DNA of 64,000 bases from Rhodocollybia butyracea (Eukaryota; Basidiomycota; Agaricomycetes; Agaricales; Omphalotaceae). Where the stretch lies: the NCBI GenBank assembly GCA_015501585.1, contig JADNRY010000215.1:1-64000 (forward strand), given 5' to 3'. The translations under genes were made by a program, and so were the position numbers. This document shows positions 1 through 64,000 of the stretch, piece by piece. The notes under the pieces are model-generated. The model did not search any database. It had not been told where the DNA came from and saw only the letters and a program-made list of their open reading frames with translations. Position 1 is the first letter of the stretch. Each line of letters starts with the position of its first letter.

Positions 1-679
1 CTTGTTGATATTCGTTTCGTTAAGCGACCCCAGGAACGTGAAGCGTTGAGATATTAACCGATCTTCTTCGTCGATTTCATATAGTACCGAAGAATATAAG
101 ACTTTAACAAAGCACTAGGTAGCTTCAACGGACAGAATCCGCAATCCAAATGAATCGATATAGCCTTGCAATTCTTACTGGTGCCTCCGAGCGCTGAAGC
201 GAACCCTTGGTACATTCCTGCGGTCACACCTCGTTAATAAACGATTCATCGGAGCCTCGTGTAATCAATATCGCCCAAATTTCCGCCCTTCGGCGTGATA
301 ATTGATTCATTGTTGAGGTTGTGCTCGTTTACTTCAACGAGACAAATTAGGGAAGCACTGGAGCATATGCAGAAGATGCGACGTGGTGGGGCGGTGGTAG
401 TACTTAAAGTCCAAGACTGATGATCTCACTAGGATTTCAAGTACCTTTTCATCTTGTTTTGGAAGATAATGATGATCGCGCATTCGAAGGCTTTCAATTT
501 GGCAAGAAATCAACTTCGTTATATGCATGATAAGCACTCTCACACACGGAGATCAAGATCGAGGAGTGTATCGGCGATTAGTACAAGGGCCGAGGAATCG
601 TGCTGGTCAATGTGGGAAACCTTGATAGGTGTCGAGATCAAGAACGACACGCCGCAGCCTGACAGCTTTTCCTTCCACC
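1..679. other. left edge, no supported gene
   Basis: Short ORFs occur on both strands, none with a recognisable domain or a convincing splice pattern. The stretch from about 450 to 680 may hold the promoter and 5' leader of the DUF6535-like gene that starts near 680. Confidence 0.4.
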
Positions 680-3600
680 ATGACCACAGAAAATACATCG
701 CAAAGAAAAACAAACTCTCGGTTCACAATCAAAGCAGGCATCTTTTTGGGCTAAGACAAAATGCTTATCAGCAAGGTATGGATTCAAGTTGTTCTCGTCC
801 CAGTTATTGATATCCGACACTTAGTACTCAATGATGACTATGAACACAGATTCCCTGAAGATCCGTTCCTTGAAGAAACAGGGCCAAATGCGCGCGTATG
901 GCGTACCTATCTTGCTGAGAGTTCCATCTTCGATGAGAACATGATCGGAGAAGCTCGTGATGGTCTAGATGCGATGCTCGTGTTCGTACGTTATTTTCTT
1001 CATTAGCTATGCTCAGGACTGTGTCTTTGATAACCCACGTTAGGCTGGACTTTTCTCTGCTGTCGTGACCTCATTCTTAGTACAAGCATCCGAGAACTTG
1101 CAAGTTGATTTCACAGAGGTATCAGCAAATTTGCTGTACGAACTTATTGCCGTACAACGCGCCGTCGCAAATGGTATTTCCACAAATGCTGTACCCGCAT
1201 CCCCTCTCAATCCTAGTACAAAGTTTGTGCCAAGCACCCTCGATGTATGGTTGAACGGGCTGTGGGCAGTTAGCTTGTCATTTAGCCTTGTCGTTGCGTT
1301 AGCATCTGTCTTGATCAAGCAATGGCTCCATCACTACATGTCTTTTCGCTCTGGAACACCAGGAGAAAGAAGTCATATACGCCAATACAGGTTCGCTGGA
1401 TTTGATTCTTGGCAAGTCCTGACTATCATCGGACTGCTGCCTATTATCATGCATGGCTCTCTCTTGATGTTTCTGGTGGACTTATCCTTTTCTGGATCCC
1501 ACTTGACTGGGTGTTGTCATATATTATTGGGACTATCACATTTGTGGTCTATACTCTCTATCTCACCAGCAACATCCTCCCAATATTCCATTCTCAGTGT
1601 CCATACAAAACACCACTGACTGGCTTTCTCTTATCCTTGATAACATACTTTCAGACTTTCCTGAAAGTCTGGATGTATTCAATCTTGGGCAAAGTCACAA
1701 ATAGTTTGAAAAAGCCGGCCAGCTGTAATGCTGAATGACCTGGAAACATTGGCTGTGAATACAGGCTACAGTACGCTATCTGTGGAGGCACTTTATTGGT
1801 TATATTCCATGTCATCAAACACCTCTGTGCACAGTGTGGTTATGCAGGCAATAGGTGGCCTTCCTCCTGATATATCAGTTAAACAGACTGTCAATAGGCT
1901 GTTTCACTTGGATGGTGGTTGCAAAGACATCCTTGAGCATCTATTAACCAGCTGTACCTCCCCGTGTACATCTAAGGATACTGGAACAGAGCTCAAGTGC
2001 AGGTACCTTAAACATCCAGAGGAGGCTGTTGGTGAAAGATTATGCAGGACTTTCTTATTTGTCTCAGCCCAACTACCATATCTGATAGTCCCTGTACAGA
2101 ATGAATCACGCAAGGGCAGTGTCATCACAGTCACGCTTATGGCCGTTGATTCTTCATCAAATTGGCTCCCTGAGGACTACCAGAGAGTCATTGTGGATAA
2201 TCATCTTGACCGGCATCATCCTTTTGTCTGGATGTCTTTCATCAACAATGCATTGGATTGTGGAGCTTTTCAGGATGTCAATAAGGTTGATGCTGATCTG
2301 TGTCGAATATTGTTAGAAGCTATGTGGGTCCCCTCGCAAGTATCTCCCTCAGATCTTGCTATTGGATTGAACATGGCCACTGCGATACATTTTTGTGGAA
2401 AATCTTCTGTCTTTCAGTCCTATTTCCTGCAGACCCTAGCTGCCTTCGATTTCCACCAGTCCTTACCCTTGACCAATCGAGTAATGGGGGCTGCTCTGGA
2501 ATTGGCTCTGGATAAAATGACGGATTTCACAAAGAGGTCTGGAAATGACCACTGCTGGAAACTCATCAACTATGTCTTCGATTGCTTTGAGTTTTTAACA
2601 AGGTCTCTACTACACGATCAGCAGTTCTGCTTGGATAATTTTAGCCAGTTTGTTGGTGGATTCCTTGTACGCTGCATCAAAAGACTCTTAGTGCTCGCTC
2701 CTAACTTCCCTTATTCTGACCGTAATTTCGCCATACATTGGATGTATTTGGCAAGCATTTTCAAAACAGTGCCCAAGTTGAATTATCATTATATTCAAAA
2801 ATTCCACATCCCATTGATTCGGCTGATTTGTCAGTACGAAGATGCACGTGAAATCCAAAAATCGACTGCAGTCTTCGCTATTTATATCCTGGCCAGTCTT
2901 AGTGATGAGCTGCGCGGTGGATCAGTCGAAGCTCATCGCATCTTTATACACGAACAATACCTGGATTTTCCCTTGGAATTTTTTGGACATGTTGAGTATC
3001 ATCCTCAAACCTTAACTCCGTCCTCCATTGCTGCAAAAGCACTTGTGGGTGCCTTCGTTGTCGGTTTGAAGCGGATTAGGTTTACAGAAAGAGGCGAATA
3101 TGTTGACTATCTCTTTCATGGTCAAAATATCCGCCTTGCACTGATTCAGTTGTTGTTTGAGCAACAAGAACTGCGCAACACAGGGAACCATAGTCATTAT
3201 GAAGATGTACTGAGTACCCTTGTTCACCTTTGCCCAACAGGTCGTTCATTGGCCGGTGAACTTGAATGGCTAAGGACTGTCCTTGAATGGGCCATACAGC
3301 GCGATAATTTTGATATATATGGCAAGCGTTCTAAACGATGCAGCACGAAGGCAGCTGAAATCAAGGAAAAGCTCTCAGCACTCTTTGAGTGCCTACAAAC
3401 GGGTTCTGATGTTATCAACTGGATAGCACGCAGAATTATAGTAGAAGAACTTCAAGACATGATTCGGGTGTTGGACAGCGTTCTCGATAGAAAAGTACGA
3501 TTTATCTGCCGTTTAAATCAATTATCAATTTCCAGTACAGGATGCACAACTTGTTGGAGTCCCAGATGACAATATTAATATTGTCCCTTCGACTCACCCG

Positions 3601-3762
3601 GTGCCAGTGCGAGTCGAAGTTATCCCCACGCAAGGAAAATCAACTAGTCTTCCCACTGCAAGTGTTTCGAGATCAGTTTCACGATGGGGGCAGCTACGAA
3701 CAGCGCTTCAATGGCGACTCGGAGGGGGAAAGCAGCAAGCTGGAGTTGAACTTCAGTCGTAG
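680..3762 (+). CDS. DUF6535-type multi-pass membrane protein (one apparent frameshift)
   Basis: Recognised as the DUF6535 family common in Agaricomycetes; function unknown. The N-terminal hallmark (PNARVW, then a short run to the LDAMLVF/AGLFSAV segment) is encoded at about 830-1100, and hydrophobic helices follow at about 1050-1650. Clear introns are 986-1043 (GT..TAG) and 3495-3540; the second restores a 74-codon C-terminal exon ending at 3762. The long exon 1728-3569 carries the family's C-terminal half (WLYSMSSN..VHSVV..AIGGLP). The first exon, 680-737 with a GC donor into an acceptor at 824, is a guess. Near 1478-1481 the frame changes inside a helix; one missing G would restore it. A second frame change between about 1660 and 1728 may be an intron. 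It could be a young pseudogene or a sequence error. Confidence 0.7.
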
Positions 3763-3949
3763 TATAAAAGGAACAATAATAATGTTGAAGCGTATGCACT
3801 GAATCAGTATACATACATTGAGAGCCTTTGAACTGCGATGAAAGGATCTACAAACCAAAGCAAGTCCAACGAATTTGTGAGCGGTTGAAAGGCTGTCGTT
3901 TTGTATTGACAGACACTTTGAAAAGGTCACACGAAGTTGACAGAACCAC

Positions 3950-6490
3950 GGTTTATTCTCCGGCGAGACGATGTCTACGAGCAGCAGAGAAACTAAGAAG
4001 ATAAACTAAACAGGAATGTGAATGATGATCATGGTGGGGGTACTCTACAGAAGAAGGATAACGAAACGTAGATATAAAAGGACGGTGGCAGTGTAAGAGC
4101 ACGTGTAAGTATACGCCATACTTACAGCGGTCTAACATCCCCGGCTCCTTCTCGAGTTCTGTAACATCAGCTAGGCTGCTATCAACGTTCTGACACTCTA
4201 ACACCTCGCTTACTCCGCCATATACATCTCCCAGGGTGTTCTCGATGTTTCGCCGAAACGAAGATAGCATCGTGGACGGGCCGGCTGTTCCTTTGACGGA
4301 TCACCTAGCAAGTTTTCCACCTCCATGAACCACCAGCTCTGCAGTCAGACGAAGCCATTCTGGGATTGATTTTGTCATCCATCTCTTTACATGACAGCTC
4401 CGATAGCCCAGTTCTAAGCGCACTCTTCCTGAAGAGAGCTCAGACCATCCTACATGCCCACCACGGTGCGTCGAGACTATACGCTACTACCAGAGGCGGA
4501 TAAATGTGATTAAAAAATAAATAAAATTAGGATTGACTGAACGAGTATCAGTAAACCAAAACAGGTTTGACCAACCGGCTCCTTCTCAAGATCTCAAGTC
4601 CCGTATCATCAACTACATTCAGGCTGGTATCGACATTTCTGGGACTCTAAACCCTCCCTTACTCCGCCACTTTCTCGAAATTACTCACCTTCATTCCTGA
4701 ATACATCTCCCAGTGTGTACTCGATACTTCCCCATGAATCAACACCTCTGCGATCAGACGAAGCCACTCCAGCCGTGCACTTGTCATCTCTTTACATGCA
4801 GATGCAGATCCGGTAAGCCAGTTCCAAGCGCACTCTTCCTGAAGAGAGCTCAGACCATCCTACGCGCCCACCACCGCGCGTCAAGACCACGGTCATTTAT
4901 CCCGACGAAAATCGGATGAAGGCAACCAAGATTGGACTACGGTCTCCCTTCCCTGATACGAGCGAAAGCGTAGTTGAACACGCTGGGTGGAGTATCCGAA
5001 CCGGCTCCTTCTCAAGATCTCAAGTCCCGTACCGTCAACTACAGCTAGGGTGCTATCAACATTCTGGGACTCTGAACCCTCCCTTACTCCGCCAATTTCT
5101 CGAAATTGCTCGCCTTTATTCTCAAATACATTTCCCAGTGTGTTCTCGATATTCCGCCGGAGCGAAGACATAGCATCGTGGACCCGGCTGTTCCTTTGAC
5201 GGACCACCCCACCTCCATGAACCACAAGATTTGTAGTCAGACGAAGCCACCCTAGCATTGCTTTTGTCATCCATCTCGTTGCATGCAGATCCCGGATGAT
5301 AGGCCAGTTCTAAGCGCACTCTTCCCGAAGAAGGCTCAGACCATCCTACATGCCCAGCACCATGCGTCAAGACCACGATCATGTATCCCGGCTGCTGATC
5401 ATTAGATACAGACTTCGATGTCCCTCATCCTAGAACACACTTATTATAAAAGTACACATTGCGCTAAAGTAATCGCTACACACGCTACTGCGCAGAGGTG
5501 AATAGAAGGGATTTAAAAAATCAATATAAAAGTCGATTGGACGAGTATCAGTAAACCAAAGCAAGTGTAACTGGGTCATAAGCCGACCCCTTCTCAGGAT
5601 CTCAAGTCCCGTACCATCAACTACAGCTAGGCTGCTATCAACATTCTGGGGCTCTAAGCCTTCCCTTACTCCGCCAATTTCTTGAAATTACTCGCCTTTA
5701 TTCTCAAATACATCTCCCAGTGTGTTCTCGGTGTTTCGCCGGAACGAAGACTCAGCGTCGCGGTCCCGGCTGTCCCTTTGACGGACCACCTAGCAAGTTT
5801 TCCCCCTCCGTGAACCATCAGCTCTGCAGTCAGACGAATCCACCCCAGCATTGGTTTTGTCATCCATCTCTTCACATGACAGCTCCGAATCCCGATAGGC
5901 CAGTTCCAAGCGCACTCTTCCTGAAGAGAGCTCAGACCATCCTACATGCCCACCACGGTGCGTCGAGACCATACGCTACTGCGCAGAGGCAAACAAAGTT
6001 CACGGGATTCAAAAAATGAAAATAAAAGTCGATTGGACGAGTATCAGTAAACCAAAGCAAGTGTAACTGGGTCATGAGCCGACCCCTTCTCAGGATCTCA
6101 AGTACCATCAACTACAGCTAGGCTGCTATCAACATTCTGGCACTCTAAGCCCTCCCTTACTCCGCCAATTTCTCGAGATTACTCGCCTTCATTCCTGAAT
6201 ACATCTCCCAGTCTCAGTCTGTCCTCGATGCTCCTCCATGAACCACCAGCTCTGCGATGAGACGAAGCCACTCCAGCATTGCTTTTGTCATCCATCTCTT
6301 TACATGACAGCTCTGATAGCCCAGTTCCAAGCGCACTCTTCCCGAAGAGGGCTCAGACCATCCTACGTGCCCACCACCGATCATGTATTCCGACAAAGAT
6401 GGGATGAAGGCAACCAAGATTGGACTCGACCCTCCTCCCCTGATACGAGCGAAAGCGTAGTTGAAGACGTTGAGCGGAGTCACTAGAACG
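3950..6490. repeat. five diverged tandem units of 0.41-0.6 kb
   Basis: The same block of text recurs five times. One landmark, CAGACCATCCTAC, ends successive units near 4442, 4853, 5338, 5933 and 6355 (spacings about 411, 485, 595 and 422). Another, GAGTATCAGTAAACCAAA, begins units near 4542, 5546 and 6040. A third, GATACGAGCGAAAGCGTAGT, occurs near 4957 and 6441. Units differ by substitutions, small deletions and partial loss, so the array is old. On the minus strand several units keep a similar open stretch (for example 4893-5270, 125 codons), which suggests decayed copies of one coding sequence; I do not recognise the product. Confidence 0.75.
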
Positions 6491-6995
6491 CAACGCGACG
6501 ATGCAGATCATAAAGCATCTACTAGCTCGTAGTCTAGCGCTGGACTAGCTGGCTTTATCGGGATCACTAAATCGAGACTACGCGAAAAGGAATCCACTAA
6601 GTACTCGGCAAAGTCCAAGAGCCCAATTCGGGCACAAGCACAAGCACTCAGCGTCTCTAGACCATCGCCAAGGGAGAGCGCATGCCGCTCCCGCTCCCGC
6701 TCCATGGTCCGAGGGACTGAATCAGTGACGACCTTGTGGTTCTTTCCAGACCTTACTGCGTTCCTGAGCACTAAACGGACCCACACCACGATTCGCGAAA
6801 GTCATCGATTCGTCTGAAAGAAGATCCACTGTTAGAAATACATTCCACGCGATTACTGTAAACAATTATCTACAACGACGATAAATCCTTAGCAATTGCG
6901 CGCGCAGAGTCGTCGTGAGGCCAATCCTGGCACCCACGACGTCTCGAATCCATGGCGTAAACAGGACGACACAACCAAAGAAATGAATCATATTA

Positions 6996-8199
6996 TCATT
7001 TCTTTGACTTGCGCTGCCTGGCTTTGGCGCCCTTCGTGCGCGAGGTAGAGGCAGAATCAGGCTCCGAAGGAGCAGGCGTTGTCGTGCTCTGTCCATCCTG
7101 AGGCTCCTTTGGTGCCTCTGCGACTTTCTGGGGCTGTGGCTTGTTCTTGGACGGCCGATGTAAGATCTGGATCAAGAACGAGGCTACGCTCCCAGAAAGA
7201 ACGTAGAGCAGCCATCTGGGGACTCTCACTACGAGAACGTAGATTTTCGTTAAGATCAAGGCCAAGTAATGGAGGAAAAATTCACTGTGGTGGTATAGAG
7301 ATAAGAATATGGAGGGAGTGAGAATTGATTAGTGATTGAACGTACTTGCTGCCGCCGGGGCGAAGGAGGAGTCCCATGGCGGGATATCGAGGTATAGGCC
7401 GGTGGTGAGGAATTCGCGGAGAGCACCGTCACGGAGACGTAACCATTGTGGTTTCACGAACCGGAGGGTTTGGCCACGGTTTTGGAGGATGATGAATGTG
7501 GGTGCTCTGTGGAAAAGAGTCAGTATTTGTGGGAGGCTTATCATATGTTGAACACGCACTGCCAAACTCCCCATTTGGTGGTAAGATAAGTGACGTTGAG
7601 ATAATCCACGCGTCCCCAGCGAAGGTCAGGCATATCTCCAGCGATGAGAGTTTCGTTGAACGTCTCGTCAAAGATCTTATCCACGAACTGAGACATTCCT
7701 CCTCCCTGGCCTGTTGCGCTTGCGGTCCTAACAACGCAGAAAAAGATATGAGTATTTGCATAATTTCCCGATAAGGAAAACGTTACACGACGATGATCCA
7801 TGCTCTGGTCTTCTCTTCCTCCGGCGTAAGTTCTTCATTCACAACGATATCGTCAAAGTTCAAATCTGTCAAGAACGGAATGCGCAAATCCCAAGGGTAC
7901 GCAGCGGACGCTAGGCCAGCGACTGCAGCGAATTTGGAGATGTTCAGGCCGGCTTTGGCGAACAGCGAGGTGACTGGGCCGGAGGTGATGATTCTGCCAA
8001 TGTCGAAAGACGCCTGCTGGTTCTGTGGAGGCTGGCCGACTTGGTCTGCAGCTGCTGCAGCTGCTGAATGCGTCGACGCGGTCACTTCTGGGGCCGGAGC
8101 TTCTTGCGTTACGGCCTGGCCGGGCTTCCAGCCTTCAGAGAAATACTGGGCGGAGACAGCAGAAGCTAGAAAGGCGGATGAAAGCCAGTTGAGCTTCAT
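6996..8199 (-). CDS. thioredoxin-fold membrane protein without CXXC
   Basis: Four exons on the minus strand: 8199-7787, 7727-7560, 7506 to about 7342, 7284-6996. The ATG at 8199 is chosen because it starts a signal peptide (MKLNWLSSAFLASAVSA, then QYFSEGW); the longer ORF upstream has no ATG. After an Ala/Gln-rich linker comes a region like the TMX2-type thioredoxin fold (WGRVDYLNVTYLTTKWGVWQ, then APTFIILQNRGQTLRF), one hydrophobic segment (RWLLYVLSGSVASFLIQILH) and a Lys/Arg-rich tail. No CXXC motif exists, so redox catalysis is unlikely; a role in the ER membrane is inferred. Product about 344 residues. The exon 3/4 junction near 7342-7372 is awkward: it needs a weak GTTCAA donor, or a missing G in a GC run with the GTACGT donor. 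Divergent from the F-box gene. Confidence 0.75.
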
Positions 8200-8397
8200 G
8201 GTGGTCGGGATAAGGAGCAACAGGCTTACCGGTAATCGGGACTCGGTGTAAAAAAGTCAGGCACGCGTGATGCGATAAGAGAATTTTTATTGTTCGGCTT
8301 GTTGGATTCAATTTCTGCTTTGACCTCCATGGAACAACATTGGACTGGACAAAAGATTTTCGACGGGCTTGGACCAGCTTGGACCATCTCTTCTAGG

Positions 8398-8405
8398 TAT
8401 AAATA
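8398..8405 (+). promoter_or_regulatory. TATA box of the F-box gene
   Basis: TATAAATA lies in the roughly 300-bp gap between two divergent genes, 102 bp upstream of the ATG at 8500. If transcription starts 30-40 bp downstream, the in-frame ATG at 8413 would be outside the mRNA, which favours 8500 as the start. Confidence 0.5.
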
Positions 8406-8499
8406 ATGGATAGTGACCACCATTCTCACAAGAACCTTTACGCGTACGTTTTCGTATCTCTCCAAGCCTCGTTTGCCCACACATCTGTCCGTAGTTTCA

Positions 8500-9888
8500 A
8501 TGGATCGCAAACCTGCAACCAACCCACTCTCAACCGACTCAGGCTGGCTCGCCCTCTCATCGTACGGCCGCTCAAGTTATCTTCCTACTGAGATCCTTCT
8601 AGCCATCTTCGGTTTCCTCGATTTCTCCAAAGCCAACCTCTTGAACTTATCCGAAGGCCCTTGGCCTCTCACACAGGTGTGCAGGCGATTCAGGAACATC
8701 ATGCTCGACTATCCTCTATTCTGGACTCATATCACTCTCGACCCGTCCTACTGGAAGTACTGCGGCAACAGACTGACTCGTGCAGATCTCTTGGTTTCAG
8801 CATTCGTCAAAAGGTCCAAGAACTTGCCTCTGAATGTCCGGTTTCGCTGGTTCAATATCGAAGACGGCTCAGCCGATGTTCGCGAGGCTATCCTCATCTT
8901 TTATAACACCTGCCATCGCTGGAAAACAGCCGACTTGGATCTCCAATGCGCCACATTCTACGAGATGTCTCCGCTAATTGTCGGCAGACTCTCCCAATTG
9001 GAAACCCTGAAGCTTTCGCTCAATCTACCGCCGAACGTCCGTACAAACTCACTACCCGAAATCGACGCTTTCCACCTCGCTCCAAAGCTGCGCAGCGTCT
9101 CCTTAGAGCCTACGCTCTACGCAACGAAAACCGTACGCCTCCCCTGGGCCCAGCTCACCTCCCTCCACGCCTACCACTACAACCCCACCCCCAACTACCA
9201 CTGCCTCCGCCTCTCCCCCAACCTCGTCGAATGCCACATCGGCGCGCACGGCAACCTGTGGCTGTCTCCCCACGGACCCTACCACACCATCACCCTCCCA
9301 CACCTCAAGAAACTCGTCGTAAACGGCACCGCCGCGTTCATCCTCGCGCTCATCCATGCGCCGCAAACCCAAGTCCTGCACATCCAGGGCACCCAAACGA
9401 AGAACTACTCCTCCATCTCCATCGAGGCCGTGCAGCACTTCATCCACGGCTGCGCAACGTCGCTCAGGGACCTCGCACTGGAATCTGATCCCCTAGATTA
9501 CCGCGTCGCCGAAATCCTATTCTCAACGCGCGCTTTGGTGAGGTTGAACCTCACTCTCACGCTTCCGCCGGGCAGCTCGCTTTTCCGGGATCTCCTCAAG
9601 TGGCTTTCGTACAGGGGTATTCCGGAGGAATGCCTGCTTCCGAAATTGGGGCATCTTACGATGAGTATCTATAAACCGGCTGAGGAGACTGGATTTGATA
9701 TGGCGGGCGTGGCGAAGATGCTCTTGACACGAAGTCGGGCAGGGCGAAACAAAGAGTGCCAGGGTGATCTGGCTCCGCTGGAGACGTTTCGGTGCAATGT
9801 CAATAGCGATAGGAAGATGGACTGGGGGCTGGAAAAAGAGGCGTTTATAGCGGCTTTGGAGAGCGTAGGGTTTAAACGTACGAGATGA
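8500..9888 (+). CDS. F-box protein with LRR-like C-terminal region
   Basis: Single-exon gene of 462 residues. The F-box lies at about residues 28-80 (YLPTEILLAIFGFLDF, then WPLTQVCRRFRNIMLDYPLFW), the usual N-terminal position in the large basidiomycete F-box family. The rest has leucine-spaced segments resembling irregular LRRs, as in F-box proteins that bind substrates for SCF ubiquitin ligases. The substrate cannot be told. An in-frame ATG at 8413 would add 29 residues, but the TATA box at 8398 argues against it. The frame is uninterrupted. Codon third positions are notably C-rich between 9050 and 9450 compared with neighbouring genes. Confidence 0.85.
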   Translation: MDRKPATNPLSTDSGWLALSSYGRSSYLPTEILLAIFGFLDFSKANLLNLSEGPWPLTQVCRRFRNIMLDYPLFWTHITLDPSYWKYCGNRLTRADLLVSAFVKRSKNLPLNVRFRWFNIEDGSADVREAILIFYNTCHRWKTADLDLQCATFYEMSPLIVGRLSQLETLKLSLNLPPNVRTNSLPEIDAFHLAPKLRSVSLEPTLYATKTVRLPWAQLTSLHAYHYNPTPNYHCLRLSPNLVECHIGAHGNLWLSPHGPYHTITLPHLKKLVVNGTAAFILALIHAPQTQVLHIQGTQTKNYSSISIEAVQHFIHGCATSLRDLALESDPLDYRVAEILFSTRALVRLNLTLTLPPGSSLFRDLLKWLSYRGIPEECLLPKLGHLTMSIYKPAEETGFDMAGVAKMLLTRSRAGRNKECQGDLAPLETFRCNVNSDRKMDWGLEKEAFIAALESVGFKRTR

Positions 9889-10583
9889 ACTTTTTTATTA
9901 TTTATACTCTTTGGACTTTTGTACGATTATACATATACCGCCGTTTCCGTTAAATCTTCGCAATGAAAGTTAATTGGAACGCTGAACTTCCTCTTATGAT
10001 GAAAGATCAGCCAGGTCATTTCTCAGCTGCAGTCTTGAACCAGTAGATGAAAAAGGCTTTACTCGGAAAGCTCATGACAATTCATTAGTATTCAACTATC
10101 GGGCTCGGGCCAGCGGCCCCGATAACTCACCACTACTATACTACTTAAAGTACTCACGCAATGGAATGATAATTCTGGCTTAGTTCAACCTTTAGATCCA
10201 TTCTGCTCTTGGTGACTCTATCTGTTTTAGCGTCGATAAATAACACAGGTATCCATAACTAGTGCTTTTCCAGAAGAATAACATTTGTTGCCATGGCCAA
10301 TATGGAGCGAAAGCCAAAATCTAAATATATAACATTTTTTGATCTCTCCTCCTTTCCTCCATCTTCTTGCCAAAAATCTTTTGTTGGCTGCGCAGGCAGC
10401 AACAGAAGCAACAGACGCGATTTCGTTTAGTATCGGGAGGAAAGTCCTAATCATACGCAAACGTTTCTCTAGTTCAATTCTTACGATATTCTTCTTTTTT
10501 TTCGACCAATAACCAAAATAATTCATCAATCGTTTGCTTAACTCCGCCTCACCGCCAGCTGGCATTCCGGCCTGCCCCTCCAA
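9889..10583. other. intergenic, 3' end of F-box gene and promoter of carboxypeptidase
   Basis: AT-rich after the stop at 9888, with no supported gene. A minus-strand 131-codon ORF (10227-10622) overlaps the start of the next gene and has no recognisable features. Confidence 0.5.
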
Positions 10584-13220
10584 ATGTCGCCATTTCGTTT
10601 TCGTTCTTCTCGTTATTCTCACTGGATCCTCACAACATTCCTGACGCTTTCTTCATGGGTTTTATGGTCGCATGCCGCTCCAACCGATGGTAAGTCTCGA
10701 ACTCAGCTTTCGTTTCGTTTCGTTTCTTTGTTTTTCCCGCAGTTGGGCTGAAAAATGACTGAAAACTACGTTATCACCTATCAGTGCCCTCAGCGGCGTC
10801 GTTCTGGGTCCCCTCACTCCCGGATATTCATCAGAACCCTTTACATCCGCTGAACATCTATGCGGGGCACATCTCCTCCGACCCGCAGGCGGCGAAGGCT
10901 GGCCCGACAGACGTCACAGCGCATCTGTATTTCGTGCTGGTGGAAAATCGGAGGATGGCGGATAGGGAACGGGTTATGTTTTGGTTTAATGTGCGTTTCT
11001 GTTTCTGTTTCTATTGGGTTCTGGGTTGTAATTTAGGGTTTTGTTCTTTTTGTTTGTTTTTGTTCGTTGTGTTCGCTTTGTTACGTTGTTGTAGGGAGGC
11101 CCGGGATGCTCGTCGTTTGATGGGTTGATGATGGAGGTTGGGCCGTGGAGAACGGATGGGAAAGGAGGGTTTAATGTTTCGGAAGGAGGATGGGAGGAGT
11201 ATACGACGATGGTTTATGGTACGCTAGAATGTTCTTCTTCTTCTTTCCTATAGATTCTGATATCACAATTTACGACAGTCGATCAGCCTGCTGGTACTGG
11301 ATTCTCCTATACGAGTACAGACAAGTTCGTACACACTATAGAGCAGGCATGCAGAATCTCCCCCTCGTCCTTTTGGTTGAAGTGAAACTCACGCTTAAGC
11401 TGGGCAGGCTTCAGAGCAGTTCATAGAATTCCTGCGCAATTTCTATCAGATATTTCCTGAATACAAGCGGATGGATGTGCGGGTGTAACCATGGTTTCTG
11501 CCATCGAACGAACGCTCATTTTGTGTTTCGTTTTAGACATACTTTGGCGGAGAGAGTTATGCGGGGCAATATATTCCTTATTTTGGTGAGTCTCGTCTTT
11601 TGTTGCGGACGGATGTTGGGCTGTGGGCTGACCGTCGACTGCAGCTGACGCTGTCCTAAATTCTGGCTTGGGAGTAATGCTCAAAGGCGCAGCTATCGGA
11701 AACGGATGGATAGACGCGCGGAGACAATATCCCTCTTTCCTTGATTACTCTGTCAAAATGGGAATACTGGAGGAAAATACCGATGTGAGTCTGGACATTT
11801 TTTTCGTTCTTCTTCTCGATCTGTTTCATTGACGCAAATATGAAAGCCATGGAAGGAAGCCAAGAAAAAGACAGACGATTGTATAGCTCAAGTAGCGAAA
11901 GTCACGGACAAGGAACCGATATCGGTGCAAAGTTGCGAGAATCTACTATTGGAGGTTACCAAGATTCGACAGAGAGTGTGAGTTGTTGGCTTTCGCTTTT
12001 TGATACTGCGCAAGTCTCATGGTTGTTAATTTTATTCTTGCAGTGTGGAAGATAAGAAAATGTGTATCAATATATACGATGTGCGTTTAGACGATACCAT
12101 GCCTGCATGTGGAATGAATTGGCCGCCGGATATCAAACCCATAACCAAATACCTCGATGTACGTCCTCCTACCATGCCACCGCACCCATTTTTTTCACCA
12201 GTCTGGAAAATATCAGCGCAAAGACGTCGTCCGTGCGCTGCACGCAGATGCGCACTCTGAATCGTGGGTCGAATGCCGCGGCCGCATCCACAGCGAGCTG
12301 CACGAAAGCGAGTCAAATTCTTCAATCACTGTTCTGCCCCGCGTTCTCGAGAAGATACCGGTCCTGCTATTCGCGGGCGATCAAGATCTCATATGCAACT
12401 ATGTTGGAATGGAAGCGATGATCAAGGAGTTGACTTGGAATGGTGCGAAAGGGCTTGGGGTGGGTTTTTCTTTTTTGAACGCTTTACGGTTTATCATTTC
12501 TGAGTTCCGGTAGACCGTTCAAACGCAATCCTGGACCGTCAATGGGTTGCCTGCGGGAACATGGGTTTCCTCGAGAAATTTGACTTACACCAAGGTGAGT
12601 CGAGAACGCAAATGTTTCTTTTTTTTTTCGTACTGATGTTTTTTTTTCTATCAAGATTTTCAACGCGTCGCATATGGCTCCGTTCGATGTACCGCATATT
12701 ACGCATGACATGATTCTCCGTTTTATGGGGGTTGACTTTACAAATATAGTCGAAGGGTCAGCTAAGATACCGAGTAGCGTAGGCTCCGAGCTCAAGCCGT
12801 TGTATGTACCTGCGGTATCTGCCCCTGCGACCCCGTTGCCCACCGGAAAGACTCCACAGCAGGATAAAGCTATGTGGGAGGGTAAGAGCATGTCTTTGGA
12901 CGATTAAATCCTAAACTGACGTGCATTTCTCCGTAGCGTACTACAACGCCGGCTCAGCCGCACTGGTTCTTTTCATCATCTTGGCAGCTATCGCTATCTT
13001 CATGTGGTGGAGGAAACGAAAAGCCCGGGCTCAGGGCCTACAGTTACCCCTAACGCGAGTGACAGAAGAAGCAGAAGAAAGCATCCCGTTGACCCGCCGA
13101 GAGGCAAATGATTCTTCTCAAGACTTTCGGCCGCGGAAAGGGAAGGAACGGGCGTCGGAGAACGAGCCGATATTTGACGTTGGGAGCGACGATGAGGATG
13201 AGCAAAACTTACCGCAGTAG
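10584..13220 (+). CDS. Kex1-like membrane-anchored serine carboxypeptidase (S10)
   Basis: Thirteen exons: 10584-10689, 10785-10990, 11095-11218, 11279-11346, 11408-11476, 11537-11585, 11645-11784, 11847-11977, 12044-12158, 12217-12459, 12514-12594, 12656-12881, 12937-13220. They join to an uninterrupted 613-residue protein. It has a signal peptide (about residues 1-32), the S10 motif GGPGCSS, the catalytic Ser in GGESYAG (about 198), the catalytic Asp in AGDQDLICN (about 393), the catalytic His in NASHMAPFD (about 450), one transmembrane helix (about 528-545) and an acidic cytosolic tail. This layout matches Kex1/KexA, the Golgi carboxypeptidase that trims basic residues from secreted propeptides after Kex2. 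Intron 4 (11347-11407) is best read as a GC-AG intron. Introns are 54-104 bp. Confidence 0.93.
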
Positions 13221-13554
13221 GTCGGGCGAGCCGGGTGATTATTAGCATACATTTTTGTATAACTTATTGCAGTTTATCGAGTGGTTTGAAGGTATTAATA
13301 ACTCATGTATGGCCGTAGCGAGAACTTTGATGTTGTGTGCGCTGATTGGCTCTACTACATCTCATCAAGATATCACGCTGCCACGTAAAAAAGTTATCAT
13401 GTTTTGTTGATGTTTTCTGGATGAAACGAGCTTTAGCACTGCCGTCACGCTGCTATAGCCTAGTTCCTATTTTTAACGCCCATCCATCCGTAGGGCACGT
13501 TTAAACTCAAAACAGCTCACACGAATTACCTTCTTCGCCAGCTACACCAATGTC

Positions 13555-14926
13555 ATGGCTTTGTACACTGGCGACGGATTTGACCCTATCTACAACGACG
13601 ATCCTGCACCCGATTATAAAGCTCTAGTCCGAAGGTGCGTTATGATAAACCTGTTCATTTAGAAATGATATTCATGATTTCCGTAGTAATTCCACTGCCA
13701 CAGGCTCTTCAACGGCGGCAAGCAGTACAAGCTGGGGTTCTCATGAAGGCCTACCTTCGCCCAAGTCAGTAAAATCTGTCTGTTATCCGCAAGAGATGGA
13801 CTTTTTATAAAGACAATTATACAGCCGACGGACACCCCGCGCACGCTCAGAGCGATATCAGTACACATACAACCTTATCGCAGGCTCAGCTCCTCTTCAG
13901 TTTCTTATCTCGTGCGTTGCCTCCCCCGCAACATAGCTTTGAACTTACTGTGATGTTTCACAGTGTCGAGCCTGTGAACGGCAAACCAGTAGCAGGCAAA
14001 TACCTCTTTCGCCTCTCGCTTAAAGTTGATAAAACCGAGCGTCCTCTGGCTGAACCCGTCGCATTAAATCTTACCGTGGATCCTCGTAAACTAGAGTTTG
14101 TCGTTTTGTGCGTATATGTTTTAATCAGATGGTGTGCTGGTTGATTGATATGGCGGCAACAACACACAGCGTCTTTCCTGGAAAGGCAACTATTCCTGCG
14201 GGGTGCTTGTGGTCGTATCGGGTATGGCTGCGCGTTAATTTTGTCGACCATCGGATATTTGGGGACGACGAGCTTTGGGTCGGGAAGGATCCCGATTTTT
14301 CATCCATCGCTGATGCCTCATTCGCAAGGCTCAAAAGTAATAATGTCAATTCACAGGTGTATGATGGGGTTGTAGGCAGAGCGCGGGTGCAGTTTATAAT
14401 AAAGTGAGTTTCCTCATTCTTCGGGTCAGCTTTTAATTTATCTGCTCTTGGCACAGGTGGACGCATATCGCGGAGGGTCTATATAAGTACTCCTTTGAAT
14501 ACGAATCAGCAGGCGTCGGGGCTGTTCTCATAGAGGACTTCCGGCTTATACTACAAGGCAATCCTCGCCATGTGTCGTTTCTGATATAGTGAGCAGTGTT
14601 TTTATTTTCGTCTCTAGCCCAGTGTGCTCAATAATGAGCTTAGCACCGTACCCATGAATTCAATGCCTACGGGGGCATCACATCGGCTACGTGTTTGGCT
14701 AAAAACCTTCCTTCCTTTTCCCGAAGTGAACGACCAATCATCAAACATCTCTCTTCCTTTTAATGACTCTTATGTTTATCAGCGAATATGGAAGTCTGAC
14801 TCGCTGAAACTCGGTGCTCGTCTTGACTTTCATTCGCTGGGCACTAAAATGGTTATGGGGTATTCAAATGGACCGCCCAAGACATATACGGTGTCCCAAA
14901 CCAGGGATAAATACGAACTCGGTTGA
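13555..14926 (+). CDS. conserved-looking protein of unknown function
   Basis: A multi-exon gene whose family I only vaguely recognise as basidiomycete-specific. Supported pieces: first exon 13555-13634 (start MALYTGDGFD), a Ser/Thr-rich exon from 13687, then a well-structured body: an exon ending 14107, exon 14170-14403, exon from 14457, last exon ending 14926. Introns 14108-14169 and 14404-14456 are clear. The join between about 13770 and 13880 is unresolved. The last intron is either 14572-14616 or 14589-14622; the latter would be only 34 bp. The body alternates hydrophobic and charged residues like a beta-rich domain (for example WSYRVWLRVNFVDHRIFGDD and KMVMGYSNGPP). No signal peptide or membrane segment. 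Confidence 0.6.
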
Positions 14927-15114
14927 CAAGGACTTTTCTACTACACGGACACATCGGATCTATGTATCCCAATCTGTACTTGTTTTCCTGATATCTTCTT
15001 GTAAACTAGACTAATCATCTTGTCACCGATCTCATCATACCTACACTCATATTATAACTATTCTTATGTACAACTCGATAGGGACCTTCGTCTTTACTGA
15101 CACATCAATGACAT

Positions 15115-16000
15115 TTAAACAGCTACCTTCGCAACCAAAAATTCGGTCCATTCCTTCTCTCCCCAGCTACCGGATATTTCATTCGCAACAAGTCCATCCC
15201 AAAGAATGGTACTAGGAGAGACATGAATACCATTTTTGATGGAAGAATTTGACTAGACAAGCGGGCTATCAAAGAAATCCGTGGCTAGAACCTGACTTAC
15301 TGGTGTACTTGAGGTCATCAGTGACTGCGTTACCACCGTTTGGGTAAGTACCTTTTGAGCGTAAGAAAATCTTCGAAATCATTGGACAGATTACTTCCGA
15401 TAACTGATTCAGCTAGTTTGGCAAGCTTGTCTCGCACTTGGAAAGGTGTTCGAAGTTACTAGGATGTCAAAATATTTGCCTTGTACGTTGAACAGCTGGA
15501 AAGTTCCGCTAATGTTTTTCACAAGGAGAGACACATCAAGAGTGCTAAGCTAACAGCTAAGGCGACTTGCCAAAACAGGTTTGGGCGACACGAGCGACCT
15601 ACGAAGCTTTATAAGAGATTGCGAGCGAGAAGCACAAGCAGCGCATACTGCGAGACTAGCTTCAATGGAGACGCATGCCACGGCTGGACTTGTGGGCTGA
15701 TAATCACTTTGGCTTTACCACCGTATTTGTCTCCTTCGGCTAGAAGAGGGTCGAGTACGCTGTTGATCGTCAAAGCCATTTCGGCACTAAATGATATATC
15801 AGCATGTATCAACAAGCCGTCTTTCTTCGAAGAGTCGGGCATCCTACCTGCAAACATAATCCACTGAGATCGTGATCGGCATCATGATATCATTGATATG
15901 GGGAACAACAGCGATTACTCACGGAATATATGTCAAGAGTATGAGGGGCTGAACTTGAGCCAGGATTGATAAGAGGGCGAAGATTGGGTTGAAGAACCAT
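15115..16000 (-). pseudogene. decayed DsbA-like/thioredoxin-like gene
   Basis: Read on the minus strand from the ATG at 16000, the text follows a fungal DsbA-like (thioredoxin-fold) family from end to end: HTLDIYS..DYVC, ALTINSVLDPLL, KVIISPQVQPWHAS, IEASLA/VARVA, FWQVALA/LFNVQGKYFDIL, VRDKLAKLAESVIG, NGGNAVTDDLKYT, NGIHVSPSTILWDGLVANE, SWGEKEWTEFL. Ancestral introns are still visible (for example donor near 15922 and a GTATGC..CGTAG intron near 15600-15650). The frame is broken at least five times: a deletion after WHAS (about 15665-15675), near 15575, near 15455, an extra A near 15340 and an extra A near 15235. The first intron also no longer joins in phase, and the Pro-Phe normally after the active-site Cys is missing. 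No protein can be made. Confidence 0.75.
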
Positions 16001-16206
16001 GCTTTAGAGAGAAGTAGATTAAGAGAAGTATTTAACGAGATAAGATAACATGTCAGGTGACAGCAGCGTGACGGCGCGCATCGAGATGCACGTGTGACGT
16101 GAGTATCTACTACTTAAACTTTCTTGTTCCAAGAATCAAGATCCAAATATCGATGGAGTTTTTAACATTTCTCTCTCAAATAAACGAGATAAACTAATCG
16201 CTGAAA

Positions 16207-17790
16207 ATGGAGCAAACTTGGCTTATCTTAGATCTACTCCGACCAACCAGCCCTCACGGAAAACAACTAGTAAAGGAATTTTGCAATCCAACCGTAAGTT
16301 GCTCACTCAACTCTTGTCCATTTACAATCCAAGTAATTTGTAGCAAGAAAGTCCAGAACGAACTCTGTACAAAGGAACAATAAAAAGTCTATGGATGAGA
16401 TAGCGATTAAACATGTCTTGACTTGCTCGCATGTACTAGCACGACGACGGCCTCAGGACGCACATCGAAAGCATTTGCTTTGGTTCTGTAAGTATGTGGC
16501 CTGACGTTTTCCAAGATACCATTGCTCAACGCTCATCTATTTAGCTCATTTTTATCGCGTTTCTTCACGGGTAACCGAGGATAACCGAGGATGGACCCTT
16601 CCAGCTATGTTTTCAATCTTGCGCGACCTGCGGGACCTTACAATCTTCAATTCTCATGGACGTGGCTCACCCGTACATTAGGTAGACTTCTATGCAAAGT
16701 ATAACGGGCACACTAGTGAATGCATGGAAGATGCGGCAAGGAACATTGCAAATGCTTTTGGGAAATGTATGATGATAGGTACGTCGTTCTTTGTTTTTGG
16801 ATTCGTTACCGTTCTTGACAATTCCCTATCCAGGACATCACTCCCCCCGATCAGTCCCGAAAGTAAGGTGTCTATTATGTCGTCGGTTTGGTTCTAAAGT
16901 CGTACTTTCGCGCGATCGAGTTTGTATCTGTGTTCAATATTAATGCCGGCTTCAAGTACTAACAACACCTCCACAGTTGAAAAAACCCCCGCAGAATATT
17001 CTGTAAGCACTGGAGGCTAATCACGATATCCCGGCTCTGGAACATTATCCTCGTTCTCACCAAGTATGCCCTGGTGTTCCTTTTTTCTGATCGTGGCTGT
17101 CGCCTTGTGCTGCTTCCAGGTCATCTTTTGGTACTAATGCTGTACTCCCTTAACGAAGGCCACGCGAAGGCGCGTTTTGGATCTCAAAGTTTATCTCAAG
17201 ATGACTCAAATAATTTTCTAGGCTGAAGGAGAACTCACGCTTGCGTTCCACCACTATCACGTTGAGGCACACACCAATCGAGAGTGCGTGGGTCTACGGT
17301 CAGAATAATCTGAAACTGACCCTTAAATAGACGGATTCTCGCTTATCTCGTTCCCCTACGCCTGTTTAAAGGGCATCTACTGTCTGACAAACTAATGGAA
17401 AGGTTCCTGCCACTCTCGGAACTCTTCTCTCCATTCGTAAATGACATTCGCACCGGGGACATCACCGCATTCGATTGAGCAGAAGGGAGTCAAAACTGGT
17501 AGATCTGAACCTAATGCTTACGGTTGAATGAGCCCGTGAGCTGTATTTACGAGCTGTGTTTACGAGGTCTATTCCGTCGAGTGTAAGTTGCCTGTCGCCG
17601 TATTTCTTCGTCACTCAAATGGGTACCATCTGACAAAGTATTGCGTATTCCGACAGCGATGTTTCATTGCCCTCTGTGGATATCAGGTATGAATGTTGAG
17701 CAGGAAGAAGCACATAGTTGCGGAAAGCGTCGCGGCATCAGGCAAGGGTTATTTAGTCAATAATCAAGCCTTGTCTCAGCAATATTTGGT
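16207..17790 (+). pseudogene. decayed PCID2/Thp1-type TREX-2 (PCI domain) gene
   Basis: Segments in order match the PCID2/Thp1/Csn12-like family, the PCI-domain subunit of TREX-2 in mRNA export: RPTSPHGKQLVKEFCNPT (16230-16295), MDEIAIKHVLTCSHVLARRR (from 16392), WTLPAMFSILRDLRDL (about 16600-16640), AKYNGHTSECMEDAARNIA (from about 16695), ALEANHDIPALEHYPRSHQV (about 17005-17065), LAYLVPLRLFKGHLLSDKLM (17340-17400), LFSPFVNDIRTGDITAFD (17419-17475), LCLRGLFRRV (17553-17583) and FHC..ISGMNVEQEEA (about 17663-17715). A stop TGA follows at 17476-17478, frames change between blocks, and a 13-bp tandem duplication (17538-17550 and 17551-17563) disrupts the frame. Introns are partly recognisable. 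This is normally a single-copy essential-type gene, so an intact copy should exist elsewhere. Confidence 0.75.
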
Positions 17791-17799
17791 GTTTGTTTT

Positions 17800-18107
17800 T
17801 TCAATTTTTATCAGCACCCTTCTCGGTCTCTACTAGTTATTTATCCTCATACACTTAATAGTAGCTAGCGGAGCGCTGTGACTAGGTATTTAGACGCGCA
17901 ATGAGTCCGAGTCAGCACATGCTTATACTCGCAGCTCTTTTCTCCAAAAGGTTGGAAAGCAGGAGAGCCTCGCCTGTCGTGGCGCTGTCAAAATCACATA
18001 TGCACGATGACAATGCAGTAGGACTTCGGGTACTCCGATTTGTTATATGATGTATTGAAGATTCCTGAAAATGTAACTACCACTTGATGCACATAGGTTC
18101 AATATAT
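17800..18107. other. short gap between two convergent pseudogenes
   Basis: No coding signal. It separates the 3' ends of the PCID2-like and amidohydrolase-like remnants. Confidence 0.4.
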
Positions 18108-21100
18108 TCAAAATAGGTCTACTACACCCTTGTTCGACAATAAAACGGCAACCACTTTTGATTCAAAATCAAGCAAGGTACCTCCAGTCGTAGCGACTAA
18201 AGCGGAGGACACAGTGCCAGACTTTAACCCTAAAAGCTTCTGAAGGTTTGACGAAGCTAACGCTAGGGCACCTGCTTTGGTGATCACTCCATCGGCTTCG
18301 AGGGCAGCCTAAAAGTAGCACACGTGAATCAATCATTGGTGGAACAAGCAAGTATGAAAAGGCTTACCCAGCTAATGTCGAACCTCGTATTTCGCGCTAT
18401 CCAAGCCCCGTGCGCAGACGCATCGGCACCTACTCCCACTGTAACATTACTAGCCAGTAAAGTGGAAATGGCACTGCGCTGGGTCAAGGGTGGACCAGGC
18501 AAACTACAGAAATGAACAGCGTCAATATCGGACAAAAGGAGAGAAAACGTTCATATACATCCTACGCATCTCCCAGAAGGATGGGAATGGCCGAGATGGG
18601 GAAACTATAACACCTACTCCTGCAGCCCCAATCTCTTTCGCTAACAAATGGGCTTCAGATGACCCCGCAAACGTCATCTGCATCGCAGATCCAGATTCTT
18701 TTTCGACTTCGGCTTTCAGCTGTATCAAAGAAGCCATGATATCCGCATTATGAACGTCAACGACTAAAGGTACTTCACCCTGCCCGGCAAACATTAAGTT
18801 CAGCGAAACATAATGAAAAATTTTCACACCTTTACCACTTTGGTAATCAAAGCCCCAAAATCGCCTTTTGCACCTCCGAGAAGCAGGGCCCTAACTGCTG
18901 CGATCTGAGTGCTAACACTCACAGAAGAACCCATGGTCACCGCAACGTGAAGAGCCACTTCATCCTGCAAAACCGCTCCTTCTACTAGCTTGTGACTGGC
19001 ACCCGTGTTGAAAGCGGTACTCAAGCCAGCCACCAAACCAGATGAGATCGGTGCAGTTATTCCGGTAGTTACCCCACTGCGATATGCCAGAAGAGCATCC
19101 CGAGTTGTGAATTGCAAACCATCCACTGCACGAACGACCACTTCTTCGCCACCGAGGATATTGGGGATCCTCTGCGTGAGACCGTCGAATTGAACACCGT
19201 CTTGTGTAGAGGGTTCACCAGCGATATGTACTAAACCAAGGTGACTCCCGTAACTGAGCAGACCGGGCCTAAACGAACAAGATCAAATATTGCGACGGCA
19301 AATTTTGCTCAAGACTTACGCAAGGGAACCTCCTGAAGATCCATCACACGCGTCTTCATGTGTGAGCTCGTAAAGCACACCTCAGATGTCCCAGTGCACA
19401 CAATCTTTCCACCCTCCACAACGACAATTTGGGGTTCACCAGAATATTGTTCTGCAGCAAAAATCTGCTCAACGCCATCCCCAATATACAGGAACAGAGA
19501 ACTAAAGTTTTGGAAAATGATACGATCCGAGACAGATTCCTTGGGTTCGAGTGGTGAGAGTCCGTCGTACTTCAGTGCGGCTTCAGTCTCTTCCGAGAAA
19601 TCAGGAGTCTGCGGTACGTGTTGCAGTGCCGCTGGTTTAGATGAGCTGAACGGATTTTTGAGCTGAGCGACGCCATCATACAAAACTTGCTTTGGGGTAG
19701 CCCCAATAGCCAAGGGATGGCTATCCCATAGAACAATATCTGCATCATAACCTAAATATATTTGTTAAGCTTCGAGAACAACGAGACAGCTCTAACGCAC
19801 CTTCTCGGATATAGCCAATTCGATGCTCCTGGCCCATGATTTTTGCGGGGGTAGAAGTAACCGAAGCCAAGGCAAGATTATCAGCCAAACCAAAGTAGTG
19901 CGCTTGCTGAGCTTCGTACTTGCGAGGAATTTTGATTAATTACACGTAACATTTTTCAAAAAAGGTTCTGCATACCAAGAGATACCGTGAATTAAGGACC
20001 GGGTGGTCACTCTGTCAACAAAAAATTGAGTATATAACTCGAAACTCTGCAATGCTCGAACATGCCTTCATGAACAACTTGTATTCCGTTTTTCGCCAGG
20101 ATGTGCGGCGCGAATTCAGAACCTCGGTAAGACTCACGCTTATAGCGAGCATTCGTCGCAAACAGTGCAACCGCGGGGGTATGTCCTACAATTCATGTGT
20201 CATAGTTAGCAAATAACTAAAATACTCAACGAAAAGCGTACCATAAGCCTTCTTTAGAAGATCGGGAACCAGGTAGGTTTCATGAGCGTGATGGAAAGCA
20301 GCAACTGAAATAAATGAGTTTCGTATTTCTTAATCAACGAGAAAAGAACACTACTTGAGAACTTGAATTCGTTGGTTAACCGAACGATCCCATCCAAGTC
20401 TACGGCTTCATAGCAATGGTTTTGAATCTAATCTAGGAGTCAGAAACTTTAGCGGAACATAACAGAAGCATAACCCACTTTGACTTTTCCTCGAAGAACA
20501 TCGACCAGAGCTTCCCATTGAAGGTCTTCCGGAAAATCACCGAGCCCATCCCATTGACCTGAGACAGCCTAAACGATGGCGTGAGTCCAGGATCTCTTTC
20601 AGGAAACAAAAAAGACTAACCTTTGCACAATAGTCATCTTGCTTGACTTTTATCTTCCTAGCTTCTTCGTATCTAACATCATATATGAGTTGATGGTCGG
20701 ATAGATGAAGGGTATGCTCACCCTTTTCGATAAGCATTCCACTTATCAAGGAAAGGTATTAAAACAACGCTAATCCTGCGAATGAATAGGACTTACTTCG
20801 AGTGTCCGAATAGACACGGCCTAACAATAAGAACATAAGAATATTTTGACGACGACAAGCCAACTTACTGGGATTCTCGCCTAGTAACGAAGACTTTGTG
20901 AGTTGATTTAAAGTGAGACTCCAACACAAGGACATACCACACGCTTGTCTATGCCGGACAGATCAGGCAATGAAAAATTATCGGAACATTGGAGACTTAC
21001 TTCAACTGTCCTCCACCGCGGAGGATGCACTTCCTCTATCCCTGATCCATTGAAGGTGAATGGCGGCTCGAGAAGCATAGAAGAGGGCGAACGATCGTTG

Positions 21101-21893
21101 GTAGGACGAAGTTTTATCACAAATGCTTGACCGCCTGGAATTCGGGTAAGAGGACAAGATGATGGCAGGTATAGTAAGCCTTACCGATAGCATTAGCAGA
21201 GCCTGGTAAAACGACAGCTGTAGTCACACCGCCAGAAATAGAGAGTCGATAAGCGTCATCGTGTGTGTTCAACGCGTCGAGAGAGCGCAGCCAGGGTTGT
21301 ACAAGCCCTTTTCTCGAGTTTCGTATCAGATGAACCTGCTAGCGATGGCGACGAGTCGTCTCCCAGGTGCGAGTGCAAATCTACAATTCTGTGGGTATGT
21401 CAGCTATCAACTCTGTAGTCTATAAAGATGAGACTCACCCTGGCGAAACCCAAGAGCCATTTGCCTCGATAGTAGAAACATCACGGTACGCATCAAGTAC
21501 ATGAGTTGGAACTTCGCCAACGGCTTGTATTATTCCCTTATCCAGCAGAATATCACCCAAAACAACCTCTAAACCGTCTACATTCCCTGTCCAGATAGTC
21601 GCGTTCTTGATCAGCGTCGGCTTGGTTCCAGGGACAAACCGGTCAGATTCCGTGCGAGCATAAAAATCGAGAGGAGGACTTGGTATAGTATTCAAATTGC
21701 GGCATTTCTGGAGAATTTGTTGAGAATTTATGGGGACTTTGACGAAAGCATTCGGTCGGAAATTGAAAGCGGTAAACACGCTGGTATAACCACATGCAAG
21801 GAGCACAAAGCAAGGAGCAGAGCGGCTCTGGAGAAAAGTACTGTCGCCTACGCGGCCTCTCACGCTCGGAGGCGCAATTATGGCCTTCTCCAT
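18108..21893 (-). pseudogene. amidohydrolase-family gene with several frame breaks
   Basis: Minus strand, ATG at 21893, stop at 18108-18110. The text follows a fungal amidohydrolase (imidazolonepropionase/CE9-like metal-dependent hydrolase superfamily) over its full length, with an N-terminal membrane anchor (about residues 27-45), the metal-binding HSHLGDDSSP motif (about 21360), AFHHAHE (about 20300), SDHPVLNSRYLL (about 19985-20010), GYDADIVLWDSHPL (about 19715) and a C-terminal end GTLLDFESKVVAVLL. Many introns splice cleanly (for example 21389-21438, 21135-21184, a GC-AG intron 20012-20065). Breaks: an extra A near 21320; a one-base misfit at the acceptor near 20950; a deletion with frame change near 20735; an extra base near 20071; a missing base near 19330. 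Otherwise well conserved, so decay is recent, or part of it is sequence error. Confidence 0.7.
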
Positions 21894-22260
21894 CGTGATG
21901 GAAGAAGGAGAGATGGAAAAGACTGCTTCAACTTCCCACACCGTAATTACGGAATTCCTACGCCACACTATTGGTCACTTGATTGTGTCGCGTCAAGTCG
22001 CGTCTTTCAAAATTCAAAGATATAATTTTATTCGGAGTCGCAAGTGGCAATGCTCTGTTCATAGAATCAAATTTCAGGTCCCAAGAAACTAGCCAGGTGA
22101 ACCGGGATCATGTCCAACTAAAGGCACTTCTCCCTTTAGCTACCGACCAAAAACTCTAAGTGCATCATCTGGTTGTCTACTTTAGTACTGGATTTTGACT
22201 AGCGTAGCTAGAATATGTATATGTATTTCCATTCCTGAGCGAAGGGAGATTCCTCGCCGC

Positions 22261-23128
22261 CTACTTTAAAGCAAAATGGTTACGGTGAATATCTCTAGTA
22301 GAGGACCAACCATTCGCATCTCTTATGATCTTATGAAGGACTTCCGCATCTTTCCCGCTCTGAGCCCACGACAACAAAAGCCACTGCGCTGCTTTGCGGT
22401 AAGGATGGCTCATTTTGTCAATGATAATGTCGTCCCACGGTGCCAGCAATCCCCAGCTGAAGGAGTAAAAATCCACCAGCAAGCCATATTTCTCCTCCAA
22501 GACATCCGTCTCTTTGAAGTTTGTACACGACGTCCCAAGGAGAGCAATACCTGCAGCGTCCGCAAATTCTTGGGCCAAGCGATCTGCAGCTGCGCGTGCC
22601 TTGAAGAATCGAAACAATGTGCGATTTCGAGGAGAGCTAGTGCGTCCTTCACGATATTGCTGGATATTTCGCAAGAGGGATTGTCTAGCTGAAGTTGTTA
22701 AGAACACCAGACGCGTCGAGGTCATCCAATGGTTAATCATGGCATCTAACTGCGCAAAGTCCACTGCAATGGTTGGGTCATGATTCTCCTCTTCGAACCC
22801 ACTTTGCCAGTCATAGTTATTAAGTTTGCTGGGATCGTCGTTGGCTTCGGTTGTTGATTCATGGCGTGGGTTGTTCATTGAATGAATCATATCGATACTT
22901 GAGATCAAGGGTATGGTGAAGACCCTCCCAGGGAGATGTTATAGGATCCAAGCCAGCTTCTGGTGAGTTACAGCCAGAACCGAACAATGTAAAGCCTTGA
23001 GAATCTTGCTCTCTAGCAGCAGAAAAAAGAGCCCAATGTTTGCTCTTCCATGTATGTGCAAAACAAGAGGTTGAGGCCTCAGTGCTCACAAAATCCTCCA
23101 GCAATGCGACACGCTCTTCTAAATCCAC
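22261..23128 (-). CDS. unrecognised gene remnant or hypothetical protein
   Basis: Two open stretches on the minus strand, 23128-22859 and 22908-22261 (215 codons), overlap in different frames. The second has a helical, charged composition (for example FFKARAAADRLAQEFADAAG, then EEKYGLLVDFYSFSWGLLAP). No ATG starts the upstream part and no clean intron joins the two, so a frameshift or missing splice site is likely. I do not recognise the family. Confidence 0.3.
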
Positions 23129-23129
23129 A

Positions 23130-24164
23130 GGACAATTGTAGCTTTGGAAGTCTTCTTGATGAATGTTGCGGAGTCACGGTCCGCGTTCACACTTTTGCAA
23201 AGGGCGCTAACTAGCGCTAAAGTTTCGGATAGCCTTTCTTCCCTCCTTCATCATCCAGGCTCTTCAGCGACATCGTTAATTTCTATTGCCTTGGTCCGGA
23301 CTTATCATACGTCAGGCCTAGCAGGACTCAAGGCCTCACGCGCACGCGCACGCCTCAATATCTAATATTCAATACCCCAGCTGCATCACTGGAGTTCTCG
23401 CTCCTTGGGTAAACGGATTGAAGAAGGCGATGGACGTGCGGTGGGTTAGGGGTTAGAATGGGCAGAGCAGGGTGCAGCAGCGATCGGGACCAAATTTCGG
23501 CCATGTCGGTGTCTGAAGGAGACGGGAGGATGTTAGCTGGAGAGATTGATGGTGGGTCCATGCGCGTGAACCTTGTGGACCCAACTCTCGCTCTCTTTCT
23601 CTCTCGAGTCGTTTCTGGCCAGGATAGCCGCGGGCCTTATCGAGATTTTCTGGCTCTGTATGATTTGACGGTGGATTCGTTGAAGGCTTCCTGTGATACT
23701 CCCGATCTGTCCATCTTCAGCTTAGTTCGCCTTCACTGTTTTGTTCCCTTCTCCTTCTCTGTCGGTTTCTCTAGTCCACACTCTCGCACTACAAGTAACA
23801 CCTCTATTCCACAAAATAAAGAGTCCTAGCTGGAGAACGATACAATTCCGAATAGCAGTAGTTGTTTCTTGTCCTCGTTGCGCTTGTTATCAATTTCATT
23901 TCCGTTTACCCAATCAATCTGTCGCAAATGAGATGAGAGCAGAACCCGAATAGTTCAAAACCTGATCACACGAACATTACATGCGACAAGATACCTCATC
24001 TCGCATATGTATATATCCTCATGGGTAGTGCACTTGCATTGGTGTTTTAAACATCCGTTTCCTCTCCTCAACAGTCTTGGCCACTCACACGTTGACTAGT
24101 GACTGCTTTCAGCCAAAGATAAATATGTAGAACCCATGGTGTGGCGCAGGAAGCTTGAAGATTG
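23130..24164. other. intergenic, no supported gene
   Basis: ORFs here (for example 23458-23829 plus) lack recognisable motifs and splice signals. Nothing else stands out. Confidence 0.4.
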
Positions 24165-24630
24165 ATAGTTCTATAGGTCACGCAGCGCTCAAGAATAATA
24201 TTAACAGATGTCAAGTTATCTGATGGGCCAGAATTATCCGTTCACGTTGGTGCAACGTGGTGGACGCCTGTGTTATCGGATTGTCTCTCTTGAACTACCA
24301 CTTCGACGATGGGACAAAGCTACGAATTGAAGAGTGAGTGAAATCTAGTCTCATTGTAAAGCGCGTACTCACTGATATCATCCAGTTATAAGCGTCAGCG
24401 AGATCGACTTGAAGCGGAACTTTATCATACGCCATATCCCGGGTCACGATACCCCGAAACTCTGCATCGCGATTGACATTGATGGAAAGAGGGTCTATCA
24501 GACGAACCCAAGCAGAACGCAGGTGGCCTTGTGCAACCAGATTTGCAGTCTGTAGGTCCATCCACTCAATCGACGGTGAACGTAGGATACTAAAGTCGCG
24601 TAAGATCGGTGGATAGTCCATCTTCACTCA
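24165..24630. repeat. dispersed repeat, copy 1 (partner at 45530-46000)
   Basis: Blocks such as GGTCACGCAGCGCTCA, then GCCAGAATTA, GATGGGACA.AGCTACGA, ACTCAC..ACATCAT and ATTGACAT.AATGG recur in the same order and orientation at 45530-46000. On the minus strand both copies keep a similar open reading stretch (here 24627-24295, 110 codons; there 45991-45719), so the repeat may derive from an exon of a multicopy gene. Identity looks moderate. Confidence 0.55.
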
Positions 24631-24677
24631 TCGCATTACAGATTCTCCATAAATCAAAATGTCTGGCCAAAAAGAAG

Positions 24678-27600
24678 ATGAAGCTCGCTCAGCTACTCGA
24701 GAAGGATGAGGGTGAGCCAGCATCCATTTTATATTTGCATCACGTCTGATGTCAATCTTGTAGATGTCTCCGTTGTGCTTAACCATATGAAGAAGAATGC
24801 GATAGGCACACCGGGACCCACAATTGTTGTGCGTATGACCTCCATCGGTCATGGGCAAGCAGGGGAAATCGCCCTTGCCAACGCGACACAGGGTACGGAG
24901 ACACTCCAAACCGCAAGTACAAGTTCCGCGATTGGAAAAATCGTGAATGCTGGAGTGAACAACAGTGATCTGTTGTCTAACCTAGGAACCATGCTCTCCA
25001 GGCTCAGAATTGTTGGTGCTGCGCTAGCCAAGGCAAGGAATCAAGATACTGTTGGTTTATCCGCATTTACCGATGTCCGGATGTAGATTCACCCTTATTC
25101 TAATGTGGCTTGGAACATCTTGGATTCGGTGTACAAGGTAGCTTGCTGTTGAATCATTTCTTGTATATATACTAATGGGAGAAATAGGCTGTACAGAAAC
25201 AACAGGAGACAGACAATAATGTTTATAGGCTGGTCCAGACTATGGCTGACATCTATGCTTTCGCGAAAGATATTGAATCAGCATCCGAAAAAATCACGCG
25301 TCTCGAAACAACAGTCTATGCATTAGTCAAACAGACAGAAGAATGTGCCTTGTTCATTCAAGAATATACTGGCCATGGATTTGGTGGTACTTAACTTGGA
25401 ACTGTTATTTCGTTGCACTGATCAGATTTACAGGCAGAATCGTCAAAAATGTTCTCTCTGAAGACAATGACAAGATCAAAAAATTTATCACTGCATTTGA
25501 GAAGCTGGGGGAATCCCTCGACAGGGGAACAGCTGTGGAAACCTTGTTTGTGTCAACCAGAGCACTGGCAATGGCGGAAGAAACTAGTGAGTACAGGTTA
25601 TTGGATCTGCACTTGCTGAATATTCATGTCCACCTCAGCCCAAACACAGAAGCTCAATAGCCTCAAGCCGGTGGACATGAATGCGAGTTTGCGACCTGTA
25701 TGCTTACCCGGAACTCGCCAGGAATTACGAGACTCGATTACCAACTGGCTCATCACCCCACCGGACGTCAATGCAGTCAATCCTGGCAATATTCTTTGGT
25801 TGTCGGGTGTTGCGGGGGGAGGCAAAAGTACCATAGCCATGTCTGTCTCTCAATACTTCCAAGAGTTGGAACGTCTTGGCGCATTTCTGTTTTTCAACAG
25901 AGCTGATAAATCCCGCAGTGACCCTGCCGACGTCATTCGCACAATCACATTCTACCTAGCACGCTCGAATATTCATGTCGCATCTGCTATCAGCGATGCC
26001 ATTCGTAATGATCCTGCTTCAATTGATTCCCCCATCCAGATACAATTCCAGAAGCTCCTTCTTGACCCTCTTGATAAATCGAAGAGTCACATCCATGGCC
26101 CAATCATTGTCATACTAGATGCTTTGGATGAATGCGGCAACGCAGAATCCCGGCGGGGTCTTGTCTCTCTGATATCAGATGACTTCCCCAAACTACCCCC
26201 TGCAGTTTGCTTCTTCATTACAAGTCGTCCTGATTCTGATATCGCATCAAAATTCAAGACTCAACGAAAAATTACCAGGCTATTGCTCGATATTACAATA
26301 GAGTCCAGTTCCACAGACATCCGCCTCTACCTCAATGATGAGATGGGGAAGATACGGCAGCATCACAGTGCTTGGAATTTGAGTCATACCTGGCCAGGGG
26401 AGTTTAAGATGGGGGCCCTCACTAAACATTCCTCAGGCCTCTTCATTTGGGCTTCTACAGCCACAAAGTACCTTCTGGGGTCATATAATCCTAATGAAGC
26501 ACTTGAGAGCATTCTAAATAACGATCAGACCACAGTTCAAGCACTTGATGATATCTATGCAAAAGCACTGGAAGTTGCAGGACTATGGAATAACACAACA
26601 TTTGTCAGAGACGCTCGAGCAGCATTATCTGTAGTGGTGCTAGGGAAGACTCCAGTGTCTGATACAATGATTGATAGGCTTCTAGATTTGAAATACCCAT
26701 CTAGCCACATTTTCAGCAGGCTTGGATGTGTCTTGCAGTGGGCTCCTGGCCAGGATGTAAGGATACTCCATGCCTCCTTCTCCGATTATCTCACAGATCA
26801 TGGTCGTTCTGGTGACAAACCATGGTTTATTAACCCAGCTAGCTTGGAGCCCCAGATTGCACGAGGGTGCTTACATATCCTGAAGAAGGAACTTCGATTC
26901 AATATCTGTAGATTTGAAGACTCGCATATTTACACCACCAAAGTCCCAGGCCTATCGGAATGCATTACAGACCTATCCAAACGCATTACAAATCACATTT
27001 CTCCCCAGTTATTCTATTCAAGCTTGTACTGGGCCAGTCATCTTGCAGTTATTGGTTCTGCTACCCCCATTAGTTCTGCTACCCCGCTTCTTCGAGATGG
27101 CCTCCTAGTAGACCTGAAGGACTTGATGTATACCAAATTTCTGTTTTGGCTCGAGGTCCTCTGTGTGCAGCAGAAAGTTGGAGTTGCAATAAATGCACTT
27201 GAAGCTGTGGCCAATCTTGCCAAAGTGGGCTTCTGCACAGTTACTTGACAGTTATGTTACTAACATTGCTGGTTTTAATTGTTTGTATAGACTTACTGGT
27301 ATGAGGAGGAACTTGCAGATTTTGCAACAGATGCAGTCAAGTTTGTGCTCAGATTTGCCCCCGTCATTTCACATAGTGTGCCCCACATCTATCTTTCAGC
27401 ACTTGCCTTTGCACCAAGTGAGTCAAAAGTCAAGGAGAAGTATTTTTCCTGGCTTGTGCCAAGTAAAACAGCGGGCATTGAAAGCTCTGTCAGTGGTCAA
27501 TGGCCAAGACTGCAGGCAACAATCAAGGGTCATAGTGGCAGGGTTCGTTCTGTTGCCTTCTCACCAGATGGGGTTCATATTGCTTCAGGATCCGCCGACA

Positions 27601-29679
27601 GAACACTGCGGGTCTGGGATGCACGCACAGGTGATCTAATTGTTGGGCCATTCAATGGACATGAAGACGAAGTCAAATGTGTTGCCTTTTCATGTGATGG
27701 CCAAAAGATTGTGTCTGGCTCCTATGATGAAACTTTGCATGTGTGGGATGCACTAACGGGTAAAATGATTGGAGTTCCACTGACGGGACATACAGACAAG
27801 GTGAATTTTGTCTGCTTCTCTCCCAATGGAAAACAGATTGCATCTGGATCTCTAGACAAGACTGTTTGCATTTGGGATTGGGAGGGACACACTGAGGGCA
27901 ATGCACCAGCTTTGGTCATAAAGCATGCAGCAGCAGTGCGGGCTGTTGCTTTTGCACCTGACAGAGACCAAGTGGTTTCCGGCACAGGTGAGGTTGGCAG
28001 TTCTGGCGGAGGTGGCAATTTGGTGCAAGTATGGGACACAAGAACAGGAAAACTTGTCACTGGACCATTGAAAGGACACACTCAATACATCCGGTCTGTT
28101 GCTTTCTCACCTGATGGGAAACACATTCTGTCCCTGTCTCATGAAGCAGCTTGCATATGGGATGCATATACAGGCACTGAGATCATCACTATCACTACCC
28201 CGATGGGTCCAAGTGCTTATTCTGTTGCCTTTACCCCTAATGGGAAACAGATTGTAGTGGGATATAGTGATACGTTGCTGCGCATTTGGGATGTGCAAAC
28301 AGGTGCACTTGTCTCAGCCCCAATTGATGGCCACAGTGGGGCTGTCCTGTCTGTCTCTGTGTCCCCTGATGGAATGAGAATTGCCTCAGGTTCAAATGAC
28401 AAGACTATTCATGTCTGGGATGCATATCAAGAGCTCTCAGCAGCACTCAAAGTGGACACTCAATACAAAGGGACTAATGACCAAGAGATTGCGCAAATGC
28501 ATCATCCAAGGTACACAGGACATACAAATACTGTCCATTGTGTTGCTTTCTCACCCAAGGGGGACCATATTGCTTCAGGATCTTGGGATAATACAGTCTG
28601 TGTGTGGGATTCATGCACAGGGACCATTGTCACTGGGCCGCTTCATGGACACAAGAATAGGGTGCTTTGCATTGCATTTTCCCCCAATGAAGACCAAATT
28701 GTCTCAGGGTCTCTCGACACAACTATTTGGGTATGGGATGTGCAAAATGGAACTATGGTTGTTGGCCCATTGGAGGGACACAGCAAGCCGGTATGGTGTG
28801 TTGCATTCTCGCCACAAGGTGACAGGATTGTATCTGGGTCTGCTGACACAACGGTCTGTGTGTGGGATGTAGAAACGAGTTCATTGGTCTTTAGATTGAC
28901 CGGTGTGCATACTAGTACTGTGAGCTCCGTTGCCTTCTCATTAAATGGTGGACAAATCAGGTCTGCGTCACTGTCAGATGTGATACTGTTGGATGCGCAA
29001 ACAGGAGCGTTGGTGGACGGCCCATTTAAATTTAAAGTTGATGACCAGGCCTTCTCCGACGTTAGATTCACGCCTGATGGTCAACTTATTGGGGCTGCTG
29101 GCAATGATGGTGTGGTGCAGATCCTCAATTTAAGGTCGCAGGATTCCACGCGATTCGAAGGGCATACTAATGGAGTCAGAAATATGGCTTTCTCCCAGGA
29201 TGGAAAGTGGATTGTGTCTGGATCTGATGACACAACTGTGTGCATGTGGGATCTGGAGGCCAGGAGTCTTGCAGCTGGTCTATTTGAAGGGCACCGACTT
29301 GCAGTATACTCTGTTGACTTCTCACCTGACCGTAGGCGAGTTGTCTCTGGTTCTCAAGATACATCAATCCGTGTCTTTGAGGTATGTGCTTGCCTCTATT
29401 CTTTGATTACAAGATCTAAATATGGTCATTAAACAGATCACTCCTGATGATACTTTGAAGAAAGCACTTGGAGAAGGCTCACTTGGTCAAGATGGGTGGC
29501 TATTGAACTCGATGGCTCAACCAATACTCTGGGTCCCGCCTTGGCTGCACCGCGGCCTGTATTTTCCACAGAACTCACTTGTCATTTATAAAGATGGCAC
29601 AACGAAGCTAGATTTCACGCACTTCGTTGAAGGAACAGCTTGGCAGGAGTGCGTGGATCTCCCAGTACACTCGAATTAG
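24678..29679 (+). CDS. NACHT-type STAND NTPase with 14 WD40 repeats (NLR-like receptor)
   Basis: Eight exons: 24678-24711 (start uncertain), 24764-25032, 25087-25137, 25188-25386, 25434-25586, 25639-27224, 27291-29381, 29437-29679. They join in phase to about 1541 residues without a break. The N-terminal 230 residues are a helical region seen in Agaricomycete NLRs (IHPYSNVAW, then QQETDNNVYRLVQTM). The NACHT domain has a P-loop GVAGGGKST (about 292-300), Walker B IVILDALDEC (about 392-401) and an FFITSRPDSD sensor segment. About 14 WD40 repeats (about 844-1461; GH..V.SVAFSPDG...SGS.D.T..VWD) could form two seven-blade propellers. A short tail (..DGWLLNSM.QPILWVPPWL) follows, usual for the family. 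Role inferred: non-self or stress sensing by nucleotide-driven oligomerisation. The intron at 25033-25086 is GC-AG (AAG/GCAAGG). Confidence 0.92.
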
Positions 29680-32475
29680 GGTTATGTATACTTTGTAAAG
29701 TACTAAACTACGTGATCCACTGTCTTCCCCAACCAATGCTTGTGTCCAATGAATTTTTTATATCAGCATTTAGTTGCTACTTACTTCCTCCGATCGGTCC
29801 GCTTTCATCATCCTTTTGCAGCTGGGTTGTCCAGAAGGAAATGGATGAGTTTACTGCTGAAGCACTGAAACTTTGTAGCAGCTCTATTCTAGTCACTGTA
29901 TCTACCTCCAAATGTCCTCCAATGTCTCTGTCATCCTTATCTGAATTAGCAATTACTGGAATCCCAGCTGTAGTGGTAGTAGTAGTATGTTGTTGTTGTG
30001 GAATTGGCTCAGAGTATCATGACCTTTGTACTATTGGAACTGTACAGAGAGATGGAGGAATATAATTGTAATTGTAAGAAAAGTTGAGTAATACTTTCGT
30101 CCTTCGGAAATCAAATAAAGTCGTTCCATAGACACTTATCATGATTCATGATGGCGCTTATATAACAAGCTCCTTCTTTGCCAACCGTTCAATTCCTATC
30201 CTTCCTTACTGAAAAGCTACACTTTCCTCAAATATATTGGGAACTTGCCAGGCACGATGCATGTTCACATGCACAAGTGAATGGGATGGCTGTGAACAAA
30301 AAGTGGGCAGAACTGAAGAGGTACAGTGGAGGCGTTGGTAGCGATGCAGGAATCAGGAGAAAGTGAGAGAGACAGGGAGGAATTGGATAGGACTGGAAAG
30401 TTTGTAGAAGGAACATCGGCTTGGAAACAAAGGTTTTTTTTGGCATTTGTTGGCCTTGTCCATGGATACTTTGCATACCCATCGTCGTCGTTGCCGGTGA
30501 TGACAATGTTCAAGCTTGGGGTACCGTCTTTAGCGACCGAGAAATAAATATCTCCTCTGGTAACTGGTTACTTTACTCTATCTATTCTTTTCAATCCCAA
30601 TTCCAATTCCAATTCCAACTCTGCCACTACTGGATCCAGCCCAATATCATCATACTCCCCGACTGTCCGTTCCCCCATTTCCCAGTCCACTCTCGTCCGG
30701 CCTACGGCGCCTATAGATCCAATGGAAATCTTGTTATCGGATTCCAGGCCTGCTAGTGTGCTGCCGCAGATTCCGCGGGAGCCCCGAGACCAATGTCTGG
30801 ATCGGGATCGGGATCGGTTGCATGTGTGGGTGCGGGATTGAGGTAGATGATGCTTGGGGTGCAACTGAGACAGCGGTAGGTGTTGAAGCGAAGGAAACAA
30901 GCACTAGAGCCACAGCGGCAGGGGTAGATAAGATGGACCATCGGAGATACAGCATTGGATAACTGGGTGAGATGGGTCAAACCTTTCATGAGGACTTGTC
31001 CTTTTGTAGCCATCCACTCCACTGAGTACGTAGTATGGGGCCACGTAGAAACCAGGTAGAATTTGCCAGAATAAGACCGTATGTTCATATGCATACTTAT
31101 TCTTCAATAATGGAAATTATTAGAGAAAAACAAAAATATTCAAAGTATCTACTGGAGCAATCTCAAGGTCTATGACCTCGTATCCCATCGCGAAGTCGTG
31201 AAAAGGAATATCCCATAACTTCCAATCTCCTCCTGCTCCTGTTGGCCCGTGAAATCCCGTATTTCATTCCCCATGCTCAACAGGGCAACTGCACGCTTAT
31301 TGAACACACTGACATTCTTTTTACCTACAAAGATCAAGCCACATACCCACTTCTCCTCCGCTGGAGAACCTCTCACCCTTCCGTATGACTAGATCTCCTT
31401 GGCGCACATCCTATTCCAGCTGACGTATATTGAGGCATGAGGGGGGAGCGAGAATAGGGGTCTCTATTTTCTATCCTTTGCCAGGTAGGCTAGCGGGATT
31501 TCCATCGGTTGCTGAGGCCAGATATTGACGAAATTATCATTGAGAAGAGCGACTTACATTCTGGGGAAGCTACTTTTGTATCCTAGATCATGATTACGGT
31601 GTCTGTATCACAAGCAAGGGCGCAACCCGTATTGATTTACGCATCGTTCTGGTAATTCGCCTTGACTTGCACGTGATAAAAGGTGGGGTGAGACATCGGG
31701 AGGGTCGGATGCTAAGTGGGACGTGAGTATCGGTTGAGAAAGAAAAAACTAGAGGTATACTGGTCCATACTGGTTGACTTTATCGGAGGTGAATCAGCGG
31801 AAGCATAGGTGTCTTCAATCAACACCTCGATACGAGGTAACGACTGGGAGGTGCCAGATAATTTTATCGATCATCTCAAGGGAATTCTTGAACGAGACTA
31901 TCGAGGAGGGGGAAGGCCGAGCAGACACTGAGTTCAAAATTCATTATACCAAAGTGAAAGCGATTGTAGTAAAAAGATTAACCGGCTTGGGAAGGATCGT
32001 GCGATATGATAATGACAATGGGTTTCAGAGCCATCGTGTATGTATATGCTTTCCTCTTTCTCCCTGACGAAGCCGATGCCATCCTAGTGTCGATGGTCGT
32101 GTCCATGTACAGGGCCAGATTCCAAGGCCTCAAGGCCTCATGTATACCTGGTCCAGATGTAAAACCACAATATAGTCGCCGTCGGCATGGAGTGGAAGAT
32201 CTCTTCAGGCAGAGGAGGATATATCGGAGAAGCTGGTTCAGGTGGCTTTTCTGCGAAGGTTTAGGGAGAGGATTTGGGAGGATAAAGGTGGGACTAGAAG
32301 GAGAGTGGGTTAATCAAGAGGAACCATATTATACTAAAGTGAATTCATCAAACCGATAGCGAAGAAGTGACTCACGGAAGCCCCCACTTGACACTGAGAT
32401 AGCTGACCACGCCTTTCTCATCCACGACTGACGAATTTCCTCTCAAACTCTCTAGGGTTCCCCTATCGTTATCTC
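29680..32475. other. gene-poor region, small microsatellite
   Basis: No gene can be supported. A CCAATT-type hexanucleotide run lies near 30596-30622. A minus-strand ORF at 30734-30955 begins like a signal peptide (MLYLRWSILSTPAAVALVLV), but its continuation has stops in the same frame, and the downstream stretch around 30264-30540 (SLNIVITGNDDDGY) cannot be joined to it convincingly. It might be a decayed small secreted protein. Confidence 0.35.
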
Positions 32476-33105
32476 TCAGTCGAGATCCTCCAGAACACGC
32501 TTATTCTCGACTATGCTAACTTCTTGCTCATTGTCGCCCATAAGACCTTTCACCACGTCCTGTGGTGTAGTACGCGCCGAGTCACAAAGGATTTTCGTGT
32601 ACGTGTCCAGCCAAGTGCTACATCCGGGATTTAGCTTGAAAGTGTGGTAGTATTGAGCAGGACGGTAGGTTTAGATTGTAGATGTACGCTGCGAAGCTTG
32701 TGATGCGATCTTCATAGTAGAGGCGGGGCTTGAGACCGTTTATGATGACGCGTCGACATCCGTGGTGGAAATTGCTGGGATAGTGTTTTCAGCCATCTCT
32801 GTAAAATTTCAGTTGAAGATGCCAGCCTCAAAGACACGACTATTACCTTTACCGGTACCTCCCGTCAATCCCATAAGCTGACTGAAAGCGCAGGCGCAGT
32901 TTGGATGCGGCGGTCACAAAGTCCCGCATATCATCATCGTTGTGTCGACTTGACCGCTGGATAGACGAGCAGAGAGGCTGCTGACACTGTGCAAGATGCA
33001 AGTTGACGTCATTGACCCACTGTGGCAAGGATCCTCGTACCTAGCTCCAATTATCTTCCAATAACAACTTCCGCTGGTGCTTGAGAGCGGCCTGCAGACA
33101 TAGTT
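32476..33105 (-). pseudogene. decayed gene, family not identified
   Basis: On the minus strand successive blocks look protein-coding but lie in different frames: MSAGRSQAPAEVVIG from about 33103; LPQWVNDVNLHLAQCQQP then DMRDFVTAASKLRLRFQSAYG (about 33025-32875); IINGLKPRLYYEDRITSFAA (about 32750-32690); and YYHTFKLNPGCSTWLDTYTK then ILCDSARTTPQDVVKGLMGD, ending at a stop at 32476-32478. The order and composition suggest one ancestral protein with at least two frame breaks. I do not recognise the function. Confidence 0.45.
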
Positions 33106-34261
33106 TGACTTGCCGTTGGTAGACGAAGAAGCAGAGAACGTGATCGAGGCTTCGGACCGAGATGCGATGGGCGCTTATCTAGACGTTTTCTTTGCTCCGT
33201 CGATTCAGTCAAGGAGAAATGGTTTTATAACTGCCGTTGCCAATGTTACGTTCAACATTCAGGCTGGTGTGCAGGCAAGAAAGGAGGTGATTTAGAACGC
33301 AATTGGGAACCGGCTGGAGGACTGAAAGTACGTGATATTATTACAATAAATAAAAAATTTATAGCAACTCTAGCAAGCTCTAGCCTCATTGACATCTATC
33401 ATTGGCATTCGAGCCATCTCACGTCCACTTCATTGACTCCTGTATCACCATCATCATCCTATAGCTACGAGAACATATATCCTTGGCCTCGACAAAGTGT
33501 CACCTCCCCGACTTCCACTCTCCCCCAGATCTCCAGACTCCAGAATAGGCTTCCGGATTTTTCAACAACTCGCCTGCACCGTGTTCTGTCTCCATCCATA
33601 CACCCGCTTTCTCCCGAATGTCTGTTCATGACTTTTCAATGTCATCAAACGCTAATCACTGTATTCATGTCCCTTCTTGGCGAGGCTCCATCACCTCTGC
33701 TCACTTGTGCCAGTCAGCCAGTGCTCCCTCTCACGGCCATCTCCAAGTCCAGCCTCAATCCACATCTAGCATGGCTATCTGTCACGCTGAATCAGTCAAC
33801 CTCATGTACAGCAAGTGGAGAGTCATCCGACTCCCCTCTGAAGGCCTCAATATAATATCTGAGCTAAGTCACTCGCTTCTTTGGTAAACAATGGACATGA
33901 AATGGGTTAGGAGTTCTAATGGATGGAATGCAGAGACTAGTACTGAATGTTGCGTGTATTTGATGACCTCAGACCACTGTGGTCTGTGGATATTGTCGCA
34001 GTGTTTGGAAGGCGTAAAGAGGGAATTATGGCAAGTCCGTGTACTTAGTTTCTGCTGCGTAATGGTTTTCTCAAAAGAAACTAGTGTACGTGGTTTTTAC
34101 TTGATACTGTTCCTCCCGGATACTGCGACTGCTAACCACTACCATCCATATTGATACCTTCGTGGCGTGTCCTTAGAGGCACTTTCACTTCTACTACTTT
34201 GACTATCTCGACCTTGAATCCTACCTCACCCAATGGTTCAGCGCCCATTGCTCTCCAAAGC
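33106..34261. other. gene-poor flank of the transposon
   Basis: Contains only ORFs without recognisable features (for example 33433-33855, Ser/Pro-rich). Ends at the target-site duplication of the transposon. Confidence 0.35.
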
Positions 34262-34284
34262 TTCATGTATGGCACATATAGTGT
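34262..34284 (+). repeat. left target duplication (TTCATG) and left TIR
   Basis: TTCATG at 34262-34267 followed by the 17-bp TIR at 34268-34284. Both have exact partners at the right end. Confidence 0.88.
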
Positions 34285-34440
34285 CAAATAATTAAGCATA
34301 AATTTATACCAGTGGGCAGTGCTTTTGCGGACCTAACTTCAATATTTTGAGCATTTCGGACACAAGTCAAGATACAGATTGTGGACCTAAGTAAGACAAA
34401 ATTTTGAGTAAAACTATGCTTTTGCGAATCCAACTTTTGT

Positions 34441-34652
34441 GTTTTGCGGACCTCATTTTTGCGGACCTCATTTTTGTGGACCTCACTTTTGCGGACCTCA
34501 TTCTTGCGGGCCTCAATTTTGCGGACCTCATTTTTGTGGACCTCATTCTTGCGGACCTCATTTTTGCGGACCTCACTTTTGCGGACCTCATTTTTGTGGA
34601 CCTCACTTTTGCGGACCTCACTTTCGCAGACTTTACTTTTACTGACCTTTTG
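34441..34652 (+). repeat. 15-bp subterminal minisatellite, left end
   Basis: About 14 tandem copies of a 15-bp unit, consensus TTTTTGCGGACCTCA, with variants TTTTTGTGGACCTCA and TTCTTGCGGACCTCA. Single scattered units (TTTTGCGGACCTAAC, GTGGACCTAAG) extend from 34323. Because 15 is a multiple of three, the array is open in several frames; one reads as FADLI/FVDLT pentapeptides. It sits just inside the left TIR and is mirrored at the right end. Confidence 0.85.
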
Positions 34653-34980
34653 GCCTGAGGTCCAGGATGCACCGTACGTTCTTCGGCTGACCGGCTGACC
34701 AACGCCGAATTAGCGCCGGTCACATGGTATCTTCATTGCCTCTCGGTTTCGTCTTCTCCTTCTTTGCCTTTTCTTCAGTATGCCAGAGACTGGTGTAGTG
34801 ACCGGCTTTGCTAAGAGATTATAAGAGGGGCCGGGTCACCTGGAATATCCAGTAAATTGTCTGCTGACGATCCGATTGAACATGGTAAGTGGCTCAGTCT
34901 GATGTTATCTGGTATTATAGTTTTGACGCGTTTTGTACATGTGTTGTTCCCGTTTTTTGATGTAGGAGTCTTTATTTTCC

Positions 34981-36833
34981 ATGAAGATGGGTGTGCCTTG
35001 GCTACTGGAGCAAGACCAACGGCTAGACTTCACCCATTGCCATACCATGACCACGACTTTCTACCACTTCCAGATGCTCAAAAGCAGAGTACTGCTAAGG
35101 ATGGGAGCTGTACATCATGTACTAGCCCAACTGCGCATCACTTTTTCTCTCAATTACCACTATCGCTTATGCTTGCATTTCAGGATCTCTTGATTGTCCC
35201 ACATGAAGCAGAAGCACAGAAGATCTTGGAAGTATGTGATGCTCTATCCTTCCTGTGCACTGTCTCACGCTCTTATCCCAGGACTACAAGTCTGCAGGTC
35301 TCAATGGAAAACGTGCTACCAAGATCATCAATGCCCTGAGTCCAACTGGGAGGATGCATTGTGCGTACAGAGGCAAGGAAATTATTGTTGGGATTGGCCA
35401 AGTATGTAATAATTCCGTGCAGATCATTCTCTCATTTAACATAATGCTTTTCGCCTAGTATCTTATTCGCATATGCTTTGGCACCGAGGCTCACTGTTTC
35501 TGGCTTCCTACTACTGCTCAATACCAAGCAATTCTTGAGACTAATCTGGTTCAGAGAGGCCAAAAGGGTTCCGCTAGACAGGTTCCAAAGGAGCTCATCT
35601 TCGGCCCTCTGGCTGATCCTTCCGCTCCACCTCTCCTTATCACTATTGCTGCGGCCTTTGTTCGTCCAGACCAGACTCTTTTGTTTGTGGACCACCAGAG
35701 GTTCATCACATTTCATGTAATGCGGTTACGTCGAGTGTGCAGTGCCGAAGATTTCCTTCTCAACTCGCCAGTCAGTCCTTGTTATATAAGCTACATATTT
35801 AACATTACCAATCCACCATGTTTTCTAGCTCTGGCTACGTTTCTGGAGCGCGAATCATGGCCTGTATACACTACTCAGCCGGAGCTGACACTTCAAGTCC
35901 TTCAGAATTTCCGTTCAGAAGTACAGGGGAAGCAATCGTTCGATGATACTCCGGTTTGGCAGGTTATGAAGGAGCATCAAGATGTTTGTAATGGTTTCGG
36001 AGCACAGGAGGCAACCGATGCTCTCTTTGGCGCATTTATTCATCCACAAATGCCCATCTCTCTTGTCTGCGGAGATGATGATATTTGGACTCGCTTTGTA
36101 CACACTGTTACTACTCACCATACAATGCGGGTAAATAGGGTCATGGATCCTAGTTCCATTTGTTCAAATTTGAAGCCCTTACCCTATGTTTCCGGTCTCA
36201 AGCTTTTCCGTATGAACACAACTGCTCACAAACTCTACTGTGCAGACATTCTATGTTACCGGAAGGAAGAGGTGTATCTTTCTCGGGAGCAGGTCATGAT
36301 TGCAAACAGTATGGGACTCTTCAACCCTGATGCGGTTCTTGATGATACTGGCATAGCTTCTGGTAAGCGTTGGCTTGGCTTATCTTAACTCGATGAGGTG
36401 CATCTTTTGTTTGCTTAGTTCCAGTTGGGCCGCTTCCTTTTCCTTCGCGAACTAGTCTATTCGACTGTCCTCCGACTGTCAGAAATGGAATGGACAGAGT
36501 GGTGGTACCAAATTATGTGCACAAATTTAACACAACTGATAATAAATCACTCTCAATGTACTCACCTTTCACTTGTCGCCTTCCATCCACTTGGAGGGAC
36601 AACGAGGTAGGTGATTTGTTCTGAGGCATTTCGACTGATCTCACGACTATGTCTGTTGAATTTAGGAGATATATACCGGTATCATTGACTTCATGGATTC
36701 CATAAATGACTCAACGCTTGGGCTATATAGCTTTAGGCTCTTCACTGATACAGCTTGGAGTCTGGAGCACATCTCCCCTATAGCAGAGCCTTTGGTGGGG
36801 CGGCGGCGCAGATCAAGGTCGGAAATGCTATAA
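34981..36833 (+). CDS. transposon-carried gene of unknown function
   Basis: Exons 34981-35088, 35184-35231, 35282-35401, 35459-36362, 36419-36606, 36666-36833, all in phase with consensus GT..AG sites. A tiny upstream exon ending at an ATG before the intron at about 34880 is possible. The protein (about 511 residues) includes LIRICFGTEAHCFWLPTTAQ, the proline-rich KELIFGPLADPSAPPLL, LVCGDDDIWTRFVHTVTTHH and ADILCYRKEEVYLSREQVM. I know no function; its place inside the element opposite the transposase suggests an accessory transposition role. After the stop at 36831-36833 another frame continues to 37057 with a basic end (RVTRSSSRKAKENKRRV), so the true C-terminus may lie there after a one-base shift. 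Confidence 0.65.
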
Positions 36834-37137
36834 TCAAGAGACCGCTGAAAGCATGTATACCTTCAGGTTCGTCGAGGACCCTTCAGAAAGGGTCACTAAA
36901 GCTGGTTAAGTTCCCTAGCCCTATTAAGCAGAGCAGTGTTGGCATCACAAATATTAACGATGAGCTGGGATCCCCTGTCGACTCCCTTGTGGGGCCCATT
37001 AGGAGAGTTACAAGGAGTTCTAGTCGCAAAGCAAAGGAGAATAAAAGGCGTGTTTAAATGCCGATTTTTACAAGACTTTAGCATTCTCTCAGGTTAGTAG
37101 ACCCTAGGACAAGTGGTGTTATGAACAAAGGTCTCAT

Positions 37138-37765
37138 GCACTTTTAGCGATGTGTGTAGTAAAAGTTGAATATTGCCAGTATCAAATTTGGACATTTTCT
37201 CTCGTCAGTAACCCCCATATAGTCACTTGGGCCAAATATTGAGCTCAAGTCTTGCGCCGTGCACTTTTAGCGGTGCGTATAGTAAGAGTCAAACACTGCC
37301 AGTATCAAATCTGAACATTTTCCCTTGTTGGTAACCCCCATAGGGTCACTTGGACCAAATCTTAAGCTCAAGTCTTGTGTGGTGCACTTTTAGCGGTGCG
37401 TATAGTAAGAGTCGAACACTGCCGGTATCGAATCTGAATATTTTCTCTCATCAGTAACCCCCATATAGTTACTTGGGCCAAATATTGAGCTCAAGTCTTG
37501 CGCCGTGCACTTTTAGCGGTGCGTATAGTAAGAGTCAAACACTGCCAGTATTGAAGTTGAATATTTTCTCTCGTCAGTAACCCCCCGTATAATCACTTAG
37601 GTCAAATATTGAACTCAAGTCTTGCACTGCGCACTTTTAGCGGTGCGTATAGTAAAAGTTAAACATTGCCAGTATTGAATCTGAACATTTTCCCTTGTTG
37701 GTAACCCTCATGCGATCACTTGGGCCAAATCTCAAGCTTAAGTTTTGATCTGCACACTTTTAGCA
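37138..37765. repeat. 123-bp tandem repeat, about five copies
   Basis: GCACTTTTAGCG begins successive units at 37138, 37261, 37384, 37507 and 37631, with a degenerate sixth near 37753; the period is 123-124 bp. Each unit also has CAGTAACCCCC or TGGTAACCC, CACTTGGRCCAAAT and GAGCTCAAGTCTTG. It fills the gap between the 3' ends of the two convergent transposon genes. Confidence 0.9.
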
Positions 37766-38082
37766 CAGCATTCTAGGGTAGGCTTACTTTTTCAATGCGG
37801 CAGATAACAGATTAAAACACCAGCGACAAATGTGCTTCTAGCTATTATTATTATGAGATACATAGTGGGAGCAGAGTAGCTAACATTTCAGTCACTATTA
37901 GTGTTTATCCACCGCTCAAGATAAGTCATCCCTTCACAATATACATCGATCCCCCAATTGTCATCGTCTCTTTCCCAATCAAAGCTTGTCCTAGAGAAGA
38001 AGTCTCTTCCTTCCTTTACTTCATCGTCGTCGTTAATAAAAATCCCATTCTGACGTTCCTCATCCTTTGAAGTATATGCTGT

Positions 38083-39630
38083 TTAATTGGGACCATCAGG
38101 ATCTAAGCGCAACTCGTCCAATGGCGGGATTTCTCCATCTTCCTCGCCGTAATGAGGGTCTAATGCTGTTGGTAAGTTGTCACCAGGATCACTGTTCCAA
38201 TAGCCTATAGTCTTAGCCTTTTCATGGCTAAGCTCGTAGATAGCAGCTGGCGACTTGTGTTGTTCTGTTCGTAGGCGGTGAACTTTCCAAGATGATACAG
38301 TGCGATCTAGAGAAGCCTGAATGCGAGGTTGGTAGACAATGTATAGGCAAATGCGGTGTATTTGATTGTCCATATCAAGCAAATGAAGTTCCTCCAGGTA
38401 CGAGAAGATTTTTCGAAAGATTTCTAGTGTATCCTTGCGTACATTGCGCCATGTACGTTCTATCCGAACATTATGTGTTGACCTATATCAAAAATAAAAA
38501 GGGTCAATAATGAATCGTCTAAGCTTTCAGACTTGCCTTCCCCTCAGATATGCTCGATGGTTGTCTCCCCAATGTGCAATCATCATTCGCTCAACCTCAT
38601 TGTTCTCTGTTCCCCAGTCAGCCCTGCACCGACTGGGCCATCCATACTGTCGAATAGCACCATGGTATGCGGCAGCTACTGTACTTTGTCTCTTGTTATT
38701 GCAGCAATACATATAAAGCATTAGTCGGGACTATCCATCGACGCAGCCATGAACATAGAATCCCCATGGTCGCAGTTTTTCATTACCATCCATATGCCAA
38801 AGTGAATTTGCACCTCTCACTTTATACACTCGATGTTTGATGCAGCTAGCCCATCTATCATGCCTCAGTAAAACGATGTAAAAACTCATAATTGTAAAAG
38901 CTCACCTTACAAAGACACCTATAGGATCAACTCTTCTCAAGCTGTCTTGTGCCCTCAGTGCTGGAACTTTGATACTTTGTGCCTCTAAGTGTCCTCTGAC
39001 AATAGACGATCCTGCAAAAGGATGATTCAAGCTTATGCCTGCTACCAGTTCGTCCAGATCATCATCACTAATAGATGTGTACTCTGGGCGCTCTGTCGTA
39101 AGACCGGCTTGTTGGAGATGATTGTACAGAGTTTGTCTTGTAACTCCAATGGCCGATGTGATTGAGCTCCAGCTACAGCCCAGATCATGCAATTCTATAG
39201 TGTGCTGCAGATTGAGGTTGTACCTAGGTCTCCCGGGCTTTCCAGTCTGAATGACAGTTGTTCCTGCGTTCCTGGGTGGCGGAGGTTGTTGTAGAAATTC
39301 GTGCAGAGGAAATGCAGTGTACATGATCAATTTACTGAGACCTTCGATCTCTGTCTGGGAGATATGGGGATCATCCAGATCGGAAAGGATATGATAGATG
39401 CTGTAAAGCTGTCGCAAGGATCGCTCGACTGAGAAATGCTCCACATTTGGAAGTGAGCCAACAACAAATTTTGCCTCGTTGACAACTTTGTCGGCATGTA
39501 GTAGAAGTCCATGGACTTTGTCTTCCTTATCTTCTCTATCTGAGAACAAGTGAATCAACGATATACACCGAAAAACAGAGAATTTGTAAAGCTAGGCAAG
39601 CATACCATGCTTAAGATGTGATGCAAACAT
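38083..39630 (-). pseudogene. integrase-core (DDE) transposase, one nonsense codon
   Basis: Four exons: 39630-39606, 39539-38906, 38854-38537, 38482-38083 (1377 nt with stop). N-terminal part: acidic leader, then a DNA-binding helix-turn-helix (GRPRYNL, then DLGCSWSSITSAIGVTRQTL). The core matches the fungal integrase-core family: first Asp in LWHMDGNEKLRPWGFYVHG, second Asp in GWPSRCRADWGTEN, Glu in STHNVRIERTW, with 34 residues between second Asp and Glu. The codon after CVDG is TAG (38731-38733), where the family has Tyr (VDGYSR); this is a nonsense mutation unless read through. The last intron (38483-38536) is GC-AG with a perfect AG/GCAAGT donor. It probably mobilised the surrounding element. 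Confidence 0.82.
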
Positions 39631-39874
39631 CGCGGTAGTGGTCAACCCACTCTAAGAGCATTTATTATCTCAAATCGGCACGCATAATATGAACATGTAT
39701 ATTAAGATTAACCAGTTATAAACAAATAGCCCTAAGGAGCGTGTGTGTGTAATAGTGATAATATCAGCGAAGAACAAAACAGAGATAATTCAAAGAATGA
39801 CTGCAGTCAGTGAAAAGAATGTGTAAGTGATAGAAGCATTAGTGATGTTTACGGCGCCTCTATTTGCCTACTCC

Positions 39875-41942
39875 CTATAGCGTCTCGTCACACCTTGCCT
39901 CCTGTCGGTCTTTGCAGTTGTTTAAAAATTTCATAATCTCTCCACTGCATTCCTTCCACTCCTGTGTAAGCATCGGAACCTTGTCTTCATGAAACAACTG
40001 AAGGACACATTCAGTAAGATACAAATGTGTTGGTTACAAACAACACTCACCAGAGCTAGTTTATTATACTGGGTTTTGAACGACTGGCCATCAAGGTGGA
40101 GCTCCGACCAGGGTTTGACCAATGGATGGGTCTTGAACAAAGTGAGGATGAGCTGGAAACATTGTGTGAATGCTTCGTCAGAGTTTTTTCCCTTCATGGA
40201 ATTCTCAATGTCTGTCAATGCTTGCTTCCACCAGGCTTCCATGGGTTGAGGCTGAGGCTGGGGATGAACTGGAGTAGGAGGGCGAGCATGTTCTAATGTC
40301 AATATCAGTACTGAGTTCAATATAAAATTGATCTGAGGTGCAATACCTTCATCTCCTTCGTCCTCTGAATCATGTACCGAGTGAACCTCAGGACTGTTGG
40401 TACGAGTATAATACTTTGGTTTTGGTTTGGCCTATAACCTGTTTCAGTAAAAAATTGACCAGGAACAAATATAGCTAACCTGTGCGAGCAGTACCTGGGC
40501 GCATGCCTCACTGAAGGTACTTAGCACATCAAAGATTTCAATGTAGTCTTGGCTAGGAGGAACAGACACATCACGGAGAAATACAAGAAGAACCTTCTGG
40601 ACTCCATTCAATCCAAACATCCCACGTCGGAGAGCGGCACATACATTTTGCCATGCAGCTAATGTGTGGTGCGTGCTGGGTGCGTGCAAATGTAGTGCAT
40701 GTTCACTGGGTCGTGTCGGTGTTATCTGAGAAGCTAAAGTACACAATATAGTACAATGAACATCCCTTGTTAATTACAAGGATAATACACTGATATATTT
40801 AAGGCACAACTTTCAAACTTGCTAGTTTTTGTACAATATTATTATAAACATAAAATAACCTATAGCTACTTAGCAAGGAATGGGCTAACATTGCTGAAGG
40901 GACGCATCTGACGCACCCCGCAGCACTTGTATACACCTGCCATGACCATGACCAGCACCGCACCCATCATGCTTTGCACGCACCTTGCATGCACCCCTGC
41001 AAAATGATGCGGGTTGCATGCCAGTGATGCGGTGGTGCGTGCAAGGGTGCGTGCAAGTGATGCGGTGGTGCATGCAAGGGTGCATGTAATGACAGTGGCA
41101 AATTTTCTCAACAACACTTGTACCTGTAACTTGACCCGAAAACCAATACAAGCTCATTATTACTGTACATATTACAAAGGTATTCATATTTCTTGCTGAG
41201 TTTGGAGTCAAAAATGACTCTTTAATGTACATTTGCACGCACTGTACAACACGCATCAAGTAATTGCGTGCACACACCACGCACCGGCTGCACGGCAAAA
41301 TCATGTAGCCCGTCGGAGACGGCCTAGTACAAAGGCTGAAACAGTATCTGCACTACCAAAGTCATCAATCAGACGATTTCTAATCCACTTTGCACTGCGC
41401 CCAAAGAGAGGGACAGAGATGAGTGTATATTCATCATCATGGCTTGCATACTGATAGCAGAGAGGTGTCAGCAATAAAAAACATGCTATACAAGGCTAGC
41501 GTATCGGAAGATTGTCCAAGATGTCCGATGTTTCCAAAGCTTTGAAAAGATGGCTGAAGCCAGGCGGAGAGTAAAGATGAGAAGGAACAATATCGATAAA
41601 ATGGTCAATGACTTGGAGTAGATTGATGCTGATGTCTTTGATAAATGTATAGACCCTTGTGTAAAGCAAAGAGTCCAGCGTTGTATCTCCTTGCTTGCCA
41701 ATCGCAGCGAACAAGGTGCAAAGTGTGTCGACGACAGCATGAATACTGGACAGTCCCAATACAAAGGCCAAGAGAAAGGCATCCTGCAAAATGGAGTTTG
41801 TCATAACACGGCTAGCCAGGTCAGATATAAACTTTAGAAGCTTGAAGAGATCTTCGTCATCTTCACATTCCTGTACGATACTCATTAGAGTGACAGTGGA
41901 TGAGCGTCCACTCTGAAGCTTGACAAGTTGAGCCTTAACTCA
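39875..41942 (-). CDS. transposon-carried unknown gene (exons only partly resolved)
   Basis: Minus-strand coding pieces that appear to form one gene: from an acceptor near 41943 (AQLVKLQSGRSSTVTLMSIV, then ECEDDEDLFKLLKFISDLA), a helical region to about 41505, YASHDDEYTLISVPLFGRSA (about 41450), then 40746-40480 (AAWQNVCAALRRGMFGLNGV), 40460-40350, 40290-40050 (WWKQALTDIENSMKGK) and a last piece ending at a stop at 39875-39877 (MLTQEWKECSGEIMKFLNNC). Some junctions need poor splice sites (near 41505), so a broken copy is possible. A short GC-rich direct repeat (TGATGCGGTGGTGC, copies about 33 bp apart) lies at about 41020-41085. Function unknown. Confidence 0.45.
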
Positions 41943-42225
41943 AAGCAAAACAGGCTGAAGCGGAATATAAGGGCCTGTTGGCATAAGCGAATACTATCAG
42001 AGGAAATGGTAAGTAGATATCATGAAATTAAACAAGAGAGGTGTATCCAAGACACGATCTCATGACAAGGACCTCCAAAGTGGAAAAGCTGCTGTTTGAC
42101 TTTCTGTATCTGACACCCATACATCAGCGGTGCTGTAACATCCTCACCTGTGATACATGCAATGAGAAAACAGCCAAGAAAAAGTTGAAGATAGGATGGA
42201 AATGTGTACCCCAGTCTTTTTCCTT

Positions 42226-43526
42226 TCAGTTCGAACTATCGGTTGCAGACTGTAGAAAACAATAGAGTCGAAAGACAGACAATATGCAACAACAACTTAC
42301 AGATGCAGCATACGACTTGGCTTTTGGACCTGTCTTTGAACGTGTTTTGGGCAGTTCATAATCTGAGGCGTCACTGTCGCCACCATTGTCGCCACCATTG
42401 TCGGAAACACTCAGGATATCTTTGTCTGGGTCATCGTCAATCGGAATAGTCGCAGTCCCTTTGGGGAATGCAAAGATGCATCGTGGGGACCAGACGCGTG
42501 ATTTCAAATTCGTTCCAGTTTCCCAAGTTCTACAAGCAAAGTTAGCTTTGTCATTGAAGCAAACATACAAACTGAAGCTTACCCGTGCAAATCCTGGTAG
42601 CTAGGCTTCCCAGGTCTTCCTGTGGGGGTAAGAAACACCGACTTTCCTGTCCCTTTTGATGTTTTGCAGAGCAGACGAAGGCCATGGAAAAATGGAGGCT
42701 TGGTCTTCAAAAGCTGCACCTTTACCAGCAAAGGCAGTGAATATTTTGTTGTAGATATCTTCAGCAGTGTCAGAAGCGGGTATCTCAATCAGTTGGAGAA
42801 GGTTGTTTGTCCAGTGCTTCAGAATTCTTATAAAGAATTTAGTATTCAATTGGAGACAAGAAACAAATGCTCACAATGCAGGAGTGGGGATGGAGCATTT
42901 TCCTGTATCTATCAAAGCAGTGTCATGGAATACAACAATATTGAGGGTCATTGCATCCTTGAACTTTTTCATCACAGGGCCTGTCTCCTTGTCGTCATCA
43001 TCTCCAGGGACAACCTCGGCGCTCTTTCGCTTCTTTCCTTTCTTCTTGAGTGCCTCTGGCTTGCCACCTTGAGCCTTCTTGAAGGCATCAACATTTCCCT
43101 ATGCAGAATGAATCAAAAAAAATTTGACTACAAAGCAGAAAAGCCAAAAGGACAAACCTTGACTCCAGGGTCAAACTTCTGCTGCTTTGTAAGGTCATCC
43201 ATAGTGTCTTGATTCCATTGACAAACTCTAGCACTAGCAGACGTTGCAAAGGAGAAAGTAGAAGGTTGGCCACTCGACTTTTCCTTCAGAAAAGATATCA
43301 AGCACTGAGCATTTAATTGATCAAAATGTTGTACTTCTGATGTAGTCTCGGAACTTCCAGCAGGTTTAATGTGGTACAAACCAGTGCACCCACAAAAGGA
43401 GCAAAGCGAGCGTATAACAGGCTCTTTATCCGAGTTTTCTAAAGCGTAGAATTGTAAACAGCCACCAAAATTAACAACTGGGCAGTCAGCGTTGGTGCAT
43501 GCACCAAGATTACTCTGTGCACTCAT
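42226..43526 (-). CDS. transposon-carried Cys-rich unknown protein (one frameshift)
   Basis: Start ATG 43526 (MSAQSNLGACTNADCPVVNF), exon 1 to 43158, then from 43098 a Lys-rich, acidic exon (KKKGKKRKSAEVV, then DDDDKE), an intron with GTGAGC..TATAAG near 42827-42875, NNLLQLIEIPASDTAEDIYN, FPWPSSALQNIK, TPTGRPGKPSYQDLHG, then an acidic tail (SVSDNGGDNGGDSDASDY, then KTRSKTGPKAKS) ending at 42226. The N-terminus has paired cysteines (C..DC..C..FY, CSFCGC) that could bind zinc. Near 42650, within AAAAGGGAC, the frame shifts by one base. Function unknown. Confidence 0.5.
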
Positions 43527-44284
43527 CACAAGAGGTGGGATAGAAAAATGTAAATGGAAAAGAGAAGGAACATCAAACAATGGAAAGATAAATCACTCGT
43601 ACCATAATTAGACTTTTGATTGGTGAGCAGAATTGGTCCTGATCATTATTAAGGCTGTGTATGCAGAGCGTAGTCTGCTCACCTTCAGATATGGCAAAAT
43701 ACGCCTGCTCTGCATATGCTATAATTAAAGAATAGATGCTAAAAGCATGCCAGATGTCCCCTTCATATATTACCAGAGCATGAAGTACTTAATTTGTCGG
43801 CTTGTACAGTTTAAACTTGGCATACTTAATCAGTCTTCTGAAGGCACATATGGCACTGCTAAAAGTGCGGTGGGTGTACGTTCATCTTCATACATTAGCC
43901 ATATACTTTTGAGGGGTTCAGCATTATAGCAAAATACTTACTTTTGCTATAAACAGTATATATCAGTGTCCCAGAGATTTGCTCACCTTTAAATGTAGCC
44001 TTGACACACTTGAGTAGCCCACTTGCATAGAAGAATACTCAGAATTTAGTTTTACTGGTCATCATCGAGGTTCTAGGAATTATGAATGAGCTTTCAATAT
44101 GATCAAACATAGTAGTAAGCGCCGACTCGGCCTTTAACGCTGGAGGCGCCTAATCAGCAATCTAATCAGCATTTGTCATCCATAGAACTTTAGACTTTGG
44201 ACTTAATCTGTGTCCAACTTGATAGAAAATAAGTATGTCGACTTCGCTAACTTGTTTCCAATTTGAGTCGATGAGACTTGAGTC
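43527..44284. other. right noncoding part of the transposon
   Basis: No gene supported between the Cys-rich gene and the right subterminal array. Confidence 0.4.
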
Positions 44285-44425
44285 CCTAAAACATGGTCCA
44301 CAAAACTTGTGTCCACAAAACCTGTGTCCACAAAATGCATGTCCGCAAAACGCATGTCCGCAAAACACATGTCCACAAAACTCATTTCTGCAAAACTTCT
44401 AAAAGTTGTGTCCACAAAACTTATG
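44285..44425 (-). repeat. 15-bp subterminal minisatellite, right end (inverted)
   Basis: About eight units of the reverse complement of the left array (GTCCACAAAACTTGT, GTCCGCAAAACGCAT and variants), more diverged than on the left. Isolated units (GGTCCGCAAAA) continue outward to about 44575. In minus orientation the order TIR, single units, array is the same as at the left end. Confidence 0.8.
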
Positions 44426-44585
44426 CCTGACTTGACCTTGATTCAACCAGACATTTTCTCAAGTTAGGTCCGCAAAACAGGTATCAAAAGCTAAAGTGTC
44501 CATAAATGATGATTTTACACTATTTTATGAAGTTGGGTCCGCAAAAGTGGTGCCGAAGGCTAAAGTGTCCGCAAATAATTATTTT

Positions 44586-44608
44586 ACACTATATGTGCCA
44601 TATTCATG
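44586..44608 (-). repeat. right TIR and right target duplication (TTCATG)
   Basis: ACACTATATGTGCCATA at 44586-44602 is the exact reverse complement of the left TIR, followed at 44603-44608 by TTCATG. Confidence 0.88.
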
Positions 44609-44859
44609 AGTCTGGCTCAGGTCACCCAACAAAACAGAAGATGTCATTGTTTTCAATTACACAAAATTCACTTTTCTCATTAACACTTTTATTAGTCCAA
44701 ACATTATCTTCCTAATTTTATTCTTTCAAGTTCTCTAGTTTGACCGGTTTGCCCCGCATGCTTAACAACACCATTTGCAAACCGCATATATGCCAACAAA
44801 CTAATGACTCATTCTTGATCAATGGAAAGACCTATCCCAGGCACTGCCAACAAAGGTCA

Positions 44860-45410
44860 TTGCACACCATACCACTTTGTATGCTCCACTTCCTTTAGCC
44901 TCGGACAAGGCTTATTCTACGGGGCACAGAAGATAACACTAAGTCCTAACTCCATCTTGAAACCTACTTTGCAAATATTGTGCGCACAGAGCGGCAGAGT
45001 ACTTACACCTCAGCTTGTGTTGTCCTAAGGACTCTCGAGAGGGTATAAATCAATCAATCAATAGTACTGGTGTCTTTTCACTTGCATGTCTGCGCATCAA
45101 TCTTTGTTTCACCTCTTGCAACCTCCGTTGTTCGGTTTCATAGCAGAGGATTGGCATTTTGGGCCTATTAAGCTCTGTGCACACCATACCACACTGTGTA
45201 CTCCACTTCCTTACCAGGAAAAGAAGATATGAGGTCCTAACTCCATCTTGTGACCGACTTTGCAAATATTGTGTGCGCAGAGCGCCCGAGTACACCTCAG
45301 CTTCCCTTGCGTGCGAGACGAGCAGGTGAGTATCAACTAATCACTAGTACTAGCGTCTTTTCACTTGCCTGAATGCGCGTCAATCTTTGTTTAACCCTTG
45401 TTCCACTACA
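44860..45410. repeat. two tandem diverged copies, about 320-bp period
   Basis: GCACACCATACCAC starts near 44860 and again near 45177. After each come a similar CTCCACTTCCTT, CCTAACTCCATCTTG, TTTGCAAATATTGTG, ACACCTCAGCTT and GTCTTTTCACTTGC. Copies differ by indels. No coding potential recognised. Confidence 0.65.
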
Positions 45411-45529
45411 ATGATTGAAACTTTAAGGATTATTCCACGGTGAATCCAGATTAGATCCGTAAAGTCCCCAGGCTCTTCAACACCAGATTAGAAGTGGTCT
45501 TCAATATCAAGCTACAAAGAAGTCTATGT

Positions 45530-46000
45530 TCAGGTCACGCAGCGCTCAGGAATAGAACTCATTAATACGTCGATTATAGCAGTTGTCAAAGTACCTGATT
45601 GGCCAGAATTACTGTACAACACAGTGAGCGCACTTTTCATCGCATTGTCTCCCTTAAACTATCATCTTGATGGGACAGAGCTACGAGCTGGAGAGTGAGT
45701 TGATTTTAGTCTTGTTGCTCAGCGCATACTCACAGACATCATACAGTTATCAGTGTCAGTGGGATCCATTGGAAGCCAGATGTTATCCATGATACCCTGA
45801 ATGGCTAATATGTCGCAATTGACATCAATGGCAAGACGGTCATCAGACAAACCCAAGCAGAAAGTGGGTAGCCATGTGGAACCAGACTTGCAGCTTGTAA
45901 GTAGTAACACAAGATTGGTAGACAGTCCATCTTCCATCATTGTTTTGCAATTTTTCCATAAATCTACTTTTGGGGAAGAAATGTTTGGCAATGGAGTAAA
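45530..46000. repeat. dispersed repeat, copy 2 (partner at 24165-24630)
   Basis: Same block order as copy 1. The open stretch on the minus strand (45991-45719) aligns in meaning with the one at 24627-24295 (both have an IDVN/INVN-type block before a short intron-like gap). Function unknown. Confidence 0.55.
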
Positions 46001-46009
46001 GCAAAGCTA

Positions 46010-46935
46010 ATAGCCATCAGAAGCATCTATGTGAGCACCCATCTCACATGTCAGTGACTTCTTTGTCTACTAATGGCATATCAAATGGCCACTCTACCGA
46101 GTTGGGCACAAAGTTTGTGCCCGACTCAAACTGCATCATCCTTGGCTCCCCAGGAGATGACACAGAAAGCAAGTTACCAGAGACCCATAGAATGTGTTCC
46201 TCACACAAAAACACTCATTCTTGATTCTTATTGAAGACTTTTCACATACAGACAATACTGCCTAGTGGAATTACCAGTAAGTACTTCTACTACCAGTAAA
46301 CAAAATTGAACTCACCAAATCTTCAGCCATGCCTGCACCTCGTACCATTGCTCAGGTCTGTTGATCAGTGCAAGTGAACAGAATTCCAAGCATCAGAATG
46401 AATTGAGTTGATGGGCCTTTAAATGATTAATGGGGTCAGTTACAAAATGAGATTGTCTGGAGGACACTGCCGAAAGTTGTCGTTCCATTGAGGCACCACT
46501 TTGACTCATGGCAACGGAATCAGCTTTGACTTCTCTACATTTTGAAGAGGATGAAGGATCAGTACTGAGTACTGGCTTCCCAACTTGGATCTTGCAGCTT
46601 GCTTAGATCTCAAAGTGACAGCTCCTGCTAACAGTTCATCTTATTCTTGACCTACAAAAGCCACAGGATTGCTCACACCAGACAAAGCATGAACATAATC
46701 TTAGATCTATAATGAAAAGAGTCTGGAAAGAATAATACATCTCTTGCATCCGCGCTGATATGTAGTGTCACACATTCGCCACAGAGCCTTTGAGTACGTG
46801 ACTATTATCTTCCAAACCGAGATGAAAAGGTGCCCGTGGACTTTGACAAGGCAGTGGAGCATAGAAGACGCGGGCGGCGGCAGGGAGTGGCTGGTAGAAA
46901 AATCCATTAAGGCCACTACATTGACCGTGTACCAC
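46010..46935. other. no supported gene
   Basis: Several short ORFs without motifs. Probably old transposon-derived DNA. Confidence 0.35.
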
Positions 46936-47862
46936 CCATTGCAGTAGCATTATTTAAATACCCCCAGTACCTGTTGTGGAGATTATGATAATAAACCCAG
47001 TAAGCTACTGTACAGTAAGAGTGTAGGGGCATTTTAATCCCTCTGTGTTCGCATTTGATAAGGTCATGTGACTCTTTCGTTGCAGCTTTTGGGTGGCTGG
47101 ACAAAAATAGGTTATTTACGGGCCTATTTAGGCAATTTCTGGGATGATAGCTAGCCCAAAAAAGACTATATATAATGGATTAATATTTGAGCACTACTCC
47201 GAGGTGGATTAGGCACCATAAGGGGATGGATTGCATCGAAAAATCTAGATGACGTTCGGTCAAAGCTGGCTGAGCATTACCCAATTGGGTAATGCCATCA
47301 AAACAGTAAAAGCGGCCTAAAAAGCCTGCTTCTACATGGATATTCCACCCTATAAGAGTGTAGATAGTATCTTTACATATATAATAGGTCCCTGAAGCAA
47401 GATTACAGTGATAGCTGCGGTCAAAGCTGTTTTATTACCATATTTAGAATGCCAGCAAAGCGGCCTAAAAGCTTGTTTATGCATGGTTATTCTACCTAAT
47501 AGCAGTCTATACAGTATTTATAGATGTACAGTAGGCACCTAAATCGAAATTAAAGCAGGTATATGGTGTAATAGTAGCACTGCTTCGATGTTTGGGTCTG
47601 TGGCTGTGTTGTAAAAAATCGAAATAAAAGTAGGGATGTTTAATATACTAGGAGTACAGGCATGGTCTCTGCATAATATATATATGCCTGAAGCGAAATA
47701 AGAGCATTCTATGAAGAGAATAGGCTGTAATTGCCCGCTCTAGGCCGGAGGAGGTCAAAGCTGTATGACCAAATAGGGAAATATATGATTACATACAGGT
47801 GGTGTTGAGTCGAAGTTGGGCTCAGTAATGGCATGGCCTCTCAAGGTCTGAGGTCTGGAATA
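46936..47862 (+). repeat. 927-bp direct repeat, copy A
   Basis: Nearly identical to 57177-58103 without any length change (constant offset 10,241), with only a few substitutions. Inside are degenerate subrepeats of about 150 bp: GCGGCCTAAAA at 47312 and 47461, GGTCAAAGCTG at 47259, 47416 and 47754. No ORF of interest. Ends are not TG..CA and there is no target duplication, so it is not an LTR pair. Confidence 0.85.
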
Positions 47863-48330
47863 CATATCTGAGTGCTGTAGTATACTAGCTACGCCCTCCA
47901 GGTGTTATATTTAGTAATATGTGGGCAGGAGGATGTACATGGAGTGATCAATGGTGAGTAACCATCAAAACTCGCTTTTTTTGAAGAATTAAATACTAAT
48001 AATGAGTGTCTAAGCGCAGTTAGGACCTCAAAGCTTGGTAGGTATACTGTACTACATAGTATACACTCGATCCGTGTCCAAGAACTATTAATCTGCAACC
48101 AGATGCGATGGTATACACTGATCTTTATTGATTTTCCCTCAAAACTCGATTTTTTGAGGAATTATCATGGAATATTGGGGCCTTAAGAGTAGCCAGGGGG
48201 CTAAGACATCGTATATAGACTATACTATATGGTATTGGTCTTTTCCATATGCAAGAACGATTTATGCAGCACCTGAAGCGATGGTATTCCCTGATCTGTA
48301 TGGATTCTGCCAAAAAATGCGATTTTCAGG
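47863..48330. repeat. continuation of the subrepeat region next to KDZ remnant
   Basis: Degenerate units with a period of about 172 bp: TCAAAACTCG.TTTTTTGA near 47967 and 48138, a related TGCCAAAAAATGCGATTTTC at 48308, and GCGATGGTAT near 48106 and 48279. It joins copy A to the broken end of the KDZ transposase gene. Confidence 0.55.
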
Positions 48331-51300
48331 AAGGTCATTGAGTAATCCATCAACCCCGAGAGCTCTCTCTTGTCGCCTAAGGCTAGTTCTGAGGCTTTCT
48401 AGTTGTTTTTCTGCATCTGGCAATTCAGTTCCTGCATGCTTGTATGGTTCTGCTTCAAGGTCCATAAGGATATTCTGGCAGTTGAGCACCTTCTTAGCCG
48501 CAATCTCACGAGCCTTGCGTGTCTGCAATGCCGCTTCCACCGCCTTCTTGCCTTTGTTTTTTGACTGCCCTAGACAGAGGTCATATAACTCAATCTTTTG
48601 GTACAATGCAATGAAAACATCACTTACAAGATAATGGCTTTGTCTGAGCCTTAACCTGTTCTTCCCATTGCTCTTGCAGGAAAGCGGCAGTTCTGACTGA
48701 ACCCCTGATGTCCCTGTCTGCTTCAGCGCGGGGCCTGGTCCTGGCCGAATGCCATTTGTGCTGTAGCCATTTTCCCAGATTCACAAGACTCTCTTGATCT
48801 GCATGTTGCACTTGAGAGTCCAAAGTGTAAAGACGGAGGTGATGCTGCGGAGCAGAACGTCAAACTTCAGGCCCTATCATACTTGTGAAAAGAAAGGAAA
48901 CTCACCCCACATACTCACAGATAGGCGATAAGTTTGCTTATCGAGTGCCAAAACCGCTCACACCCTTTGCCATTGGACAACCCAAATCCCCTGCATTTCC
49001 GTGGGTGGTAAATGCATTGACATGGCCACCCATGACTGTAGGCATGAAAAACCGATATAGCAAATGCTATTTGGTCCAGGTATTGTTCAAGGAAACCCCA
49101 CTTAACGCAGCTTCTGTGGAGCGAGCAACCAATGTCATAGAGTAACCCAATAGTCCATGAATTAGGAAGATTTTTGAACAACGTTAATATGCAGATTTTG
49201 CGCTTAGGCTTGTAGCCATATATTTTGACAATGTATATGCGCTACACATACAATAAGAGGGTTATACAGAGCCCGAACGTGATAACTGTAGCTAATGCTT
49301 AGTATCTCAGCGATAATACTCAGCTAGTCGTGATGATACGCCCACAAGTGTAGTCTGATACTAAACTAGTGAGGATACTCAAGGTGCCCAGAGACATCAA
49401 CACTAGATGGTCAGTCTAGTTCTACCCACCCCAATGCATACACGAATCTGCATACTTGGATGTCTTGAAGTGGGATGAGTACTGGCGGTGGCGTTACCCA
49501 GGGAAGGCATCAGAAGGGGAATGCAATGCTCGTACTGCGCTAGCGGAAAGACGGACACCGGAGGATAAGATCTACGATCGCCTTATGGACCGGAAGGAAA
49601 TCTTAACATGTTACAATGACTAGTTGGGTTGCAATGCGGCACAGCTGCTAGATGATTAAGCTAGGCGAATTTGATATTTGATTATTGGCTCACTATTGAC
49701 TAGGAAAGTCCTACTGCAATAAACCTGATGATCTTACGGTGGATAGGCTATCGCCAAGCCACAGCTCTGACAATCCACGAGCTCTGAGCATTGTGCTAGC
49801 ACACATATCTCTGGGGTTCTTGGTATCTACTCAAAGCTAGCGAAGTGAACTATCACTGGGAGATGTTATTATCTTAAAGGGATTGAGCTAGACTTGCTCA
49901 AACCTACCAGACAACCTCAAGGATAAACATGCGGACACGTACCTGTGTGGAGCCATGAAACATCTGATGGAAGGAACAGTTATTTGCGGTACAAGATTCC
50001 GCGAGGACCAGAATATGTTAACACATTTTAATTTCTTTTACTTTGGTACCCAAATCGGGACTGTACCTAAATTGGGACGGTTTTCTAGATAAATGTACAA
50101 TATGTCCGGGCTAGAGTTTCCTTTCTTAGCTAAATCCCTCTCTTTCTCGAATTTCCATCTTACTCCGTTTCTCTCCGACTCTGTTTCATCTCTTTTCGTA
50201 TTAAACTAGTAAAGACCCAGTATATAAGCATGATGTATTTATCACATAAATCAAGTTATCTTGCCACCTCTCATAGCCACCCGTTGTGATGAAGTCGAAG
50301 GTCTCTTCACCGCCGGAGTCTGCTAGTCCTCTTAATTCCCCCTGGTTTAAAAGTACTGAGTCAATCAAACACCGTAACTGGGCGTTTGTTTAGGGCATGT
50401 ATGGAGTCTAGCTTTCTCTTCGAAGTTAATATTATATTCTATCTTATAAAGTTTGGATTGGCGTAATAGAAGCTTCATAACAGCTTTTGTGCCCGCTTGA
50501 GATTGAGTTAGATCTTTTGCGTGAATCTAGTTGCTTCCTTAGAGGGGACGGCTTCTAGTAAGGAATTATTTGGCTCCAGAGTGAGGGTTCCTTAGCTAGA
50601 TCTTAATGAGTATTAGCGAGCCACTAAGATTGTGGTATGAGTTCCTAGTGATTAAGTTCACTCACAGTTCCGTAGCTTGACCCAGAGTTTGGTCAGGGAC
50701 GTTACGGCGTTACGCTAGCTGGAGCCAGAGTTTGCCCAGGAGTGTTTCACAACCTTGTTTCTATTGCACTAGCTGGAGCCAGAGTTTGCCCAGGAGTGTC
50801 CTAGTTGCATTGTATTGATTTTGGTTTTTGGTTATTGTTGGACACACACACACACACATGGTTATTTGGTTATTTGGGTTTTTGGTCAGACATACGCGCA
50901 CAACTTAGACAATAGTCTACACTAGTTCAGTTCATAGAACTTATTAGACCTTGTTGCACTATGCTAGTAGTTCAGTTGTTTCACTACACTGGCTGGTGTA
51001 ACATCTTACATTCAATATTTTAACTTTCTTTGGGGAATCTTTGACAACCCAGCCTTGCTCCCTTTAAACAAATTGATAGTCTGGTTAGACACGGCTTGTA
51101 TTTGTTAGGTTGTTTTCTAGCGCCTTTCACATACCAGTATGAACCAAGCCAATTAACGTATCGATCAGAGTTCACATGTAGTGCCGTCGCTCACCGGGCA
51201 AAGTCATATTGACCAGCCATAACACACGATCGTGGCGGCACAACATTCCCATTAGAGCTGTAGAATCAAAAAACTGCCCACTAGTTTTCTCTTGAGTCTC

Positions 51301-51543
51301 GTCTGCTGCTGTGAAACTATTCTCGCATCCATCTAAGACTGACTTGGGCACTCGCAGGGTGCCCTCAAACCCGTCTTCTCCTTCATCTTCAGCCTTCTTT
51401 TGCGGTTGTTTTGCCTTAGGCTTTGTTCTCACTTCGGCAACAAAGTCTTCCCAGACCTTCATCAGGAAAAGTACCCCTAAACTTAAGGCGGCAAAAGGCC
51501 ACTCAAGGCATAGAAGCCAACTTAAGTGGCTCCCGCAACTCAA
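48330..51543 (-). pseudogene. KDZ transposase, broken and interrupted
   Basis: Minus strand. The piece 51543-51160 has the KDZ core (VPKSVLDGCENSFTAADE, then ALMGMLCRHDRVLWLVNM, ending GERRHY). After an insertion (49185-51154) the gene resumes at 49184: LFKNLPNSWTIGLLYDIGC, then FHAYSHGWPCQCIYHPRKC and GFGLSNGKGCERFW. Then LRLYTLDSQVQHADQESLVN (about 48850), VKAQTKPL (about 48640) and, after an intron, QSKNKGKKAVEAAL to QERALGVDGLLNDL, where it stops matching. Nonsense codons occur after HYM (about 51167-51172) and after LIAYL (about 48900). KDZ (Kyakuja/Dileera/Zisupton) elements are large DNA transposons abundant in basidiomycetes. Confidence 0.85.
49185..51154. mobile_element. 1,970-bp insertion in the KDZ gene, 5-bp duplication AACGT
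   Basis: AACGT occurs at 49180-49184 and 51155-51159. Removing one copy and the intervening DNA rejoins the KDZ reading frame exactly (..LIDTLFKNLP). The insert begins TAATATGCAG and ends AAGCCAATT; ends are not inverted repeats nor TG..CA. It holds no long ORF, a (CA)n run near 50844-50859 and a short direct repeat (CTAGCTGGAGCCAGAGTTTG) near 50714 and 50768. A solo LTR of an unknown family or a non-autonomous element are both possible. Confidence 0.7.
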
Positions 51544-51780
51544 TCAAAGGTTCACGCTATCACTCTGTCTGAAGTTGCTGTGATTGACTGGAGATTGACT
51601 TGATGCAACTCGGAGGTGCTGTCAAATTTGACAGGTTGGCCAAAGCGGTAACCAGAGCAGCTTAAGTTAGCTTACATTCACTTAAGTTAGTGTGAGTCAC
51701 TCCAAACGAGACTAGGGCAGTCCTAGTATTGCTTTTCTCAGCTTTCATGGCTTATGAATATATCAAACAAAAGAGATGTC

Positions 51781-52033
51781 TGTAACGCCTCCGCCTCTCT
51801 TTCATCACCACTGACCGTATCCGGTGATACGGTCATCCTAGATGCCGCCGATAGACCAAATGGTCTATCTTATCTTTCTATTTATTATTAATTATATAAT
51901 AAATCCGTTACTATAAGTATCGTACAATTACTTAAGAGTCTAGTTAGTCTTTTACACTGTCGTACACACAATAGTATCCTATTTGTCATGTTCACCGGTG
52001 TTCTTAAGGACTTTGCCCATAGGGCGCGTTATA
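51781..52033 (+). repeat. 5' LTR
   Basis: 253 bp, TGTAACGCC...GTTATA, matches the 3' LTR at 55622-55874 almost completely. Confidence 0.9.
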
Positions 52034-52203
52034 CTTTTTTTGAACATCAAAAAATTACTATTGTGTGAATAACACAAAGCTATTAGTTTAACAAGCTAAA
52101 AACAGTTATACTACCAAGTATAACAACCATTATTCCAACTCGCTACACAATCTATACAAACCCGCTCCAATTTTTCCTTCCCGCTATATCATTTGCTGTC
52201 TCA

Positions 52204-55200
52204 ATGACCTTTCAAAATCAATCAGAGAAGTCATATTGGAGCGTGCGCGATCGCGCACCTTCCATTCGTGGTGACATGTCACCACAATCAATCTATTCAG
52301 TCGCATCAGCGACTCATTCCGTGCGTGCGTCTGAAGGACGGCACTACAGGCAGGACAAGAGTCCACCTAATGAACAGTCTATGACTATTCGTAAGAAACG
52401 GCCGACCCGAGAGGGTTTAAGTGAGATTTCTTCTGCGCTACGAGATGTAGCGGCATCACTCGACAAGAGTACACAAGTACTCAATTGTATTCTCAATATA
52501 ACTGAGAAATGGGATGCATCTAGCATCCGATCTGATGAAGAAAGATCTTCTTCATCAAGAAACATCAATAGAACCACTATTGCTGCACCCACACCGAGAC
52601 GGCCTGCCGTCACACCGCCGGTATTGCACAATGCAGTACCATCTGTTCCTACCGAGGCAAACAACTCGGTACGCCAATGGGGTGAGACTGTGCCCAAGGC
52701 ACCGTCAGTCCAACAATCACTGTTGGATGAACAGTATTCACAAGGGATGACCAAGTCACCCCGTCATGTTCCTGTATTCCGACAGGAATACGCACCAGTG
52801 TCAGTAACTATACCGACACCCATCTACACATCCCGCATGAGACAGAGTCCCAATGCGGAGGCAGCGTCTCTGACACTGCAAGGTCCCAGGCCATTACCGG
52901 TGACCAAATCTTGCTCACCACAAAGCGCGGTGAACATTAAAAGTGAACCAAAGTTACCTCGTAACTTCAATCAGGTAGTAGCGATACCACCACAGGAAAG
53001 TACAATGTACTTCCCTACTGCAAGGGCGCCAATGGTACCCAATATTATTACACCTCCAGTAGTTGTACCAAACACTACTGGAAATCATTCTAGTAACGGA
53101 CCGCAACACGGTACCCTTCCGGTAGCTCCTACTACCATATCCATCGCCCCAGCAACACAAAGTGTTGCCCCTCCGGTAGTAAACACTACCGTAAGACTGC
53201 CCAAATTGCCGCCCAGCAATGCGCCAGAACCAAGTTCAATGCCAGTACCAACGGTATCGGCTGAGTTGCAACCACAGCCGCTTCCGTTGGGAGTAGCTAA
53301 AGATTGGATGAGTCGCATAGCGATTCAATGCCAACATAACACCAGTCTCCGAGATTTCGGATTCGCGCCATCTGGGCTTCCGACCAAATGTGATATAATG
53401 TCGACGAATACCTTTGATAATTGACTACTCCCAGAGAAATCTGGGATCGATTTTACATTCCACCCGCTGAGTCCTTTCCAGGACCAAGCAATAATGCCAG
53501 AGCGAAAGCGCCTAGCAAAAAATCCCGTGAAGGGGGGAGGAAGCACAAGAGTGCTAAATCCAAAGGCCGCAAACGCAGCCCATGGTCAGATGAATCATCG
53601 GACCCAAGTGACACTGAGTCAAATACTGACTCATCGTCTAATGCCTCTTGGCTAGACAAAGTTGCTACCCGCAAGGGTAAAATTACTAAAAATGAGCAGC
53701 GTAAATTACTGCGCTCACTTGCATCTAAGATGCGAGAAACAACAGGTGATGACAAACGTCGTTCCCGATGGAAACACAAGGTACACAAAGTGTACTGTAA
53801 ACAAATTTGAGATAAGGTAGGGAATCCTATCCCTCCCATTGAGAGCCGTAAAGCTCTTAAAGTTCCATCTCCGGAGATCTATGACGGATCTCCGGATGTT
53901 GATGTCTTCGAGCGGTGGCTAATGTCACTTCTCCAATGGATGGTAGTCAACTGCATGTGCGGTGACAATTACGATGCTACACAGACTGCCGTGCTTGGCA
54001 TGTTTCTACAGGGCAAAGCCCTTGACTAGGGTTTGAAGGTCCAATCCAATTCAGTTTATTTACCAAAAATTCAATGAATCATGAATTGGACCGGTCCATA
54101 AAAAACCTAAATCTGTATGAACCATGGACCTGCACTGATTGCACTGGTCCACTGGTCCAATTCATCCTGGTTCATGCAGTTTAAATCAGTGCAAAAAACT
54201 GTGCAAACTGGTTTAAACTGATTTAAACTGCATATGCATGAAAGATATTTAGATATGTAACAAGTGAGACCATGTAAGAAACTACTATAAAACAATATAA
54301 AACATTCAATATGCTCTAGGCTGCCTTACACTGCTCTTTTACCATGCAGAAATGCTTTCCAGGTTTGGCAGTCATTAGTCATCTGTTAAAACAGACCATG
54401 GATAGTGTATTGTATCATGTCAGGCTCTCAGACTTGTTGCATGGTACTGTTCAATAGGTTATGAGTAGTCTTTCCAGTCTTGTATTAGCTTATTACTTGA
54501 GACCATTAGAAAATATAAATTTTATTGATCAAAATTGGAGAAAATATACTCATTTATCTAAATTATTTTTGCTATGTGGCTGTACCAGTTTAGACCGGTT
54601 TAAACTGATTCTTTGTGGTTCACTTTTTTTCTGAGATTTTGATGAACCATGAACTGGACCAGGTTTAAATCATGGACCGGTCCATCTATCATCAGTTCAT
54701 TTTGCGGTTCAGTTCAGTGCAATTCATCAGTTTTTTGCAGTCCATTGAATTGGACCTTCAAACCCTACCCTTGACTGGTATAACGACGAAGTCGCTGGTA
54801 TACACCGCACTGTCCTTAAGTGGACATTTGAAGGCGCCATTATTGGTGTCTTTGATCGTTGCATCCAAGCAACGACCATTCATCAAGCTGCATGGCAGTT
54901 TGACCTTGTTGAGTATTCACCCGATACGGGTGTGAGGGATTATTATTCCTCACTTACACGATGGGCATCACGGATGCTCCAAACACCGGATGATGCAACA
55001 ATGCGGAAACGGTTAATTGAGGGATTACCCTTCAATATTATCAGGCAACTCACGAACGAGGGGATCGTTCCGGAGTATGCCAAATTAGAAGTGATGGTCA
55101 AAGCCGTCACACGCATTGAGGACCACACAGCCCTCACTAAATATTATGTCTCTTCTAGGAATAGAGACGATGAACTTGAATCATCAGAACACCCCGATGA

Positions 55201-55288
55201 GTCGGACACCGAGAACATTAAATATGTTCTTGAGCCAATTGAGGAGGACACCTCCTTAAGTATCGGAAAGGATAAACCTTCCGAATGA
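52204..55288 (+). pseudogene. Ty3-like gag, disrupted
   Basis: ATG 52204 opens a 406-codon Ser/Pro/Thr-rich N-terminal part. Near 53421 the frame shifts by one (ORF 53421-53810 continues: WDRFYIPPAESF, then basic KSKGRKRSPW). A TGA at 53808-53810 is in frame with the next block (PSPEIYDGSPDVDVFERWL, then QGKALD), which is cut by a hAT-like MITE at 54027-54767. The frame resumes directly after it (WYNDEV, then IQATTIHQAAW) and runs to 55288 through RWASRMLQTPDDATMRKRLI. These are hallmarks of the Ty3/gypsy gag capsid domain in Agaricomycetes. No zinc knuckle is seen. Confidence 0.85.
54027..54767. mobile_element. 741-bp hAT-like MITE inserted in gag
   Basis: Terminal inverted repeats TAGGGTTTGAAGGTCCAAT at the left (54027) and its complement at the right (ending 54767). 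CCCTTGAC is duplicated exactly (54019-54026 and 54768-54775). An 8-bp duplication and TAGGG ends are typical of hAT elements. The interior has no coding capacity, but many short subterminal motifs (GGACCGGTCCA-type, GTTTAAACTG-type in both orientations), as expected for hAT transposase sites. Confidence 0.9.
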
Positions 55289-55621
55289 TTTATTGGTTAA
55301 TTCCGACGCCCAGGTAATATGCCTTACCTGGGCATCACTACTTATCCTCAGCCCAGATTCTCACTGAGAATCCTCATTAAGCAATACTCGGAAACTTCCG
55401 AGTCTGCGTGTTGAACTGTCAGACATTTCCGAATCAAACAGTGCTTTAGTGGTACGCCCCACTAGGGATAAGTCGAAAATCTGATGCGCCGCATCAAATT
55501 TAATCCCATACTTGATGCGGGATCATTCCATGTTAATCCAAACCAAAAATGGTTTGGATGGTGATGATGTCATTACCAGTTGTACGATTTACATCCCTGA
55601 TGTTAATCTGGTGGGGGAGGG

Positions 55622-55874
55622 TGTAACGCCTCCGCCTCTCCTTCATCACCACTGACCGTATCCGGTGATACGGTCATCCTAGATGCCGCCGATAGACCAA
55701 ACGGTCTATCTTATCTTTCTATTTATTATTAATTATATAATAAATCCGTTACTATAAGTATCGTACAATTACTTAAGAGTCTAGTTAGTCTTTTACATCG
55801 TCGTACACACAATAGTATCCTATTTGTCGTGTTCACCGGTGTTCTTAAGGACTTTGCCCATAGGGTGTGTTATA
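55622..55874 (+). repeat. 3' LTR
   Basis: 253 bp partner of the 5' LTR, directly after the polypurine tract. Confidence 0.9.
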
Positions 55875-55879
55875 ATGTC

Positions 55880-56915
55880 TAAAAAATGTGTATTTGATTC
55901 ATTTCTATTTAAGGACAGTGCTACAGTAGTCGAAGAGGACTCTACAAAATATTATGGACTGAGCAGTACATAAGTGGTAGAAGCATGCAAGCAAGTAGGG
56001 ATAGAATGTGTGAAGCAAGGAAGGTGAGGCAGAGAGATGGAGGCATCAAGTGGTGTAATGTAATGAGCAGGGACAGTTGAGAGTGACAGGCAAAGGGAAA
56101 GGACAGTGGAAGGTCAACCATGACTAGACATGAAAGAAAACATCAGATAGGGGACCAACGGAAGTGAATAAGTCTCACCTTATGCAACAAAACACAAAAA
56201 AACACCTAAGAGAAAAAGCGCAGATGAACATAGGAACCAAGCACAAACAGCATCAGAAATGTACCACATTTGACAACAGGAAACCACTAAACCAGTGCAG
56301 TAGTATTAGTGCACAAACAGGATAGACATCACAAGAACTTACTGTAAGATAGCATGAAATAGTGCAAAGGGAGAAACCATGAAGGGCAGACAGAGATGAT
56401 GGAAGAGCAAGAGCAGGAGTATTGCCTGGGAACTGACACATATTAAGTCCAACATGACATGTGGTTAAGTCATAAGGGCATGTGACTTGATATTTGGGCG
56501 TGAGAGCCAACTGCTTTCTTCAGATGGTTGTGATCAACAGTGAGCACAAATAGCGCCATATACTGGCCTCAAATTTAACCAAAGTGCTTAGGAAAGCGTT
56601 AGAGAAGAGGGAAAGGTCATAGAAGTAGCAACAAACTGCAGCACTAAAAACATTTGCCAGAGTTGAAAAAAGGAAGTTGGCTCCCAGGCGTTTGCGAAGT
56701 TATGCAAAACAATAAGCAGCGACCAATCTTTTTAAGCGCCCAGTGAGCAGCAAAGGGGCTTTAACAAATTGTTCATATCTTTGTCAATTCTGGTTAGATC
56801 TTGTTAATCCAGAGGGTAAAAAAAATCGTATAGACACCCTCTACAGGCTTGTACATGACTCATATGCAATTTCTCTTTATGTTCCACCTGCTCCCCCTCA
56901 TCCCTAGGCCAAAAT
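55880..56915. other. no supported gene
   Basis: Purine-rich plus strand with only short ORFs; no domain or repeat recognised. Confidence 0.35.
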
Positions 56916-57176
56916 TGTCATGATATGACTACGCACTCGCCGAGCGCCTACGTACTTCTATAAGTATATAGTTATGTACGTACCTTTTCCTTCATTGTTG
57001 TCTTCGTCATCTAGGTATGTAGTAGACAATACCGTAGACTAACACTAATACAACAACTTCGTTGTCTAGGACATTTTCCACGCTTTGCGCTGCGTTCAGG
57101 TCTGAACCTGACACTACAACAATGATCTAAAACAAATGGCGGACTCACTTGACCCTTGGAGCCAAAACCAACCCAT
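56916..57176 (+). mobile_element. LTR (198 bp) plus truncated gag start of a second retrotransposon
   Basis: TGTCATGATATGAC at 56916 to CTGAACCTGACA ending at 57113 has TG..CA ends, a promoter-like middle and a length typical of Ty3-type LTRs. Sixteen bases or so further an ATG (57137) opens MADSLDPWSQNQP, a usual gag start, which is cut off where repeat copy B begins (57177). No second LTR is in the window. Confidence 0.6.
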
Positions 57177-58103
57177 CCATTGCAGTAGCATTATTTAAAT
57201 ACCCCCAGTACCTGTTGTGGAGATTATGATAATAAACCCAGTAAGCTACTGTACAGTAAGAGTGTAGGGGCATTTTAATCCCTCTGTGTTCGCATTTGAT
57301 GAGGTCATGTGACTCTTTCGTTGCAGCTTTTGGGTGGCTGGACAAAAATAGGTTATTTACGGGCCTATTTAGGCAATTTCTGGGATGATAGCTAGCCCAA
57401 AAAAGACTATATATAATGGATTAATATTTGAGCACTACTCCGAGGTGGATTAGGCACCATAAGGGGATGGATTGCATCGAAAAATCTAGATGACGTTCGG
57501 TCAAAGCTGGCTGAGCATTACCCAATTGGGTAATGCCATCAAAACAGTAAAAGCGGCCTAAAAAGCCTGCTTCTACATGGATATTCCACCCTATAAGAGT
57601 GTAGATAGTATCTTTACATATATAATAGGTCCCTGAAGCAAGATTACAGTGATAGCTGCGGTCAAAGCTGTTTTATTACCATATTTAGAATGCCAGCAAA
57701 GCGGCCTAAAAGCTTGTTTATGCATGGTTATTCTACCTAATAGCAGTCTATACAGTATTTGTAGATGTACAGTAGGCACCTAAATCGAAATTAAAGCAGG
57801 TATATGGTGTAATAGTAGCACTGCTTCGATGTTTGGGTCTGTGGCTGTGTTGTAAAAAATCGAAATAAAAGTAGGGATGTTTAATATACTAGGAGTACAG
57901 GCATGGTCTCTGCATAATATATATATGCCTGAAGCGAAATAAGAGCATTCTATGAAGAGAATAGGCTGTAATTGCCCGCTCTAGGCCGGAGGAGGTCAAA
58001 GCTGTATGACCAAATAGGGAAATATATGATTACATACAGGTGGTGTTGAGTCGAAGTTGGGCTCAGTAATGGCATGGCCTCTCAAGGTCTGAGGTCTGGA
58101 ATA
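57177..58103 (+). repeat. 927-bp direct repeat, copy B
   Basis: Near-identical to copy A (46936-47862). It interrupts the gag start on its left and joins an inverted partial copy on its right. Confidence 0.85.
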
Positions 58104-58822
58104 GTACTCAGATATGTATTCCAGACCTTGAGAGGCCATGCCATTACTGAGCCCAACTTCGACTCAACACCACCTGTATGTAATCATATATTTCCCTATT
58201 TGGACATACAGCTTTGACCTCCTCCGGCCTAGAGCGGGCAATTACAGCCTATTCTCTCCATAGAATGCTCTGATTCCGCTTCAGGCATATATATATTATG
58301 CAGAGACCATGCCTGTACCACTAGTATATTAAACATCCCTACTTTTATTTCGATTTTTTACAACACAGCCACAGACCCAAACATCGAAGCAGTGCTACTA
58401 TTACACCATATACCTGCTTTAATTTCGCTTTAGGTGCCTACTGTACATCTATAAACACTGTATAGACTGCTATTAGGTAGAATACCCATGCATAAACAAG
58501 CTTTTAGGCCGCTTTGCTGGCATTCTAAATATGGTAATAAAACAGCTTTGACCGCAGCTATCGCTGTAATTTCGCTTCAGGGACCTATTATATATGTAAA
58601 GATACTATCTACACTCTTATAGGGCGGAATATCCATGTAGAAGCAGGCTTTTTAGGCCGCTTTTACTGTTTTGATGGCATTACCCAATTGGGTAATGCTC
58701 AGCCAGCTTTGACCGAACGTCATCTAGATTTTTCGATGCAATCCATCCCCTTATGGTGCCTAGTCCACCTCGGAGTAGTGCTCAAATATTAATACATTAT
58801 ATATAGTCTTTTTTTGGGCTAG
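58104..58822 (-). repeat. inverted partial copy (B'), forms a palindrome with copy B
   Basis: From about 58110 to 58822 the sequence is the reverse complement of about 57385-58103, with a short spacer around GTACTCAGATATG. B' is more diverged from B than A is, and carries the extension (CATATCTGAGTAC) that copy A has but B lacks. Its outer end lies at ATTGCTAGCCC, where it meets the KDZ fragment. Confidence 0.85.
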
Positions 58823-59513
58823 CAATCACATTTCGAGGTGCTTGGTTTCGGTTGATTAAGGTTTGCATCTCCTCACAAAGCTTGTTGTATTTCTGAGCCA
58901 ACTCTGCAATTCCAGGATCTTGCCGTTTCACGGAGTTCTGTGTTTGCTCATTAATACAATGGTCTGTAATTCTTAAATGAAGACGTCAAATTAAAAGCAG
59001 AAAATCCAAGCTCACCACTTTGCTGTTTTCTATAAGACTGTTCCAAACGATCTAATTCAAATTTATGGCTTCGCAAACGCTCCTGTATCCTCATCTTCAG
59101 CGCCCGTGCATTCATCCTTTTAGTCAAAAAAGGGCTATTGAGAAGGTGTCGAAGAGATTGCCGATCAACTACTCCCAAGGCACTCTCCTTCTGATGTACT
59201 TTGGCATGAGCATGTCGTAAAGCCTCTCGTGTTGAATCTATCTCCATCTGTGTAGTGGCCGCCTCCCAAATCGGAGTATCCATATCAGTGAGAGTTGATT
59301 GAAGGTCAGAGATACGTTTCTGCATGTTATCATGGATTTGTCGAAGCCGAAGTGCTTCTTCCACAGCTGTCTTCCCATTATTCTTGGCTTGACCTGTGAT
59401 GCAAATGTAAAGGTTGCCAAAATCAATAAAAGTAGTAAGAGAACAATACGTATGGGGTAATGGTTTTGTCTGAGCTACAACTTGAGCTCGCCACTGACTA
59501 CGTAGAAAATCAC
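58822..59513 (-). pseudogene. second KDZ transposase fragment (C-terminal part)
   Basis: Minus strand: FLRSQWRAQVVAQTKPLP (about 59510-59455), an intron, then GQAKNNGKTAVEEALRLRQI, HQKESALGVVDRQSLRHLL, LKMRIQERLRSHKFELDRLE, a further intron with acceptor near 58963, then VKRQDPGIAELAQKYNKLCE and NRNQAPRNVIAS, where repeat B' begins. The family's last residues are missing. Coding sense is kept across about 190 residues, better than in the first KDZ copy, so it comes from a different element. Confidence 0.8.
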
Positions 59514-59514
59514 A

Positions 59515-59990
59515 TCAACCTGTTCCTATTAATTATCGATCCCCAGCTGTTCCCTTTCGTCCTCGATCCCCTCCCATTCCCGTTCGTCCCCAATCCCCTC
59601 CCATTCCCGTTTGTTCTTGATCCCCAGCCATTCCCTTTCGTTCTCGATCCCCTCCTATTCCCGTGCGTTCTCGATCACCCCTTCCTGTTCGTTCTCAGCC
59701 TCACCAATATGGGAACTTTGGGGATCAAATGGCTGGTCCGAGCCGATTTTCTGGGGCGTACACCGGTCCGACCCAATATGCTGAGCTATATACTGGTTTG
59801 AGTAATTTTTCTGGGGGTACACTCGTCCAAGCCATTATGATGCCAGCAGGGGGTACAACGGTCCAAGTCGATATGGTGCTGTTGGGGGATACGCTGGCCC
59901 AAATCAATATGATGGGGGGTATGCTGGGACGAGTCGATTCCTTGGGGCATACGCATCATAGAGTTGTTTACATATCACCTGAATGACTAT
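59515..59990 (+). repeat. degenerate coding repeats (Pro-rich, then Gly-Tyr-rich)
   Basis: 59540-59690 has about 33-bp units around CCCCTCCCATTCCCG (in one frame RSPPIPVRPQSPPIPV). 59740-59960 has about 40-bp units that read GGY.GP.QY in the proper frame and end in AYAS plus TAG. The frame changes within a G-run near 59812. It looks like the low-complexity C-terminus of a broken gene; upstream exons are gone. Confidence 0.45.
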
Positions 59991-60148
59991 TTAAGTTTGG
60001 TATACAGATGATTATATAATATTAAAATGAAGCATGTTACCTCAAACGTTGAAGGCTGCACTTGAGATGATACCACAAATAATTTAGAGGTATGGTAACA
60101 TCCATGGTGGATGCTACCACACACATTTTATTTTGATGCATGGTATCA

Positions 60149-60810
60149 TCCATCTGTGGTTGCAACCACCCATCGGTTGGATGCATCCATCTGTGGTTGC
60201 AACCACCCATGGTGGATGCATCCATCTGTGGTTGCAACCACCCATGGTGGATGCATCCATCTGTGGTTGCAACCACCCATGGTGGATGCATCCATCTGTG
60301 GTTGCAACCACCCATGGTGGATGCATCCATCTGTGGTTGCAACCACCCATGGTGGATGCATCCATCTGTGGTTGCAACCACCCATGGTGGATGCATCCAT
60401 CTGTGGTTGCAACCACCCATGGTGGATGCATCCATCTGTGGTTGCAACCACCCATGGTGGATGCATCCATCTGTGGTTGCAACCACCCATGGTGGATGCA
60501 TCCATCTGTGGTTGCAACCACCCATGGTGGATGCATCCATCTGTGGTTGCAACCACCCATGGTGGATGCATCCATCTGTGGTGGCAACCACCCATGGTGG
60601 ATGCATCCATCTGTGGTGGCAACCACCCATGGTGGATGCATCCATCTGTGGTGGCAACCACCCATGGTGGATGCATCCATCTGTGGTGGCAACCACCCAT
60701 GGTGGATGCATCCATCTGTGGTGGCAACCACCCATGGTGGATGCATCCATCTGTGGTGGCAACCACCCATGGTGGATGCACCCATCTGTGGTTGCAACCA
60801 CATGGTGGAG
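60149..60810. repeat. 35-bp minisatellite, about 18 copies
   Basis: Unit of 35 bp: CCATCTGTGGTTGCAACCAC followed by CCATGGTGGATGCAT. The first dozen copies have GGTTGCAACC; the following six (60576-60780) have GGTGGCAACC; the final unit returns to GGTTGCAACC. Each unit holds short palindromes (GGTTGCAACC, CCATGG, ATGCAT). No stop occurs in any of the frames, so long ORFs appear on both strands; these are by-products of the repeat. Related single motifs flank it at 60101-60150 and 60785-60830. Confidence 0.95.
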
Positions 60811-60839
60811 CAATCCAGGGTGGTACAACTCCATGATTT

Positions 60840-61920
60840 TGGCCTTCTTAGGCCAATTCTTGACATAGGGTATTTACCCTAACATGGGTTGTAGGGGGGC
60901 TGCCTGAAGTGGGCAAGCTCACAAGCTCACCAAGTATACCACTGTTTGAATTCTACCCTCAGACATCTGCATTCCAGGGGCCACACCTCTTTCCAATGGC
61001 CACCCCATTTGCCTGAAAGTTCCACAAAGTGGTCAACACACTACTGCGCTCTTCTTTGTCTACCGAGGGTCCCACTTTGGAAAGCTTGGTAGCCACGTTA
61101 GTTTCATTCAGCCCCCTTCAAATTCAGGATACACATCAACCGGGCTTTTTGTCTTGCAGCACATACAGTTGGAGCAGATGAGGGAGAGTCAGTGTTTTAA
61201 GCTTACAAAAACGATAACCAGTGAAGCTTTCCAAGTGCATCAAAATGACCTTGTTGTGGTTCATGAACCTAGAGGTCTTCATGAACAGGGCAAAAAGCTC
61301 ATTGCACCTTATCAAGCACATTATCTGCCCCTGGTCATGCCTGAGTTTACCCAGATTGTTGTGCCTAAAATCACTTATGTCCCAGCAGCCGGACCTTCAA
61401 TTTAGATGGCTTGGACTTGGGACTTGTGTGATGCTTGTATCATATCCTTGTGTAGTTGTTGTATATATCTCCTTTTGTTTCCTTATTCACTATAGTCTCA
61501 TCCTGTACATTATTGAAAAACCACATTGGTTAGAATTAGTATTTTTGTAAGACATTATTGAAAACTATGACGAGTTGGTTAGACTTAGTATTTTGTAAAT
61601 ACCAACTGTTAGCTGTAGCATAATAATACAATGGATTTAATCAGTGATGGCTGTCCCGGCATCCGCAACGACGTTAAACTAGATGATGAAGAGTTTAGTA
61701 TGGCCGCTTTGCCCTTGCCTAACAAGGTGCGTAGATCCATCTCAAACAATAAGTTTTGAATTTCCTTATCGGGCATTGTTTAATTTCTCGATAAGCCACA
61801 GGCCTGGGAACAGTGGTACAATGGCAAACAATGATATGGACAGTAACTGTATAATGAGTACACTTGGGTATGTGATTTCTTTCTTAGCATTTACAGACCT
61901 TAGAACTTACACTTGACCAT
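60840..61920. other. no firm gene; possible exon near 61154-61405
   Basis: An 83-codon plus-strand ORF (61154-61405; VVVHEPRGLHEQGKKLIAPY) has protein-like composition and may be an isolated exon of a transposon-derived gene. A short ORF at 61683-61916 is weaker. Confidence 0.3.
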
Positions 61921-62753
61921 ATGCCCAAAGAACCTAAACCACGCACCAAACCAGAGCCGACAGGACTTCAACGTATTACACATTCATTAGGCCAAGTCCC
62001 TCCAGATGCACCCAATCTATCCCAAGTCAATCGCAATGCTTGCCTCACGTGTCAAGCGTTACAAGGAAAGACTGCCTCAAATGAGGACAATGAATCAGAA
62101 GAAGATATTGCACCCATGGAGCAGCTGAAGAGGAATGGGGCTAAGAAGGCCCAAAGGGTAAGATCAGTTTGCTTCAACCTATCTCTCTACATGTTTTGAC
62201 TTTGGCGCCATCTTAGAAGAAGAGCAAAACTGCGTCAAATGTTGGCCAGGCGGAGCAGGAAGAAGGTGAGGAAGAACAGGCTCCAGCACCTACCAAGAAA
62301 AGTTCAAAGGTTATACACCTCCATTTTGGATTTATAGTAGTACATGGACTGACTGGGCTATGGCACTTAGATGAAGAAAAGCACGGTGGCAAATTTGCGA
62401 GATCATGTTACTCATGGGCCGGAACACGAACAGGTGTGCTGTTCTTCCACTTATTCAAGTACAAATTTTAGTGACATTTATTTTGTAGTTGGAAGATGTC
62501 CCTGTCGTTGTGCCTCTTGTGCGGGTATGCCAATCTCTCTTGCTTAACAGCTTAACCTTTACTGATACCCGCTAAATTTTGCCTTCAGGACGCATTGGCA
62601 TTGTTCTCAGAAGCTGAACCTGACAGCACATCCTGGCCACCTACACCGAATGAACCTAGCCGGTCATCCCACTATTACTCTAGTATAAGCTCCACTATTG
62701 CAATGATGCAATTGTATGAACCTGTACTGTTTATTTGTGCGAGGTCTCATTGA
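61921..62753 (+). CDS. small five-exon gene of unknown function
   Basis: Exons 61921-62157, 62217-62309, 62371-62433, 62489-62524, 62589-62753; all introns 55-64 bp with GT..AG and all joins in phase, giving 197 residues. The protein is hydrophilic: a basic N-terminus (MPKEPKPRTKPEPTGLQRIT), one CLTC, acidic and lysine clusters (NEDNESEEDI; KKSKTASN), and a Ser/Pro-rich end. No domain recognised. The short exons and clean splicing argue for a real gene; its surroundings suggest it could belong to a transposon. Confidence 0.6.
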
Positions 62754-63800
62754 GTTGTCAAAGGTGATCCTCCTTTGAATTGTGACTGACTAGCTTTGTG
62801 CTAGGACAAGTCTTATTCCACCAGTTATGAACAATAAATAGTTCTGTTTCTAGATTTGCCAATTCCAACAATGGGACCAAGTGTCCAAACAATAGGCCAC
62901 GCCTTTCAACAATGGGACCAAATGTCCAAATACTGAGTCAACAATATGACTCAGTGTCATACCTCTCACAATAGAGAAGCAGGCAACAACTTTAGTTTTT
63001 CTAGATTTAGATCCACTGATGTAACTGAGCAGAGAGAACTGTAAACTCTAGTGTGTTCTTCAGAGCAACACACAACAAGGATACCAAGTCCATGAGGAAC
63101 CAACCTCTAGTAATACAACCCCAACAATGCTAAATAGGATTCCTACATGCATTGAGGAGTAGAGTGAGGAGAGAGACAGATGTAAGTCCAACTCAAACCT
63201 GGGGAATGCACATCAGAATTGTGCCCCCTTTTATACTATTTTAGATGTGATTATTAATAGATGATGTGTACAGTAAGCAAGAGAAACTGAGATGAGTAAT
63301 GAAAGTAGCCTTAGTAAGTATGTACAGGATATATCAGTAATCATGTTTGTTGATCTATAATGAACTTTGGAGAGTATCAGTCATCATTTCAAGTATGATC
63401 AGTAAGCCTTTCAGATTTGTATGATTCAGCAGACTTAATGCTGACTGAAGTCATATGTATAAGCCAATTATTTAGGTCCATGAACATTATCTAGCAAATA
63501 GCCAAGTATGTCTCTATTGAACTAACACCTCCACTTGTGAACTTTGTGTGTGAATGAAGTTCCCTTGAGTATGCATCAAGTAAGTCTAGCCTCATATTGA
63601 GTGATCACCTATATGTTCTAGGTTATGCACTCGCATAGGACTTGGGTTAGAGTACAAAGTGTGGGAAATGCTTATACCATCCACAATGCAACTCAGTGGG
63701 TACAATAGACTTCCTATCAGCTTTAGCTAACAGTGTGGGACTCACTATAGCCCTTAGTATCCAATGTACAATGCAGATAAACTTGGAATAGCAATATCTA
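62754..63800. other. no supported gene
   Basis: AT-rich with only short ORFs. A small local repeat (CAACAATGGGACCAA) occurs near 62866 and 62909. Confidence 0.35.
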
Positions 63801-63801
63801 G

Positions 63802-64000
63802 ATTATACAAGCCTGGCCAGTAAACCAGCATATCACTGCACTAGGCATGATACTGTGGCCACTGCGCCGCCTGCCTTTGGTGGTGCTGCCCCTCAGCACC
63901 CTTTGGCTTTGCAGACAACGGGTGCTGCTCCTATAAAGGCTAAGAAAATCCTACAGGACTGTGTTCACAAGGTGCAGGAGCTTTTGCGCTGGATGGCTCT
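63802..64000 (+). CDS. partial ORF at right edge
   Basis: An open frame runs to the window edge (ATAPPAFGGAAPQHPLALQT, then KAKKILQDCVHKVQELLRWM). Ala/Pro-rich then amphipathic; possibly an exon of a transposon protein. Start and family unknown. Confidence 0.35.

Follow-up and report, generated by a model that had tools for sequence, protein, structure and literature searches.

The window analysed here, a 64,000-nucleotide stretch of the Rhodocollybia butyracea genome, contains an element of 10,335 bp (positions 34268-44602) that ends in exact 17-bp inverted repeats and is flanked on both sides by the hexamer TTCATG. All 17 bases of 34268-34284 match the reverse complement of 44586-44602, and the hexamer abuts the left end at 34262-34267 and the right end at 44603-44608, exactly as the original prediction had proposed. 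By a rough estimate, 17+6 matching bases would be expected by chance among all pairs in 64 kb with a frequency of about 3e-5. The terminal inverted repeat extends to 27 nt at 96% identity (34268-34294, forward strand; 44576-44602, reverse strand), and an imperfect terminal repeat reaches approximately 79 nt at 77% identity. The same hexamer and left end recur on contig C608. Subterminal arrays of the motif TTTTGCGGACC occupy 34323-34633 on the forward strand, with a mostly 15-bp period, and, inverted, 44295-44546 on the reverse strand. With at most one mismatch the motif occurs 17 times in the window, against a mean of 1.6 in base-shuffled windows (n = 5); each of the 17 lies in one or other end of the element and is directed inward, which bears out the structured arrays that had been predicted. 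At two mismatches the count in the window rises to 38, and 10 of these places do not fall in the element.

Four coding regions are present, in agreement with the gene count originally given; not all of them are intact. Gene 1 (34780-37057, forward strand) is a multi-exon gene for a predicted DNA glycosylase of the Fpg/Nei (MutM/NEIL1) fold. Between it and the transposase gene lie five tandem copies of a repeat spaced at 123-124 bp (37137-37832). The transposase gene (37857-39630, reverse strand, low end approximate; exons at approximately 39606-39630, 38906-39539, 38537-38863 and from 38482) encodes a helix-turn-helix region, with HTH_7 and HTH_40 matches below the cut-off, and an rva_4 integrase core of DD34E spacing; the DDE enzyme with an integrase core that had been called at the outset is thus present. 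Relative to its homologues, the frame contains two nonsense codons, TAG at 38731-38733 and TAA at 38083-38085, so that the window copy, as read, does not encode a full-length transposase, and the earlier description of the element as complete holds only for its ends. Accessory reading frames follow at 39931-40746 on the reverse strand, of which that at 40444-40746 weakly resembles an open reading frame of an rva_4 element on contig C436 (E 0.003). Gene 3 (41496-43526, reverse strand) has a cysteine-rich N-terminus (C..C..CxxCGC) and neither an Fpg-like nor any other convincing Pfam domain. Its sole database match is itself, with no confident homologue outside its own contig; the C436 element has two weak matches (E 0.03 and 0.032), whose order and orientation are the same.

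The 17-mer end occurs without mismatch at 17 genomic places, including the two in the window. Allowing two mismatches raises this to 50 places, against 26 for a reversed control pattern, and unpaired matches of this kind are therefore regarded as noise. Among the sequences fetched, two families with window-type ends, A and B, occupy 15 distinct sites flanked by 6-bp duplications, of which 10 are exact and five have one mismatch; these are the further copies for which the genome was to be checked. The window element has TATGG..CCATA termini, and so do almost all of the family ends that were fetched; TACGG and TATCG (both on C147) and TATTG (C812) depart from this form. Furthermore, four of the six sibling sites tested have uninterrupted counterparts. 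These empty sites support the proposed boundaries and target-site duplication (TSD), and the feature is confirmed as a real DNA transposon.

The search for an empty site of the window insertion gave none; a diverged 83% match on C472 that crosses the junction in part was left out of the count. C986 lacks the C1 element, but 8 and 66 bp of flank are missing there too, and it was therefore excluded from the clean empty sites. TACGG-ended sequences on C1094 and C788 were likewise set aside as insertions because their flanks are inverted copies and not a direct 6-bp duplication. In L040/L041 a generic search for TA ends was negative, and the ends were obtained by a comparison of the two copies and by a pattern search. 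The five other family-A sites contain internally deleted copies, and deletion derivatives retain part of the glycosylase gene from its 5' side. The transposase gene is present in only one copy of the window's own family. The large copies on C672, C147 and C1 were rejected as autonomous siblings, having no transposase homology; on our reading of the frames, the 16.2-kb C672 copy contains a Ty3-type and the C147 copy a Ty1-type retrotransposon reading frame, and the C1 copy contains other inserts. Among the rva_4 matches listed, which represent a lower bound, none lies near any other copy of family A or B, the nearest on C494 being approximately 90 kb from a family copy.

The termini, TSD length and DD34E rva_4 transposase fit the IS3EU superfamily as characterized in the available sections of its descriptions (PMC10045372, PMC12730594), an affinity that had been raised as possible. 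IS3EU elements have TA..TA termini, in fungi TAYGG..CCRTA, 6-bp TSDs and an integrase-like DDE transposase that lacks an HHCC zinc domain; the element here ends in TATGG..CCATA, the 6-bp duplication recurs at the 15 sites (four with uninterrupted counterparts), and on C436 a second rva_4 element combines ends of this type with an exact 6-bp duplication. The imperfect terminal repeat of the window element also exceeds 30 bp, as in TET-bearing fungal IS3EU. A transposase tree took in the window sequence and 19 homologues found in this analysis. An integrase-like core is common to several superfamilies (PMC10045372, in the part available), yet membership of Ginger1, Ginger2, KDZ or another superfamily is extremely improbable: the TSD is 6 bp and not 4 bp (Ginger1), 4-5 bp (Ginger2; PMC10045372) or 8 bp (the Zisupton type of KDZ; PMC12730594), the ends are TATGG..CCATA, and Pfam reports no zinc domain for the transposase homologue P0001 at E values up to 1. 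GingerRoot shares 6-bp TSDs and mostly TA..TA termini, and Kojima's tree does not set it apart from IS3EU; it was described from a clubmoss, and the available text reports no comparable cargo (PMC10045372).

The closest comparison is with IS3EU of Repbase and its TET-bearing members from rusts and Tuber (Kojima 2025, PMC12730594), which share the TAYGG..CCRTA ends, TIRs, 6-bp TSDs and an integrase-like DDE transposase. In the sections available, the extra genes of the TET-bearing subset include a DNA-base-modification enzyme (PMC12730594). The R. butyracea element differs in its predicted Fpg/Nei glycosylase, its 15-bp subterminal arrays and its agaric host, and no TET/JBP or alpha-kinase Pfam domain was found in ten window frames, a subset scanned with exons taken apart. 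A TET/JBP search of this genome returned four matches, none of which reached the Pfam cut-off.

Judging from structural models, the product of gene 1 is probably an Fpg/Nei-type DNA glycosylase, an identity that the original prediction overlooked. The family comprises 27 proteins here, two of which are named fatty acid synthase subunit in databases. The modelled product shows the two-domain Fpg/Nei fold, and most NEIL1 structural rows align residues 2..493 of the model with 2..290, some rows being off by one. NEIL1, Fpg (MutM) and Nei share with gene 1 the predicted fold, the N-terminal MPE (codons 34780-34788), the GKE lysine (within RGKE, codon 35375-35377) and an H2TH-like Q-xxx-NG-x-G (NGFGAQEATD, 35990-36019, forward strand), whose spacing is identical to that of the consensus LLDQxxxAGxGN. 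Gene 1 differs from them in its long extra segments, disordered tail and transposon-borne location. Beta strands are predicted in the finger region. A distinct Fpg-like gene belonging to the host is located on C517.

Foldseek TM-scores are moderate, at about 0.5 by target length. A highly unlikely reading is that the fold was miscalled and that gene 1 encodes an unrelated accessory factor; two results lend weight to it: sequence-profile searches of Pfam and PDB gave no Fpg/Nei match to gene 1 at E values up to 10 (the tail of the family member P0087 matches ScsC_N, which is unrelated), and the hhalign score against Fpg/Nei is weak, 30.3, exceeding all 200 shuffles (maximum 25.2) with an unrelated transposase profile (27.8) and a reversed profile (25.8) close behind. 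Global profile-profile mode produced no alignment (1.4). The protein could also keep the fold and only bind DNA, perhaps the subterminal arrays or modified DNA, as the 13-18% identity to solved enzymes in structural alignments, the large extra segments and the failure to identify an invariant finger arginine would allow. We consider this unlikely, given that the GKE lysine, aligned to K53, an invariant residue among the bacterial sequences, is present in all 27 models and MPE begins 17 of them, the other 10 beginning elsewhere.

Damaged DNA is processed by Fpg/Nei enzymes through both glycosylase and lyase activity. Gene 1 might accordingly encode a glycosylase/AP lyase that serves the transposition reaction, or the repair of its gaps and excision scars, and not de-silencing; insertion does leave single-strand gaps that are mended by cellular enzymes (PMC10045372). 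Such a role appears rather doubtful, since the C436 rva_4 element has its own 6-bp duplication without a gene-1 match and no full copy of gene 1 was found outside the window in the same genome, indicating that transposition as such can do without gene 1. Many single-base gaps in gene 1 distinguish contigs C512 and C608, for which reason assembly error and decay are inseparable as sources of its frameshifts.

Taken together, the evidence makes it likely that the locus is a DNA transposon of the IS3EU superfamily, in an agaric mushroom, with an Fpg/Nei-type DNA glycosylase as cargo, which would aid escape from methylation. An rva_4 transposase would bind the inward-facing 15-bp arrays as well as the ends, and its insertion of the element would involve a 6-bp stagger; the window copy would depend on a related transposase in trans. 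The cargo glycosylase might help the element to erase host silencing marks, removing modified bases, most likely oxidised 5-methylcytosine, from element DNA and so allowing it to evade host methylation. More tentatively, and with less than even confidence, we suggest that a NEIL-like enzyme of agaric IS3EU excises 5-methylcytosine or its TET-oxidised forms as an anti-silencing weapon, completing a demethylation route started by TET/JBP, the enzyme that other fungal transposons bear.

KDZ (Kyakuja) elements with TET/JBP in Agaricomycetes are likewise agaric DNA transposons that carry a cytosine-modification enzyme; they differ in their KDZ transposase. Reversal of the host's cytosine methylation has been proposed for transposons that carry TET/JBP (PMC12730594). 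VANDAL elements with VANC, as far as the available accounts describe them (PMC5735166, PMC10398659), encode their own anti-silencing factor, as the window element may do; VANC are sequence-specific binding proteins, whereas the product here is a predicted base-excision enzyme.

Clean IS3EU-type ends, duplications and uninterrupted counterparts are now available from an agaric, and through gene 1 a mushroom protein family that had gone unannotated has a probable identity. A transposon-borne NEIL/Fpg-like glycosylase is a concrete candidate for the step that finishes TET/JBP demethylation in fungi. The predicted glycosylase would represent a new cargo class for DNA transposons and, if the assignment is true, a whole, hitherto unannotated glycosylase family would reside on mobile DNA.

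The window element occupies positions 34268-44602 of contig C512 (104,640 bp), one of 1,381 contigs in the 95.6-Mb assembly of Rhodocollybia butyracea, an agaric of the Omphalotaceae. Its inverted ends, and the TTCATG duplication on either side, lie where the original prediction had placed them. The left end of the same insertion, with an identical hexamer, is also found on a second contig, C608, which stops within the element. In the element's first 1.3 kb and the adjoining flank, C512 and C608 (locus L028) are separated by many single-base gaps and by approximately two array units within the element; flank sequence is 99% alike over the nearest 180 bp but only 87-91% alike over the wider flank.

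Elements with these ends insert with 6-bp duplications, and their deletion derivatives have been mobilised. Among the copies fetched, 15 distinct sites possess both ends, counted with same-flank insertions on two contigs merged and with single-ended and weak matches excluded. Six belong to family A, defined by the window's own subterminal sequence (window/C608, C1, C309/C550, C472, C505/C968 and C1116), and nine to family B, which carries a sister sequence (C147 twice, C223/C254, C494, C509/C623, C583/C987, C627, C812 and C672). Duplications are exact at 10 of the 15 sites and differ by one base at five. Joined-flank searches for six of ten prepared insertions revealed four uninterrupted counterparts, for C627 (97%), C494 (99%), C1116 (96%) and C1 (90%), over 120-125 columns each. 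All four contain the hexamer as a single copy, one base off for C1. Since the C1116 and C1 counterparts are located elsewhere on the same contigs, they are paralogous; those of C627 and C494 are found on different contigs and may be either allelic or paralogous. For the joined flanks of C472 there was no more than a partial match, itself diverged; the same search of the genome found no empty site for the window insertion. Compared with the C1 insertion (L009), C986:11300-11800 (L046) is missing the element and some flanking sequence as well, 8 bp on the left and 66 bp on the right, and the join shows a 5-bp overlap; either imprecise excision or an unrelated deletion could account for this gap.

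In the derivatives at C1, C309, C550 and C1116, the window-element ends are cut at approximately element positions 807 and 9565 and joined through about 40 bp of other sequence. Nearly the same cut points occur at C472, while C505/C968 is a more diverged family-A copy. Derivatives measure ~1.3-1.7 kb where later inserts have not enlarged them, and C309, C550 and C1116 are mutually 98-99% identical over their best-matching stretches. Retention of inward-facing TTTTGCGGACC motifs at both derivative ends suggests that these are putative transposase-binding sites; a scan of five loci belonging to family B or C436 found none.

The minus-strand gene at ~37857-39630 encodes an rva_4 integrase core, and the integrase-type DDE domain originally recognised can now be specified from the spliced exons as DD34E (D245, D302, E337). 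These residues match D238, D295 and E330 of the homologue P0001 and are invariant in 16 aligned homologues. We found 77 homologues, many of them metagenome proteins with no species name; those named are from Agaricomycetes, except one from a beetle. The closest are from Marasmius (63-65% identity), three of which group with the window protein in the tree (support 100/99). Two in-frame stops, TAG at 38731-38733 inside the core and TAA at 38083-38085 near the C-terminus, mean that the window copy, as read, lacks the coding capacity for a full-length transposase; beyond the TAA, the reading is still P0001-like. Genome-wide there are at least 98 exon-level rva_4 matches, none near other family A or B copies. 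An rva_4 transposase would recognise the ends and arrays and insert the element with a 6-bp stagger.

Between gene 1 and the transposase gene, 37137-37832 holds five tandem copies of a unit spaced at 123-124 bp, the other copies being 62-89% identical to the reference copy. Unlike the remaining region searched, ~40627-40707 has 41 further genome matches (78-97% identity) and is probably a short, unrelated repeat.

A different rva_4 gene occurs in two copies, on C557 and C436, which lie in shared sequence that starts no more than four bases from TATGGGCATAATAGTG and beyond which the flanks differ. The second C436 end, located by pattern search, delimits an element at C436:56445-63772 with CAGAAA on both sides, and this element is an independent link between rva_4 transposase and window-type ends. 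Structures ending in TACGGCCATAATAGTG occur at C1094:218978-226701 (L048) and C788:15156-24236 (L049), with inverted copies forming their outer ~1.2 kb, flanks included; no transposase homology was found in either.

The suggested affinity with IS3EU is upheld by the published accounts of termini, target-site duplications (TSDs) and terminal inverted repeats (TIRs), with which the window element agrees. Kojima describes TA..TA termini and TSDs that are usually 6 bp long (PMC10045372), and the TET+ IS3EU elements of rusts are described with TAYGG..CCRTA ends, 6-bp TSDs and TIRs >30 bp (PMC12730594). The TSD lengths of Ginger1/2 and Zisupton differ from that of the window element. By this comparison it is a member of IS3EU, a known superfamily to which it adds a transposon set apart by its cargo. 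Among the best matches in open-licence full-text literature, there was no report of a transposon-encoded Fpg/Nei enzyme.

That cargo, gene 1 (34780-37057, plus strand), a predicted Fpg/Nei-type DNA glycosylase, sits between the element ends; the derivatives at C1, C309/C550 and C1116 retain a 5' piece of it. A genome search recovered no copy beyond the window and these pieces. A gene-1 homologue of Marasmius crinis-equi and the closest transposase homologue from that species are each on a 14,902-bp contig, which we read as one contig on the basis of this shared length; gene-1 surroundings were covered for the window and M. crinis-equi, two of the 27 gene-1 proteins. The reading frame of gene 1 may be broken in C512: C608 lacks one of the breaks, close to the start of the gene, and comparison with homologues raises suspicion of a second near 35.8 kb. 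Given the many single-base gaps between C512 and C608, these breaks may be assembly errors. The gene-1 homologues P0082 (M. crinis-equi) and P0084 (Paramarasmius palmivorus) bear the database name fatty acid synthase alpha subunit Lsd1, apparently wrongly.

Our leading interpretation is that the gene 1 product would de-silence the element. CG methylation is described as almost restricted to transposons in Agaricus bisporus, and a Coprinopsis TET as producing 5hmC, 5fC and 5caC (PMC12730594); NEIL1 is reported to excise 5caC and stimulate TDG (PMC5566547). A TET/JBP search of the R. butyracea genome returned four matches, all under the Pfam cut-off, hence a partner TET is not established. The predicted glycosylase fold would also accommodate a repair role in transposition, which we consider rather unlikely, and a product that is purely DNA-binding, which we consider improbable. 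Weak matches on C436 to gene 3 (41496-43526, minus strand; E 0.03 and 0.032) and to the accessory frame (40444-40746, minus strand; E 0.003) precede the transposase in the same order and orientation as in the window. If these three matches hold up, the core shared by the two elements would include gene 3 and the accessory frame, with gene 1 as the extra.
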